A stretch of 64,000 nucleotides of DNA, from NCBI GenBank assembly GCA_030682715.1, contig JAUXNQ010000055.1, forward strand, positions 124,001 to 188,000, written 5' to 3'. The position numbers were made by a program, and so were the translations under genes. The notes beneath the pieces were generated by a model. The model worked only from the letters and a program-made list of their open reading frames with translations, was not told the origin of the DNA and searched no databases. Position 1 is the stretch's first letter, and every line of letters starts with the position of its first letter. Positions 1-64,000 of this stretch are shown piece after piece. Origin of the DNA: Methylotenera sp. GTDB lineage: Bacteria; Pseudomonadota; Gammaproteobacteria; Burkholderiales; Methylophilaceae.

Positions 1-184
1 TACTACATTAGTAAGTATCAATAAACACGACTGGCTAGTGTCTGTCAGCGCATTGCCTGCATTTAAGGCAACTGGTAGCTGGCAGAAGCCCAGAACTGTA
101 GCAGGAAAGGTACCGTGATGGTGATTTCGCTAGTTGATAATGTATAGCATATAACAAAGGGATTGTCCGTTCAGGGTAACGAAA

Positions 185-1045
185 ATGAGTGAAAAAAAAC
201 AAGAAAATCCTGATAGTGTCAGCAACGTGCTGGATCACATTCAGAAGCTGCCTTCCATGCCTAGCATTGTGTTGGAGCTTCTAGAGAGCTTTAATAACGA
301 AAACGTAGACATAGCCACGCTCGCAAATAAGATTGCTCACGATCAAGCCATTGTGGCGCGGGTGTTACGCGTAGCTAACTCATCTTTTTTTGGCCTGTCT
401 GGCCAGGTTAGCTCGATTTCAGAGGCGATTTCAGTACTGGGCTTCAATAATCTTCGCGGGTTGGTAACGGCGGCGGCCATTATCAATGCATTTCCACGGA
501 CTGAAAAAGATTTCAATTGGACTGCGTTCTGGCGCCATAGTATTAGCACCGCCGTTTGCGCTAAAGTACTGGCAAAACATGCTGGGTTGAACTCTGAATC
601 GGCGTTTACCGCAGGCCTGTTGCATGACATCGGCAAGCTAGTCATGGCCGTGTATTTTCCGCAGGCATTCATACAAGCACACGAGTCAGACGAAGCTAGT
701 ACCATTGATTCCCTTCAAGCAGAGAGCGCTGCACTTGGCGTAGACCATGCTACACTTGGTGGCGAGGTAGCAAAGCGCTGGCACTTTCCGCCGGAAATCC
801 GAGAAGCGGTCGAGTTACATCATACAGAAGCTAAAGCTGGTATTAAAAAGACCTTGGCCGATGTTACCTTTATCGCCAATTTGTTTGCTCATGTGTTAGA
901 TAACGACCACCTCAGAGAGGAGCCTGCAGTGTACCTCGCAAACATGGTTCATTTAAGACTTGGGCTTGATAGCGATAAACTTGAGGTGTTGGCCGAAGAA
1001 GCGCAGCTATTATATGATGGTGCCGTTACGCTGATTGGTGAATAG
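185..1045 (+). CDS. HDOD domain protein (first copy)
   Basis: A 286-residue soluble protein made mainly of one HDOD domain (about residues 18-215), a catalytically uncertain relative of HD phosphohydrolases found in bacterial signalling proteins. The N-terminal helical part carries the typical RVANSSFFGL stretch near 62-71, and the HD-like motif HDIGK is at 147-151. No membrane segment or signal peptide is visible. It is followed after about 240 bases by a GAF-PAS histidine kinase. The same HDOD-then-kinase order recurs at 8043-10459, so I infer that the HDOD protein and its kinase work together. The ribosome site ahead of the ATG is weak. The exact biochemical role of HDOD proteins is not settled. 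Confidence 0.85.
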   Translation: MSEKKQENPDSVSNVLDHIQKLPSMPSIVLELLESFNNENVDIATLANKIAHDQAIVARVLRVANSSFFGLSGQVSSISEAISVLGFNNLRGLVTAAAIINAFPRTEKDFNWTAFWRHSISTAVCAKVLAKHAGLNSESAFTAGLLHDIGKLVMAVYFPQAFIQAHESDEASTIDSLQAESAALGVDHATLGGEVAKRWHFPPEIREAVELHHTEAKAGIKKTLADVTFIANLFAHVLDNDHLREEPAVYLANMVHLRLGLDSDKLEVLAEEAQLLYDGAVTLIGE

Positions 1046-1286
1046 TTGGCAGCCTGTCGGGCTTAAACCTAAAAACGGCTTTCATCCACTAAAAACACAA
1101 AAATCACGAAATGGATAAGCAGGCATTTCGCTTTATTAACTGAAAGCTCGCAAATAAAACAAAGAGATAAATCAATTATTACGCTCACCTATTGGGTGAC
1201 GGCTTAAATGTTCGTAACTATTTTATTTTATTAGTGTATGTCCGTGAGTTTTGTGGAAAACTGCTTTTTATAGGTTAAAGGAACAA

Positions 1287-3158
1287 ATGATGGAAAAGGC
1301 TGATCAGCTTTCGTGGCTTTACGATCTGTACCGCATCGGGCAATCGGAACTACTGCGCGAAACTCCGGCGGCAGTGCAACAACGGATATTGCAGCATATC
1401 GTGACCGGTTTCGGCGCAGATACTGGTTCGCTCGCCCTATGCAGAAATAACGATTGTTCTGAACTGGGCATCGTCGCAACCATCGGTCTGCCAGATGGCG
1501 TTGTCGGCAGCATTATCCAGAAGGGTGAAGGCGTGCTGGGATGGCTGGCGGAGAAAGGTGAGCCCGTGCTACTCAATGGCGACATCTTAGGCGATACCCG
1601 CTTCCGTAATGTCCAGCGGCGCACTGATGCGCCTCGCCCTGCCTCGGCCATGTGCTGGCCGCTCACAATTGAGCAACATGTTATCGGTGCACTCTCCATC
1701 AACCGCAAGGGGAGTGAGCACGCCTACACCGAAAGCGAACTGGAACACGGTAGCGTCCTCGTTAATCTGGTCACTATCGTAATCGAGAACGCCCAATTAC
1801 ATAGCGAGCAGCAGCAGCGCATCCGCATGTTCGCCCACCTTCACGAGAAGAACCGGGAGGCCAATCGCAAGCTAGAAGAGGCTCATCACGAGGCGCTACA
1901 GGCGCGCGAGCGGCTGGACAGTATTCTTGGCTCGCTCGACAACGTGGTCTGGTCGATTACGCCAGATACTTATGAAACCATTTATCTCAATCCGGCGGCA
2001 GAAAAACTTTATGGGCATCCAGTGGCGGATTTTATTGCCGATTCTAATCTATGGTTTCAAACCGTGCATCCCGACGACCGCGATCGGCTCGGTGCCTGCA
2101 TGCCAGAGATTCTGGAAAAAGGTGTGTTGGATATTGAATACCGCATCGTGCGCCCAGATGGCGAGATGCGCTGGATTCATGACCACATCCACGCCATTTT
2201 CGACAAGAAGGGCAAGGCGGTGAGCCTGAACGGTTTGGGTACGGACATTACTCTGAGCCGGCAAGCAGAAGTCCAGCTCAAAAAGAGCCGCGATGAACTG
2301 CAGGTAGCCTACAGCAAACTGCAGCAGGCTCAGAGCCAATTGCTGCAGTCGGAGAAATTGGCCTCCATCGGCCAGTTGGCAGCGGGCGTGGCACATGAAA
2401 TCAACAACCCGATTGGTTATGTCTATTCCAACCTCGGCTCGCTGCAGAAGTACCTGGATGAGTTATTTACGATAGTAGATGCCTACGAGAAAGTTGAGCC
2501 CCTGCTCGAGCAGCACCAGGATGCGATGACTAGCATACGCGCGATGAAGGATAAAGCCGATATTGGATTTCTTAAAGAAGACGTGGCTGCACTGATGAGC
2601 GAATCGCGTGAAGGCATCACGCGCGTGAAGAAAATTGTGCAAAACCTCAAAGACTTCTCTCACGCTGGCTCCGACGAAGAGTGGCAATGGGTAGACCTGC
2701 ATCAGGGCTTGGATAGTACGCTCAATATCGTATGGAATGAAATCAAATACAAAGCTGATGTGACCAAGGAATACGGCGAAATCCCTGAGGTTGAATGCCT
2801 ACCCTCGCAGCTCAATCAGGTGTTTATGAATCTCATGGTCAATGCGGCGCATGCCATTGAGGATAGGGGTATCATCACCATACGCACTGGTGTGCAGAAA
2901 GATCAAGCTCAGTGCGAGCAGGTATGGGTTGAGGTTATTGACACTGGCAAGGGCATTGCACCTGAACACCTAAGCAAGATATTCGACCCATTCTTCACCA
3001 CTAAACCAGTGGGAAAAGGTACAGGGTTGGGGCTCTCTGTATCTTACAGTATTATCCAAACACATCACGGTAGCATTCATGTAACAAGTGAAGTTGGCAA
3101 AGGCACGACTTTCCGCATTACGTTACCAGTGAAACAGCCTGTAGCACAACCTTCATAA
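1287..3158 (+). CDS. Soluble GAF-PAS sensor histidine kinase
   Basis: Cytoplasmic two-component kinase of 623 residues from the ATG at 1287. I prefer this start to the in-frame start at 1251 because AAAGGA lies just upstream and the paralogue at 9014 begins at the matching place. Domains: GAF (about 15-175), a short coiled linker, PAS (about 205-325), HisKA with the phospho-accepting His in VAHEINNP (H370), and a HATPase domain with DTGKGI and GTGLGL boxes near the C terminus. No transmembrane segment is visible. The kinase core is nearly identical to that of the 9014 kinase, even in long DNA stretches. The likely partner is the response regulator at 3594, now separated by a repeat-rich spacer. 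The input ligand cannot be read from the sequence. Confidence 0.9.
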   Translation: MMEKADQLSWLYDLYRIGQSELLRETPAAVQQRILQHIVTGFGADTGSLALCRNNDCSELGIVATIGLPDGVVGSIIQKGEGVLGWLAEKGEPVLLNGDILGDTRFRNVQRRTDAPRPASAMCWPLTIEQHVIGALSINRKGSEHAYTESELEHGSVLVNLVTIVIENAQLHSEQQQRIRMFAHLHEKNREANRKLEEAHHEALQARERLDSILGSLDNVVWSITPDTYETIYLNPAAEKLYGHPVADFIADSNLWFQTVHPDDRDRLGACMPEILEKGVLDIEYRIVRPDGEMRWIHDHIHAIFDKKGKAVSLNGLGTDITLSRQAEVQLKKSRDELQVAYSKLQQAQSQLLQSEKLASIGQLAAGVAHEINNPIGYVYSNLGSLQKYLDELFTIVDAYEKVEPLLEQHQDAMTSIRAMKDKADIGFLKEDVAALMSESREGITRVKKIVQNLKDFSHAGSDEEWQWVDLHQGLDSTLNIVWNEIKYKADVTKEYGEIPEVECLPSQLNQVFMNLMVNAAHAIEDRGIITIRTGVQKDQAQCEQVWVEVIDTGKGIAPEHLSKIFDPFFTTKPVGKGTGLGLSVSYSIIQTHHGSIHVTSEVGKGTTFRITLPVKQPVAQPS

Positions 3159-3246
3159 GAACATCTCTGGTGAAACAACCAAGCAGCTGATCAGGCCAGT
3201 ATAAAACATCGACCAAGTCTCTGTTAATCCCAAAGAGCGAGGGAGA

Positions 3247-3583
3247 GGGTTGGGGTGAGGTGGTTTTACGGCACTACAAAGCACACGTAACCTGCTATTC
3301 TTGAGGATTAGCTATAATACACCTCTATAAATTACCACTCGCCCTTCACACTTTTCTTGCCAGTTTACTGGCTTAGAAAACTGGGGAAGACCTTTACGGT
3401 CTGAGCTTGTCAAAGGGTTAATTTTAACTTATTGCTTTATAAGCACTCATACTTCGACAAGCTCAGTACGGACGGATAATAAGTGAATTTATAGAGGTAA
3501 CCATAAGTCAGATAAGATGCGAACAAAATTGGATTTTAGAGCTACAATGCTAAATAACATACAGTCAACACTCACCCCAACCC
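3247..3583. repeat. Nested inverted-repeat element between kinase and regulator genes
   Basis: The 435-base spacer between the kinase (ends 3158) and the regulator (3594) holds three nested inverted repeats and no gene. The outer pair is gggttggggtgag at 3247-3259 and its exact complement at 3571-3583. The middle pair is acctctataaatt at 3321-3333 and its exact complement at 3486-3498. The inner pair is ctgagcttgtcaaag at 3401-3415 and a one-mismatch complement at 3452-3466. The middle pair bounds a roughly 178-base unit that looks like a MITE. The inner and outer motifs resemble dispersed intergenic repeats seen in many proteobacteria. The outer right arm ends 10 bases before the regulator's start codon. 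Confidence 0.7.
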
Positions 3584-3593
3584 AAAGAATTTT

Positions 3594-4238
3594 ATGCTAA
3601 GCCTTACAGACCAAAAGATGGTAGCCCCCACGGTTTTCGTCGTAGATGATGATAAGGAAATGCGCAACTCTTTGCGCCGATTGCTCATGACTATGCATCT
3701 AAACGTGGAGCTATATAGCTCAGCCCAGGAATTCATGGAACATTACAAGCCAGAATGGCCTGGGTGCATTATTCTAGACATGCGGATGCCACGCATGGGC
3801 GGACTGGACTTGCTGGCAAAGCTCGTGGAACAAGGGGTCAGCACACCAGTGATTATCGCCACCGGCCACGGCGACGTGCCGTCAGCGGTTAGAGCCATGA
3901 AGGGTGGTGCATTCGGATTTATCGAAAAGCCTTTTGACGAACAGGAATTGCTAGACTGTGTAAACGGCGGCATCGCGCTGGATCATGAAATAAGACAGGA
4001 AGCGGCGCGGCGCAAGGATATCAGTACGCGAATGGCGCAACTGACTGCCCGCGAACTTGAAGTGCTAGAATTGATCATCTCAGGCAAGACCAACAAGATA
4101 ATCGCTACTGAACTCAATGTCAGCTGCAAGACCGTTGAAGCGCATCGCTCCAGAGTGATGCGCAAGATGCAAGCAGATTCAGTGGCCAACCTTGCACAAT
4201 TGTATTTTACATCCACAGCGCTGTCTAAGCGCGGTTAG
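3594..4238 (+). CDS. FixJ/NarL-type response regulator (receiver + LuxR HTH)
   Basis: A 214-residue response regulator. An N-terminal receiver domain (about 12-125) has the acidic pair VDDD, the phospho-acceptor Asp in ILDMRMP and the lysine in EKPFDE. A LuxR-type helix-turn-helix (about 145-205) has the typical LTARELEVLELI and SCKTVEAHRSRVM segments. This is the FixJ/TodT layout, and such proteins normally activate transcription when phosphorylated. The natural kinase candidate is the one at 1287, although a repeat element now lies between them. No good ribosome site precedes the first ATG. A second Met at codon 9 has none either, so I keep the first. Confidence 0.9.
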   Translation: MLSLTDQKMVAPTVFVVDDDKEMRNSLRRLLMTMHLNVELYSSAQEFMEHYKPEWPGCIILDMRMPRMGGLDLLAKLVEQGVSTPVIIATGHGDVPSAVRAMKGGAFGFIEKPFDEQELLDCVNGGIALDHEIRQEAARRKDISTRMAQLTARELEVLELIISGKTNKIIATELNVSCKTVEAHRSRVMRKMQADSVANLAQLYFTSTALSKRG

Positions 4239-4358
4239 GCACGTAGTACAGAGGAAACTTTAACCTCTATTCAATTTCCCACAGCTTGCGGCGTAGCATC
4301 TTTCGTGGTTTTTCATTCGATACTCCCACGCATGATATCATTTCGACGCAGGAATTAA

Positions 4359-4374
4359 TGGCATGCTTCTTGCT
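4359..4374 (+). promoter_or_regulatory. Candidate sigma-54 (-24/-12) promoter
   Basis: The sequence tggcatgcttcttgct matches the RpoN consensus TGGCACG-N4-TTGCW with one mismatch. GG at 4360-4361 and GC at 4372-4373 have the required spacing of exactly ten bases between them. The predicted transcript start is near 4385, about 200 bases before the 4585 start codon. A sigma-54 promoter needs an NtrC-type activator; none is encoded in this window. Confidence 0.5.
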
Positions 4375-4438
4375 TTAAGTGATTAAAGTGCCCTTAGGGA
4401 ATACCCTAGTGTTTATACGGAACAGTACCAATTGCTTT

Positions 4439-4448
4439 CCCCCCCCCC
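4439..4448. repeat. Homopolymeric C10 tract in the leader of the signalling run
   Basis: Ten consecutive C residues lie between the putative sigma-54 promoter and the first gene of the downstream run, about 136 bases before its ATG. Tracts of this length are prone to slippage and underlie phase variation in several pathogens. Any effect here would be on the untranslated leader, not a reading frame. Confidence 0.6.
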
Positions 4449-4584
4449 TCTCTTGTAAAATTCAAATTGTGGGATTTTGGTTGGTTCAGCCTCATGACCA
4501 TGATGGCGACAGAGCAAGCAAGAATCGCCGACTATAATCAGTGGCCTCCAACAAACGTTTAAAAAATTTGAGAAAGGTAGAAAA

Positions 4585-4929
4585 ATGGCCAAGAACGTTA
4601 AATCGCAAAAGCCCCAGGTCAGGGCAAAGGTGCGCGAGTTCGTCATTCCTGTCGTCCGCGACGGTGTCGTGCTAGGCAGGGAGGCTCCACTGGGTTGTGT
4701 CGCCATACGCCGGGCGCTGGATCTGCTGATCGCCGCGCCTTTTGAGCATATCGAGATCGAGGATGACGTTATCAGCGACATCATGATAAGAAAGGCTATC
4801 CTGCGCCGTATTCCGAGAGAGAATGTGATTGATTTTGTACTCAAATCCGTCAAACCCCTCATGGGCGCGGAAGAGATCATGCATCTGGATCTGGATGTAG
4901 AAATCATGGTGGAGTATAGCGGCCGATGA
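4585..4929 (+). CDS. Small protein of unknown function
   Basis: A 114-residue protein that I do not recognise. It starts with a basic stretch (residues 1-17). It then looks like a compact alpha/beta fold with alternating hydrophobic strands (REFVIPVV, HIEIEDDVI) and helices, ending in a strand-like LDLDVEIMVEYS. There is no signal peptide, membrane segment or cysteine pair. A good ribosome site (gaaaggtag) precedes the ATG. Its stop overlaps the start of the 1036-residue GGDEF-EAL protein (ATGA), so translation is probably coupled and the two are likely functional partners. It is the first gene after the sigma-54-like promoter. It might be an adaptor, but nothing in the sequence proves that. 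Confidence 0.75.
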   Translation: MAKNVKSQKPQVRAKVREFVIPVVRDGVVLGREAPLGCVAIRRALDLLIAAPFEHIEIEDDVISDIMIRKAILRRIPRENVIDFVLKSVKPLMGAEEIMHLDLDVEIMVEYSGR

Positions 4930-7900
4930 ATCCATTGCTAGCCAGGGATGCGCTGTGCAGGCGGGTTGTTGAGGTAGGTGCCGAGGAGCGTCCGCAAAAG
5001 GCGAGCGCCAGAAACATCTTTGCGGTTTTCGAACATCACGCCGGCGGTTTGCGCACTTTTTTGGGGCTTGTGACGCAAAGCGATGTCGCGCGTTACCCGC
5101 AGCGCATTTTTGCCGACCTGCTGCCAATCGGCGCGGCCGACCGCTTGCCGGTCGGCGTGGTTGTTCCCGTTCCGGAGGATATGCTGCTTGAAGAGGTCCT
5201 GGCAAGACTAGACCAGCAAGGGCTGGAGGCCATTTCCGCAGCGGACGCTGCGGGGAAATTTTCCGGCGTGCTGACCCGGACGAGCATTCTGGAGGCGCTC
5301 TTTGCCCGCGAGCGGGAACTGCTCCTGCATCTTGAGGAAAGCCACCATCACCTGACTGCATGGGCTGCTCGGGTAGAGCAACTGCACGACGCCTCCAAAA
5401 AACTGCTGGCGCTACTTGCCTACACAACGCTGGAACAAGACTTGTTGCAGGCCGGCATCGAAGCCTTGGCGCAACTTATTCAGGCGCGCTATGGCGCCAT
5501 CGGCATTCTCGGCGAAAACGGGGAGCTCGAGCATTTTATCTATACCGGCATTACTGCCGAGCAGGCCAAGCACATTGGCAGGCTACCCGAGGGGCGGGGG
5601 CTGTTAGGTGTCGTCATCAAGGAAGATCGCGCCTTGCGTCTCGAAGATATGTCCCAGGATCCGCGCAGCGCCGGTTTTCCGCCCCACCACCCCGCCATGA
5701 AAAGCCTGCTCGCCGTACCCATAGACCGCGATGGTGTAGCTTTCGGGCGTGTTTACCTGAGCGAGAAAACCAACGGTGAGCCGTTTAGCGCCAGTGACGA
5801 AATACTCGCCACAAGTTATGCCAACTCGCTCGCCATGATCATCGCCCATGCCAAGGAAGTTCAGGCAAGGGTAGAGGCGCAGCAACGTCTGGACTATCTC
5901 GCCCATTATGACGGACTGACCGGGTTGCCCAACCGGGGATTGTTCCATGACCGCATGTCTCAGGAGCTCGTGCAGGCGCGCCGCAACAAGCAGCCACTGG
6001 CCGTGCTTTTTCTGGATCTGGATGATTTCAAGCTGATCAACGACACGCTTGGCCATAGCGTTGGCGACAACCTGCTCAAGGCCGTCGCCCAACGCATCCA
6101 GAGCTGCCTGCGCGAGGGTGACACCGTGGCGCGCCTAGGCGGCGATGAATTCACCCTGCTGCTGCCAGAAATATCCCGCTTCGAGGATGCTGCGCAGATT
6201 GCCGACAAGATAGTCTGCGATTTGAGACTGCCGATCACGATAGCGGACAGGGAGCTTTTTGTCACGGCAAGCGTAGGCATCAGCATCTACCCAGACGATG
6301 GCGAGGATGCGGACAGCCTGCTCAAGAACGCCGACACCGCGATGTACCATGCCAAAAAGCACGACAAGAACAGTTACCGCTTCTTTACCCAGGACATGAA
6401 TACGGCGCTTTCCAATTTGATGGAAAGCGAGAACGATCTCCGCCGGGCTTGGGTGAACAACGAGTTTGTGCTGCATTACCAACCCCAGTTGGATTTGCGC
6501 ACGGGGCGTATCGTCGGCATGGAGGCGCTACTACGCTGGCAGCATCCGGAAAAAGGGCTTGTTTCGCCAGCGGAATTCATCCCAGTTGCTGAATGCATGG
6601 GGCTGATTGTTCCGCTGGGAGAATGGGTGCTGCAAACCGCCTGCGCCCAGAATAAAGCATGGCAGGACGCCAGATTCGCGCCTCTGCGCATGGGGGTGAA
6701 CATGTCGGTGCGCCAGTTAAGGCAGGATAATGTCGTGGACATGGTCAAGCGCATTCTGCAGGAAACCGGACTCGCTGCACAATACCTGGAACTCGAGATC
6801 ACCGAAAGCCTCCTGATGGAAGACCCCGACAAAGCGACTGGAGTATTGCTGGCGCTGAAATCGCTGGGCATCAATGTTTCACTGGACGATTTTGGCACGG
6901 GTTATTCATCCCTGAGTTTTCTCAAGCATTTTCCTATTGATGCGCTCAAGATTGATCAAACCTTCATTCGTGACATCGCCTCCAACCCCGATGATGCCGC
7001 CATTACTTCTGCCGTGATTGACATGGGTGCGCGGCTGAAACTTCGCGTAATCGCCGAGGGCGTGGAAACGGAAGCCCAACTCAGGTTTCTGGAGGCGCAC
7101 GGTTGCGACGAGATACAGGGTTACTTCTTTAGCAAGCCCGTACCTGTCGAAAATGCGACCTCCCTGCTTGCGGAATGCAAAGGGATGCAACCATCTACTA
7201 CGCGTGGCGGGCGGATGGCGCAGACATTGCTACTGGTAGATGATGAGCAGAATATCGTTTCCGCCCTGAAGAGGCTATTGCGGCACGATGGCTACACGAT
7301 ACTCACCGCAAACAGTGGCAAGGAGGGGCTGGAACTGCTGGCTACCCATGATGTCGGCGTCATTCTTTCCGACCAACGCATGCCAGAAATGACTGGCGTC
7401 GAGTTTTTGCGGCGGGCCAAGGAGCTTTACCTGGATACCGTGCGTATCGTGCTTTCCGGCTATACCGACCTCAAGTCAGTGACCGATGCGATCAACGAGG
7501 GCGCCATTTACAAATTCCTCACCAAGCCGTGGGAAGACGAACAACTGCAGACCAACGTCCGCGAAGCGTTCCATCACCATGCGCTGAAGCTGGAGAACGA
7601 GCAGCTTGCGCGGGAAGTCAAGGCCATGAACGAGGCATTGTCCCGTACCAATCTGGAGCTGGAACGACGCATCGAGGAAAAAACCCGGGAAGTCGTGAGC
7701 AAGGTCAATATCCTGCAGGTTTCCCAGGAAGTTCTGGAAAATCTGCCCGCGGCCATATTCGGTGTGGACGACACGGGACTGATTGTCATTGCTAACCGGA
7801 AAGCCGAAGAATTGCTGGGCCAACCTGCAACCGGCTCGCTGCTGGGTAACTCGGCTGTGACAGTGCTGCCGGCAACGCTGCTGGCTTGCCTGCAGGAAGT

Positions 7901-8036
7901 TCAGGCGGGAGAAAGCATCGTCAGTGGCAAAACCGTGGAATTGCCGGATGGGCGTCATGCCGAGGCATGGTGTCACCCGATGGGGACGCTCTCCAAGTCA
8001 AAGGGTGAGGTTATGGTCATTACGGTCAAATCTTAA
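4926..8036 (+). CDS. Composite CBS-like/GAF/GGDEF/EAL/receiver/PAS c-di-GMP protein
   Basis: A 1036-residue soluble protein. In order: an N-terminal region resembling a CBS pair (about 1-120), a GAF domain (about 160-315), a GGDEF domain with intact GGDEF at 405-409, an EAL domain with intact EALLR at 533-537 and downstream DDFGTGYSS, a CheY-like receiver with phospho-acceptor Asp816 (SDQRMPEMTG) and KPWEDE, a coiled coil (about 885-925) and a C-terminal PAS-like domain (about 930-1030). Both the cyclase and phosphodiesterase motifs look complete, so it could make or break c-di-GMP. A receiver placed after EAL is unusual, and a Met just before it suggests fusion of two ancestral genes. It is translationally coupled to the gene before it and followed 6 bases later by an HDOD gene. 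Confidence 0.9.
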   Translation: MNPLLARDALCRRVVEVGAEERPQKASARNIFAVFEHHAGGLRTFLGLVTQSDVARYPQRIFADLLPIGAADRLPVGVVVPVPEDMLLEEVLARLDQQGLEAISAADAAGKFSGVLTRTSILEALFARERELLLHLEESHHHLTAWAARVEQLHDASKKLLALLAYTTLEQDLLQAGIEALAQLIQARYGAIGILGENGELEHFIYTGITAEQAKHIGRLPEGRGLLGVVIKEDRALRLEDMSQDPRSAGFPPHHPAMKSLLAVPIDRDGVAFGRVYLSEKTNGEPFSASDEILATSYANSLAMIIAHAKEVQARVEAQQRLDYLAHYDGLTGLPNRGLFHDRMSQELVQARRNKQPLAVLFLDLDDFKLINDTLGHSVGDNLLKAVAQRIQSCLREGDTVARLGGDEFTLLLPEISRFEDAAQIADKIVCDLRLPITIADRELFVTASVGISIYPDDGEDADSLLKNADTAMYHAKKHDKNSYRFFTQDMNTALSNLMESENDLRRAWVNNEFVLHYQPQLDLRTGRIVGMEALLRWQHPEKGLVSPAEFIPVAECMGLIVPLGEWVLQTACAQNKAWQDARFAPLRMGVNMSVRQLRQDNVVDMVKRILQETGLAAQYLELEITESLLMEDPDKATGVLLALKSLGINVSLDDFGTGYSSLSFLKHFPIDALKIDQTFIRDIASNPDDAAITSAVIDMGARLKLRVIAEGVETEAQLRFLEAHGCDEIQGYFFSKPVPVENATSLLAECKGMQPSTTRGGRMAQTLLLVDDEQNIVSALKRLLRHDGYTILTANSGKEGLELLATHDVGVILSDQRMPEMTGVEFLRRAKELYLDTVRIVLSGYTDLKSVTDAINEGAIYKFLTKPWEDEQLQTNVREAFHHHALKLENEQLAREVKAMNEALSRTNLELERRIEEKTREVVSKVNILQVSQEVLENLPAAIFGVDDTGLIVIANRKAEELLGQPATGSLLGNSAVTVLPATLLACLQEVQAGESIVSGKTVELPDGRHAEAWCHPMGTLSKSKGEVMVITVKS

Positions 8037-8042
8037 GAAATT

Positions 8043-8867
8043 ATGCAGCCTATAGAAAACATACTCGGCAAAATCCAGCAACTGCCATCACTGCCCACAC
8101 TGGTGATGGAGATCATGGGCAGCGTCAATAACGATCAGGTGGATGTCGCTACCCTGGTAGGCAAGATCAGTCAGGATCCAGCGTTGACCATGAAAGTCAT
8201 TAGGGTGGCAAACTCTTCATTTTTTGGGCTCTCCAGACAGATAGGCTCGCTCAAGGAGGCGGTGATGGTCATCGGCTTCAGCAGTCTACGCGGGCTGGTT
8301 ACCGCCGCTGCACTCGTCAATTTGTTTCCATCAGGGGTGGGGAATGCTTTTGACGGCAGGCATTTCTGGCTGCACAGCATCGAAACCGGAAACTGTGCGA
8401 AAGTGCTGGCCAAGCGACTGGGGGTGGATCCTGAAATTGCCTTCACGGCTGGTCTGTTGCATGATATCGGCCGACTGGTGCTAGGCGTCTATTTTTACGA
8501 CGAATTCCTGCGAGTGCTGGACTACCGTAAGAATAACGGTGTGAGCATGCTCGCGTCGGAACAGGCGGTGCTGGGGCTGGATCATGCCGCTCTGGGTGCC
8601 GAAGTGGCCGAACGCTGGCACCTGCCGCCAGCCATCTGGATGGCTGTCAGGGATCATCATTTGGACGAAGGCCGGCAGACCACGCTGGCGGAGATTGTGT
8701 ATATTGCCGACCGACTTTGCCGGCCACAGGCAGCTGGCGGCGCTTTGGCTGGTGAGTCGATCCATTTTGCTGAAACGTTGCTGCGTCTTGGGCTTGACGA
8801 AGCTGCTCTGAATTCCGTGGCCGAGGAAATGGAGCCGCTCAACGCGGGCGCGCGCCTACTGTTGTAA
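8043..8867 (+). CDS. HDOD domain protein (second copy)
   Basis: A 274-residue HDOD protein, clearly paralogous to the one at 185. It shares the LPSLPTLVMEI start, the RVANSSFFGL segment (about 54-63) and an HD-like motif at 140-144. Here that motif reads HDIGR, so the lysine seen in the first copy is an arginine. It follows the GGDEF-EAL protein by 6 bases and precedes a GAF histidine kinase, repeating the HDOD-kinase order of 185-3158. No membrane part is visible. I infer a signalling role coupled to the neighbouring kinase or c-di-GMP proteins; enzymatic activity is not predictable. Confidence 0.85.
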   Translation: MQPIENILGKIQQLPSLPTLVMEIMGSVNNDQVDVATLVGKISQDPALTMKVIRVANSSFFGLSRQIGSLKEAVMVIGFSSLRGLVTAAALVNLFPSGVGNAFDGRHFWLHSIETGNCAKVLAKRLGVDPEIAFTAGLLHDIGRLVLGVYFYDEFLRVLDYRKNNGVSMLASEQAVLGLDHAALGAEVAERWHLPPAIWMAVRDHHLDEGRQTTLAEIVYIADRLCRPQAAGGALAGESIHFAETLLRLGLDEAALNSVAEEMEPLNAGARLLL

Positions 8868-9013
8868 TTTCTGAAATCAGTCGCTAAAATCAGAGACTAT
8901 CAGTTCCCAGTCAGCATTATTTGTCTGTAGAATTGAGTTGCTATCTGCAGCCTTAATCCATCCCGCTGAAAATCATATAGGGATATAATCCGAATTATGA
9001 GAGAGACTACTGT

Positions 9014-10459
9014 ATGGCTTTGAACAATGATGGCCAATTATCCTGGATTGGCGAACTCTACCGTCTCGGGCAATCGGGCGTATTGCGCGAAGCCCCTGCG
9101 GAGGTACAGAAGCGCATCCTGCAACATATCGTCAGCGGGTTTGAGGCAAGTAGTGGTGCGCTTGCTTTATGTGAAGACGATACCAGTGAGAACATGACGA
9201 TAGTCGCAGGCATCGGACTCCCGCCAGATGCGATTGGCAGCACGATCAGGCTTGGCGAGAAGGTGCTGGGGTGGGTTGCCAGAGAAGGGGAAGCGCTACT
9301 CTTGAATGGCGATATTTCCAATGATTCACGCTTCTGCAACATGCAGGCAAGAACTGGCTCCGTTAGACCCAACTCCGCGATGTGCTGGCCCCTTAAACTG
9401 GACAATCGCGTAATCGGCGCGCTCAGCATCAACCGCATTGGTAACCAGAAAGCCTATACCGAAGATGATCTGGAATACGGTGGCATTCTCGTGAACCTGA
9501 TTACCGTGGTAATCGAGAACGCCCAATTGCACATTGAACAGCAGCAGCGCCTTGATGCGCTGGAGCAAGCAGAGGCGCAGTCGCGCAACAGTCACAATGA
9601 ACTCCAAATAGCTTATCGGCAGCTTCAGGATACCCAAGGGCAGTTGTTGCAGTCCGAAAAACTGGCCTCCATCGGGCAGCTGGCGGCAGGCGTGGCACAT
9701 GAAATCAACAACCCGATTGGCTATGTCTATTCCAACCTGGGCTCGCTACAGAAGTATTTACAGGATATTTTCCTGGTAATCGAGGCTTACGAGAAAATCG
9801 AGTCGCTGCCCGGTCTGCACGAAGAAACGCTGGCGGAAATCCATAGTGCCAAGAATATTGTCGATTTCGCTTTCCTGAAAGAGGATATTGCCGAACTGAT
9901 GAGCGAATCGCGTGAAGGCATCACGCGCGTGAAGAAAATCGTACAGAACCTTAAGGATTTTTCCCACGCCGACTCCGACGACAGCTGGCAATGGGCCGAC
10001 CTGCATTTGGGGCTGGACAGCACGCTCAGCATCGTGTGGAACGAGATCAAGTACAAGGCCGAAGTGATAAAGGAATATGGCGAAATCCCTGAGGTTGAAT
10101 GCCTACCCTCGCAGCTGAATCAGGTGTTCATGAATCTGCTGGTAAACGCATCACATGCCATTAATGAGCAGGGCACCATCACCATTCGCACTGCGGCAGA
10201 GGGAGATCTGGTATGGGTGGAGGTAACGGATACTGGGGCAGGCATTGAACCGGAGCTCATGAACAAGATATTCGATCCATTTTTCACCACCAAGCCAGTG
10301 GGCACAGGCACTGGGCTGGGGCTGTCCGTTTCCTACAGTATTATTCAGAAGCATTGTGGTAGCATCAGCGTGGTCAGTGAGTCTGGCAAAGGTACGACTT
10401 TCCGCATCACGTTGCCAGTGAAGCGGTCAGAGCCACAACTCGAAAAGTCACTTTCATAA
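9014..10459 (+). CDS. Soluble GAF sensor histidine kinase
   Basis: A 481-residue cytoplasmic kinase. GAF domain (about 10-170), short coiled linker, HisKA with phospho-His229 (VAHEINNP), a long helical insert, and HATPase with DTGAGI and GTGLGL boxes. It is a close paralogue of the kinase at 1287 but lacks the PAS domain. Parts of the kinase core are identical at DNA level (for example the 35 bases from about 2780 match those from about 10082), which points to recent duplication or gene conversion. A TATAAT box (8984-8989) lies 30 bases before the ATG, so it may also have its own promoter. The receiver-HD-GYP gene follows 11 bases later and is the likely phosphorylation partner. Confidence 0.9.
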   Translation: MALNNDGQLSWIGELYRLGQSGVLREAPAEVQKRILQHIVSGFEASSGALALCEDDTSENMTIVAGIGLPPDAIGSTIRLGEKVLGWVAREGEALLLNGDISNDSRFCNMQARTGSVRPNSAMCWPLKLDNRVIGALSINRIGNQKAYTEDDLEYGGILVNLITVVIENAQLHIEQQQRLDALEQAEAQSRNSHNELQIAYRQLQDTQGQLLQSEKLASIGQLAAGVAHEINNPIGYVYSNLGSLQKYLQDIFLVIEAYEKIESLPGLHEETLAEIHSAKNIVDFAFLKEDIAELMSESREGITRVKKIVQNLKDFSHADSDDSWQWADLHLGLDSTLSIVWNEIKYKAEVIKEYGEIPEVECLPSQLNQVFMNLLVNASHAINEQGTITIRTAAEGDLVWVEVTDTGAGIEPELMNKIFDPFFTTKPVGTGTGLGLSVSYSIIQKHCGSISVVSESGKGTTFRITLPVKRSEPQLEKSLS

Positions 10460-10470
10460 GGAGTGGTAGT

Positions 10471-11805
10471 TTGAACGATGTAATGAACCCACAGCCGCAA
10501 GATCAGGAAACCTTACCAGCAACCCTGCTCTTTGTCGATGACGAACCGAATATTCTGGCTGCGCTACGGCGCCTGTTCCGACCGCTGGGTTTCCGCATTT
10601 TTATCGCGGAAGGCGGCGCACAGGGGCTGGAAGTCATCGCCAACGAGAAAATCGATCTGGTCATCTCCGATATGCGCATGCCTGAGATGGACGGGGCTCA
10701 ATTCTTGGAACAAGTGCGGCTCAGGTCACCAGACAGTATACGCATCCTGCTGACTGGCTACGCAGATATTTCATCCACGATAGCTGCTATCAACAAGGGG
10801 CAGATATTTCGTTACATCGCCAAGCCGTGGGAGGACAACGATATCGTTCTCACTGTCCGTCACGCGCTGGAGCGCAAACAGCTGGAACGCGAGAAGGAGC
10901 GCCTTGAAGCGCTGACCCAGCGACAAAATGACGAGCTGAAAGATCTCAACGCCAACCTGGAGGATAAGGTCAAAGCACGCACCGAGGAACTGCGGCAGAC
11001 CATGGGCTTTCTTGATATTGCACATGAAAAACTGAAAAAGAGCTTCTTTACCTCAATCCTTATGTTCTCCAATTTGCTGGAGTTACGGGAGGGGGCTATG
11101 GCAGGCCATTCACGCCGGGTTGCAGATATTGCGCGCAAACTGGCAGTTCGTCTAGGTATGAACGAGGCTGATGCTCAAGATGTGATGGTTGCAGGGCTTT
11201 TACACGATATCGGTAAGATAGGTCTTCCAGATGATCTTCTTCACAAACCGTTTAGCATGCTAGCTGGTGAAGAATACAGCGCGGTTGCCAAGCACCCTAT
11301 CGTTGGGCAGACTGCGCTGATGGCGCTGGAGCAGCTGAATGGCGCCGCCAAACTGATTCGCAGTCACCATGAACGGTTTGACGGCAGAGGTTATCCTGAT
11401 GGACTTGTCGGCATGGATATTCCGCTCGGGGCACGAATTCTGAATGTTGCCAACGATTACGATGCCGTACAGCAAGGCCGCCTGCTAAACAAGCGTATGA
11501 ATGCGAAAGATGCGCTTACCTTCATCAAGGATGGACGCGATAATCGGTATGACCCACAGGTGGTGGATGCCTTCGTCAGGATGATAGAGGGTGTAGGGGA
11601 AGTAACCAAAAAAGTGCAGGAAATCGCGTTGCATACCGCTGACCTTAAGAGTGGTATGGTACTCACGCGAGATCTAATGTCTCGAAGCGGTCTTCTGCTG
11701 CTAGCCCGCGATTACCTGTTGGATGATGCTCTGATTGATCATCTAAGAAAGAACGAGAAGATGGATGGTCATCCTCTCATCATTTATGTACAAGTAGGGA
11801 GGTAA
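10471..11805 (+). CDS. Response regulator with HD-GYP c-di-GMP phosphodiesterase domain
   Basis: A 444-residue RpfG-like protein: receiver (about 15-135) with phospho-acceptor Asp67 (SDMRMPEMDG) and KPWEDN, a coiled coil (about 135-185), and an HD-GYP domain with the metal-binding HD at 245-246 (HDIGK) and GYP at 307-309 within HHERFDGRGYP. All key HD-GYP residues look present, so hydrolysis of c-di-GMP is likely. The start is a TTG at 10471 with a strong AAGGAG seven bases upstream; an ATG at 10483 is the alternative. It follows the 9014 kinase closely and is followed after two bases by a stand-alone receiver gene. Confidence 0.88.
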   Translation: MNDVMNPQPQDQETLPATLLFVDDEPNILAALRRLFRPLGFRIFIAEGGAQGLEVIANEKIDLVISDMRMPEMDGAQFLEQVRLRSPDSIRILLTGYADISSTIAAINKGQIFRYIAKPWEDNDIVLTVRHALERKQLEREKERLEALTQRQNDELKDLNANLEDKVKARTEELRQTMGFLDIAHEKLKKSFFTSILMFSNLLELREGAMAGHSRRVADIARKLAVRLGMNEADAQDVMVAGLLHDIGKIGLPDDLLHKPFSMLAGEEYSAVAKHPIVGQTALMALEQLNGAAKLIRSHHERFDGRGYPDGLVGMDIPLGARILNVANDYDAVQQGRLLNKRMNAKDALTFIKDGRDNRYDPQVVDAFVRMIEGVGEVTKKVQEIALHTADLKSGMVLTRDLMSRSGLLLLARDYLLDDALIDHLRKNEKMDGHPLIIYVQVGR

Positions 11806-11807
11806 TC

Positions 11808-12389
11808 ATGGCTCGTATCATGTTGGTGGATGATGAAGAAAACATACTTAGAGCATTACGGCGTGTTCTAGGTACGCCAGAAGCATGGTGTGGTAATCCA
11901 TTTGGAGACAGGGGTGAGGGAGCACCTCGCAATGCACTCGAGATATTCACATCGCCGCTTGTAGCCTTGGCGCGCGCCAGCGAAGGAGTGCCGTTCGATG
12001 TTGTCATTTCCGATTATCGCATGCCCGAGATGGATGGCGTCGCTTTCCTCAAGACCTTGCGCGAGATACAGCCAGAAACGGTACGTATCATACTTAGCGG
12101 TTATGCGGATATGGAAGGGCTTATCAGCGCCATCAACGAAGCTAACATCCATCGCTTCATCTGCAAGCCGTGGGATGATCACGCCCTGTGTGCCGACGTG
12201 CGGCAGGCGTTACAGTTGCACTATCTACAAATTGATAATCAGCGCCTCGCAGACGAAGTGCGCCACCAGCAGGGTATCATTTCCCGGCATGAGCTGGAAT
12301 TACGCCGCCTGGAGGCCGAAACGCCTGGCATCACCAAAGTCAGGCGGACACCAGATGGTGGGATACTGCTTGATGAAGACGTCGACTGA
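11808..12389 (+). CDS. Stand-alone receiver protein with an insertion
   Basis: A 193-residue single-domain response regulator. The acidic pair is VDDEE near residue 9, the phospho-acceptor is Asp69 (SDYRMPEMDG), and the KPW motif (CKPWDD) follows. A coiled-coil tail (about 140-175) has no output domain. The distance from the acidic pair to the phospho-acceptor is 17 residues longer than in its neighbour at 10471. The extra piece is glycine/proline-rich (about residues 22-42, beginning GTPEAWCGNPFGD). A strong GGGAGG ribosome site precedes the ATG. The stop overlaps the start of the MglA-like GTPase (TGATG), so the receiver may relay phosphorylation state to that GTPase. Confidence 0.85.
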   Translation: MARIMLVDDEENILRALRRVLGTPEAWCGNPFGDRGEGAPRNALEIFTSPLVALARASEGVPFDVVISDYRMPEMDGVAFLKTLREIQPETVRIILSGYADMEGLISAINEANIHRFICKPWDDHALCADVRQALQLHYLQIDNQRLADEVRHQQGIISRHELELRRLEAETPGITKVRRTPDGGILLDEDVD

Positions 12390-13036
12390 TGGCAGACTAC
12401 GATGAAGAGGCCAGCCGCCTGACCATCAAGCTGGTGTATTACGGCCCTGCGATGAGCGGCAAGACCACCAACCTGATGCGCCTGCATGACTTGCTCAATC
12501 CGCAACTCAAGGGGGAGATCATGACGCTGGAAACGCAGAACGACCGTACCCTGTTCTTCGACCTGCTGCCTCTTGGGTTCAGGACACCCTCTGGCCTGCT
12601 GGTCAAGTTCAAGTTGTTCACTGTACCGGGGCAGGTAGCGCACGATGCCACGCGCAAGGCCGTGCTGTCGCGCGCCGATGGGGCGGTATTCGTGGCGGAT
12701 TCGCAGCGCAGTCAGGGACTCAACAACTCCGAGGCATTCCAGAATCTGGCCGACAATGTCGGACGGGTGGGACTCGATTTCGACACCCTGCCGCTGGTCA
12801 TCCAGTTCAACAAGCGCGATTTGCTAGATATCTACTCCGAGGATGAGTTGCGCGAACGCTGGGCAAAAATGCCCTGGCCGCTGTTGTTTGCCGTCGCCCT
12901 GACTGGCGATGGGGTTCAGGAAACACTGCGGGCGCTGATGGCGCAAGTCTATCCCGTGTTGGACAGGCAGTACGGGTTGCAGGCGAGGCACGGCATGGGA
13001 CGCGAGGAATTCGCGGCGGCGATTGTCGGGGCATGA
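12389..13036 (+). CDS. MglA-like Ras-superfamily small GTPase
   Basis: A 215-residue small GTPase of the MglA family, which in Myxococcus sets cell polarity and controls type IV pili and gliding. Visible motifs: P-loop GPAMSGKT at 19-26, TVPGQ at 78-82, and NKRD at 141-144. From memory, the arginine and glutamine that serve MglA as built-in catalytic residues are Arg53 and Gln82; both are present here at the same numbers. Position 21 is Ala where the Myxococcus protein, as I remember it, has Gly. The gene overlaps the receiver gene before it and the kinase gene after it. No MglB/roadblock partner is recognisable nearby. I call it MglA-like rather than mglA because its function here is unproven. 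Confidence 0.88.
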   Translation: MADYDEEASRLTIKLVYYGPAMSGKTTNLMRLHDLLNPQLKGEIMTLETQNDRTLFFDLLPLGFRTPSGLLVKFKLFTVPGQVAHDATRKAVLSRADGAVFVADSQRSQGLNNSEAFQNLADNVGRVGLDFDTLPLVIQFNKRDLLDIYSEDELRERWAKMPWPLLFAVALTGDGVQETLRALMAQVYPVLDRQYGLQARHGMGREEFAAAIVGA

Positions 13037-13037
13037 G

Positions 13038-14267
13038 ATGCAACTGAGAAATGATCATTTTGATCGCGATTTCACGCTGACCGAACTGTTGGCCGGGATG
13101 TCGCGCGAAAGGCTTGCGCGCAGCCTGGATACGTTGTTGGGGCCTGATTTTCGTCTGCTGACGGCAAGGAGCGAGGTTTTGCTGGGCACTGTGGAGCCAT
13201 TGTCGGTGGCTTGTCGTTGCGAGTTGCGACTGGACATCGAACCGCTGGGCTTTCTGGAAGCGCCCGTTACCATGCAGCCACAGGCGCAAGCATGCGCGAG
13301 TCTAATCGAATTGACCATGAAAAGTGCTGCACGCTATTTAATGGCATCTCATCTTCACGAGAATAATGTTAACGAGAACTACAAGAACCTGCTACTGCAG
13401 CATGAAGCTCTGCTTAAATCTGAGCTACAGTATAAGCAATTGAGTGAGGAGCTAGAGTCGCGCGTGCAGGCACAGGTCAAAATTATCAAGCAAGCGGAAC
13501 GGCAACTTTATCAGGCAGAAAAAATGGCCTCCGTAGGACAGCTTGCCGCTGGCGTGGCGCATGAAATCAATAATCCGATCGGGTTTATCCGCAGCAACCT
13601 GGGGACGGCGAAGGCTTATGTGCAGAACTTTTCCCAACTTGCTCCGCTGATCAAATCTGGCGCTGTTGATCAACTGGCAGCCGTATGGAATGAGGGTGAT
13701 ATGGATTTTGTACTGGAAGATTTTTCTTCACTGCTGAACGAGAGCATTAGCGGTGCCGACCGTGTGGCACGCATCGTGGCCGACCTGAAAGGGTTTTCCA
13801 ACATAGACCACACCGAAGAGGAAGTAATCTCCATCAGCGACTGCATCACCTCCGTGTGCAATGTTGCCGCCAGCCGTATTCCTGCTGGCGTGCATCTGGT
13901 GATGCAACTGGAACAAACTCCACCCTTGCGTTGCCGTCCCGGCCATCTCAATCAGGTCTTTCTGAACTTGCTGCTAAATGCGTTACAGGCAGTGGGTGAA
14001 CAAGGTGAAATTAGAATTAGAACGGAATCTATTACGGGAGTGATTTTGGTACACGTAATAGATACTGGGATAGGCATCACCGAAGAAAATATGCTGCGAA
14101 TTTTCGACCCATTTTTCACAACACATGATGTGGGCCATGGTACTGGGCTGGGTTTGACCGTGTGCCGCGACATTGTGCAGGCGCATGGCGGTAGCATTGT
14201 TGTGGAAAGCAAAAAAAATGAAGGCAGCCATTTTACTGTATATCTGCCGCTTGATCGGAATACCTAA
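13038..14267 (+). CDS. Histidine kinase of the GTPase locus
   Basis: A soluble kinase of about 409 residues. Its N-terminal 110 residues match no sensor domain I know; they contain a cysteine pair (CRC) and a helical segment. A coiled coil (about 115-160) leads to HisKA with His175 (VAHEINNP) and a HATPase with DTGIGI and GTGLGL boxes. The kinase core is related to those at 1287 and 9014 but more divergent. I place the start at the ATG at 13038; a TTG at 13023 would overlap the GTPase by 14 bases. Its stop overlaps the start of the receiver-ATPase gene by one base, so that receiver is the obvious phosphorylation target. Confidence 0.85.
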   Translation: MQLRNDHFDRDFTLTELLAGMSRERLARSLDTLLGPDFRLLTARSEVLLGTVEPLSVACRCELRLDIEPLGFLEAPVTMQPQAQACASLIELTMKSAARYLMASHLHENNVNENYKNLLLQHEALLKSELQYKQLSEELESRVQAQVKIIKQAERQLYQAEKMASVGQLAAGVAHEINNPIGFIRSNLGTAKAYVQNFSQLAPLIKSGAVDQLAAVWNEGDMDFVLEDFSSLLNESISGADRVARIVADLKGFSNIDHTEEEVISISDCITSVCNVAASRIPAGVHLVMQLEQTPPLRCRPGHLNQVFLNLLLNALQAVGEQGEIRIRTESITGVILVHVIDTGIGITEENMLRIFDPFFTTHDVGHGTGLGLTVCRDIVQAHGGSIVVESKKNEGSHFTVYLPLDRNT

Positions 14268-16498
14268 TGTCACTCTACACCTCTCTTTTTACTGGTTCGG
14301 AACCTACGCCAGAACCGCAAAAGACTATCGATAAGCAAATCTACAAAATATTGCTGGTAGATGATGAGCCGAATGTGCTCAAAGCGCTGCAACGTATCTT
14401 TCGTCAGGAGAATTACCAGATCACGCTGGCCGGCAACGGCCAAGAGGCGTTGGAACAGCTGAAAAAAGATACATTTCAATTGATGATCTCAGATTATATG
14501 ATGCCGATTATGAACGGCGCGGAACTGCTTAAACGGGCTAGAGACATCCAGCCCGAGATGATTCGCATCATGTTAACAGGTCATGCAGACACTGGTGCTG
14601 TAATGGGTGCCATCAATGAAGGTGCGGTATACAAGTTCATTCTCAAGCCGTGGAACGATGATGATTTGCGCGTGACGGTGGCACTGGCACTGGAGCAATG
14701 CGACTTGATTCACAAGAATAAGGTGCTGCAAAAGGACAACATACAGAAGAGTAAGGAAATTTCCTCGCTCGCTAAGTTAACTATCACTAACCGCAGTCAG
14801 CTTGCAATTATGCTCAACAAACGTAACCTGCTCAATAGTCAGCAGGTGCAAGAGCTTTATCGGCTACAGCAAACGCGTAAGGAACCAATGATAAAATTGC
14901 TTCTGGAGCGCGATTGGATAGCGGAAAAAGTGATACGAGATATTCTGCGCAAAGAACTTTTGTTAGAAGAAGTGTCGCTCGCAGAGTTCCATGTAGATCC
15001 AGCGGTAGTGGCACTCATTCCCCTGAGCTTCTGTGAACGTCAACTAGTGGTACCTCTCAAACTCAATGGTCGACAACTGATGCTGGCAGTAGCAGATCCA
15101 TTGGATATGGGGTTGATTGACGAATTACAGTTTGTTTCTGGTCTTAATATTCAAGCGGTGATGGCAGACGTGGCAGCCATCAAAACTAAGATCAAGGAAG
15201 TTTATGGCGCTGAAGATAACGTGGACTTTAAAGACCTCGAAACTTTGGTGTCTAGCCCAGATCCCTACGAGGGTATTGAGATAGTCATTGAGGACGACCA
15301 GGACCAGTCAATAGAAGAATTGCTGCAAGGTACCGACGAGCCCCCTGCAATTCGCTTGGTGAATGCAGTGATACTTGAGGCGATCCGGCTCGGTGCCAGC
15401 GACATCCACATTCAGCCGCGTACTAAAAGTGTCGTTGTACGCTACCGCATTGATGGCGTACTAATCGACAAGATTCATATCCCACATCACATGCACCAGT
15501 CGCTTGTGTCACGCCTGAAAGTGATGTCAGAACTCGACATCAGCGAGCGGCGCCGGCCGCAAGATGGCCGCATTACGGTCAAGAGTCCATTGCGCATCGT
15601 GGATTTGCGAATTTCGACCCTGCCCACCATCAACGGAGAAAAGGTCGTGATGCGCATCCTTGACCGAAATGCGGCGGTGCATGGCCTAGATGGCCTGGGG
15701 TTTTCACAAACCAATCTATCCAGAATACTCACGATGGTAGACAAGCCGCAGGGCATTATTCTGGCCACTGGTCCGACCGGCAGCGGCAAGACCACGACGC
15801 TCTACTCGCTATTGCAGCACAATGCCTCACCAAGCAAGAATTACATCACCATCGAAGATCCAGTTGAATATTATCTGGATATGGCTGGTCAAGTGCTGAT
15901 CAAGGAGAAGATTGGACTTAACTTTCCAGTTGTGCTGCGCTCTATCCTACGTCAGGATCCTGATGTAATCTTGTTGGGAGAAATTCGCGACCTCGAAACG
16001 GCAGAAGTCGCCTTCCACGCTGCGTTAACTGGGCACCTAGTATTTTCCACCTTGCATACCAATTCTGCGGTGGCGACCATCGCCCGCCTGTTCGATCTCG
16101 GCCTTAAGCCCTACGTGGTAGCCACGGCAATTGAGGGGATTATTGCGCAACGGCTGGTAAGGGGTATCTGCCCACGTTGCCGTGAACAGGTAACGCCAGA
16201 TACAGGGCTGATACAAAGAATAGGCTTTCCTTTTGAGGCGGGCAAGATCGCGGCGTATCGGGGCAAGGGTTGCCATCACTGTAGCGGGACAGGTTATAAA
16301 GGTAGAATCGGCTTGTATGAAATACTCGTTCCTGATGAAGAAATGCGGGATATGGTTTCGGGCGGTGCGAGCATACTTGAAATCGGGAAGGCTGCGCGGA
16401 AGAGAGGGATGGCATCGCTTATCATGGATGCGCTAGAGAAAGTGAACGCAGGGTTGACCACGCTAGAAGAGGTGCTGCGGGTTTTGGGGCCGCAGTAA
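14267..16498 (+). CDS. Receiver fused to a PilB/GspE-type assembly ATPase
   Basis: A 743-residue protein: N-terminal receiver (about 25-145) with phospho-acceptor Asp76 (SDYMMPIMNG) and KPWNDD; a middle part resembling the GspE/MshE N-terminal domain (about 180-310); and a full GspE/PilB ATPase with Walker A GPTGSGKT at 502-509, an EDPVEY box, the LLGEIRD Walker B region and a four-cysteine zinc-site pair (CPRC, CHHC). Such ATPases drive type IV pilus extension or type II secretion. Fusion to a receiver suggests that phosphorylation gates the motor. No pilin, PilC or secretin gene is in the window, so it must act on machinery encoded elsewhere or have a different role. It ends the co-oriented run; a hairpin terminator follows. 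Confidence 0.9.
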   Translation: MSLYTSLFTGSEPTPEPQKTIDKQIYKILLVDDEPNVLKALQRIFRQENYQITLAGNGQEALEQLKKDTFQLMISDYMMPIMNGAELLKRARDIQPEMIRIMLTGHADTGAVMGAINEGAVYKFILKPWNDDDLRVTVALALEQCDLIHKNKVLQKDNIQKSKEISSLAKLTITNRSQLAIMLNKRNLLNSQQVQELYRLQQTRKEPMIKLLLERDWIAEKVIRDILRKELLLEEVSLAEFHVDPAVVALIPLSFCERQLVVPLKLNGRQLMLAVADPLDMGLIDELQFVSGLNIQAVMADVAAIKTKIKEVYGAEDNVDFKDLETLVSSPDPYEGIEIVIEDDQDQSIEELLQGTDEPPAIRLVNAVILEAIRLGASDIHIQPRTKSVVVRYRIDGVLIDKIHIPHHMHQSLVSRLKVMSELDISERRRPQDGRITVKSPLRIVDLRISTLPTINGEKVVMRILDRNAAVHGLDGLGFSQTNLSRILTMVDKPQGIILATGPTGSGKTTTLYSLLQHNASPSKNYITIEDPVEYYLDMAGQVLIKEKIGLNFPVVLRSILRQDPDVILLGEIRDLETAEVAFHAALTGHLVFSTLHTNSAVATIARLFDLGLKPYVVATAIEGIIAQRLVRGICPRCREQVTPDTGLIQRIGFPFEAGKIAAYRGKGCHHCSGTGYKGRIGLYEILVPDEEMRDMVSGGASILEIGKAARKRGMASLIMDALEKVNAGLTTLEEVLRVLGPQ

Positions 16499-16568
16499 GA
16501 CGCTGTTAATTCTTTTGGGGTGATTACCTGGGACGCACAATTCAAGGTGTCAGAAACATAAGAGAAAA

Positions 16569-16596
16569 GAGCTAACCTGATGGTTGGCCCTTTTTT
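16569..16596 (+). terminator. Rho-independent terminator after the signalling run
   Basis: gagctaacc (16569-16577) pairs with ggttggccc (16582-16590) across a 4-base loop, with one mismatch and one G-T pair, and is followed by six T residues. It sits about 70 bases past the stop of the receiver-ATPase gene and fits as the end of that transcript. Confidence 0.7.
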
Positions 16597-16689
16597 CATT
16601 ACATAATAATCAATAGGTTACGTTCTATTGGTATCACCGTAGCGAGTTTGATTCAGTGTTCAATATTGGAGAGTTAAACTGTTAATGGT

Positions 16690-18525
16690 TTACTCTGTTG
16701 TAGGGAGGGGTTGTTCTGCACCGATAACACGATTTCTCCCAGATTGTTTTGCCAAATATAAAGCAGCATCAGCACGCGGTAAAATACTATCAACGGTTTC
16801 CCCATGTAAGCGCTCTGCCACCCCAGCGCTAAATGTAATCAGTACACGCTCATTGTTGTGCAAGAAGAAGTTTTTGGTTAAATCGCGTTGCAAGCCTGAA
16901 ACAACGGTGACGGCATCTTTCTGATTTGAACCTGGCAGTAAAATAACAAACTCCTCACCACCATAGCGCGCTAGCACATCAGTACTGCGTAAAATGCTCT
17001 TAACGACCTTAGATAAATGCGCGAGCGCTTTATCACCTGTTGAGTGCCCCATAGTGTCATTAATTTTCTTAAAGTGATCAACGTCTAGCATTGCCAGCGA
17101 TAGGGGCGTGCCGTGCCTGTCAGAGCGCTCGAACTCACGACTGAGTGCTTCATCCATACCACGTCTATTTAATGCACCAGTTAAAAAGTCCTCATGCGCT
17201 GCTTCGCTAATATAATCAAGTTTAAGTGTCAGTTCATTGATTTTCTTTTCAGCTTTTTCTGCTTTTTTCTGTGATTCTAAGAGCGTAACGTGATTAGCTT
17301 TTGCTTCATTATTCATTTCACCAATATCACCCACTAAGCTTTCCAAAATGGTATTAAGCTCAGAGATGTCTTCTACCGCATTAATTTGAGTATGGTATTC
17401 CTCAATTTTATTTTGGTAGTTACCTGTAGAGGTTGTGATGTCCGCTAGGCGGCTTACAAATGTGCTGACCATGCTTCTCAGCGTTTCTTTGGCTTCAATC
17501 AGGCCTGGTTTAATCTGAGACTGCTTGAAAATAAGCTCTTTTAGGCTACTTTCAGCGTTATAAACCATATCAATTTTTAGTGGCTTTGAAACTATTTCTT
17601 TCACAATCATAATTTGCGCGTGTAGCCATTGATCTTCAATGGTTAAATCTGCCATGCTGGCCACTAGCAGTCGCAATATTTCAATCAGCGCTTCTTGCAT
17701 TCTACGTTGCGCATCTGTTTGCATTTCTGCTCGTAGCAGGGTTGACCGTAAAGAGCCGTTAAGTTGGTTAATTTGCTCAAGCGTATGCGCAGCTTCAGCT
17801 TCTTTAATTAACTCTTCTACACGATTAGCAGCACTCGGTGTGTCAGTAAATTTTGGTAAGACAAGAGTCCTAATAGTCCTAATCAGTATGTCGCGCCAAG
17901 CGATAGCTGCTTCTGCGTGATAGACATCATTTTTGTCAGCATGATGATGTATAGACAGTGATGCCTCATCTTTTTTAGATAATTGACCATTATGGATTGG
18001 TTTGGAAAGGTCGTTAGGCGATATTTCAATGTTTACAGTTTTACCTTCACCCCACGACGTGATTAGTGCCTGAACTTTTTCCGCTAGTTGAGATGAATCA
18101 TTTCCAAAATTTGTGATAACACGAGTTAGCCCATCTCTTTTAGAAGCGGCGGTTAACCCTGTGTGATTTAGGTCTAGTTGTTTGAGTAAGTAGCGTAAAA
18201 GTGTACCCCATTGAATGTCACTCTCGTTATCAGTATCGTTTGATATAAGTGCACGAAGTTGTGTATCTAGATTAACAGCATCATGGTTGTCAATCAGGCT
18301 TGAGATTTTTTTTGCAATAGCCGCATATTTAGCGTTGGCTTTGCTTTTCTCTAACAGTATTTTGTTCAGGCTATTGTCTAAAATTGCTTTGCTGTTTGCT
18401 GAGGCCGCGCCAGCAATTTCATCGTAAACTTGTCTGTAGTTCTCGGGTGTGGGCGGTCTTTGGCTTTTGGAAAGCTGAATCAACGTTTGCCGAGCGATTT
18501 CAAGTGATGTGAGTTTTTGTTCCAT
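16690..18525 (-). CDS. Diguanylate cyclase with a long helical N-terminus
   Basis: A 611-residue soluble protein. The N-terminal 430 residues are mostly helical and begin with the PTPENYRQVYDEI segment that marks a betaproteobacterial GGDEF family. A coiled coil (about 385-435) leads to a GGDEF domain with an active-site GGEEF at 522-526 and the usual DxDHFKKIND and RYGGEE surroundings. It should make c-di-GMP from two GTP. It is transcribed toward the signalling island and ends about 190 bases from it. Base composition is AT-leaning like the rest of the chromosome, unlike the island. No membrane span is visible. Confidence 0.88.
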   Translation of the reverse strand: MEQKLTSLEIARQTLIQLSKSQRPPTPENYRQVYDEIAGAASANSKAILDNSLNKILLEKSKANAKYAAIAKKISSLIDNHDAVNLDTQLRALISNDTDNESDIQWGTLLRYLLKQLDLNHTGLTAASKRDGLTRVITNFGNDSSQLAEKVQALITSWGEGKTVNIEISPNDLSKPIHNGQLSKKDEASLSIHHHADKNDVYHAEAAIAWRDILIRTIRTLVLPKFTDTPSAANRVEELIKEAEAAHTLEQINQLNGSLRSTLLRAEMQTDAQRRMQEALIEILRLLVASMADLTIEDQWLHAQIMIVKEIVSKPLKIDMVYNAESSLKELIFKQSQIKPGLIEAKETLRSMVSTFVSRLADITTSTGNYQNKIEEYHTQINAVEDISELNTILESLVGDIGEMNNEAKANHVTLLESQKKAEKAEKKINELTLKLDYISEAAHEDFLTGALNRRGMDEALSREFERSDRHGTPLSLAMLDVDHFKKINDTMGHSTGDKALAHLSKVVKSILRSTDVLARYGGEEFVILLPGSNQKDAVTVVSGLQRDLTKNFFLHNNERVLITFSAGVAERLHGETVDSILPRADAALYLAKQSGRNRVIGAEQPLPTTE

Positions 18526-18680
18526 AAGATCCGTGCTGATTAATCCTTTTGGGTGATTGTTACATGTTGTTTAACTTGTAACAAGCCATGATCTTACTCT
18601 GGCGTTAATTTGACAACAAATATTTATTTTAACTACTGTAGTTCAGCATTCATGAAACATGAGTTAGCAAAAAAATAGAC

Positions 18681-18710
18681 AAAAAAAATGACCCGATAAA
18701 GGGTCATTTT
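18681..18710 (-). terminator. Rho-independent terminator of the cold-shock gene
   Basis: A perfect 10-base stem (aaaatgaccc at 18685-18694 with gggtcatttt at 18701-18710) encloses a 6-base loop. Read on the minus strand it ends in a run of eight T, directly after the cold-shock gene. Confidence 0.9.
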
Positions 18711-18728
18711 AAATGGATTCTTTAAGTA

Positions 18729-18932
18729 CTAAACCTTCTGGATATTAGAAGCTTGTTTACCTTTTGGTCCGTCAGTCACGTCGAAAGATACGCGATCGTT
18801 TTCTTTCAAACTTTTGTAGCCGCTATCGTTGATAGCTGAGAAATGTGCGAATAAATCGTCACCGCCTGCGTCAGGAGTAATGAAACCAAAACCTTTAGAG
18901 TCATTAAACCATTTTACTAAACCTGTTGCCAT
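18729..18932 (-). CDS. Cold-shock domain protein (CspA family)
   Basis: A 67-residue single cold-shock domain, the usual length for the family. The RNA-binding motifs KGFGFI and DLFAHF are intact. These OB-fold proteins bind single-stranded RNA and melt secondary structure, acting as RNA chaperones. A clear terminator follows the gene, and the upstream leader to the divergent IF-1 gene is long and AT-rich. The neighbouring IF-1 paralogue suggests a small translation-adaptation locus, but regulation by cold is an inference. Confidence 0.95.
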
Positions 18933-19298
18933 ATCTTATTCCATACTTTTTAAAAAAGGGAGGCACCCTGAAAGTTCGGGTTTTTAAATACTATTAATCT
19001 ACGAAAGACCAAAAAATTAAAAATTCAAACGCCTACATTGCTTTTTACGGACTATTTGGGAAGCTGTCAAGCATAATTTTCATTATATTTATAGGGTAAT
19101 CCTTCATAGTTATAAAAATCAGGCACTTATTTAGCTGATTAGCTTGCTAAATTAAGCTTGTAGGGCTATAGTGCGCGTGCGTTAGGTAGTGCTTTCGTAA
19201 ACTATTTATATTCACTATTCCCAATGTTTTACGATTGCATCAACTTTTGATTAGCTTTTTGCTTTAACACGGGTCTTACATGATTTTGGAGCAAAGCA
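18933..19298. promoter_or_regulatory. Divergent control region between csp and the IF-1 gene
   Basis: 366 bases without a gene separate the divergent cold-shock and IF-1 genes. A small hairpin-like piece (accctgaaagttcgggt, about 18964-18980) lies just upstream of the csp start, and AT-rich stretches follow. Long structured leaders are typical of cold-shock mRNAs. I cannot place the promoters with confidence. Confidence 0.3.
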
Positions 19299-19556
19299 AT
19301 GGCAAAAGAAGAGTTAATTGAAATGAGTGGTGTGGTAATGGAAATATTACCTGATTCACGTTATCGCGTGACATTAGATAATGGTCACACCTTGGTTGCA
19401 TATACTGGTGGCAAGATGAAAAAAAACCACATTCGTATTTTAGCGGGCGATAAAGTGACGCTTGAGTTATCACCGTATGATGTGAACAACGGACGTATCA
19501 CATTTAGGCATATTGATAGCCACCATACTTATACCCCAAGAAAAAGATCGTATTAA
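19299..19556 (+). CDS. infA: Translation initiation factor IF-1, extended paralogue
   Basis: An 85-residue S1/OB-fold protein with the IF-1 signatures [27 protein letters not shown] and [14 protein letters not shown]-1 binds the 30S A site during initiation. Canonical IF-1 is about 72 residues; here a tail of about 13 residues (ending TPRKRSY) is added. The position beside a cold-shock gene rather than in a ribosomal protein operon suggests a second infA copy, as seen in other betaproteobacteria. GGAG-like bases (ttggagcaaagca) precede the ATG. Confidence 0.9.
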
Positions 19557-19588
19557 ATTTAAAACGTATCTCGTATAAAATGTATCTA

Positions 19589-19620
19589 ACCTAGCTTAGG
19601 TATAAGTCACTTAGGTATAA
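19589..19620. promoter_or_regulatory. Palindrome plus direct repeat upstream of the metal-efflux genes
   Basis: acctagcttaggt (19589-19601) is a perfect palindrome with 5-base arms and a 3-base centre. Its right half is part of a 10-base direct repeat, ttaggtataa, at 19596-19605 and 19611-19620. It lies 40-70 bases before the first gene of the efflux cluster and is a candidate operator. No regulator gene is adjacent. Confidence 0.35.
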
Positions 19621-19660
19621 TTCGTTTGTCATCGCTCTTATTAGCTGATACATTTAGCTT

Positions 19661-20047
19661 ATGCTAAAAGGTTTAAATAAAAAACTGTTGTGGATAGTTG
19701 TGGTTTGGTTTGCGATATTGCAAGTTTTTACGCCCTTTATCCACGCGCATGTTCAAGCGGATACTTACGCTGATGGACATGGTTTGCATATGCATGATGC
19801 AGGTTTATTTGAACTTCAAGATAATGTGCATACGCTTAAAAATATTAGTGACATAGAGACTATTGGTGTTGATAAGGCTTTGGTTAAAAATATTGAAGCA
19901 TTACCTGTGCCTTTATTTTTAATACTTTTTATTATCCCTCTGTTAACTCTCTCTGTTCGACGTTATCGCTATGAGCGTACTGCTCATGTCAGTATCTCCC
20001 TCTTTTTAAAGTCTCTTGCCGGGCCGCGTGCCCCACCTCTTTTCTAA
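19661..20047 (+). CDS. Small membrane protein with His-rich periplasmic stretch
   Basis: A 128-residue protein of unknown function. A hydrophobic N-terminal helix or signal anchor (about 9-29) is followed by a His/Asp-rich stretch (about 30-47, including HAHVQ and HGLHMHD) and a second membrane helix (about 83-100), ending in a basic tail. The His-rich part could bind metal ions in the periplasm. The gene lies 60 bases before the CzcC-like outer membrane gene in the same orientation. Such small proteins often head czc-type clusters in betaproteobacteria, so an accessory role in metal sensing or delivery is plausible but unproven. Confidence 0.65.
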   Translation: MLKGLNKKLLWIVVVWFAILQVFTPFIHAHVQADTYADGHGLHMHDAGLFELQDNVHTLKNISDIETIGVDKALVKNIEALPVPLFLILFIIPLLTLSVRRYRYERTAHVSISLFLKSLAGPRAPPLF

Positions 20048-20109
20048 AAAAAATTAGTATTAACATCTGTGTTAATCACAGGTGATTTTATGTTTTTTAG
20101 GAGTGTGTG

Positions 20110-21408
20110 ATGTCTATTTTTTGCCGATACTGGTTAGTAATAGCGTTCTCTGCAGGTTTTTTCAATATGCTTCATGCTGAGCCTATGCTCATTGAAAGTG
20201 CACCTGCGTCTATATCTTTAAGTGCTGTTATTAATCAGGGTCGCCACCTAGATACGCTACAGGTGAATCCAAACCTGCGTTTATCTGAGGTGTTAGAGAA
20301 AACGTTTATTCGAAACCCTATGCAATCTACATTGCAATCCAGAGATGTTTGGGTCGCCTCGAAAAATACACTAGCCCATGCCATGTTACCTTCAGCGCCA
20401 GCAATGAGTGTGATGCATCAAAATGATGCTTTGGGTGGTGGACGCGGTGAGCGTGAGTGGCAAGCGGAGTTGGAGTTGCCTGTTTGGATGCCCAGTCAGC
20501 GTGATAAACGCCTAAAGGTTGCAGATGTGAGCAGTAGCACGTTGACGGCTAGTCGTGAAAGTTTGAAGCTTCAGGTGGCTGGTTTGCTGCGCGATGCACT
20601 TTGGTCACTGGCTTTGAGCGAGAGTCATTTAGTGCTTGCTACGAATAAGTTAGAGGTCGCCAATAAGCTTCAACAAGATGTGGAAAAAAGATTCTTAGCG
20701 GGTGAAGTGCCTAAAACGGATGTGATGCTGACACAGCAGGAATCTTTACGCGCTGAGCAGGAGCATTTACGCGCTGAAGCTGAGGTAATGCATGCGCGCC
20801 ACCGTTATTATGTGCTTACAGGCCTAAAAGAAGTCCCCGCTGAGTTTACAGAGCAACAATCTACTTTAAGTGATTATCAGCAATCTCCAGTATGGCTTGA
20901 GGCTCAATCTAAGCTGAACTTGGCACAGACTGAACGAGAGCTTGCGCAGGTAGAGGGGCGCGAGAATCTTCAAGTGCTGTTGAATATGCGCAGTATTAAA
21001 GGTGCGTTTGATGTGGCTGCCAACGAAAGTGTGGGCGTTAAGTTACGCATCCCCTTTGGTGGTGATACGCGTGCAGCACCGATTAAAGCGGCGGCAGAGC
21101 AGGTGGTAGGTAATGCCTTAAGTGAGCAGGCAGCACTTCAATACACTTTAGAAGCGTCCATGCATGAAGCTGAACATAATTTAGAAGTCAGCCGTGCTGA
21201 GCTGGTCTTGGCAAGTCAGCAAAATACGATTGCTGATGAGAGCGTCAGGCTAGCACGTAAAGCGTTCCAATTAGGTGAGACGGACTTGGTCAGTTTACTT
21301 AGAGTACAAGCGCGCGCTTTTGAGTCTGAACGCATATTTGCCAGTCAGAAAATACAAGTGCAGTGGGATATTGCCCGCTACAACCAAACAGTAGGAGTGT
21401 TGCCATGA
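20110..21408 (+). CDS. czcC: CzcC-like outer membrane factor (TolC family)
   Basis: A 432-residue outer membrane efflux protein with an N-terminal signal peptide (cleavage near HAEP). The two long helical hairpin repeats of the TolC fold are visible (about 125-220 and 330-430). It would form the exit duct of a tripartite heavy-metal RND pump with the membrane-fusion and RND proteins that follow. The ATG at 20110 has AGGAG six bases upstream; a GTG sits just before it. The stop overlaps the start of the next gene (ATGA). The symbol reflects family resemblance; the transported metal is unknown. Confidence 0.85.
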   Translation: MSIFCRYWLVIAFSAGFFNMLHAEPMLIESAPASISLSAVINQGRHLDTLQVNPNLRLSEVLEKTFIRNPMQSTLQSRDVWVASKNTLAHAMLPSAPAMSVMHQNDALGGGRGEREWQAELELPVWMPSQRDKRLKVADVSSSTLTASRESLKLQVAGLLRDALWSLALSESHLVLATNKLEVANKLQQDVEKRFLAGEVPKTDVMLTQQESLRAEQEHLRAEAEVMHARHRYYVLTGLKEVPAEFTEQQSTLSDYQQSPVWLEAQSKLNLAQTERELAQVEGRENLQVLLNMRSIKGAFDVAANESVGVKLRIPFGGDTRAAPIKAAAEQVVGNALSEQAALQYTLEASMHEAEHNLEVSRAELVLASQQNTIADESVRLARKAFQLGETDLVSLLRVQARAFESERIFASQKIQVQWDIARYNQTVGVLP

Positions 21409-22493
21409 ACTATCTTTTATCATTAATCGTCACGTTGGTCATTTTGAGTGGCAATGCACAGGCTGCCGATATAGTAATGAGCTTGGCACAGCAGAAAAGC
21501 TTGGGAGTGGTTGTTACTCCTGTAGGTAAAAATAATTTATTGAGTAGTCGCCGTTTTCCAGCTGAAATTGTGATTCCAGTTGGACAAGAGCGCATTGTCA
21601 GTGCGCCACAGTCTGGTTTGTTAGATCAAATGCATGTTGCAGCAGGGCAGACAGTTAAGAAGGGGCAAGTGATTGCACATTTAATTAGCCCAGACCTATT
21701 AGGTTTGCAGCGTGATTATTTGCAAGCATTCACGCAAAAGAGACTTGCGGCCAAGGCTTTGGCAAGAGATACCGAACTGTTGAAGGATGGCATTATTGCG
21801 CAGCGTCGATATTTAGAAACTGAAAGTGCGCATGATGAGGCTAGCGCTAATTTAGCGCAGAGCAAGCAGGCTTTAAGGTTGGCAGGGATGGGCGATGGGG
21901 CTATTTCAAAGTTAAGCCCATCAACAGGGATGCAAAGTGGAATCAGTTTAGTCGCACCAATTTCAGGCCAAGTGTTGGAGCAAATGGTGACAACTGGGCA
22001 GCGTGTAGATATGGCGATGCCTTTGTATCGGATTGCTAAATTGTCGCCACTTTGGCTTGAAATTCACGCGCCGCTTGAGGGGTTGCCGTTTGTTAAAGAG
22101 GGGATGCAGGTTCAGGTGCCTAAATTGCAAGCGAGTGGACATTTGATTGCTGTGATTCGCAGTGTGAATAAAGCGGATCAAACTTTGCATTTGCGTGCTG
22201 AAATTACAAAAGGTGCAGAAAAGTTATCTCCCGGGCAGTTTGTCGAGGCGGAAATTAACCTAGGTGGTCAATCACAGTATTTTAGTGTGCCAAAGTCCGC
22301 GCTCGCAAGGCAAGGCACGAGTGCTTTGGTTTTTGTGCAGACTAAGGCAGGGTTTAAACCGATTAAAGTGACGATTATTTCAGAGCAAGGGGATGATGCT
22401 GTCGTTGATGCGCCATTTGTCGGTACGGAAAAGATTACAGTGACGGGTATTGCTGCAATTAAAGGTACTTGGTTGGGTTTGGGAGCTGAATGA
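21405..22493 (+). CDS. czcB: CzcB-like periplasmic membrane-fusion protein
   Basis: A 362-residue RND adaptor protein. Signal peptide (about 1-20), then a lipoyl-like half-motif (SAPQSGLLDQMHVAAGQTVKKG), a helical hairpin (about 100-160), the second lipoyl half, and beta-barrel domains. It bridges the inner-membrane RND pump and the outer-membrane duct. I place the start at the ATG at 21405, preceded by AGGAG and overlapping the upstream stop; an earlier GTG at 21363 lies inside the previous gene and lacks a signal peptide. It overlaps the RND gene by four bases, so the genes form a tight operon. Confidence 0.85.
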   Translation: MNYLLSLIVTLVILSGNAQAADIVMSLAQQKSLGVVVTPVGKNNLLSSRRFPAEIVIPVGQERIVSAPQSGLLDQMHVAAGQTVKKGQVIAHLISPDLLGLQRDYLQAFTQKRLAAKALARDTELLKDGIIAQRRYLETESAHDEASANLAQSKQALRLAGMGDGAISKLSPSTGMQSGISLVAPISGQVLEQMVTTGQRVDMAMPLYRIAKLSPLWLEIHAPLEGLPFVKEGMQVQVPKLQASGHLIAVIRSVNKADQTLHLRAEITKGAEKLSPGQFVEAEINLGGQSQYFSVPKSALARQGTSALVFVQTKAGFKPIKVTIISEQGDDAVVDAPFVGTEKITVTGIAAIKGTWLGLGAE

Positions 22494-25400
22494 TGCTAGC
22501 TAAACTCATTCAGTTTGCATTAACTCAACGGCTGTTAATGATCATTGCCACGCTCGGTTTAGCGGCCGCAGGGGTGCTTGCATATCAGGCTTTGCCGATT
22601 GATGCCTTTCCTGATGTGTCTTCTACACAAGTTAAAATTATTGTTAAAGCCCCTGGTATGACGCCAGAGGAAGTTGAAGCAAGAATTACCGCGCCGATTG
22701 AAGTTGAAATGTTAGGCGTGCCACATCAAGTAGGGCTACGCTCTGTGGCTAAGTATGCACTTACTGACATTACGGTAGATTTTGAAGATGGAACCGATAT
22801 CTATTGGGCTAGGCAACAGGTTTCAGAGCGCCTAAATGCTGTTTGGGCCAATTTGCCTGATAATGCCTCTGGTGGCATGGCGCCAATGACAACGCCGCTG
22901 GGCGAAATGTTTATGTTTACTGTAGAGAGTGATGAACTTAGCCTACAAGAGCGTCGAAGCTTGCTGGACTGGGTGATTCGCCCCCAGTTGCGCACGGTTG
23001 CTGGTGTGGCTGATGTGAACGTGCTGGGTGGATTAGTGCGTAGTTTTGAAATCGTACCAGACAACGCACGGATGTATGCGCGAGGTGTGGCGATAGATCG
23101 TTTGCAAGAGGTGCTTCAGACGAATAACCGCAACGGTGGTGCAGGGCGTTTGAATGATGGAGAGGGTTCATTGTTAGTGCGTTCAGAAGGTGGTTTTAAA
23201 ACCATTGAAGATGTTGAGAACACTATCGTACGCACAGACCAGGGCATGTCAGTGAAGGTGGCTGATGTTGCCACTGTGCGTATCGGCTCTATTACACGGT
23301 ATGGTGCTGTGACCAGTAATGGTAACAGTGAGTCTGTTCAAGGGTTGGTGTTGGGTTTGCGCGGAGCAAACGCACAAAAAGTGGTTGAGGGGGTAAAAGC
23401 TAAGCTAGCTGAAATAGCCCCGCAGTTGCCAAAGAGCGTCAAGATTAATGTATTTTATGATCGTGGCAGCTTGGTTGAGCGTGCTGTTAATACGGTCACG
23501 AAAGCATTGTTAGAAGCTGTCGTGCTTGTGTTAATTTTATTAGTTTTGTTTTTGGGTGATTTTAGAGCCGCGCTTACTATTGCTTTTATTCTGCCGCTTT
23601 CTGCATTGTTTACCTTTCTATTAATGCGCAATTTTGGCATGTCTGCCAATTTAATGAGCTTGGGTGGGCTTGCCATTGCAATAGGCATGTTGGTAGATGC
23701 TGCGGTAGTGGTGGTAGAAAACATCGTCTCTCATTTAGCCGATAAAAAAAATACAGGCTCTTTACCACGCATGCATATTATTTATCGTGCAGTGCGTGAG
23801 GTTAGTGTGCCCGTCACCGCGGGTGTGCTCATTATTATTACTGTATTTTTACCTTTGCTAACATTGCAGGGCTTAGAAGGTAAGTTATTTACACCTGTCG
23901 CACTCACAATTATGTTTGCTTTAGCAGGCTCGCTTGTATTGTCGTTGACGGTGATTCCTGTGTTGTCTTCATTTTTGTTAAAAGAAGTCAGTCATGATAA
24001 CCCTTGGTTGGTGCGTAAGGCATTGGCCATTTATGAGCCAGTATTGATTTGGTGTTTGGCGCATGCAAAAGTGATTGTTGTTGCTGCGATTGTGATGCTT
24101 GTGTTTACTGGTGTGGTGTACACCCAAATAGGTAAAACTTTTATGCCGGTGATGGATGAAGGCGACATTATTATTGGGGTAGAGAAGTTGCCTTCTATTA
24201 ATCTTAATCAAACCATCATCACAGATATGAACGTTCAGCGGGCAATTTTAAGCCAAGTGCCTGAAGTGAAAGGCGTGTATTCACGCGTTGGTTCTGATGA
24301 TTTGGGGCTAGACCCGATGGGCTTAAATCAAACGGATAACTTTTTGGTATTAAAACCAATGAGTGAGTGGCGCATGGCGACTAAAGATGAACTGATTGAT
24401 GAGTTGCGTAAAGTAATGAACCAGTTACCTGGCTTGGCCTATAGCTTTACACAGCCTATTGATATGCGTGTGAATGAAATGATATTGGGCGTACGTGGTG
24501 ACTTGGCTATTAAGATTTTTGGGCCAGATTTACCTATACTCGACGCCAAAGCACAGCAAATTGTTAAAATTTTAGAGTCTATTGCGGGTAGCCAAGATGT
24601 GTACACGCCACAAAATAGTGGTGTGCAATATCTACAAATTAAAATAGATCGTATGGCTGCTGGCCGTCTTGGCTTAAGTATTACTGAGATTGAATCCATA
24701 TTGCTCGCACAGCTTGAAGGCAAACAGTTAGGCGTGGTGCAAGAGGGGCAAAGGCGAACGCCAGTGTTGATTCGCGGTAGCCAAGACTTACGTGCATCGC
24801 CTACAGACTTTGGTAATTTAATGCTGACACTAGCCAATGGTACCAACATACCGCTTTCAGCGGTGGCTAAAATTGAGCGTGAAGAAGGCCCAGTGAAAGT
24901 GGATAGAGAGCATGGCGCGCGTTTGGTGGTAGTGACAGCCAACGTACGTGACCGTGATTTGGTCAGTTTTGTAGAAGAGGCCAAACAGCGTGTGCAAGCG
25001 GAAGTGAAGTTTGATGAAGGCTATGCAGTAAAGTTTGGCGGACAGTTTGAAAATCAGCAAAGAGCTTCTGCACGCTTGGCGGTTGTAGTGCCAGTAGCGA
25101 TTGGTTTGATATTTTTATTGTTGTTCGCGACGTTTGGGTCAATCAAACAAGCCTTGTTGATTTTATCCAATATTCCATTTGCAATGATTGGCGGCGTGTT
25201 CTCGCTGTGGATTTCAGGAGAATACTTATCTGTTCCAGCATCGGTCGGTTTTATTGCTTTATTGGGTATAGCGGTTCTTAATGGCGTTGTGATGGTCAGT
25301 TATTTTAACCAGCTACAAGCGCAAGGCATGGCCATGGCTTCTATCGTGATGGAGGGCGCTAAGCGCAGATTAAGACCTGTGCTGATGACCGCCAGTATTG

Positions 25401-25564
25401 CTGCCTTTGGTTTAATCCCTTTGCTATTTGCCACTGGCCCTGGCTCTGAAATTCAACGGCCTTTAGCCATTGTGGTGATTGGTGGGTTAGTTAGCTCGAC
25501 AGCACTTACGTTGGTGTTGTTGCCGATTTTTTATCGTAGGTTTTTTAATGGGGGTGCAAAATGA
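22490..25564 (+). CDS. czcA: Heavy-metal efflux RND transporter (CzcA/CusA family)
   Basis: A 1024-residue inner-membrane RND pump, the usual length for the heavy-metal subfamily. It has the N-terminal helix, two large periplasmic loops and two groups of membrane helices. TM4 reads AIAIGMLVDAAVVVVEN, with Asp403 in the proton-relay position. This TM4 motif lacks the DFG of classical zinc/cobalt/cadmium CzcA and is not identical to that of copper/silver CusA, so the substrate metal stays open. It is the energised part of the tripartite efflux system and overlaps both neighbours (ATGATG at its start, ATGA at its end). Confidence 0.9.
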   Translation: MMLAKLIQFALTQRLLMIIATLGLAAAGVLAYQALPIDAFPDVSSTQVKIIVKAPGMTPEEVEARITAPIEVEMLGVPHQVGLRSVAKYALTDITVDFEDGTDIYWARQQVSERLNAVWANLPDNASGGMAPMTTPLGEMFMFTVESDELSLQERRSLLDWVIRPQLRTVAGVADVNVLGGLVRSFEIVPDNARMYARGVAIDRLQEVLQTNNRNGGAGRLNDGEGSLLVRSEGGFKTIEDVENTIVRTDQGMSVKVADVATVRIGSITRYGAVTSNGNSESVQGLVLGLRGANAQKVVEGVKAKLAEIAPQLPKSVKINVFYDRGSLVERAVNTVTKALLEAVVLVLILLVLFLGDFRAALTIAFILPLSALFTFLLMRNFGMSANLMSLGGLAIAIGMLVDAAVVVVENIVSHLADKKNTGSLPRMHIIYRAVREVSVPVTAGVLIIITVFLPLLTLQGLEGKLFTPVALTIMFALAGSLVLSLTVIPVLSSFLLKEVSHDNPWLVRKALAIYEPVLIWCLAHAKVIVVAAIVMLVFTGVVYTQIGKTFMPVMDEGDIIIGVEKLPSINLNQTIITDMNVQRAILSQVPEVKGVYSRVGSDDLGLDPMGLNQTDNFLVLKPMSEWRMATKDELIDELRKVMNQLPGLAYSFTQPIDMRVNEMILGVRGDLAIKIFGPDLPILDAKAQQIVKILESIAGSQDVYTPQNSGVQYLQIKIDRMAAGRLGLSITEIESILLAQLEGKQLGVVQEGQRRTPVLIRGSQDLRASPTDFGNLMLTLANGTNIPLSAVAKIEREEGPVKVDREHGARLVVVTANVRDRDLVSFVEEAKQRVQAEVKFDEGYAVKFGGQFENQQRASARLAVVVPVAIGLIFLLLFATFGSIKQALLILSNIPFAMIGGVFSLWISGEYLSVPASVGFIALLGIAVLNGVVMVSYFNQLQAQGMAMASIVMEGAKRRLRPVLMTASIAAFGLIPLLFATGPGSEIQRPLAIVVIGGLVSSTALTLVLLPIFYRRFFNGGAK

Positions 25565-25887
25565 CCCAAGACACAATTGCGCAAGGCTTATTAATACTCA
25601 TTGCGCCCGTGGGTTTAGAAGAAATGTTAGTTGATTTATTGTTACAAAAAAACGAGCTATCTGGTTTTACATCAAGTAAAGTAAGTGGACATGGTCGATA
25701 CCATGCTGAAGGCGATGTACCACTGAGCATGGTGGAACAAGTGGCTGGTCGTCAGAACCGTGTGCAATTGATGATGCACGCTAGTTTTGCTGTATTAGAA
25801 AGTTTAATAGCAGAATTGAAGCAAACGTTTAAACATACTGGTATGCATTACATACTGTTGCCAATTACGGAGGCGCAATCTATATGA
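25561..25887 (+). CDS. DUF3240-like small protein of the efflux operon
   Basis: A 108-residue soluble protein resembling the DUF3240 family, which often follows czcA in betaproteobacteria. The fold looks like a ferredoxin-like or P-II-like alpha/beta unit (strand near LLILIAPV, helix EMLVDLLL, then HGRYHAEGD). It overlaps the RND gene by four bases and so is cotranslated. A role in regulating the pump or handling metal is inferred from position only. Confidence 0.75.
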   Translation: MTQDTIAQGLLILIAPVGLEEMLVDLLLQKNELSGFTSSKVSGHGRYHAEGDVPLSMVEQVAGRQNRVQLMMHASFAVLESLIAELKQTFKHTGMHYILLPITEAQSI

Positions 25888-26107
25888 AGTTTGATGTAAG
25901 ATAGTCATATAGAAATTATGGTTATTTCCTCTTTTTATTGATTAGAAGCTGTCTTACATAAAGTACGGGCCCTAAGCCTGTTATGTCTCTCATCACGATT
26001 TTATGTGAAAGATAGACTAAACTATTATTGTGGTTAGTTAGTCAGTTGCAGTATTGGGCAGTACAATTTTAGAAATTATTTCTAAAATCAACAATATAGA
26101 GACCAAT

Positions 26108-27214
26108 ATGATTGCAGAAACAAAAGAAACTATACTCATAGTTGATGATGTTGCGCAGAATTTGCATGTATTAAGTGAGCTGTTAATGCCAACGTATCGG
26201 GTATTAGCAGCGACCTCGGGGGTAAATGCGTTGCGTGTGGCATCGTCAACTCCTAAGCCTGATTTAATTTTATTAGATGTCATGATGCCAGAAGTTGATG
26301 GCTACAGCGTATTGAGTAAGTTACAGCAGAATCCTGCCACGGCAGATATTCCCGTGATATTTGTCACTGCATTGACTGATTCTGATGATGAAGAGTTGGG
26401 GTTGCGGCTTGGCGCTGTAGATTATATTGCTAAGCCGATTAAGCCTGCAGTGGTGTTAGCGCGTGTACGCACCCAGTTGGATGTGAAACGTGCACGCGAA
26501 TGGCTTAAGAATGAAAATGATTTACTAGAGGCTGAGGTTGCCAAGCGCATGGCAGAGAACGACCTCACGCAGCAAGTCAGTATTCGAGCGTTAGCGCATC
26601 TGGCTGAAATTCGTGATCCAGAAACTGGTAATCACCTACGTCGCACACAAAATTATGTTCATCTTTTGGCGTCTGGTTTAAAAGATCATCCTCAATATAA
26701 AGAATTAATGACCGATCGTTATATTGATTTGCTTGCGCGTTCCGCGCCCCTGCATGATATCGGCAAGGTTGGTATCCCAGATTATATTTTACTTAAGCCA
26801 AGTAAATTAACTGAAGAAGAATTCACTATCATGAAAACGCACGCTAAATTAGGTAGCGATGCGATTCAGAGAGCTGAAGATGAAATGAGTATGCCATTGC
26901 CGTTTTTATCGGTCGCTAAAGAGATTACGCGTTGGCATCACGAAAAATGGGATGGTAGTGGTTATCCAGATGGTCTTGCTGGGCAAGATATCCCTATCTC
27001 TGCACGCATTATGGCATTGGCTGATGTATATGATGCGCTTACCTCAGTTCGACCTTACAAAGCTGCAATGAGTAGTGAAGCTGCTCGCGATTTGATTGTC
27101 GCAGGCAAGGGCAAGCATTTTGACCCTGAGCTTGTTGATGTGTTTCTTGAAAATCTGGATGGCTTCGTTGCAATCGGCAAGCGTTTTGCTGATGCTGACA
27201 CAAATGCAGCTTAA
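26108..27214 (+). CDS. Response regulator with HD-GYP phosphodiesterase domain
   Basis: A 368-residue protein from the ATG at 26108. An earlier in-frame start at 26054 lacks family similarity in its extra residues. Receiver (about 8-125) with VDDVAQN and phospho-acceptor in LLDVMMPEVDG, then an HD-GYP domain with HDIGKVGIPDYIL and HHEKWDGSGYPDG, all key residues present. It should hydrolyse c-di-GMP when activated. It lies 38 bases before the giant hybrid kinase and is its probable partner. It is not a close copy of the island protein at 10471; its receiver has KPIKP instead of KPW. Confidence 0.9.
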   Translation: MIAETKETILIVDDVAQNLHVLSELLMPTYRVLAATSGVNALRVASSTPKPDLILLDVMMPEVDGYSVLSKLQQNPATADIPVIFVTALTDSDDEELGLRLGAVDYIAKPIKPAVVLARVRTQLDVKRAREWLKNENDLLEAEVAKRMAENDLTQQVSIRALAHLAEIRDPETGNHLRRTQNYVHLLASGLKDHPQYKELMTDRYIDLLARSAPLHDIGKVGIPDYILLKPSKLTEEEFTIMKTHAKLGSDAIQRAEDEMSMPLPFLSVAKEITRWHHEKWDGSGYPDGLAGQDIPISARIMALADVYDALTSVRPYKAAMSSEAARDLIVAGKGKHFDPELVDVFLENLDGFVAIGKRFADADTNAA

Positions 27215-27252
27215 CAAACCGTTGTTTTAAAATGTCGATTAGGCACTGAGCG

Positions 27253-30200
27253 ATGAAAAATAAGAATAATCACCTCACTACAAATTTCATCGAACATAGT
27301 GTTCCTCGAATTAAAATTATTAAACCAGTCGTGGTTTATGCGGTACTTGCAAGTTTATGGATACTTTTTTCAGATAAAGCCTTAGTACAACTCTTTGAGA
27401 GCTCAGATCTTGTTGAGTTGTTTAGCATGCTCAAAGGTTGGCTATTTGTTGCTGTCACTAGTGTTTTGTTTTATTTGGTGCTCGACAATCTTCAAAAATA
27501 CTTGCTCGAAAATACTTCGCAAACTCATGCAGTTGAGCCTAAGCAATTAAGAAAAACTCATCTTGATATTCTTAAGCCAGTCATCGTTTATACCCTGCTA
27601 TCTAGTGTCTGGATACTACTCTCTGATAAGTTAGTAATGCGTTTGTTTGCCCAGACTAACCAAATAGAATTTGCAATGAGTATTAAAGGTTGGCTGTTTG
27701 TTGCCATTACCAGTGGCCTGCTCTATTTTTTGCTTAATGTTTGGTGTGAAAATGTTGTCATGAAGTCAATTAATGGCGAGCAAAAAAGAAGTTTATCACC
27801 TGTTAATCACATGTATTTATCTTTTGCCTTACTCACATTGATTGTACCGTTAATCGGTATCAGCTTTTTTAAGTTACAAGCACCGCAAGTTGAACAAGAA
27901 GCTTTTAATGATTTAAAAGTGGTGGCTGAGTTAAAAGCTAAACAAATCGAGCACTGGCTTAGCGAACGAGATAGCGATGATCAGATTTTATTGTCGTCAC
28001 AGGACTTGCTCTCGCAAGTAGTAGCGTTTGTTAAAAACCCATCAGATGTAGAACGTGCAGAACAAATTAAGCATCGCTTCAATGCGTACATTCAGGTTTA
28101 TGGCTATGAAGACGTAATGATAATCGATCAATTGGGACAGGTGCTGCTGACTACTAAAAAAGATCATCAAAATGTCACATTAGATAAAACGCATGTAGCT
28201 AACGCATTTAATCAAAACAAGCCAAGTCATGGTGATTTAATCCTTGATACTCATGCACATGTGTACATGGATTGGGTTGTGCCTCTCCCAGCACAATATA
28301 TTAAAGCAGGTCAGCCTAATGTAGCTATTGTATTAAGAATTTCAGCGCATCAGTTTCTGTATCCCTTAATTAACACCTGGCCAACCGATAGCCTCAGTGC
28401 TGAAACGCTGTTAGTGCGTAAAGAAGGGGATCATGTTGTTTTTTTAAATGAGCTGAAACATCAGCAAAATACAGCGCTTCAACTTAAGTATCCTATCAAC
28501 AAAGGTACACTAGTTTCTGTATTTGCGCTCAGGGATACAAAACCTGGCACCATACGTGCAAAAGATTACCGGGCGCACGACGTACTAGCAGCCTATGCGC
28601 CTGTGGCGGGTACTGATTGGCGCATTGTCGCTAAAGTTGATGAGGATGAAGTCTTTGCTTCACTATGGAGTAGCTTATATTGGATTGGTTTAATTGCATT
28701 TGCTGCGATTTGCACCATGATGATGGCACTAGTCATGCTATGGCGCCAGCAGTTGCGTACGCAACAGTTAGCCTTATTAGCTGAGAAAAATCAAAGCAAT
28801 CAGATGCTAGCAATGCTTGCGGACAACTCTTCTGATTCTATTTATATTAAAGATATTGATGGACGTTATGTGCTCGTGAACCCTGAAGCTGCAAAAGCAC
28901 TTGGCGGTAGTCCTGAGCAGATTATTGGTAAAACAGACGCTGAAATACTATTTCCCGAAGTAGCGAAGCGATTTAGAGAAAACGATTTGCTGACCATTGA
29001 AAATATGGTACTGAGAACCTATGAAGAACAGCTAGTGAACGTTCATGGTACACGCACTTACCTTGCTTCAAAAGGCCCTATGCGAAATGCACAAGGTGAA
29101 GTGATTGGCTTGTTTGGTATTTCACGTGACATTACTGAAAGAAAAGATGTAGAAGATAGTTTACGAAAAAATGAACAGTTGTTAAAAGAAGCTCAGACTA
29201 TTGCCAAGCTGGGTAATTGGACGCTAGACCATCAAACTGGAAAATTGTTCTGGAGCGAGCAGGTTTATGCTTTATTTGAATTGTCATCACAGTGCTTTGA
29301 TGCCACTTATGAAGCATTCTTAGCAGTTATTCATCCTGACGATATGGATAAAGTTGACGCCAGCTACCGTAGTGCTATCAAAAACCAAACAGACTATGAG
29401 GTAGAACATCGGATCGTCATACATGACGGGCGCATTAAATGGGTGCAGGAACGTTGCTTTACGCTATTTGATGAGCAAGGGCAGCCAATTACCTCTCATG
29501 GCACAGTGCAGGATATTACCGATCGGATTGAAGCAGAAGTTGAAATATCACGCGCGCGTGATTTACTGTTGAAAGTGATTGATACTGCGCCTGTTAGGGT
29601 GTTTTGGAAAGATCGTGATTTGCGTTATCTAGGATGTAATACTCTGTTTGCAAAAGATGCAGGTTTAGCACAGCCGCAAGACTTAATTGGCAAAGATGAT
29701 TATCAAATGAGTTGGGCGGCTGACGCAGCTTTATATCGTGCTGATGATCAGGCTGTGATGGACTCAGGCATTGCTAAATTGTTTTATGAAGAACAGCAAA
29801 CGAGAAAAGACGGTAGCGTTTTGTGGTTAAAAACCTCTAAAGTTCCGTTAAAGGACGAGGGTGGTAATGTTGTCGGTATTTTGGGTGTTTATGAGGACAT
29901 TACGCAGCATAAGCAAGCTGAAGCCAAAATTAAGCGACTAACACAGCTTTATGCAGTATTGAGTTACTGTAATCAAGCGATTGTACGTAGTAGTCATCAA
30001 GATGAGTTATTTAAGCGTATTTGTCACGACACCGTTGAGTTTGGCAATTTAAAAATGGCATGGATCGGCCTGGTAGATGAAGAGAGCCAGTCAATCAAGC
30101 CTGTTGCAGTTCATGGCGATGTTCATGGCTACATAACGGACGTACTTATTTCAATAGATGCTAATACTCCATTTGGAACAGGACCCACTGGAACAGCTGT

Positions 30201-33200
30201 GCGAGAAAATCATCCTGTATGGGTGCAAGATTTTGTCAATGATGCACGTACCGATGTTTGGCATGAGCGCGGTGAATGTTCTGGGTGGAAGGCATCAGCG
30301 TCATTACCCATTAATTGCAATGGGATGACGGTAGGCGCATTTAATATTTACGCAGGTGAGGTCAATGCATTTGATGATGAAGTGCAGTGTTTGCTCATCG
30401 AAATGGCGAATGATATTAGTTTTGCATTGGATGCATTTGCCCGTTACGAAGCACGTAAGACCATGGAACATGCATTGCAAGCTTCAGAGGAGCGTTTGCA
30501 GCTAGTGTTGCGCGGCTCACGTGAAGCACCTTGGGATTGGAACCTTGCCACTAACGATTTGTATTACTCTGATCACTGGTGGTCTATGTTAGGTTATGAG
30601 CCTAATGAACTAGTTGCTGGTGCTGGTTTATGGCAACAGATTGTGCATCCAGATGATTTGGATTTGGTGAACCAAGCTTTTGACGATGTAGTTAAAGGTA
30701 GCTCTAATAGCTATGAAATTGAATTTAGAATGCAACACAAAAATGGCCATTATGTCCCAGTGCTGTCGCGTGGATTTATTCTGAGAGATGTGAATGGTAA
30801 ACCATTGCGAGTGTCTGGTACCAATTCAGACCTTACTGAGCGTAAACAAACAGAAGCTGCACGTGAGCAAGCGGCAACCTTATTGCGAAAAATCACAAAT
30901 CGCTTACCTGGTATGGTGTATCAATATCGCTTGCATACAGATGGAACGACATGTTTTCCATATGCGAGTGAAGGGATTCAAGATATCTACCGACTTAGCC
31001 CTCAAAATGTCATTGATGATGCATCAGGTGTCTTATCAGTTCTGCATCCTGATGATTACCAAGGCGTAGTTGATTCTATTCGTAAGTCAGCTGAAGACCT
31101 AACCCCATGGCGCCATGAATATCGTGTTAAATTTAGCGATAACACGGTGCGTTGGCTATCTGGTAATGCAATGCCAGAGAAAGAACCAGATGGATGCGTG
31201 ATTTGGCATGGTTTCATTACTGATGTTACTGAGCGCAAAGCTAACGAAGAGCAGATTCTTAAACTCTCGCAGGCTATCGAGCAAAGCCCTGAAAGTGTAG
31301 TTATTTCTGATACCAAAGCTCAGATAGAGTATGTCAACCAAGCGTTTGTCGATGCTACAGGATATAGCCGAGAGGATGTGATTGGTAAAAACTCTAATAT
31401 TTTGAACTCAGGACAAACGCCGAAAAAAACATACGAGAAAATGTGGCATCAATTAAGTCAAGGGTTGCCATGGAAGGGTGAGTTTATTAATCGACGTAAG
31501 GATGGCTCTCAGTATTATGAGTTTGCGATTATTACGCCGTTGCGTGCGACGGATGGTAACGTTATCAACTATGTGGCCGTGAAAGAGGATATTACTGAGA
31601 AAAAACGGATTGCGATTGAGTTAGACCAGCACCGTAACCACTTAGAAGGACTAGTGCAAAGCCGTACTTTTGAGTTGAGTCAGGCGCGTGAACAGGCTGA
31701 AACTGCCAATAATGCCAAGAGTACTTTCCTGGCAAACATGAGCCATGAGATTCGCACGCCGATGAATGCGATTATTGGTTTAACACATTTGCTTCGTCGA
31801 GCAGATGCAACGCCACAACAAGTAGAGCGTTTAAATAAAATTGATGGCGCAAGCCGACATTTGCTCACCATTATTAATGACATTCTTGACCTCTCTAAAA
31901 TTGAGTCTGGTAAGCTAGTGTTAGAAACAACAGATTTTTATCTTACTAGCGTACTCGATAATATAGATTCAATTATTGGGGAGAGCGCGCGTGATAAAGG
32001 GTTACAAGTTGAAATTGACCGTGGAGATGTTCCGCTATTGTTGCGTGGAGATCCTACCCGTTTACGTCAGGCATTATTGAACTATGCGGCCAATGCAGTG
32101 AAGTTCACAGACCAAGGCAAAGTGAGCATCAGTGCCAGCCTCTTGGAGGATAATGGAGATAATATTCTGGTGAGATTTGAAGTGCGAGATACTGGTATTG
32201 GCATAAGTTCAGAAAGAGCCAACAAATTATTTCAAGCATTTGAACAGGCAGATACCTCCATCACCAGAAAATATGGCGGGACAGGCTTAGGGCTTGCCAT
32301 TACCCGTAAATTAGCCAATATGATGGGTGGTGATGTTGGTATTGAGAGTGAGGTTGGGCATGGCAGTACTTTCTGGCTCACCGCTAAATTACAGCATGGT
32401 CAAGAAGCTTCAATTCCAACATACGGTAATGCTGCAATGAGTGATGCAGAATCAGCGTTAAAGTTACATCATCCTAGAGCGCGAATATTATTGGCAGATG
32501 ATAGTGCTATTAATAGAGAAGTTGCTATAGAAATGTTACGTAACGCAGGCTTAATGTTGGATACAGTTGCAGATGGTGTGGAAGCGCTTGCCAGAGTGAA
32601 GCAACAGAAATATGATTTGGTTTTAATGGATATGTTCATGTCTAATATGGGTGGCATCGAGGCTACACAACTCATCCGCGCATTACCAGATTACAAAGAA
32701 ACACCCATCATTGCCATGACGGCAAATGCGTTTGATGAAGATCGTAACGCCTGTTTTAACGCAGGTATGAATGACTTTATTGCCAAACCAGTAGAGCCTA
32801 AGTTGCTATATAGTACTTTGTTAAAGTGGCTCCCAGCATCTCATGCAATTAACAATGATGAAATCAGTACTGCAAACAGTAAAGTAGATATGACAACCTC
32901 TACATTATCTGCGACAGACGTAAAAGTTACGGCCACAAATGAGCATAGCGCTGTTACGCAGGTAGCATTAGAGCAGCTACGCACGATGTCAGGTTTAAAT
33001 ATATCCAGAGTGCTTGAGGCGTTACGAGGCAATATTGAAAAATATCTAAGTTTACTCACTGATTTTATTAGTGCGCACGCTGATGATGTCACACACCTGA
33101 AGCATTTAATCGCGCAAGCTGACTATGTTGCCGCAAGGCATTCTGTGCATGCCTTAAAGGGCGCCTCAGCAACATTGGGGTTAGATAGTCTAGCCTTGTG

Positions 33201-33567
33201 TGCTGGTAATCTGGAGTTGTTATTGCGTGAAGCCCAAGCGGCTACTTTAAATGCAGATGTGGTTGCGCTAGAACTTGAATTAATCAGTAATGAGCTGATT
33301 AAGATCGCAGCGGTATTGCCTACAATATTACCTTCACCTACACAGTCACATGACAACTCTAATCAAGTGAATACAGAAGCATCTAAGGCATTATTAAAAG
33401 AGCTCGATGCCATGTTGGCGCTGAATGATGCCGCAGCGGTTGTGTTTTATGAGCAGCATGCAGCTACTTTTAAACTTGTATTAGGCCCGACATATGCAAA
33501 ATTAGCGCGTGAGATTAAACAGTTTTCTTTTGAAAGCGCTCGGGTAATCTTAAAGCAATGGCTTTAA
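27253..33567 (+). CDS. Giant hybrid histidine kinase (2 TM repeats, Cache, 6 PAS, GAF, receiver, Hpt)
   Basis: A 2104-residue membrane kinase. Residues about 10-70 and 95-155 are two tandem copies of one membrane-hairpin unit (each with KPV.VY..L.S.WIL.SDK and KGWLFVA.TS). A Cache-like extracellular region (about 185-495) follows, flanked by membrane helices. Then come three PAS domains (about 520-890), GAF (about 895-1065), three more PAS (about 1075-1460), HisKA with His1498 ([10 protein letters not shown]), HATPase (about 1600-1715, DTGIGI, GTGLGL), a receiver with Asp1793 ([11 protein letters not shown]) and an Hpt domain with His1966 (HALKGA). All phosphorelay residues are present. It probably feeds the adjacent HD-GYP regulator. 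Ligands are unknown. Confidence 0.9.
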
Positions 33568-33704
33568 CGTGGTTAATTAGTATTAGAAATTGAATTGGTC
33601 TCCACAAAAGTAAGGCTTCAAGTTGTTCAGATAAACTTAAGATACTAGTGATGGTTTATGAGAGAGGCTGTTTTAATAGATAGTACGGCAAGGAGTTTAA
33701 GAGG

Positions 33705-34124
33705 CTATCTTTTAAACTTACCTACTATCATAGAACAAAGATTCACTACAACAAGTGACACTAATGCCCAAAACAACATACTGTGTAACTGATAAAACGG
33801 TCTGCTCACCATAACGTCAAAAAAAACTGCAATTCCTGTGATTGGTAGTGCAAGTAAAATTAGATAGTAAGCGCGATGCAGTTTTTTGTTAATCCACAAG
33901 TGTGCAGGCATGTCAGAGGGACGTAACAGCTTGTCTTGGTTTCTTAATAACCACTCAAAAAGAATTAGTAAGAAAATGACGCTGCCAGTGAAAATATGCA
34001 ATACATAATACAGTGCAACAAAAGGTGTGCCTGCTTCAGTTTTAATTACTTCTCCGCAGGCCCAGGTAATTAAAAGCATTAAGAATGCAAGCGCATGCAC
34101 TACAACGAAATGGTGACGATGCAT
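33705..34124 (-). CDS. Cytochrome b561-family membrane protein
   Basis: A 139-residue protein with four hydrophobic helices (about 7-23, 38-59, 84-104, 113-134). A histidine sits in or at the edge of each helix (VVVHALAF, VLHIFTG, LHRAYYL, QLHSMLF), as expected for bis-heme b561-type cytochromes that pass electrons between quinol and periplasmic partners. It is somewhat shorter than the usual 170-180 residues. It is the last gene of a minus-strand pair with the YdcH-family gene, but a weak hairpin lies between them. Confidence 0.65.
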   Translation of the reverse strand: MHRHHFVVVHALAFLMLLITWACGEVIKTEAGTPFVALYYVLHIFTGSVIFLLILFEWLLRNQDKLLRPSDMPAHLWINKKLHRAYYLILLALPITGIAVFFDVMVSRPFYQLHSMLFWALVSLVVVNLCSMIVGKFKR

Positions 34125-34128
34125 TTTT

Positions 34129-34150
34129 CAAAAAAACAGGCGTGAACTGT
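34129..34150 (-). terminator. Weak terminator hairpin downstream of the ydcH-like gene
   Basis: On the minus strand a 5-base stem (aacag/ctgtt) with a 7-base loop is followed by seven T. It lies between the YdcH-family gene and the cytochrome gene. Confidence 0.35.
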
Positions 34151-34162
34151 TATTTTTTCAAT

Positions 34163-34381
34163 TTAAGCATTGTTTGCTTTAGTTAAAATCGCATAAATTT
34201 CATCTTTAATGTGCAGCTTTTCTTTTTTCAAAGCTTCAATAGTTTCATGACTTGCAACTTCAATCGCAGACTCTATGTTTTTAATTTTTTGGTCAAGCTC
34301 GTTATGACGGTTAAATAAGTTTGTAAAGTGTAAATCGCTCTGTTTAAGTTTTGAAATTAAATCACGGTGTTCTGGAAACAT
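34163..34381 (-). CDS. YdcH-family small coiled-coil protein (DUF465)
   Basis: A 72-residue, highly helical protein with the YdcH/DUF465 pattern: a short N-terminal helix (HRDLISKLK), the FNRHNELDQKI segment and a long C-terminal helix ending LKKEKLHIKDEIYAIL. The length fits the family. Function is unknown; members are small cytoplasmic proteins that probably dimerise as coiled coils. Confidence 0.8.
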   Translation of the reverse strand: MFPEHRDLISKLKQSDLHFTNLFNRHNELDQKIKNIESAIEVASHETIEALKKEKLHIKDEIYAILTKANNA

Positions 34382-34606
34382 GTTGAAGCTCCTGAGTAGA
34401 TATTAAATTTAGTATGAATGAGTCTATTGTATGTGATTTACCGCTTAACATTGTTGACTTATATCATTAACTTACTAAGAACAAATGTGTTGGTCAATAG
34501 ATGTTTGGACGCTATTAGAGATGTTTCAACACTGTGTCAGTGAATTAAGCATGGAAGTAAAACTAGCTTGCACTAACTCACCATTTATAGATTCATACTA
34601 AATAAT

Positions 34607-34812
34607 CCGTCATCCCCGCGCAGGCTGGGAATCTAGTTAAGGTGGACGTCACGAATGGTTATTTATCGAGGCATCACTAGTATTTTAGTAGTCTGGATAC
34701 CAGCTTTTCACGCTTCCACTTGGCACTTTAGTGCGGGGAGACAAGCACTTGCTCCCAGTCTCGTCGGTATGACGATTTGTGCGATGAGGCGCAGCATCTG
34801 ATTGTTTGGTGG
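34607..34812. repeat. Dispersed palindromic intergenic repeat
   Basis: In the 500-base spacer before the tRNA genes, 34607-34660 (ccgtcatccccgcgcaggct... ending in acgaatggt) matches, in inverse orientation, 53281-53332. The segment 34741-34812 (around tcgtcggtatgacgattt...gcgatgaggcgca) matches 52001-52075. This looks like a composite repetitive element whose parts are scattered in intergenic regions. No gene is visible between 34382 and 34894. Confidence 0.6.
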
Positions 34813-34894
34813 AAAAGCGATAAGGCCTATCAGTTTTTGGAAGCAGAAAAGAAAAAATCCTTACAAGTTCTCACTTATAAGGATTTTAAAATAT

Positions 34895-34971
34895 TGGCGG
34901 AGTGGACGGGACTCGAACCCGCGACCCCCGGCGTGACAGGCCGGTATTCTAACCAACTGAACTACCACTCC
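34895..34971 (-). tRNA. tRNA-Asp (GTC)
   Basis: Read on the minus strand, this 77-base gene folds into a cloverleaf: acceptor GGAGTGG/CCACTCC, D-loop AGTTCAGTTGG, anticodon GTC (34935-34937) in the loop ctGTCac, T-arm GGTTCGAGTCC, encoded CCA end. It lies about 70 bases downstream of the tRNA-Val gene on the same strand, so the two are probably cotranscribed. Confidence 0.95.
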
Positions 34972-35039
34972 TTGAACTTTATGTATTGATAAATCAACAC
35001 ACATTCAGACTAAAGCTCAAATTTTCGTCAGTGCAAATT

Positions 35040-35115
35040 TGGTGGGTGCTAACGGGGTCGAACCGCTGACATTCGCCTTGTAAGGGCGACGCTCTACCAA
35101 CTGAGCTAAGCACCC
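35040..35115 (-). tRNA. tRNA-Val (TAC)
   Basis: Read on the minus strand, this 76-base gene has acceptor GGGTGCT/AGCACCC, D-loop AGCTCAGTTGG, anticodon TAC (35080-35082) in the loop ctTACaa, T-arm GGTTCGACCCC and an encoded CCA end. It precedes tRNA-Asp in the direction of transcription. Confidence 0.95.
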
Positions 35116-35258
35116 TGCAGCACTAACGAGGTCCGCATATTACAGATATTGCGGTAGGTTTTCAACACATTTTTAAATTAATTTAAATAAAAGTGAGTTT
35201 TTTTGAATTGTCTCAATTAAGTGACGTTTGGCGTGAGTATTTTGATGTTTTTTTAAGA

Positions 35259-37034
35259 TCAAACAAACTCTCTGTCAAGTTGAATTTGGTTGCGCCCCGC
35301 AGACTTTGCTGCATACATCGCATCATCCGCACGTTTTAATATTTCGTCCTCATTTGACTCGTGATTAATAAATACAACGACGCCGATACTTGCTGAGCAT
35401 AAATGCTTGATCTCAGTTTTTGTGTCACCAGTATTTAACGATAGTAAGTATGGCATTAATAATGCCTTCCGTACTTTCTCGGCAATACGGCTTGCTTGTT
35501 GAACAGACTTTTCTTTATCTGCTGCTAATGTGTTGAGTAGAATGATAAATTCATCACCACCAAACCGAGCGACTGTGTCAATTTGGCGGACGCAGCTTTT
35601 GATGCGTTCAGCGACTTCCAGTAATAACGCATCACCAAACGCATGTCCATAAGTGTCATTAATCGGTTTGAAGTTATCAAGGTCTAAAAACATAAGTGCG
35701 CAGTAGCGGCCGTTGCGCTTGCTTGATGCCATGGTTTGGCTTAAACGATCTTTAAGTAAGCGTCGGTTAGGTAGTTTTGTCAACGCATCATAAAAAGCGA
35801 GTTGACGCACTTCATCTTCTAGTTTTTTGCGGTCTGTAATATCTAAATGATGACCTTGAAGATATAAAAGCTTTCCATTTTCATCTTTAATAGGTGTCAC
35901 GCGACAATAAAAGTCTCGATAAATACCATCATGCCGTTTTAATCTAAAGTGGTGATCATGGGCAGATTTTTTCCCAAAATCAATCTGCCATATTTTTTGT
36001 GCTTCGCTGATATCTTCTGGGTGAACAATAGAAGCCCATTTTTCTATAGATAGGTTGTCTTCGGGCTTTTGCCCCGTAAAATCAAACCATTGCTTGTTAG
36101 TATAGGTGAATGAGGTGCCATCAAAGACCCACATATGGATATTCGTGTTGTTAAGTAGAATCGAGAGTCTTTGTTCGCTTTCAGCAAGTGCCTTACTTCT
36201 GGTTGCCAATTCAGAGGTCCGCTGTTTTATTTTACCTTCAAGATTTTCTTGGTGTTCTAAAATTTCAGCGGTAGCTCGCTGGAGTTTTTCAATCACTTTT
36301 TTAATATGTTTGATGAATGGATTAAAAATTAGGATTGCCTCTAGTGATAGCAAGAGGAGCGTTAGCATCCATAATGCCGTTTCCGCTTTTTCCAGTTGCT
36401 TGATAGATGCTTCACCTTCTAACTGATACTGATGGACTGCATTATCCAGTGAAGAAACTAATATTGTTGGTGCTGTGTTAGTGATGTAGCGCAACGCTGA
36501 ATTATCTGTGGCGAGTTTCTCGCTGTCTGTGGCAAGTAATGCGCGCACAGTGTTGATGTAAGTCCTTACTTGTTTGTTAAGTGCGGAATCACCTTCAAAA
36601 TAAATCGCCTTAACCGCTGGGGACGTTGTAGATGGAAGCCCCATTTCTTTATTTCCATAAAGTAATCCATGATGCGAAATTGCCATTAGTTCAATAGATT
36701 CGTTCAATTTTTTATGAATTGACGCTCGCTCGTTTGCAGGAGCCGTGATTAATAAGTTGGCGAACAATGCTGTACGTTGACTTAGCATACGTTGACGACC
36801 GCTGATGTTAACGACAGCGGCGGTGCTTTCCTGCTCTGAGATTACAAGTTTGAGGTTGTACCAAGCGGCAGTTGAGAGGACCGCAACGAGAGATAGTGCT
36901 AGCACATAGCGCCAAGTGAGCGCTTGCGCGATACCTAGGTCATCTTTGATGTGTAGTTTTGTGAACAAGTCTTTTCTCAGTTCTTGCCACTGTATATGAC
37001 AATTAACTATAAGGTAAATCTCTACATCAATCAA
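35259..37034 (-). CDS. Membrane diguanylate cyclase with PilJ-type sensor and PAS
   Basis: About 591 residues: membrane helix (about 41-61), periplasmic PilJ/NarX-like sensor with the NISGRQRMLSQR signature, second membrane helix (about 222-238), coiled coil, PAS/PAC (about 290-415) and a GGDEF domain with intact GGDEF at 492-496. It should make c-di-GMP in response to a periplasmic or PAS-sensed signal. No ATG start is in frame: the longest version begins with TTG at 37034, and another TTG near codon 23 is preceded by a weak purine-rich stretch, so the N-terminus is uncertain. It is transcribed toward the tRNA genes and lies alone. Confidence 0.85.
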   Translation of the reverse strand: MIDVEIYLIVNCHIQWQELRKDLFTKLHIKDDLGIAQALTWRYVLALSLVAVLSTAAWYNLKLVISEQESTAAVVNISGRQRMLSQRTALFANLLITAPANERASIHKKLNESIELMAISHHGLLYGNKEMGLPSTTSPAVKAIYFEGDSALNKQVRTYINTVRALLATDSEKLATDNSALRYITNTAPTILVSSLDNAVHQYQLEGEASIKQLEKAETALWMLTLLLLSLEAILIFNPFIKHIKKVIEKLQRATAEILEHQENLEGKIKQRTSELATRSKALAESEQRLSILLNNTNIHMWVFDGTSFTYTNKQWFDFTGQKPEDNLSIEKWASIVHPEDISEAQKIWQIDFGKKSAHDHHFRLKRHDGIYRDFYCRVTPIKDENGKLLYLQGHHLDITDRKKLEDEVRQLAFYDALTKLPNRRLLKDRLSQTMASSKRNGRYCALMFLDLDNFKPINDTYGHAFGDALLLEVAERIKSCVRQIDTVARFGGDEFIILLNTLAADKEKSVQQASRIAEKVRKALLMPYLLSLNTGDTKTEIKHLCSASIGVVVFINHESNEDEILKRADDAMYAAKSAGRNQIQLDREFV

Positions 37035-37354
37035 AAGACATTTTATTGTCTGTCAGTTGTTTTGAAATACTGACTTTTAGTACATGATTTAACTCTAACA
37101 AAATAGTCAGTGCAGGTAAAGCGGCCCTTATTGGCTATGTGTTGAATAAATAACGCTTTTAGCGATATTTAACTTTTATTACTCTAGTTTGTGTATGTTG
37201 AGGTGGCTTTACATAATCTTAATATGTTTTGATACTGTGATGAGTGCTAAGTAGATCTTGAGATGTACTTTGTAACAATTAGATTTGATTTTAAGCTTTA
37301 ATTAAGCTTCAGTGTTTAAAGTAGTACTTACTATTTCATCAAAGGAATTAAGTC
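37035..37354. promoter_or_regulatory. Divergent spacer between cyclase and PepSY genes
   Basis: This 320-base stretch separates two divergent genes. It carries the direct-repeat operator described at 37291-37309 and a -10-like TACTAT at 37329-37334. I see no gene in it. Confidence 0.45.
37291..37309 (+). promoter_or_regulatory. Direct-repeat operator TTAAGCTT-N3-TTAAGCTT (copy 1)
   Basis: TTAAGCTT at 37291-37298 and again at 37302-37309, an 11-base period that places both half-sites on one face of the helix. This is typical of OmpR/PhoP-type regulators. A TACTAT -10 candidate lies 20 bases further on, and the PepSY start codon 45 bases on. The same arrangement occurs in front of the PepSY-regulator-kinase operon at 40090-40108. 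Confidence 0.65.
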
Positions 37355-37669
37355 ATGAAAAAATCTATTAATGCATATGCGTTAGCATCAGTTATCTCAT
37401 TAAGTTTGTTATCGTCATTAGCTTTGGCAGATGATGATGTTTACAAAATAGAAGCCAAAGCGAAAGAGTTAGGTTTAATTACATTAGAGCAGGCGAAAGC
37501 CAAAGCACTTGCAGCAAAACCAGGTGTCGTCGATGATGTTGATCTGGAAAATAGAAAGTTTGGTAAAGGTTGGGATTACGAGTTTGAAATCGTTGATGCC
37601 GAGGGGCGTGAGTGGGAGGTGTTAGTGGATGCTAAAACTGGTGTGGTGAGAGATGTTAGTCGTGAGTAG
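37355..37669 (+). CDS. Periplasmic PepSY-domain protein
   Basis: A 104-residue secreted protein: signal peptide (about 1-25, cleavage after ALA) and a PepSY domain (about 40-103) with WDYEFEIVDAEGREWEVLVDAKTG. PepSY proteins are small periplasmic proteins, sometimes protease inhibitors or signalling accessories. Its 3' end overlaps the convergent kinase gene by 14 bases. It carries the same operator as the PepSY-led two-component operon at 40006, so I infer that it belongs to that regulon. AAGGAA precedes the ATG. Confidence 0.8.
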   Translation: MKKSINAYALASVISLSLLSSLALADDDVYKIEAKAKELGLITLEQAKAKALAAKPGVVDDVDLENRKFGKGWDYEFEIVDAEGREWEVLVDAKTGVVRDVSRE

Positions 37670-39008
37670 TTTTAAGTGAATGCCTACGAGGGCTAAATCT
37701 AACTTCTACGCGTAAGCCGCCAAGTGCGGCAGATCGGCTGAAGCTTAGGTTTGCCCCGTAGCTATTTGCGATATCATTGACGATGGCAAGCCCTAAACCA
37801 CTGCCAGCTACTGATTCATCTGCTCTAAAACCGCGCTCTGTCAGCGAGTTTAACTCATGAAGAGGGCAGCCTAGGCCGTCATCTTCAATCACAAATATTG
37901 AGCCATCACTACCTGTGACGGTGAGTGATACATAACGTTTGCACCACTTACAGGCGTTATCCAGCAAGTTTCCCAGTATTTCCAATAAGTCTTCACCATC
38001 ACCATAAAACTTCGTACCGTCACTAACTTCCCATGTGATATTTACAATTTTATCTTTGTAAATCATGCGCATAGTATGCGTGAGTTGAGCAATCTCGGTT
38101 TTTAAGTCTATTTGTTGCATAGGCCGAACATCTCCCATTAAACGAGCACGCTTTAGCTCTCGCTCAATAGTTTGATTTAGCGCATCGGTTGCTGCGTAAA
38201 TTGATTCGCGGATTTCAGGGAGTCCTTTAATTTCTGAGCGTTCTGCCGTTTGATTGAGTAATGTTAGTTTGGTCTTAAGCGCATGAGCTAAGTTACCTAA
38301 AGACTCTCTGGAGCGTTTGGATTTTTGCTGGATTGACTGTAATAAATGATTAAGTTCTGCAATCAGAGGTGCGATTTCCTCTGGCCCTTTGGATGTTATC
38401 TGATTCACTTCACCTTGCTCTAGTTTGGCGATATCACTTTGAATCATTTTTAATGGCAGGAGTGCATGTTGAATAATCAGCCGTTGTATTGCTAATAATA
38501 TGATGAGACCAAGCAATGAGATGGCAGCGTAGATCAACTGAAAGTGCTCAATGGAGGCTTTTAAAGGTGCTAGGTTTTCAGCAATTGCAATACTAATAGT
38601 ACGCCCTTGTTTCTGATATCCGTGAGCAACAATTAGCAATGGTTGTTCTTCAGGCCCTTTGCTATAAAGCAATCTTTGATCGTCTTTTGCAACGCTATCA
38701 ATATTGAGATCAGTATCCCATAGCGATCGTGAGATTAAGCGTTGACTGCCAGAAATAACAACATAATAGTGCCCAGAGAATGGCCGCTGATAGATAGCAC
38801 TTAAGCGTTGTGGGTCGATTTCAAGTTGATTAGATGCATTAAATTGTGCGCTGGCAAGCAGGCTCTCGCCCTCATGTTGGAGGCGTTTAGATAATTGGTC
38901 TTCGCTCAACTTGTTAATGGCGTAGCTTACCACTAGCCATTGCAGTGTGAGTAATAACACTAGGCTCAGCGTTAGGCTCCAAGAGAGCCGACCTTTGAGT
39001 GATAGCAT
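37656..39008 (-). CDS. Two-component sensor histidine kinase (PhoQ-like)
   Basis: A 450-residue membrane kinase: N-terminal helix (about 10-32), periplasmic sensor (about 33-160), second helix (about 161-182), HAMP-like linker, HisKA-type helix with the phospho-His in NLAHALKT, and HATPase with DDGLGC and GSGLGLAI boxes. The NLAHALKT signature and the layout match the PhoQ/QseC-type group. It overlaps the regulator gene by one base, so they are cotranslated. The signal is unknown; periplasmic metal or envelope stress would fit the PepSY partners, but this is speculation. Confidence 0.88.
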   Translation of the reverse strand: MLSLKGRLSWSLTLSLVLLLTLQWLVVSYAINKLSEDQLSKRLQHEGESLLASAQFNASNQLEIDPQRLSAIYQRPFSGHYYVVISGSQRLISRSLWDTDLNIDSVAKDDQRLLYSKGPEEQPLLIVAHGYQKQGRTISIAIAENLAPLKASIEHFQLIYAAISLLGLIILLAIQRLIIQHALLPLKMIQSDIAKLEQGEVNQITSKGPEEIAPLIAELNHLLQSIQQKSKRSRESLGNLAHALKTKLTLLNQTAERSEIKGLPEIRESIYAATDALNQTIERELKRARLMGDVRPMQQIDLKTEIAQLTHTMRMIYKDKIVNITWEVSDGTKFYGDGEDLLEILGNLLDNACKWCKRYVSLTVTGSDGSIFVIEDDGLGCPLHELNSLTERGFRADESVAGSGLGLAIVNDIANSYGANLSFSRSAALGGLRVEVRFSPRRHSLKTTHD

Positions 39009-39673
39009 TATGAAGCTGCTCCAAATACGTAGCCTTGACCTCGTCTTGTTTGTATTAAGTTGCTACCAATTTTTTGGCGTAGACGATTGACATAAACTTC
39101 AATCACATTGCTATCTTTATCTTCATCATATTCATAAACATGTTCAGTTAGCACTGATTTTGAAAGGATGTGTCCTGAATGCAGCATAAAGTATCTTAAT
39201 AATCTAAACTCAATATTAGTCAGGTTGCATTGCTCACCGTTATCAAAGATAACTGTTTGCGTTTGTTCGTTTAATTTAAAGTGCCTTGCGTGTAGCGTTT
39301 CTACTGCATTACCTGTACTTCGTTTAAGCACTGCACTGATGCGTGCAAGTAATTCTTCGATCTGAAAAGGCTTGCTTATATAATCATCTGCACCTGTGTT
39401 GAAGCCAGTCACTTTGTCTTGCCATCCGCAGCGAGCTGTAAGGATAATAACAGGGATGGCAACTTGTGCATTACGCCAGTTAGCTAGTATCTCTAGTCCG
39501 TTACGTTTCGGCAAACCTAAGTCCATGATGACTAAATCGTAAGGTTCTAGTTTGCCTTGTATCTCAGCCTCTATGCCATCTGTCGCTAAATCTGTTGCAT
39601 AGCCAGCACGTTTTAGGCCGGCTTGAAGTTGTGGACCAAGGGTTGCGTCATCTTCAACTAAAAGTAGCCGCAT
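39008..39673 (-). CDS. OmpR/PhoP-family response regulator
   Basis: A 221-residue DNA-binding regulator: receiver (about 1-120) with VEDD, phospho-acceptor in VIMDLGLP and KPFQIEELLAR, and a winged-helix domain (about 130-218) with LTNIEFRLLRYF and VEVYVNRLRQKIG-like segments ending in TRRGQGYVF. Together with the overlapping kinase it forms a complete two-component system. The TTAAGCTT-N3-TTAAGCTT sites in front of both nearby PepSY genes are its likely targets, which would make the operon autoregulated. It starts 3 bases after the PepSY gene. Confidence 0.92.
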   Translation of the reverse strand: MRLLLVEDDATLGPQLQAGLKRAGYATDLATDGIEAEIQGKLEPYDLVIMDLGLPKRNGLEILANWRNAQVAIPVIILTARCGWQDKVTGFNTGADDYISKPFQIEELLARISAVLKRSTGNAVETLHARHFKLNEQTQTVIFDNGEQCNLTNIEFRLLRYFMLHSGHILSKSVLTEHVYEYDEDKDSNVIEVYVNRLRQKIGSNLIQTRRGQGYVFGAAS

Positions 39674-39676
39674 CGT

Positions 39677-40003
39677 TTAATCCTCAAGCTCTAGCTTGAT
39701 GAGCTTCCCAGTTTTGGCATCAAGTTTAACTTCCCAAACCTGGCTATGTGCATCGAGAATTTCTACCTCATAAATGAGTATGCCTTTTTTCTGCTCTAGT
39801 TCGGTTTCAAGCACCTTGCCAGGTTTAATCTCTTTGGCTAGTTTCGTGATTTTTTCTAGTGGCAGAATTTCCCCTGCACTTAATAATTGACGAGCAGTTT
39901 TTTGGCTAATATCAGCCTTTGCTTGATTGTGATTAACAATAACTAAGCCAGCCAAGAATAGGCAGGTTACTATCAGTAACAAAGAAATATTGAGCTTTTT
40001 CAT
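39677..40003 (-). CDS. PepSY-domain periplasmic protein heading the two-component operon
   Basis: About 108 residues: signal peptide or anchor (about 1-22, hydrophobic SLLLIVTCLFLAGLV) and a PepSY domain (about 40-105, with YEVEILDAHSQVWEVKLDAKTG). Two adjacent ATG codons are possible starts (40006, 40003). It is a paralogue of the PepSY protein at 37355. It leads the operon PepSY-regulator-kinase, with 3 bases to the regulator gene. It may modulate the kinase from the periplasm, but that is an inference from context. Confidence 0.8.
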   Translation of the reverse strand: MKKLNISLLLIVTCLFLAGLVIVNHNQAKADISQKTARQLLSAGEILPLEKITKLAKEIKPGKVLETELEQKKGILIYEVEILDAHSQVWEVKLDAKTGKLIKLELED

Positions 40004-40089
40004 CATAGTATGCTTTGCTGCTTAAGACGGGTAATGACTTTTAGCAGAAACTCCGAGTGATAAGTAATGGTAACGTATTGTGCATGAGA

Positions 40090-40108
40090 AAGCTTAATTT
40101 AAGCTTAA
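40090..40108 (-). promoter_or_regulatory. Direct-repeat operator TTAAGCTT-N3-TTAAGCTT (copy 2)
   Basis: On the minus strand two TTAAGCTT half-sites with a 3-base spacer face the PepSY-regulator-kinase operon, about 84 bases before its start codon. A TACCAT -10 candidate lies 18 bases downstream of the operator. Both half-sites are identical to those at 37291-37309. Confidence 0.65.
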
Positions 40109-40224
40109 AAGACTTACTTCAATGACAGTTTATGCTGATGCATAAACGCGTTTAAACTCATCAGGCATAAGCTTGTTTGAGGGGGTGTTACACTGAGGAT
40201 TAAGCTATGTGGCTTGTAGTTGAA

Positions 40225-41145
40225 TTAGTTGATTCTGTAATTTGCAATCGCGCGTGATACGGCGATATATGAGCCTACCCAGCCAATACAAATTGCAGAC
40301 ATGACGACTGCTAAAAATAGTTGCGCGTTAAACAGCGTTACGCTGAAGTCATTGCTATATAAATGAGCGATTTGTGACATGGAAAGATTAAAAGCCTGAA
40401 TTATGCCGATGAGCATCAGTACTGCCATTAAGCCGCCAAATAGCCCATAAAGCGCGCCAGCATACAGAAATGGCATGCGAATAAAGCTACGGGTAGCGCC
40501 GATAAGGTTGCTCACTTCTATTTCATCTTTTTGCGTTAATATCTGCATGCGCACCGTATTGCCAATAATCACTAAAAGTACGATCGCTAATAGGCCGGCA
40601 ATCATTGAGATAAGTTTTTTGCCTAGACTCAATAACGATGAAAGACGTTTCACCCACTCTGTATTTAATAATGCCAGTTCTACATTCGGTAAGTTTTGTA
40701 GCGTATCTTTTAGTTGAATTAAACTATCAGGGTCTGATGATTTTGCTTGAATAAAAAATGCGTCTGGTAATGGATTTTTGCCTAGTTGTGACACAGCATC
40801 GCTCACCTCTTGGTTGTTCCTTGATTTAAGTTGTAACTGTTGCCACGCCTCTTCTTTAGTGACTAAATGAAAACGCTCAATATCTTGATTTTTTGCTAAC
40901 TGTTGTTCAAGTTTTTTAATTGCATCAGCATTGATGTCTACTTTGAGAAATAGGCTGATCTCTGTGTCTTTTTGCATGTGCTCAGTAAGTTTTGATAAGT
41001 TATCGACAGCCAAGTAGAATAGGCTGGGCAGGCACATTGCCACACCAATCACCAAACAAATCATAAAAGTTGAGAGCATGTTGTTCCGCATGCGGCTAAT
41101 CACAAGTTTAAGTGTCTGTATGTGTTGATTTAGCCAGTTGATCAT
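40225..41145 (-). CDS. ftsX: Cell-division protein FtsX
   Basis: A 306-residue membrane protein of the FtsX family: cytoplasmic N-terminus, TM1 (about 22-45), a large periplasmic domain (about 46-175), then three more helices. With FtsE it forms an ABC-type complex that activates peptidoglycan hydrolases at the septum. It overlaps ftsE by 4 bases in the conserved ftsY-ftsE-ftsX order. Confidence 0.93.
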   Translation of the reverse strand: MINWLNQHIQTLKLVISRMRNNMLSTFMICLVIGVAMCLPSLFYLAVDNLSKLTEHMQKDTEISLFLKVDINADAIKKLEQQLAKNQDIERFHLVTKEEAWQQLQLKSRNNQEVSDAVSQLGKNPLPDAFFIQAKSSDPDSLIQLKDTLQNLPNVELALLNTEWVKRLSSLLSLGKKLISMIAGLLAIVLLVIIGNTVRMQILTQKDEIEVSNLIGATRSFIRMPFLYAGALYGLFGGLMAVLMLIGIIQAFNLSMSQIAHLYSNDFSVTLFNAQLFLAVVMSAICIGWVGSYIAVSRAIANYRIN

Positions 41146-41855
41146 GATGTGAAGCGCTCTGCGGAAGATGATGCTTGGTCTAAATGAGGTTCTTTAAGTA
41201 AATGCTCCGTCAATGTACCTTGGTTAATATGCATGACTCTGTTTTGCATTGCGCTCATGCCTAAAGCATCGTGCGTGGACATAATGACCGTTACCCCAAC
41301 TTGATTAAAAGCATAGAAAATAGCCATAATATCAGCGGCATAGCTAGCATCTAAATTGCCAGTAGGTTCATCTGCCAGCAAGATTGAAGGGCGACTGACC
41401 ACTGCACGTGCGATGGCTAAGCGTTGTTGTTCACCGCCAGATAAAGTAATTGGCATCGCCTTTTCTTTGTTCAATAAACCTACTTTATCGAGTGCTGCCC
41501 TCACGCGTTTGGCAGCCTCTTGTCCTGATACCCCATTGATGTGTAAAGGTAAAATAACATTTTCAAAACAGTTTCTGTCGTACAGAAGTTTATGGTCTTG
41601 AAAGATTAATCCAAATCGACGGCGCAAAAATGGGATAGCAGATGGCTTAAGCTGGCTGACATTCTGATTTGCAATCAACACAGTACCGCTGGTAGGGCGC
41701 TCGGTTGCTGCTATCAGCTTTAATAACGTGCTTTTACCAGCACCAGAGTGGCCAGTAAGAAACACAAACTCACCAGCATCAATATTGAAACTAATGTTTT
41801 TGAGTATCTCATCGCTACCTGGATAGCGCTTGGTGACTTTATCAAATTGAATCAT
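41142..41855 (-). CDS. ftsE: Cell-division ATP-binding protein FtsE
   Basis: A 237-residue ABC ATPase: Walker A GHSGAGKST, signature LSGGEQQR, Walker B ILLADEPTGNLD and an H-loop STHDALGM. It energises the FtsEX complex at the division site. It lies 43 bases after ftsY and overlaps ftsX. Slightly longer than typical (about 220) because of a polar C-terminal tail. Confidence 0.95.
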   Translation of the reverse strand: MIQFDKVTKRYPGSDEILKNISFNIDAGEFVFLTGHSGAGKSTLLKLIAATERPTSGTVLIANQNVSQLKPSAIPFLRRRFGLIFQDHKLLYDRNCFENVILPLHINGVSGQEAAKRVRAALDKVGLLNKEKAMPITLSGGEQQRLAIARAVVSRPSILLADEPTGNLDASYAADIMAIFYAFNQVGVTVIMSTHDALGMSAMQNRVMHINQGTLTEHLLKEPHLDQASSSAERFTS

Positions 41856-41898
41856 GCTTGTATTTTAGTCTTAATAAGGACGTGTGCTGTGAATAGTT

Positions 41899-42894
41899 TT
41901 ATGATTCGATCATCGCATCAATAAACTCATTGGCATTAAATGGTCTAAGGTCGTCAATCGCCTCACCAATGCCAATGTAGCGGATTGGGATGGGTCTAGC
42001 CTGCGCGATTGCCGCAATCACCCCACCTTTTGCCGTGCCATCCAGTTTGCTCAATACTAAGCCTGTAACGCCAAGCGCATCATCAAAAGTTTTTACTTGA
42101 GATACAGCATTTTGCCCAGTATTTGCATCTAGCACTAGTAACACTTCGTGCGGTGCGCCAGGCAAAGCTTTGTCCATCACACGTTTTACTTTTGCAATTT
42201 CTTCCATCAGGTGCATTTGCGTAGGTAGGCGTCCTGCGGTGTCTGCCAATACGATATCAATGTTTTTTGCACGTGCAGAGTTAATGGCATCAAACATCAC
42301 AGCAGCAGGGTCACCACTGGTTTGGGCAACCACGTGTACATTATTACGCTCACCCCAAACCTGTAATTGTTCACGAGCAGCGGCTCTAAATGTATCACCA
42401 GCAGCAATTAGCACACTTTTGCCTTCTGATTGAAACAGTTTAGCTAACTTACCAATAGTCGTCGTTTTCCCCGCACCGTTCACACCAGCTAACATGATGA
42501 TAAATGGTTGGTGATTGCTTGTTTCTAATGGTTTTTCTAACGGTGCCAGTAAGTCAGATAATGATGCTTTAAGGGCGGCTTTAAGTTGCGCTGTGTCATC
42601 AAGGCTTTGGCGCTTTACGCGGCTTTTGATGTCATCAAGCAAGTGTTGGGTAGCGTTAATGCCGACATCAGAGGTTAGTAATATCGTTTCTAGCTCGTCA
42701 TAAACCTCAGCATCAATTTTTCCGCCACCAAAGATGCTGGCAAGTTGATTGCCCAGCTGACTTCTGGTTTTTGCTAAGCCTTGTTTTAAGCGTGTTGCCC
42801 AACTTTGGCTTTGAGCAGCTTCGTTAGGTTTAACTTCTGGTGTTCCTGAGGTTAAGCCTGTGGTTGGTTTGTCTTTTTTGAAAAAATCGAACAT
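41899..42894 (-). CDS. ftsY: Signal recognition particle receptor FtsY
   Basis: A 331-residue SRP GTPase: short acidic/polar N-terminal A region (about 1-30), four-helix N domain and G domain with P-loop GVNGAGKTTT, DTAGRLPTQ and SKLDGTAKGG. It docks SRP-bound ribosomes at the membrane. Compact compared with the E. coli protein because the A domain is short, as is common in betaproteobacteria. First gene of the ftsY-ftsE-ftsX run. Confidence 0.95.
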   Translation of the reverse strand: MFDFFKKDKPTTGLTSGTPEVKPNEAAQSQSWATRLKQGLAKTRSQLGNQLASIFGGGKIDAEVYDELETILLTSDVGINATQHLLDDIKSRVKRQSLDDTAQLKAALKASLSDLLAPLEKPLETSNHQPFIIMLAGVNGAGKTTTIGKLAKLFQSEGKSVLIAAGDTFRAAAREQLQVWGERNNVHVVAQTSGDPAAVMFDAINSARAKNIDIVLADTAGRLPTQMHLMEEIAKVKRVMDKALPGAPHEVLLVLDANTGQNAVSQVKTFDDALGVTGLVLSKLDGTAKGGVIAAIAQARPIPIRYIGIGEAIDDLRPFNANEFIDAMIES

Positions 42895-43195
42895 AAATTT
42901 TTAACTGAGTTTAGTAGCACTATTTTAGCTTAATTTTGCTTGAGGCAAACCAGTTCATTTCAAACCTGTTCATTTAATGTATGTCGATGAATTTTTGTGC
43001 TATTTGAGTTGAGTGCTACTGTAATTTACATGGCTGATTTAGAATAATGCCAATGATTTTTTGAGATACGTTCTTAGCTGAACTAAGTCAATGGTATCCT
43101 TGTCACAAAAGCTTATTCAATGAGTCGTCTGAATTTATGTAAGACTTAGCGTTTGTTTAATCATATTGATAAAAAAATAACTGGAGATAAATCCT
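42895..43195. other. Divergent spacer between ftsY and the M16 peptidase gene
   Basis: About 300 bases with promoters expected for both sides. A 15-base tandem duplication (caaaccagttcattt at 42946-42960 and caaacctgttcattt at 42961-42975, one mismatch) lies near the ftsY side. Nothing else stands out. Confidence 0.4.
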
Positions 43196-44557
43196 GTGCG
43201 TACCAAATGTTTTTTAATACTTTTGTTAGTAATGCCATTCACGGTTTTTGCTAATCCATCCATCAAAGAATTCAAGCTAGATAATGGCCTTAAGGTGATT
43301 GTTCAAGAGGACCATCGTGCTCCCGTTGTGGTATCGCAGGTTTGGTATCGTGCTGGCAGCTTAGATGAAGTGAACGGTAAAACAGGTGTGGCACATGTGC
43401 TTGAACATATGATGTTTAAGGGTACAAAAAAAGTGCCAGCTGGGCAGTTTTCACGTTTAATTGCTGCGGCAGGCGGCAAAGAAAATGCATTTACCAGTAC
43501 GGATTACACTTGTTATTTTCAACAGCTTGAAAAATCACATTTGCCACTTTCATTTAAGTTGGAAGCTGACCGCATGGCGAACTTGCAACTGAGTGAAGCG
43601 GAGTTTGCTAAGGAAATTAAAGTGGTGATGGAAGAGCGCCGCTGGCGTACTGATGATAAGCCGCAGTCTCAGGTGAATGAAGCGTTTCAAGGGGTTATAT
43701 ATCGAGCACATCCTTACTCACGCCCAGTGATTGGCTTTATGAATGACTTAGAAAACATGACGGTGGAAGATGCGCGTGAGTGGTATAACAACTGGTATGC
43801 ACCTAACAACGCAACATTAGTCGTGGTGGGCGATGTGAAAGCGGATGAAGTGTATAAGTTAGCAAAACAGCATTTTGGTAAATTGAAGCCTAAAGTTTTG
43901 CCTGTACGTAAACCACAAGTAGAACCTGTGCAATTGGGCGAGCGCCGCGTAGTGGTGAAAGCGCCAGCAAAGTTACCTTACTTATTGATGGGCTTTCATG
44001 TGCCACCTGTGACTAACCCAGCGTCAGATTGGGAGCCGTATGCCTTGGAAGTATTGGCAGGCGTTTTAAGTGGTAACCCTGCAGCACGACTAAACCAAAG
44101 CCTCGTAAGAGACTCGCAATTGGCAATTGATGCAGATGCTGGCTATGATTTGTTAGCGCGCGGTCGTCAAAGTCTATTTTCGTTAGATGGCACGCCGAGT
44201 GAAGGTAAAACTGTGGTTGAACTGGAACAAGCGCTATTGCAAGAAATCGAAAAAATCAAAAAAACAGGTATTTCACAAGAAGAGCTAGATCGCGTTAAAG
44301 CAGGCGTGATTGCTGCTGATGTTTATCAACGTGATTCTATGTTTTATCAAGGGATGCAGCTAGGTACGGTAGAAACGATTGGATTTTCATGGAAAATAAT
44401 AGAAGACTATCCAAATAAATTGCGTGCGGTCACTGCTGAACAAGTGCAGGCTGTGGCAAAAAAATACCTGCATAAAGATAACATGACGATTGCGACATTA
44501 GACCCTCAACCGATTGATCCTGATGCAAAACCGCAGGGTAAGCCACACGTACATTAA
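43196..44557 (+). CDS. M16 zinc peptidase, catalytic subunit type
   Basis: A 453-residue secreted M16 (pitrilysin/MPP-like) protease: signal peptide (about 1-19, cleavage after VFA), inverted zinc motif HVLEH followed by the downstream Glu region, and two M16 domains. It starts with GTG at 43196 after a GGAG ribosome site. It is followed by a second M16 gene lacking the zinc motif. Such pairs form alpha/beta heterodimers in which only one subunit is catalytic. It probably degrades peptides in the periplasm. Confidence 0.88.
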   Translation: MRTKCFLILLLVMPFTVFANPSIKEFKLDNGLKVIVQEDHRAPVVVSQVWYRAGSLDEVNGKTGVAHVLEHMMFKGTKKVPAGQFSRLIAAAGGKENAFTSTDYTCYFQQLEKSHLPLSFKLEADRMANLQLSEAEFAKEIKVVMEERRWRTDDKPQSQVNEAFQGVIYRAHPYSRPVIGFMNDLENMTVEDAREWYNNWYAPNNATLVVVGDVKADEVYKLAKQHFGKLKPKVLPVRKPQVEPVQLGERRVVVKAPAKLPYLLMGFHVPPVTNPASDWEPYALEVLAGVLSGNPAARLNQSLVRDSQLAIDADAGYDLLARGRQSLFSLDGTPSEGKTVVELEQALLQEIEKIKKTGISQEELDRVKAGVIAADVYQRDSMFYQGMQLGTVETIGFSWKIIEDYPNKLRAVTAEQVQAVAKKYLHKDNMTIATLDPQPIDPDAKPQGKPHVH

Positions 44558-44602
44558 TTAAATATCACACTTTAATTTTTAAGAATTTTTAAGGTAAAAA
44601 TA

Positions 44603-45943
44603 ATGAGTTTGCAATTGATAGAAAGAATAGTCACATCAGGTTTTTTAATCATCAGTACAGGTTTTATGGTCACGACAACAAGCGTGCAGGCTGCCGTGAA
44701 TATTCAGCAATGGCAAACCTCTGCAGGTTCAGCGGTTTATTTTGTAGAAAACCATGATTTGCCTATTTTAGATATAAGTGTAAATTTTCCTGCGGGTAGT
44801 GCGCGCGATACTGCTGACAAATCTGGTGTAGCTGGCATTACTCGCTACTTAATGACATTAGGTGCGGCAGGCATGACCGATGAAACAATCGCCAATAAGT
44901 TTGCAGATGTGGGCGCAGTGTTAGGCGGTAGCTTTGATGCTGATCGTGCAGCATTAACATTACGCACTTTAAGTAGTGAACGTGAGCGTACACAGGCGCT
45001 CAATGTGTTTACACAGATTTTGCAAAAGCCTGACTTTCCTGAATCTGTATTAAGCCGTGAGAAAGCACGTATTATTTCTGGCTTACAGGAGTCTGCGACA
45101 CAGCCAGAGAGTATTTCAAATAAAGCATTTATGTCAGCCTTGTATGAAAATCACCCTTATCGTTTGGATGAAAGCGGTGAAATTGACATGGTAGCGAAAA
45201 TTAAGAAAGATGACTTACAGGCGTTTTACCAGCAGTTTTACGGCGCTAAAGGTGCGGTAATTGCCATTATCGGTGACTTAACGCGTGATCAAGCACAGCA
45301 GATTGCTGAGCGCGTGAGTGTAGGGCTGCCAGCAACAGTAGCGCCTGCGCCGATTGCGCAAGTTACTGCACCAAGCAAGTCAAAAGAACAGCGTATTGCA
45401 CACCCAGCTTCTCAGTCTCATATTTTATTGGGGCACACAGGCATTAAACGCAATGACCCTGACTTGTTTCCACTGTACGTAGGTAACTATATTTTAGGCG
45501 GCGGTGGGTTTGTTTCTAGGCTAACAGAAGAGGTGCGCGAGAAGCGCGGCCTTGTTTACAGTGTGTATAGCTACTTTATGCCAATGGCTGAAGTTGGGCC
45601 ATTTCAAATTGGCTTGCAAACTAAAAAAGACCAAGCAGAAGCTGCATTGGCATTGGTGCATGAAACGTTGGAGAAGTTTATTAAGAATGGTGTTACCGAG
45701 GCAGAGCTAAAAGCAGCTAAGGCTAACATCATTGGCGGCTTTCCGATGCGGATTGATAGCAATAAGAAAATTTTGGATTACTTAAATGTCATCGGTTTTT
45801 ATCAATTACCACTTAACTACTTAGATGAATACAATAAAAAAGTAGAGCAGGTAACGGTTGCGCAAATTAAAGACGCTTTTAATCGCCGTCTTAAAACTGA
45901 GAATTTTGTCACAGTGATTGTTGGTGACCCTAAAGCACAATAG
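44603..45943 (+). CDS. M16 peptidase-like protein, non-catalytic partner
   Basis: A 446-residue M16 family protein with a signal peptide (about 1-30, cleavage near VQA). At the site of the HxxEH motif it reads GITRYLM, so the zinc ligands are missing. It retains the C-terminal half with the glycine-rich GNYILGGGGF loop and the YSVYSYF substrate-binding segment. It is expected to pair with the catalytic subunit encoded 45 bases upstream. Confidence 0.88.
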   Translation: MSLQLIERIVTSGFLIISTGFMVTTTSVQAAVNIQQWQTSAGSAVYFVENHDLPILDISVNFPAGSARDTADKSGVAGITRYLMTLGAAGMTDETIANKFADVGAVLGGSFDADRAALTLRTLSSERERTQALNVFTQILQKPDFPESVLSREKARIISGLQESATQPESISNKAFMSALYENHPYRLDESGEIDMVAKIKKDDLQAFYQQFYGAKGAVIAIIGDLTRDQAQQIAERVSVGLPATVAPAPIAQVTAPSKSKEQRIAHPASQSHILLGHTGIKRNDPDLFPLYVGNYILGGGGFVSRLTEEVREKRGLVYSVYSYFMPMAEVGPFQIGLQTKKDQAEAALALVHETLEKFIKNGVTEAELKAAKANIIGGFPMRIDSNKKILDYLNVIGFYQLPLNYLDEYNKKVEQVTVAQIKDAFNRRLKTENFVTVIVGDPKAQ

Positions 45944-46099
45944 TTTGAATTGACACTCAGGGTAGCTTGGGTACGTACAGTATGTAGATTCGATGCGCTA
46001 AATTTGAAGTGATTACTGTTAACAATCACTTCAAATGAGCGGTGATGGAAATTGGTAGTAAAATGCGGTTTTATTGCAATAGGTAGCACCGCATTCAAC

Positions 46100-47141
<1,042 letters not shown>

Positions 47142-47156
47142 TGACAAAATCTATAA

Positions 47157-47552
47157 ATGAAAAAAATTAATAAATACGTTCTATTTTGCCTCATAGTTCT
47201 GGTTTCAGCCTGCGCAACCAATCAACCTAACGCATTGCAGAACTTATCTGGCACCTATATTGGTCAAGTGGTTTCTGTGATTAATATCCCGATTAAAACT
47301 GAATTTAGTGTTAATGATAAAGGTGTTAGGTCTGGGCAATATGTCATGACTGAACAAGATGGTACGCTGGTATCTGGCACCTTAGATGAGTTTAAGCAAG
47401 AAGGGCCGTACACTTTGCTAGTTAGTTGGCATGATAAATACGGTAGTGGTAAGTTAAGAATGTTGTTTTCACAGCAACAACTTTTGTTTAAAGGGTTATG
47501 GGGGCATCATGCTGATAGCACCCTCATGCGCTGGGATGGAGTAAAAGAGTAA
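47157..47552 (+). CDS. Small lipoprotein of unknown function
   Basis: A 131-residue protein with a lipoprotein signal: hydrophobic stretch (about 8-18) and lipobox VSAC, so Cys19 is probably lipidated. The mature part is beta-rich (YIGQVVSVINIPIKTEFSV, LLVSWHDKYGSGKLRMLF) and could be a small beta-barrel. It sits between coaD (15 bases) and the ferredoxin gene (adjacent). Confidence 0.75.
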   Translation: MKKINKYVLFCLIVLVSACATNQPNALQNLSGTYIGQVVSVINIPIKTEFSVNDKGVRSGQYVMTEQDGTLVSGTLDEFKQEGPYTLLVSWHDKYGSGKLRMLFSQQQLLFKGLWGHHADSTLMRWDGVKE

Positions 47553-47804
<252 letters not shown>

Positions 47805-47819
47805 TATTAAGGACAGCAA

Positions 47820-48209
47820 ATGCGCATGCTACATACTATGCTTCGTGTTGGTAACATGGAGCGCTCAATTAAGTTCTATACTGAAGTGCTAGGCATGAAA
47901 CTACTACGCCAACATGATTTTCCTGATGGAAAGTTTACGCTCGCTTTTGTTGGTTACGGTGCTGAAAGCGACCATACCGTATTAGAGCTTACCTATAATT
48001 ATGGCGTTGAAAGCTACGACATGGGTAAAGCCTATGGGCACATTGCGATAGAAGTGGATGACGCTTATCAAGCGTGTGACGCAGTACGTAATGCGGGCGG
48101 AAAAGTAGTGCGTGAAGCTGGCCCAATGATGCATGGCACCACGGTGATAGCTTTTATTGAAGACCCTGATGGGTATAAAGTAGAATTTATCCAAGCAGGT
48201 ACTTATTAA
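47820..48209 (+). CDS. gloA: Lactoylglutathione lyase (glyoxalase I)
   Basis: A 129-residue metalloenzyme of the vicinal-oxygen-chelate fold that turns the methylglyoxal-glutathione adduct into lactoylglutathione. The four metal ligands are in expected places: the early His in MLHTMLRV, Glu in LELTYN, His in GHIAIEV and Glu in KVEFIQ. Standard length. An AAGGA ribosome site lies just upstream. Confidence 0.95.
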
Positions 48210-48350
48210 TTCTATTGCTTAATTAAAGGTTGGTTTAGTTGCTTTCGCTGACTGTGCTTTTTGTAGTGCCTGTACTGATTGTATTGGGGGCATAGCTTTC
48301 AACAGATGTCTCGTTCACCTTGAATTGAACAATAGAATTTACTTCTCACG

Positions 48351-48605
48351 ATGACCTGGTGTTTATATCTGCTTGAGTGTAAAAATGGCGCTTATTACGC
48401 AGGCATTACCAATGACTTGGCATCAAGATTCTCTGCCCATATCACGGGTAAGGGCGCGCGTTATACGCGTGCCAACCCACCTACCAAGATACTCGCATCT
48501 AGGCCATACCCAGACCGCTCTGCCGCCAGCATTGCAGAAGCGCAATTAAAACGGTTACCCCGACATAAAAAGCTTAATTTCTTTGAGTCTGTGAATAATG
48601 GATAA
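48351..48605 (+). CDS. GIY-YIG nuclease-like protein (YhbQ/UPF0213 type)
   Basis: An 84-residue protein made of a single GIY-YIG domain: [20 protein letters not shown] replaces the GIY..YIG core, with the conserved Arg in [15 protein letters not shown] and downstream Glu and Lys-rich end. Such small proteins cut or process branched DNA in some bacteria. It overlaps the next small gene by 8 bases. Confidence 0.85.
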
Positions 48606-48840
48606 AAACGCCTTATTAAAAGCCGTACATGCAGCGCAAGCGGGTGATTGGCATGCCTCCCATAACCTCGCACAAAACTATAACGACAGTACAGCTAACT
48701 GGCTACACGCAGTGCTGCATAAAATTGAAGGTGATGAGTGGAATAGCAAGTACTGGTACGCACGTACAAAAGGGCGGAGTTATGATGACTTCGCTGATGC
48801 CGCCTCAGAGCTCTTAGCTATCTATCAAAGTTTGTTGTAG
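48598..48840 (+). CDS. Conserved small hypothetical protein
   Basis: An 80-residue soluble protein rich in Trp, His and Asn ([32 protein letters not shown]). Related small proteins of unknown function are widespread in proteobacteria. It overlaps the GIY-YIG gene and is probably cotranscribed with it. No function can be given. Confidence 0.75.
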
Positions 48841-48873
48841 AAGTAGGCGGTAAGCACATTATTTTTTCTAACG

Positions 48874-48920
48874 TAGGCGTCTTGTAGCATAGGCGTTTTG
48901 TAATATGGTTGTCTTGTCAC
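48874..48920. repeat. Degenerate 16-base tandem repeat
   Basis: Three degenerate units lie head to tail: taggcgtcttgtagca, taggcgttttgtaata and tggttgtcttgtcac. They are just outside the left edge of the IS5-family remnant. No function is evident. Confidence 0.4.
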
Positions 48921-49051
48921 TAAATGAAATGATCCTGCGGGTTCATATAGAACATGCGTTTCCAGCCCTGCAATTCAGTCGTGATGTTTGTGGGGTGGGG
49001 GATTAACGACACGACACTTAGTGTTTGATGAGGGTTTTGCACCTAATTTAG

Positions 49052-50092
49052 TCTTTGCACGAATGCAATTTCTTTTTTTAGCAACTTGCCATACAACTCC
49101 GCTGTATCCCCAGTCCACGTTTGAGATTATACCCATACTCATCAAGAGTAGCCTGGCATGGTTTCTTGCTTTGCCTAAGTATCGGGCTTTACCATCCCGT
49201 AATGTTGCTTCTCATCGCTTGTCAGTGGCTTGTTACGATAAGCGCGCTTTAAAATACCATTTTTAATATGCTTCTCTTTTAACAGCGCATCATGTTTGTG
49301 ACTAATATAGGCACTATCAGCATAGACCGCTGTTTCAGTCCCCGTGAGCAGGTCTTCTAAACATTGACTATCATGCACATTCCCCGCAGTAGTGATGGCG
49401 CTTGTGATAAAAGCATCCTCGTTTACATTCACATAGGCTTTAAAACCATAGGTGGTCTTCATCCTGCCATCACTGCTGTGTTTGACGTTATAACCCGCTT
49501 CTTTGTCTTGGGTGTTCTTGCCATCTGCACCTTTATTCGGACGACTTTTTTTGGCTTCAATCACACTGGCATCAATGATGCTGACTTGCCCTTGTTTAAT
49601 ATACAAATCTGCTGCTGTTAACCCTTGGTTTAATCGGTCTAACAAATATTCTAAACGGCCTTCTTCACTGATCTTTTGACGAAAGCGCCAGATGCTGCTG
49701 TGGTCTGGCACTGAATCATCCCAGCCTATGCCAACAAAGCGGCGAAACAACAAATCTCGTGCCAGTTGGCTTTCTAACTGTTGGTCGCTTAGGTTATACC
49801 AGCTTTGTAACAGTAAAGCCTTAAACATCATCAATGGTGGCTAGGCACGTTCTCCTTTTTTGCTATTGTGTAAATCAACTAAGTGTTTCTCTATGTTCTG
49901 CCATTTGATCATCTTGAGGATATCGTCTAACGACGTCAGCGCTTTATGTTGTATTAGCATGCCGTTATTTAAGCTGCGTTGTTTGATGTTCTTCCAGGCC
50001 ATGATAACTAATCACTTTGCAGAATTGACAATGAATATTATTTCAAAACATTCAGTTAATCAGCGCTCATTTATTGCAGTTCGTGCAAATGT
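49052..50092 (-). mobile_element. Decayed IS5-family insertion sequence
   Basis: About 1.04 kb bounded by imperfect terminal inverted repeats. The left end reads tctttgcacgaatgcaat (from 49052) and the right end, on the other strand, reads atttgcacgaactgcaat (from 50090). The only gene inside is a broken transposase on the minus strand. No clear target duplication can be seen. Confidence 0.7.
49111..50002 (-). pseudogene. IS5-family transposase, broken
   Basis: Read on the minus strand from the ATG at 50002, the protein begins MAWKNIKQRSLNN and runs into a TAG at codon 54 (49841-49843). It then continues in frame with the DDE core (IDASVIEAKKSRP, AVYADSAYISHK). After DEKQ about 25-30 residues seem deleted; the sequence jumps to HYGM. 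A one-base loss follows, since reading gt as g-t restores KARYLGKARN. Near the end another lost base hides YNLKRG. It cannot make a working transposase. Confidence 0.85.
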
Positions 50093-50179
50093 CTTACATG
50101 AGCTTTGATGAGTGCTTGGAACGAGCAAGCGTGCTTAAAGGGACCTCTAAGGGCCACATCGGTATAGTCGTCAATCGAG

Positions 50180-51202
50180 TCAATCCGTTGCTGTCGATGT
50201 CAACGATGCATTACGGATACCCGAAATAAATTGGCCAAATGCGCGACTTTTTTCACCAGTTTTAATGGTGGCGATTAGTTTATTTGTTTTGGTATCAATT
50301 ACGCTAACATTATTGCTACCCCAATTGGCGACATAGGCGCGATGGTTTGCGTGGTCTATGCTAATACCTTCAGGGGTGCTGCCTACATTAATGGTTGTTA
50401 TTACCTTTTTATTTACAATATCTAGCACGGTGACACTATCATCCTGTGTGTTTGTGACATAGAGCGTTTTTTCATCCGAGCTAAATGCTGCGCAGTAAGG
50501 GTGGTAGCCTACTTTCATTGTTTCTTTGGACATTGTTTCTGTATTGATGATGCTAACGGTATCGTCTTGCACGTTAACGCTCGCAAGTAGCTTCCCTGTT
50601 TTGCTGAGTGCGACTCCAAAAGGATGTTTCCCAACTGGTATCCGCTGTTTAATTGCGAGTGTCTTGGTATCTATGATTGCGATGTCGTTGCTGTCACGAT
50701 TAGTGACATATAGCGTTTGGCTATCTGGGCTAATGGCTAGCCCCGCGGGTGCATCACCAATAGATAACTCGCGCATTGTATGCTTGCTATCTGTATCAAT
50801 GGCTAATACTCGGTTATTGAACCAGTCTGTGGCGTATAGTGTTTTTTCATCTGGTGAGGTGGCTAGGCCGACTGGTGAGCCATTAATTTTGATCGTATTA
50901 ACCAATGTATTGTTTTGAGTATTGATGACTGAAATATCTTGGCTTTCAACATTGGAAATATAAACCCGACTTAATCCCGATGCACTAGCGACACCAACAG
51001 GACCTTTGCCAACACTAATGGTGTGTATCACTTGATTTTTGCTAGTATCAATTACCGATACAGTATGTTCGCCTTGGTTGGTGATGTAGGCTTGATGTGA
51101 GTTTGAGCTAGTGTTTGCCGAACATGACATCATGGTTAGATTAATGCTGATAATTGCAATGTATCTGCCGATTTTTGTGAAAATGCTTATTTTAGGGTTC
51201 AT
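50180..51202 (-). CDS. YVTN beta-propeller repeat lipoprotein
   Basis: About 340 residues from the ATG at 51202; longer starts upstream add residues before the signal peptide. Lipobox-like TMMSC follows a hydrophobic segment, so it is probably an outer-membrane or periplasmic lipoprotein. The rest is about seven propeller repeats of about 42 residues (YVTNQ...SVIDT...VI.TI.VG..P.G). Such proteins act as surface or periplasmic binding scaffolds. Partner unknown. It lies between the IS5-family remnant and rppH. Confidence 0.8.
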   Translation of the reverse strand: MNPKISIFTKIGRYIAIISINLTMMSCSANTSSNSHQAYITNQGEHTVSVIDTSKNQVIHTISVGKGPVGVASASGLSRVYISNVESQDISVINTQNNTLVNTIKINGSPVGLATSPDEKTLYATDWFNNRVLAIDTDSKHTMRELSIGDAPAGLAISPDSQTLYVTNRDSNDIAIIDTKTLAIKQRIPVGKHPFGVALSKTGKLLASVNVQDDTVSIINTETMSKETMKVGYHPYCAAFSSDEKTLYVTNTQDDSVTVLDIVNKKVITTINVGSTPEGISIDHANHRAYVANWGSNNVSVIDTKTNKLIATIKTGEKSRAFGQFISGIRNASLTSTATD

Positions 51203-51311
51203 TAGATTTAATATTAATTCGGTATGAAGCAAATGGTTGCTTTCAATAATGCTGGAAATATGAAAAAATTGCATCATATTTTATAACAGTATTATTTAGG
51301 CAGTATATGCT

Positions 51312-51800
51312 ATGTTAGATCGTGACGGGTTTCGCCCGAATGTTGGCATTATTTTATGCAATGCCAACAATCAGGTATTTTGGGGTAAGCGTATCCGTGA
51401 GCATGCTTGGCAGTTCCCACAAGGTGGTATTAACTTTGGCGAGAGTCCAGAGCAGGCGATGTATCGTGAGCTGATGGAAGAGGTTGGCTTAAAGCCTGAG
51501 CATGTTAAGATTTTGGGCCGCACTAAAGATTGGCTGCGTTATGAAGTGCCAACGAGCTGGGTAAAGCGCGAGTGGCGTGGTAGCTATCGTGGGCAAAAAC
51601 AAATTTGGTATTTGTTGCGTTTAATGGGACGAGACAGTGATGTTTCACTAAGAGCGACTAGTCACCCAGAGTTTGATGCTTGGCGCTGGAACGATTATTG
51701 GGTTCCTTTAGAGGATGTGATTGAGTTTAAGCGTGGTGTGTATGAGGCAGCATTGAATGAGTTGGCGCCAAATTTGCATCACAAGGGCACTCACAAGTAA
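51312..51800 (+). CDS. rppH: RNA pyrophosphohydrolase RppH
   Basis: A 162-residue Nudix hydrolase starting [14 protein letters not shown], typical for RppH, with Nudix box [23 protein letters not shown]-type residues (G, R-E-L-x-E-E). It removes pyrophosphate from the 5' end of mRNAs and so starts their decay. Length is typical of the family. Confidence 0.94.
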
Positions 51801-52149
51801 GTTAATTTTTGTGAGAGGGCGGGCTGAGATAACTTTCCACTTAATAATCTTAAGTATTAGCTTAGTTATCCAGTATTTGTCTTGCTATCTTGGCTCTTGG
51901 GTGAGATTAACCAGCTTTGTCGTATGAGTCAGTATGGCTTCCGCAACTCACTGCCTTTTTAAAGGGTATCATCACCAATTTAAGTAACTAATAAAGTAGC
52001 AAGCCAAGTGCTGGCTCACAGCCTCGTCGATATGACGATTTTGTACGATGAGGCGCAACATTGAGCTGTTTAATGGATTGGCAATAATAACATCTTGTTT
52101 GCTTGGCCGCCTTAAGCTCTCAAGGCGGGTTCAGCTTGATTATTGTAAC
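51801..52149. other. Spacer with a partial dispersed repeat
   Basis: No gene is visible. The part at 52001-52075 (around cctcgtcgatatgacgatttt...gatgaggcgcaacatt) matches 34741-34812 in the same orientation. Nothing else stands out. Confidence 0.5.
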
Positions 52150-53067
52150 TTATGAATTGTTTCCCATCTGCTCCCCTAGTTTGACTGCCTGTGTTGGTTT
52201 CCAATTTGAGTTGAATTTTAGGCTGTCTTTCTGGAATAGAATCACCACGGTTGATCCAAGTAAAAAGCGTCCCATTTCTTTACCTTGTTTTAGATCGATG
52301 TTCTTGTCTGTGTAAGACCAAGTTTTAATACTAGGCAGGCGAGGTGGGTTGATAATGCCATCTTTTGCATCGTGCCAAACTGTTGCCATGCTACCCACAA
52401 TAGTTGCACCGACTAATACCATGACAAAGTTTCCATACTTCTCAGAAGAGAATTCACAGGCAACTCGCTCATTGCGTGCAAATAAGCCTGGTACACCTTG
52501 CGCTGTGGTGGGGTTAACAGAGAATAAATCACCAGGTACATAAGTCATCTTTAGTAAGCGCCCATCACATGGCATATGGATGCGATGGTAGTCTTTAGGG
52601 CTCAAATACAAACAGGCAAAGTGACCATTTTCATACTTTTTGGCAGCTTCAGCATCGCCGCCAATGAGTGCTGTTGTTGAGTATTGGTGACCCTTTGCTT
52701 GGAAAATCTGGTCTTGCTCAATCTGACCAAATTGGCTAATTGCGCCATCGACAGGGCAAATAAAGTCAGCTTGCGCGAGCAGCCTTGCGCCAGCTTTTAA
52801 TGGACGAGTAAAAAACTCATTAAAGCTTTTGTATGAGCTAATGTCAGGATTAGCAGCTTCGCTCATGTTGACGTTATATCGCTTAACAAACCAGCGTATA
52901 ACGGCAGTGGTTGTATTACCTCCCTTTAGATGGGCAAGTTTTCCTGCAATCGCGGTGATTGCCTGTTTAGGTAATAAGTATTGTGTGAGTACTGTGATGT
53001 TGGTTTGCACGATAATTCCAATAACCGTTATTTTTATAATAAAACTCAATGTTGCTAGTATGCGCAA
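52150..53067 (-). CDS. psd: Phosphatidylserine decarboxylase proenzyme
   Basis: A 305-residue membrane-associated enzyme making phosphatidylethanolamine from phosphatidylserine. Visible: YLSPKDYHRIHMP near the active site and the LGST self-cleavage motif near the C-terminus, where the Ser becomes the pyruvoyl group. An N-terminal hydrophobic stretch (about 8-30) anchors it. It is separated from ilvC by a repeat-bearing spacer. Confidence 0.95.
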   Translation of the reverse strand: MRILATLSFIIKITVIGIIVQTNITVLTQYLLPKQAITAIAGKLAHLKGGNTTTAVIRWFVKRYNVNMSEAANPDISSYKSFNEFFTRPLKAGARLLAQADFICPVDGAISQFGQIEQDQIFQAKGHQYSTTALIGGDAEAAKKYENGHFACLYLSPKDYHRIHMPCDGRLLKMTYVPGDLFSVNPTTAQGVPGLFARNERVACEFSSEKYGNFVMVLVGATIVGSMATVWHDAKDGIINPPRLPSIKTWSYTDKNIDLKQGKEMGRFLLGSTVVILFQKDSLKFNSNWKPTQAVKLGEQMGNNS

Positions 53068-53155
53068 TTTTTTAGCATGCGTGACTTTAATCTGATGTAT
53101 TAAGACGAGAATGGCCTATCTATACACCGCTAATATAGCTATTCCACTAATCTAT

Positions 53156-53333
53156 CCGTCATTATTCCCGCATACGACTTCACAGGTGCTCTAGCTCCTT
53201 GAGGTCGGCATGTATATACCATGACTTTATTTTTGGAATTAGCTTAGGTCTTGTGAATGCTAGCTTTTTTACAATAAACCACCATTCGTAATCACCACCT
53301 TGACTGGATTTCCGCCTGCGCAGGAATGACGAG
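53156..53333. repeat. Inverted-repeat-bounded element in the psd-ilvC spacer
   Basis: The spacer holds a segment of about 178 bases whose ends are related in inverse orientation: ccgtcattattcccgcat at 53156-53173 and, on the other strand, ctcgtcattcctgcgcag from 53332 back. The right half (53281-53332) matches 34607-34660. This is probably a non-autonomous, MITE-like copy of the dispersed repeat. No gene lies in 53068-53454. Confidence 0.5.
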
Positions 53334-53387
53334 GGGGTAGTTAAAGTTGGGGTAAAAATACTTGGATTATTTGTAAAGAATAGCTGT

Positions 53388-53423
53388 AAAAAAAGGCAAA
53401 TCGTTAAACGTTTTGCCCTTTTT
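53388..53423 (-). terminator. Terminator downstream of ilvC
   Basis: ggcaaa (53395-53400) pairs with ttttgcc (53411-53417) in a hairpin flanked by A7 on one side and T5 on the other. It can work in both directions. On the minus strand it lies about 35 bases past the ilvC stop. Confidence 0.75.
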
Positions 53424-53454
53424 ATTTAAACTAAATCTAGCTTTTAGGTTAAAC

Positions 53455-54525
<1,071 letters not shown>

Positions 54526-54743
54526 TCATCTGAGATACTTTCGTTGCTACTGTTGCTTTGATACTACAAACTACATTGTTTAAGAAAACTACAATTTGGT
54601 TATAAATAATTTGGTTATAAATTCGGCTATAAAAACACTTACTTTGAAAACACTTAACATTTAGAACAATATCTAAACTAGCGCTAAACAACGCATTTTT
54701 TGTTCCCTATGCGTGGAGTAGAGGGTGTTTCTAGTGTGCTAAT

Positions 54744-55235
54744 TTATACTTTTAAGATTCTATCGCCACGACCGATACCAGATGCGCCTGTGCGCACTGT
54801 TTCTAAAATCGCTGTGTTGTCTAACCCTTCAATAAACGCGTCTAGCTTGTGGCCAGAACCAGTTAGCTCAATGGTGAATGTGCCATCTGCTACGTCAATA
54901 ATTCGCCCGCGGAAAATGTCGCACATACGCTTCATTTCTTCACGGAACGCACCTGTTGCTTTTACTTTAACCAGCATCAGTTCACGTTCAATGAATTTAC
55001 CGTCGTTCAAATCAAGCACTTTAACTACATCTACCAGCTTGTTAAGCTGTTTAATGATTTGCTCAATCACGTCATCAGAGCCAGAGGTGACAATGGTCAT
55101 GCGTGATAATGTTGGGTCTTCTGTTGGCGCTACGGTTAAAGATTCGATGTTATAGCCGCGTGCTGAGAAAAGTCCTGCGACGCGAGATAATGCGCCTGCT
55201 TCATTTTCCATCAATAGTGAAACAATATGACGCAT
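54744..55235 (-). CDS. ilvH: Acetolactate synthase small (regulatory) subunit
   Basis: A 163-residue regulatory subunit with an N-terminal ACT domain (HIVSLLMENEAGALSRVAGLF) and a C-terminal domain with RTGASGIGRGD. It binds valine for feedback inhibition and stimulates the large subunit. Its start overlaps the ilvB stop by one base. Confidence 0.95.
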   Translation of the reverse strand: MRHIVSLLMENEAGALSRVAGLFSARGYNIESLTVAPTEDPTLSRMTIVTSGSDDVIEQIIKQLNKLVDVVKVLDLNDGKFIERELMLVKVKATGAFREEMKRMCDIFRGRIIDVADGTFTIELTGSGHKLDAFIEGLDNTAILETVRTGASGIGRGDRILKV

Positions 55236-56959
55236 TATAAGTCCTCCGCCAGAATCATTTCAGATAAGCCTTTGCCATTAGGAATCATAGGGAATACATT
55301 TTCTTTTTGGTCTGTAATGAAGTCCATAAACACAAAGCGTGATTTCATGTCGAAAGCTTCTTTTAGTGCGCCTTCAACATCTTCTGGTTTGGTGATTTGC
55401 ATACCAACGTGGCCGTAAGACTCAGCAAGTTTTACAAAGTCAGGCAAGCTGTCCATGTATGACTCTGAATAGCGATTCTCATAAAAGAACTCTTGCCACT
55501 GACGTACCATACCTAGGTAGCGATTGTTTAATAGAATCACTTTAATTGGCAGGCTGTATTGTTTACAGGTCGAAAGCTCTTGAATATTCATTTGAATACT
55601 GCCTTCACCTGTCACGCATGCCACTTGTGCAGTTGGGTCTGCAAATTGACAACCCATCGCATAAGGTAAGCCAACCCCCATTGTGCCTAAGCCACCAGAG
55701 TTAATCCAGCGACGTGGTTTGTCAAACTTGTAGTATTGCGCTGCCCACATTTGGTGTTGACCAACGTCAGATGTGACATAGGCGTCACCCTTAGTGACTT
55801 CCCAAAGCTTTTCAATCACATATTGTGGTTTGATGAGGCCGTTATTATTGTTGTAGTCTAGGCACAATTTACCGCGCCAGCTTTCAATCTGTGTCCACCA
55901 CGCTTTAAGCGCTGGGGATTGTGTCGGTTTTTCAAGCGCAACAAGCTCATTCATTTCAGCGAGTACTGACTTTACATCGCCAACGATAGGCACATGTACT
56001 TTTACGCGTTTAGAAATGGATGATGGGTCGATATCCACATGAATAATCGTACGGTCTTTACTGTAGAAATGATCGGTGTTGCCGATTACGCGATCATCAA
56101 AGCGTGCACCAACGGCTAGCAGTACATCGCAGTCCTGCATCGCCATATTGGCTTCATAGGTACCGTGCATACCAAGCATACCCAAGAACTGTTTGTCAGT
56201 ACTAGGAAAGCCACCTAGGCCCATTAAAGTGTTAGTGACTGGCACGCCAAGTGCTTTAACTAGTTTTACTAATAACTCTGACGCATCGCCCAAGACTACG
56301 CCGCCACCTGTGTATACCATTGGGCGTTTAGCCTCAAGTAGTAACTTAACCGCCTTTTTGATTTGGCCGCTATGACCCTTAGTAACAGGGTTGTATGAGC
56401 GCATTTCAACTGATTCTGGGTAAACAAAGTCAGCCAAGTGTGCCGTAATATCTTTTGGAATATCGACAACCACTGGACCTGGTCGGCCAGTTTTTGCAAT
56501 ATAGAATGCTTTTTTCAAGGTAATTGCAATGTCTTTTACATCTTTAACTAAAAAGTTATGTTTAACACATGGGCGAGTAACCCCAACCATGTCTACCTCT
56601 TGGAATGCATCTAAGCCAATGGCGGGCACTGGTACTTGACCACTGATGACAACGAGCGGGATTGAATCCATGTAGGCGGTTGCAATACCAGTAATGGCAT
56701 TGGTTGCACCTGGACCGGATGTAACGAGCGCAACACCAACTTCACCTGTTGTGCGTGAAAATGCATCTGCGGCATGTACAGCAGCTTGTTCGTGGCGCAC
56801 AAGAATATGTTTAAAGTGGCCTTGTTTGTAAATTGCGTCGTAAATATGCAGAACGGCACCACCTGGGTAGCCGAACACAAATTTTACATTTTCTTGCTCT
56901 AGGCAACGGATAACAATTTCTGCGCCTGTGATTTGCTGCGGATGAGTAGTCTCTGCCAT
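55235..56959 (-). CDS. ilvB: Acetolactate synthase large subunit
   Basis: A 574-residue thiamine-diphosphate enzyme that joins two pyruvates, or pyruvate with 2-oxobutyrate, in branched-chain amino acid synthesis. Signatures: the catalytic-Glu region [13 protein letters not shown]...VRHEQAA, the central FAD-binding domain, and the TPP motif GEGSIQMN...[13 protein letters not shown]. Full length. It is the first gene of ilvB-ilvH, with ilvC following. I see no leader peptide or attenuator upstream. Confidence 0.96.
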
Positions 56960-57132
56960 AAATCTTTTTGATTTTAATAATTTATTTGTAACCCTACACG
57001 ATAACGGTTTGAGCGTGTTTGGTCAAGGAAGAAAGTGTTAAGCATGCATATTTAATTGACTAAATATAAACTGAAGTCTTGTTATTTTGCTCAGATAGTC
57101 ATATTCAGAAAACCATCATAAAAACAATGCTT

Positions 57133-58917
57133 TTACTCAAGTTGTAGCGGAGGCGCCACCTTCATTAGCTCTTCAATGGTAGTGAGACCAGCGGCTACTT
57201 TTTCAGCACCGTTGATTATCAATGGTTGCATGCCTTCTTGTTGTGCTAATTTAGTCAGTTTTACTAAGTTTGTTTCTGGTGTGATCAGTTTTCGTAATGC
57301 TGGGGTAATTGTAAGCATTTCATAAATGCCGCTACGACCCCTAAAACCAGTGTTGCGGCATTCTAGGCAGCCAACAGCTTTGTAAATATGTGCTGGTTTT
57401 GGCAGGTTGAAGGTGCCAACGAGTGCATCCCATTTGCTTTGATCAATGGGTTCTTTTGTCTTGCAACTGGGGCAAAGTGTACGCACTAGCCGCTGGGCCA
57501 TGATGCCGAGTACGGTAGAGTGGATGAGGTAGGATGGTACGCCCAAGTCTAGTAAACGTGTAATAGCTGATGGTGAGTCGTTAGTGTGTAAAGTTGATAG
57601 GACTAAATGCCCTGTTAACGCAGCCTGAATCGCCATGTCCGCAGTTTCAATGTCTCGAATTTCACCCACCATGATGATGTCTGGATCTTGGCGCATGAGG
57701 GTGCGTATGCCATCTGCAAAGCCAAGTCCGATGTTTTGTTGAACCTGCATTTGATTGAACGCAGGCTCGACCATTTCGATTGGTTCTTCCACTGTACATA
57801 CGTTGACTTCTGATGTGGCAAGTAATTTTAAGGTGGAATACAGGGTAGTTGTTTTTCCTGAGCCTGTAGGGCCTGTGACTAAAATAATGCCGTTAGGCGC
57901 TTTTGTCCAAGAGCTCCATTTATCTGCTTGTTCTTTTGAAAAGCCCAGTGATAAAAAGTCTTTACCTGAAATGTCAGGTGAAAATATACGCATCACGAGC
58001 TTTTCACCAAATGCAGTAGGCATGGTAGATAAACGTAGCTCAATTTCCTGACCTTCTGCAGATAGCGTTTTAATGCGGCCATCCTGCGGGCGGCGCTTTT
58101 CAACCATATCCATACGACCCAGCAGCTTAATTCGGCTGGTGATGGCGTTCATAATGTTGGGGGGGAGTTGATATACTTGATGAAGAACGCCGTCGATTCG
58201 AAAGCGCATCATGCCCATATTGCGTCTAGGTTCTAAATGAATATCGCTGGCACGTTGTTCAAAGGCATATTTAAACAACCAGTCAACAATGTTGACCACG
58301 TGTTGTTCATTGGCGTCTAGATTTTTATCTTTACCCAGTTCTACTAATTGCTCAAAATTTTGGACACCTACAATTTGCCCTGCTTTTGCCAAATTGGCTG
58401 CATTCATTGAACTGGCTAATTTGTACATTTCAGGCAGGTAGCGATTAACCTCTAGTGGGTTTGCGAAAACCAGCTTCACCTTCATTTTAAGTACGCGCTC
58501 TAGGTCTTCAATCCAGTCGGTACTAAAAGGTTCAGTTGTAGCGATTGTTGCCATGCCATCTTTAATAGCAATTGGCATGATTTTCAGGCGTTCTGCATAG
58601 CCTTTTGATACAATTTGTGCAGCAGAACCGAAATCTAGTTTGAGTGGGTCAATGTGATAGTAGTCTAAGCCTGCGTGGGCGGCTAACCATGATGAAAGCC
58701 ATTCAACTGTAATCGCATTGTGAGGTGTATTAAGGTTTTTCCATTTTTGTTCACCAATCACTACTAGTGGATGCAGGTTAGAACTGTCTAGTTTTCGGTC
58801 TTTGTATAGTTTCTCAGCTTGTACTTTATCTAATATTCCATCGTTGACAAGGATGCGGAGCGCATCACCAAGTGTTAGGCGGCCCGATGGTTTGACTGAT
58901 AGTGTAGCTTTGCTCAT
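57133..58917 (-). CDS. Stand-alone GspE/PilB-family assembly ATPase
   Basis: A 594-residue ATPase of the type IV pilus/type II secretion family, with an N-terminal GspE-N-like region (about 75-175), Walker A GPTGSGKT, Walker B IIMVGEIRD, the HTNDSPSAI His box and the four-cysteine zinc site CPSC...CLEC. No pilin or PilC gene is adjacent, so its machine is encoded elsewhere. It differs from the receiver-ATPase at 14267 by lacking a receiver and by sequence. AAAGG precedes the ATG. It lies on the minus strand between nadC and ilvB. Confidence 0.88.
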   Translation of the reverse strand: MSKATLSVKPSGRLTLGDALRILVNDGILDKVQAEKLYKDRKLDSSNLHPLVVIGEQKWKNLNTPHNAITVEWLSSWLAAHAGLDYYHIDPLKLDFGSAAQIVSKGYAERLKIMPIAIKDGMATIATTEPFSTDWIEDLERVLKMKVKLVFANPLEVNRYLPEMYKLASSMNAANLAKAGQIVGVQNFEQLVELGKDKNLDANEQHVVNIVDWLFKYAFEQRASDIHLEPRRNMGMMRFRIDGVLHQVYQLPPNIMNAITSRIKLLGRMDMVEKRRPQDGRIKTLSAEGQEIELRLSTMPTAFGEKLVMRIFSPDISGKDFLSLGFSKEQADKWSSWTKAPNGIILVTGPTGSGKTTTLYSTLKLLATSEVNVCTVEEPIEMVEPAFNQMQVQQNIGLGFADGIRTLMRQDPDIIMVGEIRDIETADMAIQAALTGHLVLSTLHTNDSPSAITRLLDLGVPSYLIHSTVLGIMAQRLVRTLCPSCKTKEPIDQSKWDALVGTFNLPKPAHIYKAVGCLECRNTGFRGRSGIYEMLTITPALRKLITPETNLVKLTKLAQQEGMQPLIINGAEKVAAGLTTIEELMKVAPPLQLE

Positions 58918-59059
58918 TTTTTGCCTTTTAAACTAATAAACTAAATGCAATCTATGGAACACTGCTTTGTAGTTTAACATGGACTAATTTTTCTGATAGG
59001 AGTCTATTAGTATGCATTCGGGTTATGAAGTATGCGCTTTTATGATTGCCATTGATGAT

Positions 59060-59953
59060 TTAGCTATTAGGTGTGATTTGCATCGATAAATCAATTGCTT
59101 TAATGTCTTTAGTGATTGCGCCGATTGAAATGCGGTCAACCCCTGTTTGTGCAATTTCACGAACGTTGCTTAGAGTAATGCCTCCAGATGCTTCTAATAC
59201 TGCTTTGTTAGCCACGGCGTTGTTAATTTTTACAGCTTCGCACAGCAGAGCGATATTAAAGTTATCTAAAAGAATGCTCGTGGCACCAGCATCTAATGCC
59301 TCTTGTAGTTGTTCTAGGTTTTCTACTTCAATTTGTATGCTTTTACCACAATTGAGTGCAAAAGCTTGTTGCATCACTTTGCTTATACTTCCTGCTGCGG
59401 CGATGTGGTTTTCTTTAATAAGAATGCCATCATAGAGTGCAAGCCGCTGATTGTGGCCTCCACCGATAGTGACTGCATATTTCTGCGCTAGCCGCAGATT
59501 AGGTATTGTTTTTCGGGTATCAAGAATGTGCGCGGATGTACCAGCAATGGCATCTACATATTTAGCTGACTCGGTAGCGGTAGCTGAGAGTGTTTGCAGG
59601 AAATTAAGTGCGCAGCGTTCCGCAGTTAATAAAGAGCGAGCTAAGCCTGTTATTTTGCACAATGTTTGGTTAGGCTGTACATGCTCGCCTTCAGTGACTA
59701 GCCAATCAATCTGTACATAAGTGTCAATCTGTTTGAAGCATGTATTAAACCAATCGATACCACAAATAACAGCATGTTCACGCACAATTACTTTTGCAGT
59801 CGCTGTTTGTGTTGCGGGCACCAGCATTGCTGTGAGGTCTCCACTACCAACGTCTTCATCTAGCGCATTTTTAACTTGCGCCTGCACTATAGTATTGAAA
59901 TCGGCTGTATTGAAGTTTTTTAGACCGACTGAGTGGTATTTATTCGTTTGCAT
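59060..59953 (-). CDS. nadC: Nicotinate-nucleotide pyrophosphorylase (carboxylating)
   Basis: A 297-residue quinolinate phosphoribosyltransferase of NAD synthesis. Motifs: EDVGSGDLTA near the N-terminus, TRKTIPNLRLAQKYAV, HNQRLALYDGILIKENH in the active site, and VEVENLEQLQEAL, LLDNF, EASGGI in the barrel. Slightly longer than typical because of an N-terminal extension. Confidence 0.95.
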   Translation of the reverse strand: MQTNKYHSVGLKNFNTADFNTIVQAQVKNALDEDVGSGDLTAMLVPATQTATAKVIVREHAVICGIDWFNTCFKQIDTYVQIDWLVTEGEHVQPNQTLCKITGLARSLLTAERCALNFLQTLSATATESAKYVDAIAGTSAHILDTRKTIPNLRLAQKYAVTIGGGHNQRLALYDGILIKENHIAAAGSISKVMQQAFALNCGKSIQIEVENLEQLQEALDAGATSILLDNFNIALLCEAVKINNAVANKAVLEASGGITLSNVREIAQTGVDRISIGAITKDIKAIDLSMQITPNS

Positions 59954-60040
59954 TAGTAAGTTGTCGTAAAAGGGGCTTGTGATTGAATTATAATGCTAAC
60001 AAAGAATCTATAAACATCAACATTGTGATTAGTAAATATT

Positions 60041-60655
60041 ATGAAGCTTTTATACACGGTAAATAGTCCGTATGCACGTAAAGTGCGCATTGTTGCGGCA
60101 GAGAAACACATTGAGGTTCAATTGCAGGAGGTGGTGTTGTCCGTGCCTGATTGCCCTGTGAAGGAATATAACCCATTAGGCAAAGTGCCAGTGCTGATTT
60201 TGAGTGATGGCGATAGCCTGTACGACTCTCGGGTGATCGCTGAGTACTTGGATAATCGCACGCCATTGGCGCATTTGATTCCTAAAGATAATGGTGCGAA
60301 ATCCGCTGTGCGCCGATGGGAGGCATTGGCTGATGGTGTTTGTGATGCGGCTGTCGCAGTCATGCTAGAACAAAGAAAAACAGAACAGATGCAGGACCTA
60401 GCATTTATTGCAAAGCAAATGGATAAAGTATCGCGCGGGCTGAATGTACTAAATAATGATTTGGGTCAAAATAAATGGTGTGTAGATGACACCTTTAGCT
60501 TAGCTGATATTGCGGTAGGTTGTACCTTGGGTTATCTTGGTCTTAGATTTAGCCAAGTGATTAATTTGGCTGAGGACTATGCAAATTTGGACCGCTTACA
60601 AGTAACTTTACTGCAACGTCAGTCATTTAAAGATACATTACCTGTTGCTAATTAA
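60041..60655 (+). CDS. Glutathione S-transferase family protein
   Basis: A 204-residue two-domain protein: thioredoxin-fold N-terminal domain (about 1-75; NSPYARKVRI for the catalytic-site loop, cis-Pro in KVPVLILSDGDSLYDS with the glutathione-binding Asp-Ser) and a helical C-terminal domain (about 85-200). The substrate is not predictable. Divergent to nadC, with about 87 bases between the genes. Confidence 0.85.
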   Translation: MKLLYTVNSPYARKVRIVAAEKHIEVQLQEVVLSVPDCPVKEYNPLGKVPVLILSDGDSLYDSRVIAEYLDNRTPLAHLIPKDNGAKSAVRRWEALADGVCDAAVAVMLEQRKTEQMQDLAFIAKQMDKVSRGLNVLNNDLGQNKWCVDDTFSLADIAVGCTLGYLGLRFSQVINLAEDYANLDRLQVTLLQRQSFKDTLPVAN

Positions 60656-60783
60656 TTGTGGGTGATTGTGCTTTGGGTGATAGTACTTATTGATCAACCT
60701 CTATTTTGTACAAGCTTGCTGATTAGGCATGTTTCAGTTTGATCGTTATTAAGCTTAAACAGTAAAAACTTTAAGCTATCACT

Positions 60784-61113
60784 TTAAAAAAGCTCGTTGC
60801 TTTCGTCAAGAATCCCTGAGAGTTGTGACTTACTCCGCATAGATTGCCTTTGATTCAGACGTTTCTGTGCTTCCTCTGGTAGGTCTGTAAAACGTATAGT
60901 ATTGCGCTCTACCAGCAGCGAAATTAAATCTTCCAGAACCCTTGCTAAATGAATATCACTTTCACGGAAGGCATCACCTTCTGCGAGTGAGTTTTCCAAG
61001 AATTTAATATACGTTTTATCTGTGGCATCAACCTGTATCCAGTTATCATTCAGCTTCTCTGAGGCGCTGGTGGCGATAATTTGGCCTAGGGAGTTTTTAA
61101 GTATATACGCCAT
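60784..61113 (-). CDS. Conserved small protein of unknown function
   Basis: A 109-residue soluble protein: an N-terminal beta-rich part with ILKNSLGQIIATSASE and a C-terminal helical part with ARVLEDLISLLVERNTIRFTDLPEEAQKRLNQRQ. Similar proteins in proteobacteria are often labelled misleadingly as 'tryptophan synthase beta-like'; nothing here looks like that enzyme. It ends the minus-strand run after mnmA, with 15 bases between them. Confidence 0.75.
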   Translation of the reverse strand: MAYILKNSLGQIIATSASEKLNDNWIQVDATDKTYIKFLENSLAEGDAFRESDIHLARVLEDLISLLVERNTIRFTDLPEEAQKRLNQRQSMRSKSQLSGILDESNELF

Positions 61114-61128
61114 AGTGATATCCTTTTT

Positions 61129-62238
61129 TTAAATTGAACCAGTAATAATGCCGCCGCCCAAGCACACATTGCTTTCGTAGACGACAGCTGATTGACCTGG
61201 CGTGATGGCCCATTGTTTTTGCCCAAACTTAATTTCTACTTCATTGGTGCTGATGCTATCAATTTCACATGGTGCATCGGGTTGGCGGTAACGAGTTTTT
61301 GTTGCGTAAACCCAGTTAATAGTTGGGTTTTCATCACTAATCCAATGAAGTTGACCCGCCTTAAGGCCGTCGTTAAGTAGCAAAGGGTGTTCATGGCCCT
61401 GCACGACGATGAGTTCGTTCTTTTCCATGTCTTTTGCTGCAACAAACCATGGCTCACCATTGCTCTCTCGACTACCGCCAATTTTTAGACCTTGGCGTTG
61501 CCCTAATGTGTAATACATTAAGCCTTCGTGCCTGCCTACTAATTTGCCCTCGGGGGTCTTCATGTCACCAGGTTCACGCGGTAAGTATTTGCTTAAAAAC
61601 TCCTGAAATGGACGCTCGCCAATAAAGCAAATGCCAGTTGAGTCCTTTTTTTCTGCGTTAATTAGCCCTGCATTGCGTGCAATTTCACGTACTTCACGTT
61701 TTAAGTGTTGACCAAGTGGGAACAAGGTTTTAGATAATTGCGCTTGATTTAGGCGATATAGGAAATAGCTTTGGTCTTTGCTGCCATCATCTGCTTTCAT
61801 GAGTTGGAATAAACCAGGTTTTAGTGGGTTTTCTCGCACTTGTGCATAGTGACCAGTGGCGATTAAATCTGCGCCCATGCTCATTGCATGATCTAAAAAT
61901 GCTTTGAATTTGATTTCAGCATTGCAAAGAATGTCTGGATTAGGCGTACGTCCAGCTTGATATTCGCTTAAGAAGTTGGAAAAAACGCGGTCTTTGTATT
62001 CTTTGCTAAAGTTAACTGCTTCGATGTCGATACCAATTTTATCTGCAACTGACACGGCGTCGATTAAATCTTGCTTGCTTGAGCAATATTCGTCTGTATC
62101 GTCATCTTCCCAGTTTTTCATGAAAAGACCAGTCACTTCATAACCTTGTTGCTTGAGCAGTAGGGCTGTCACGGACGAGTCTACGCCGCCAGAAAGGCCG
62201 ACCACTATTTTCTTTTTTGGAGCTTTATTTAAATTCAT
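61129..62238 (-). CDS. mnmA: tRNA-specific 2-thiouridylase
   Basis: A 369-residue enzyme that adds sulfur to U34 of tRNAs for Lys, Glu and Gln. PP-loop SGGVDSSVT near the N-terminus, the catalytic cysteines in ILCNAEIKF and [11 protein letters not shown], and the tRNA-binding C-terminal beta-barrel are present. Normal length. It follows a Nudix gene by 25 bases. Confidence 0.96.
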
Positions 62239-62263
62239 GATTCAAATTCATCAGGTATTTGGA

Positions 62264-62707
62264 TTATAAGTGTGTAACGACTGAGAGTGGAAAATGTTGT
62301 CCACTCAGATAGTCTTCAATACAAGTAATGACTTGTGGGCTACGCATGAGCATGGCGTTATTGCGAATTTCTTCAGCTGACATCCAGACGGTGCGAATAA
62401 TGCCATCATCAAGGCCAAGTGCTGGTTGGTGATTACTGACATTGCCAATGTACGCAAACCTTAAATAAGTGGTCTCATTGTGCTCATGTTTCCAATGGTA
62501 GGCGCCCAGTAAACTAGTCGGATGGAAAGTATAGGCGGTTTCTTCCAAAGTCTCGCGTATCACTGCTTCCAGCAATGTTTCGTTATCTTCAAGATGACCT
62601 GCTGGTTGGTTGAAGCGGTTTCCGCGATCCGTCATTTCTTCTACCAGTAGAAATTTACCGTTTTCTTCGATAATCGCCGCGACTGTGGCGTGTGGCATCC
62701 ATTGCAT
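62264..62707 (-). CDS. Nudix hydrolase (NudJ-like)
   Basis: A 147-residue Nudix protein: Nudix box from GHLEDNETLLEAV to RETLEETAY, with REx2EE-type residues in place. The N-terminal VAAIIEENGKFLLVEE and FNQPAGHLE pattern resembles NudJ (HMP-PP and nucleotide phosphatase), but substrate assignment is tentative. The order Nudix-mnmA recalls the nudJ-mnmA neighbourhood in other proteobacteria. Confidence 0.85.
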   Translation of the reverse strand: MQWMPHATVAAIIEENGKFLLVEEMTDRGNRFNQPAGHLEDNETLLEAVIRETLEETAYTFHPTSLLGAYHWKHEHNETTYLRFAYIGNVSNHQPALGLDDGIIRTVWMSAEEIRNNAMLMRSPQVITCIEDYLSGQHFPLSVVTHL

Positions 62708-62790
62708 AATGTGGTCTTATATTAATTTACCGTTATTTTACTCTTAAGCACGCCATTTACTGAAATATCTCTTTAGGCGTAATTTGGTCA

Positions 62791-63429
62791 TCATGCCAAT
62801 GCAGGGAAAAGCCCAGTCAGGCCATGCGCAATAAACTCAACGGCCATGGCGGCTAAAATCAAGCCCATTAGTCTTGTGACAACATTAATGCCGATAGTGC
62901 CTAGCTTGTATGAGATTCTGACCGATAATTTTAATACCAGCCAAATGGTGATACAGACGAGTGATATTGGAATAATAAGAGACAGATGGCCAAGTAGACC
63001 AGAGTGCTTTTGCGCAGTAATAATCATGTTACTGATGGCTCCTGGCCCTGCAAGCAATGGGATGCTAAGCGGTACAATCGCGATGACCTCACGTTCAGCA
63101 AGTGTTTGCGCTTCTTCAGGGGTTTGACGAGCACCGCTTTGCTTGCCATGCATCATGGAAATGGCGATTAGCATGAGTAGAATGCCACCACCTACCTGAA
63201 ATGATGGGATAGACACGCCAAAGAAGTCTAAGATTTGATCGCCCATCAGCGATGATATCGTCAGTATGATAAATACTGAAAACGCCACTGTTTTAGCGGT
63301 TTTTGCTCTTTCCTCACTGCTCCAGCCACTGGTTGCGCTGATGAAGATAGGCACGCTACCAATAGGGTTTACAATAGCAAACAAGCCTAGGCTGATTTTA
63401 AATAAACTTGGCCAATCGATCATATTCAT
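62791..63429 (-). CDS. MarC/YchE-family membrane protein
   Basis: About 212 residues with six predicted membrane helices. The NPIGSVPIFIS motif in helix 1 and the second-half INVVTRLMGLILAAMAVEFI match the YchE/MarC (UPF0056) group. Function is unclear; MarC is not the resistance factor it was named for. Several in-frame starts exist (63444 TTG; 63435, 63429 and 63423 ATG); I chose 63429 by comparison with YchE. Confidence 0.82.
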   Translation of the reverse strand: MNMIDWPSLFKISLGLFAIVNPIGSVPIFISATSGWSSEERAKTAKTVAFSVFIILTISSLMGDQILDFFGVSIPSFQVGGGILLMLIAISMMHGKQSGARQTPEEAQTLAEREVIAIVPLSIPLLAGPGAISNMIITAQKHSGLLGHLSLIIPISLVCITIWLVLKLSVRISYKLGTIGINVVTRLMGLILAAMAVEFIAHGLTGLFPALA

Positions 63430-63497
63430 TCCCATTTCATGCAATCTAATGCTATTAACGCGTTGTTAATTCTTAGATAGTAAATTAAAGTACCTAT

Positions 63498-64000
63498 ATG
63501 TGGAAAAATAATCATAAAAATTCAACCATTATTCTTGCATCACGCAGCCCTCGCCGTGTGGAGTTGCTCAAGCAGATTAGCTTAGATTGCGAAATCTATC
63601 CAGCTGATATCGATGAGTCTCAATTACCTAACGAGTCGCCAGTGCAATATGTGCTGAGGTTAGCTCAAGAAAAGGCGACTGCTTGTGGTTCTATGCTACC
63701 AACAGAATGTCTTAATTATCCTATCTTGGCCGCAGATACAACGGTGGCTTTATCTGACCTCGTATTAGGCAAGCCTGTAGATGACGATGATGCGCGTGAT
63801 ATGCTAAGCAAACTGTCGGCTTGCACGCATCAAGTGCATACGGCAGTAGCACTGAGTTTTAATGGTGAACTCGAGGTGTTATTGAGCTCGACTAATGTTG
63901 AAATGATGACATTGTCGGCGGAACAAATAGAACAATATATTGCCACAGGAGATCATCGAGACAAGGCTGGCAGCTATGGCATACAGGGCTTAGCGGGTGC
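63498..64000 (+). CDS. Maf-family nucleotide pyrophosphatase (cut by window end)
   Basis: The first about 167 residues of a Maf/YhdE-type protein. LASRSPRRVELLKQI near the N-terminus, the central AADTTVAL, GKPVDDDDARDML and, near the break, KAGSYGIQG match the family, which hydrolyses dTTP/UTP or modified nucleotides as house-cleaning enzymes. The ATG at 63498 is preceded by AAAG. The gene runs past the window end. Confidence 0.88.
   Translation, partial: MWKNNHKNSTIILASRSPRRVELLKQISLDCEIYPADIDESQLPNESPVQYVLRLAQEKATACGSMLPTECLNYPILAADTTVALSDLVLGKPVDDDDARDMLSKLSACTHQVHTAVALSFNGELEVLLSSTNVEMMTLSAEQIEQYIATGDHRDKAGSYGIQGLAG

Follow-up and report, generated by a model that had tools for sequence, protein, structure and literature searches.

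A conserved MglA-type GTPase, histidine kinase and receiver-ATPase gene trio in Methylotenera and its relatives: a possible control point for pilus extension

Introduction

In Myxococcus xanthus, the small GTPase MglA acts with SgmX to bring PilB to the cell pole, in the words of the excerpted source "by an unknown mechanism" (PMC11580455). A gene run in Methylotenera sp. places an MglA-like GTPase close to a receiver-bearing ATPase of the PilB/GspE type, among histidine kinases and c-di-GMP enzymes. Does this run form a single circuit, as an earlier note on the DNA had proposed, and what might it control? We analysed the run within a 64,000-nucleotide stretch (the window; contig JAUXNQ010000055.1, positions 124,001 to 188,000) of a draft genome of 2.45 Mb in 67 contigs (95% complete), and compared it with related loci. 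Published systems are drawn on from excerpts of the cited papers.

Results

Composition of the gene run

Nine open reading frames, C to K, lie on the forward strand between positions 4585 and 16498 and mostly touch one another; the positions, strand and domains given in the earlier note were all confirmed. C (4585-4929) encodes 114 amino acids, has a purine-rich leader and overlaps D by 4 bases. It has no match in Pfam or NCBIfam, and tblastn over 81 other loci returned nothing better than E 0.18; since no relative was found, we place C outside the conserved system. D (4926-8036) is a composite protein with CBS, GAF, GGDEF, EAL, receiver (REC) and PAS domains, in which the GGDEF and EAL motifs are intact and the REC-PAS part begins at about 7215. 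Six bases downstream lies E (8043-8867), an HDOD protein (PF08668, 2.9e-56), followed across a real gap of 146 bases by F (9014-10459), a GAF-histidine kinase. G (10471-11805), a further 11 bases on, encodes a REC-HD-GYP c-di-GMP phosphodiesterase, and H (11808-12389), separated from G by 2 bases, a Response_reg receiver with a conserved C-terminal tail. The gene for the GTPase, I (12389-13036), overlaps H by 1 base; its product of 215 amino acids is Arf-like in Pfam. J (13023-14267; an ATG at 13038 is a possible alternative start) encodes a histidine kinase with HisKA and HATPase_c domains and a short N-terminal GAF/roadblock-like domain. K (14267-16498), which overlaps J by 1 base, combines a receiver, an MshEN domain and a T2SSE ATPase domain.

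A terminator-like hairpin with a T run (16571-16588, forward strand) follows K after 72 bases and is a weak candidate; terminator-like sites are no commoner than in shuffled sequences (16 versus a mean of 13.9, s.d. 4.1), and the same holds for promoter-like matches. Just upstream of the run, on the same strand, are a second HDOD gene (185-1045), a kinase gene (1251-3158) and a FixJ-type regulator gene (3594-4238). These genes are a partial duplicate of the cassette described below, and the kinase core of F is 75% identical to that of the upstream kinase.

A conserved trio and a portable cassette

The run consists of two units, the trio I-J-K and a cassette made up of the REC-PAS part of D, the HDOD protein E, the kinase F, the REC-HD-GYP protein G and the tailed receiver H. 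At 24 of the 25 MglA loci checked, drawn from samples of the order and the class and including the window, I, J and K are intact, in the same order and on one strand. The exception (G036, the same genome as locus L051) has a divergent MglA of 57% identity without J or K; at L051 a distant ATPase lies 8 kb away. MglA occurs in 18 of the 250 genomes sampled from the order and K in 22, with both present in 18; every MglA genome thus has K, and four of the 22 K genomes are without MglA (in one of them, G368, the K homologue lacks the receiver). Across the class sample, MglA was found in 8/321 genomes at a threshold of E <= 1e-30. K was found at full length and at least 65% identity in seven of the 321, all of which have MglA, while three of the ten K matches in this sample are only 41-43% identical and do not extend to the receiver. 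Chance falls far short of explaining the linkage of MglA to K (Fisher p = 6e-24 across the 250 genomes and 6e-14 across 121 genera, uncorrected for kinship); the sampled genomes are related and the counts not independent.

A set of 53 loci, which overlaps the set of 25, comprises 35 loci from beta- and gammaproteobacteria and Desulfo-type genomes (L009-L042, L061) and 18 others (L043-L060). K lies downstream in 30 of the 35, and J and K both exceed thresholds in 27; the kinase is split in L015 and more distant in L040 and L041. The five loci without a full K include two whose contigs end within K (L017, L038), two whose contigs end before it (L039, L042) and one, L037, in which K is present in broken frames. 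Among the 18 other loci, a related MglA adjoins a kinase in 17, and K was detected in none at the thresholds used. Trio loci reach Chromatiales, Chromatiaceae, Massilia and, at lower identity, Desulfatitalea. Their distribution is patchy: none of the six further genomes sampled from the window's family has MglA. One locus in a Nitrosomonadales MAG has an extra receiver protein of 320 amino acids between J and K (L027:11927-12889). The trio is a real, conserved arrangement, of which we found no description in the open-access literature.

The cassette is more loosely assembled. The composite form of D, with its ORFs joined, is seen in 8/53 loci (L014, L019, L022, L026, L027, L032, L033, L038), and REC-PAS occurs as a separate ORF in 12 loci, which may or may not be other than those eight. 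A REC-HD-GYP gene lies just upstream of the trio in 20 of 25 loci; G itself scores 579.2 bits against the NosR-family REC-HD-GYP model (NF053512, cut-off 400) and has intact HDIGK and HHERFDGRGYP motifs. The tail of H, PGITxV...G, lies beyond the Pfam receiver match, and its residues P173, G174, I175, T176, V178 and G184 are invariant in 19/19 sequences. This tail is present in 33 of the 250 order genomes, namely in 17 of the 18 MglA carriers and in 16 genomes without MglA. We examined 13 of these 16 (leaving out the weakest, G436, G455 and G475) and a second locus of G417, 14 loci in all, by BLAST. The kinase gene is beside H in all 14, REC-HD-GYP in 13 (not in L151), the REC-PAS part in 11 and the HDOD gene in ten, mostly in the order seen in the window (L157 is rearranged), and neither MglA nor K was found at any of the 14. 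In G417, the trio and the cassette are on different contigs (L106, L158). Since the cassette also occurs alone and is separated from the trio in G417, the run is best described as a cassette that has been joined to the trio repeatedly, not obligatorily. The receivers of D, G, H and K are 42-50% identical to one another, compared with 27-29% identity to the FixJ-type receiver.

These results bear on the claim of a single circuit. The linkage of MglA to the receiver-ATPase extends well beyond the betaproteobacteria, to Chromatiales, Chromatiaceae and Desulfatitalea, and we never saw MglA and K lying apart within one genome, as they should have if the genes were unlinked in relatives; the only departures are the divergent MglA without K (G036) and the four K genomes without MglA. 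The single unit did not survive, as the c-di-GMP and HDOD part is a second module found alone elsewhere.

The GTPase and the absence of MglB

A phmmer search of the PDB pairs GTPase I with M. xanthus MglA at an E-value of 7.4e-44, and all four of its matches there are MglA of M. xanthus and Thermus thermophilus. In the excerpted survey of Wuichet and Sogaard-Andersen (PMC4316618), a TVPGQ sequence and an arginine finger are marks of Group 1. Both were found in an alignment of 35 GTPases (the window and 34 of the 53-locus set): TVPGQ in the G3 region (T78, V79, P80, G81, Q82) and the arginine finger R53, beside the conserved G2 threonine T54, are invariant in 35/35 rows. Judged by these motifs and the PDB match, I is a Group 1-type MglA.

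According to the same survey excerpt, 390 of 449 MglA members are coupled to MglB and 59 are orphans (PMC4316618). We found no match to the MglB family Robl_LC7 in the window's own genome (95% complete), and none in 22 of the 24 other carriers. G249 has a Robl_LC7 match about 400 kb from MglA, and G500 a weak partial match only. Among the 16 genomes behind the fetched loci, Robl_LC7 is present in nine of Myxococcales type or delta and in two of Desulfo type (L037, L041), and absent from five of beta type (L026, L032, L035, L036, L061). In G568, MglB is far from the kinase-adjacent MglA-like GTPase; in L139, MglB adjoins a canonical MglA.

The kinase J

The N-terminal part of J was modelled with confidence, and fold comparison showed a resemblance to a small GAF or roadblock sandwich. 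Profile comparison of this domain with MglB gave a probability of 0.3%. J shares the helix that follows with the kinases beside Myxococcales-type MglA; in five of these kinases whose PocR region was scanned, PocR was present in L043, L044 and L054 and not in L058 or L059. This suggests that a pairing of GTPase and kinase came before the trio. The best NCBIfam model for both F and J is T2SS_HK (NF038348), which they match with 366.4 and 232.5 bits, respectively, under its cut-off of 450.

The motor K

K falls below the family cut-offs for PilB (TIGR02538; 575.2 versus 675.65 bits, compared with 810.8 for the PilB of this genome), for GspE (TIGR02533; 559.1 versus 630.25 bits) and for TfpB (NF053534; 458.7 versus 850 bits). 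In a tree of 34 ATPase domains, the K sequences form a clade of 16 rows, Desulfatitalea included, with support of 100/100; the deeper branching of this tree does not place K nearer to either PilB or GspE, and its NCBIfam scores for the two lie close together. From 61 loci tried, 54 and the window gave full-length K sequences, aligned as 48 distinct rows. The receiver residues D32, D33, D76, T104 and K127 are invariant in all 48, as are the Walker A motif, the GEIRD sequence and four cysteines. The MshEN domain is different. With RLG...Q motif positions set by hand, the first arginine is present in 5/48 rows in motif I and 0/48 in motif II, and the glutamine in 47/48 and 0/48, so that K has mostly lost the two motifs of a c-di-GMP receptor. 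A perfect MshEN motif may not be needed for binding, by the excerpted account of PMC5013675, and K may thus still bind weakly. Given the eroded motif, a direct action of c-di-GMP on K appears unlikely, which alters the circuit proposed in the earlier note.

The window's genome contains five ATPases of PilB/GspE size and three platform proteins (PF00482), none of the latter on the contig of K. PilB is encoded together with PilC and two more ATPases are accompanied by platform genes, but TfpB and K have none. K therefore differs from a PilB encoded next to pilC, every PF00482 match being on other contigs. In 14 other genomes, by tables read by eye, every platform match lay more than 5 kb from K, the nearest being about 7 kb away in G348. 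In the window, a motif scan found no prepilin-like ORF near K and a profile search no platform gene. A gene for a TfpB-family pilus ATPase (57133-58917, reverse strand; 856.2 bits, cut-off 850) lies elsewhere in the window, flanked by acetolactate synthase and quinolinate phosphoribosyltransferase genes and with no platform gene beside it.

A prepilin motif occurs near K or MglA in 4/81 fetched loci, and three of these are type IV pilins beside a K without MglA. Genomes G480, G515 and G545, all of one genus, have K without MglA and a Pfam Pilin gene upstream. In the loci L117, L118 and L119, the MglA-less K follows a type IV pilin gene in this way, and in L117 and L119 GAF-MshEN-ATPase and GAF-HD genes precede the pilin. 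In G348, two N_methyl prepilin-type genes (L099:3309-6457) run convergently towards K and stop 48 bases short of it; a GspE/GspF pair sits roughly 5-8 kb away, and the group resembles a type II or pseudopilus cluster. The pilin-bearing genus and G348 supply the only clues to the output from gene neighbourhoods.

Discussion

Our best explanation of the whole locus, which we put forward tentatively and rate at slightly less than an even chance, is that K is an accessory pilus-extension motor gated by phosphorylation and by a GTPase. The trio would be the output module, controlling this accessory extension ATPase of a type IV pilus machine, and probably sets the time or the place at which surface filaments are extended. 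As no PilC/GspF platform gene lies beside K, K probably docks on an existing pilus base, as TfpB does in Acinetobacter. Kinases J and F may phosphorylate the receivers of K, G, H and D, as these receivers are alike and the kinase cores are alike. MglA-GTP would then recruit or license K at the right place, presumably by physical contact, in a shortened version of the MglA-SgmX-PilB pathway. With no MglB match, some other factor would have to set the nucleotide state of MglA; J is the first candidate, being the constant neighbour of MglA, and H is a possible one. The cassette would feed in through kinase inputs via the GAF and HDOD proteins and through c-di-GMP turnover by G and D, with c-di-GMP probably acting around K, by adjusting the surrounding state, and not via the eroded MshEN domain. 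A more specific scheme has the motor gated twice within one operon: a Ras-like switch lacking its classical GAP has its nucleotide cycle set by J, by way of the small GAF/roadblock-like domain, and acts directly on K, which J also switches through the receiver. This seems to us improbable in that full form.

The filament in question may be of another kind: with the same gating, K could power or modulate type II secretion or another pseudopilus, and MglA could place that machine. We consider this unlikely, though it is the most serious competitor. K scores nearly as well against GspE as against PilB (559.1 and 575.2 bits), carriers have further sets of ATPase and platform genes, G348 combines GspE/GspF matches with two N_methyl prepilins convergent to K, and the best model for F and J, albeit under its cut-off, is named T2SS_HK. 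Against these points stand a window with no prepilin-like ORF or platform gene near K, the type IV identity of three of the four prepilin-motif loci among 81, and the effects known for Group 1 GTPases, which in the cited papers, as excerpted, are on pili and gliding. We infer the pilus assignment from the ATPase family, from the orphan status of K and from one pilin-bearing genus, while the prepilin cluster of G348 is of the opposite type; the earlier preference for type IV pili over type II secretion stands at that strength.

The GTPase and the ATPase might also be mere passengers of a signalling island, their order kept by joint transfer or transcription and the two sharing no pathway. The patchy spread (18/250 in the order, 8/321 in the class, 0/6 in the same family) and the modular cassette, found alone, speak for this view. 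Against it, I, J and K stay in order across a span from Chromatiales to Massilia (with Desulfatitalea at lower identity) while the surrounding cassette was gained, lost or moved. Over such distances, mere passengers should have become scattered; this explanation is correspondingly doubtful. Far less probable still is a canonical MglA/MglB/RomR polarity module with MglB elsewhere in the genome. Its attraction is that I shows the sequence marks of Group 1, the arginine finger among them, yet no Robl_LC7 match was found in the window's own genome, in 22/24 carriers or in the five further carriers named above, and profile comparison gave the N-terminal domain of J a 0.3% probability of matching MglB. 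Of the polarity analogy with Myxococcus, then, MglA is present and MglB was not found.

Compared with known systems, an accessory motor of this kind would represent MglA control over a pilus-type ATPase in a new variant form. The M. xanthus MglA-SgmX/FrzS/SopA pathway, as excerpted (PMC11580455), shares with the trio a Group 1 MglA, a PilB-family extension ATPase as output and the use of receiver proteins. There, mglA is in tandem with mglB (PMC4546325) and, by the survey excerpt, lies apart from the genes for its response-regulator partners (PMC4316618); in the trio, the neighbour is a kinase and the ATPase carries a fused receiver, and MglB was not found. SofG of M. xanthus is, like I, a Group 1 orphan uncoupled from MglB, and it helps to place PilB and PilT; unlike for the trio, the excerpt mentions no operon with a kinase and a receiver-ATPase (PMC4316618). 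TfpB of Acinetobacter baylyi resembles K in being a PilB-like second extension motor that works beside PilB on one pilus machine (PMC8213720, in part). K differs from TfpB in forming a separate clade and carrying a receiver, and the window's genome has a TfpB of its own (57133-58917).

In the Pil-Chp PilG/PilB-FimX-PilZ system of Pseudomonas aeruginosa, a phosphorylated receiver controls the location of PilB, much as we propose for the gating of K, and the extension complex includes c-di-GMP proteins (PMC12632253, excerpt). PilG is, however, a separate receiver under the chemotaxis-type kinase ChpA, and the excerpt describes polarity homologues of MglA as absent there (PMC12632253), whereas the receiver of K is fused. 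MshE and other MshEN ATPases have, like K, an MshEN domain before T2SSE, and REC is listed among the MshEN-associated domains in the excerpted paper (PMC5013675); they are gated by c-di-GMP (PMC5013675), whereas K has mostly lost the motif.

The 2014 survey, as excerpted, describes Group 1 MglA gene neighbourhoods as varying widely (PMC4316618), a pattern from which the trio clearly departs in beta- and gammaproteobacteria. Its GTPase, kinase and motor are encoded next to one another and MglB was not found, which makes it a small system for reconstituting the step from MglA to PilB with purified components. Through the fused receiver, phosphorylation would gate filament extension directly at the pilus-type motor. 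In the improbable direct scheme, if it is true, two-component signalling and GTPase polarity signalling would be joined in these bacteria in a short pathway that dispenses with MglB, and possibly also with SgmX or FrzS.
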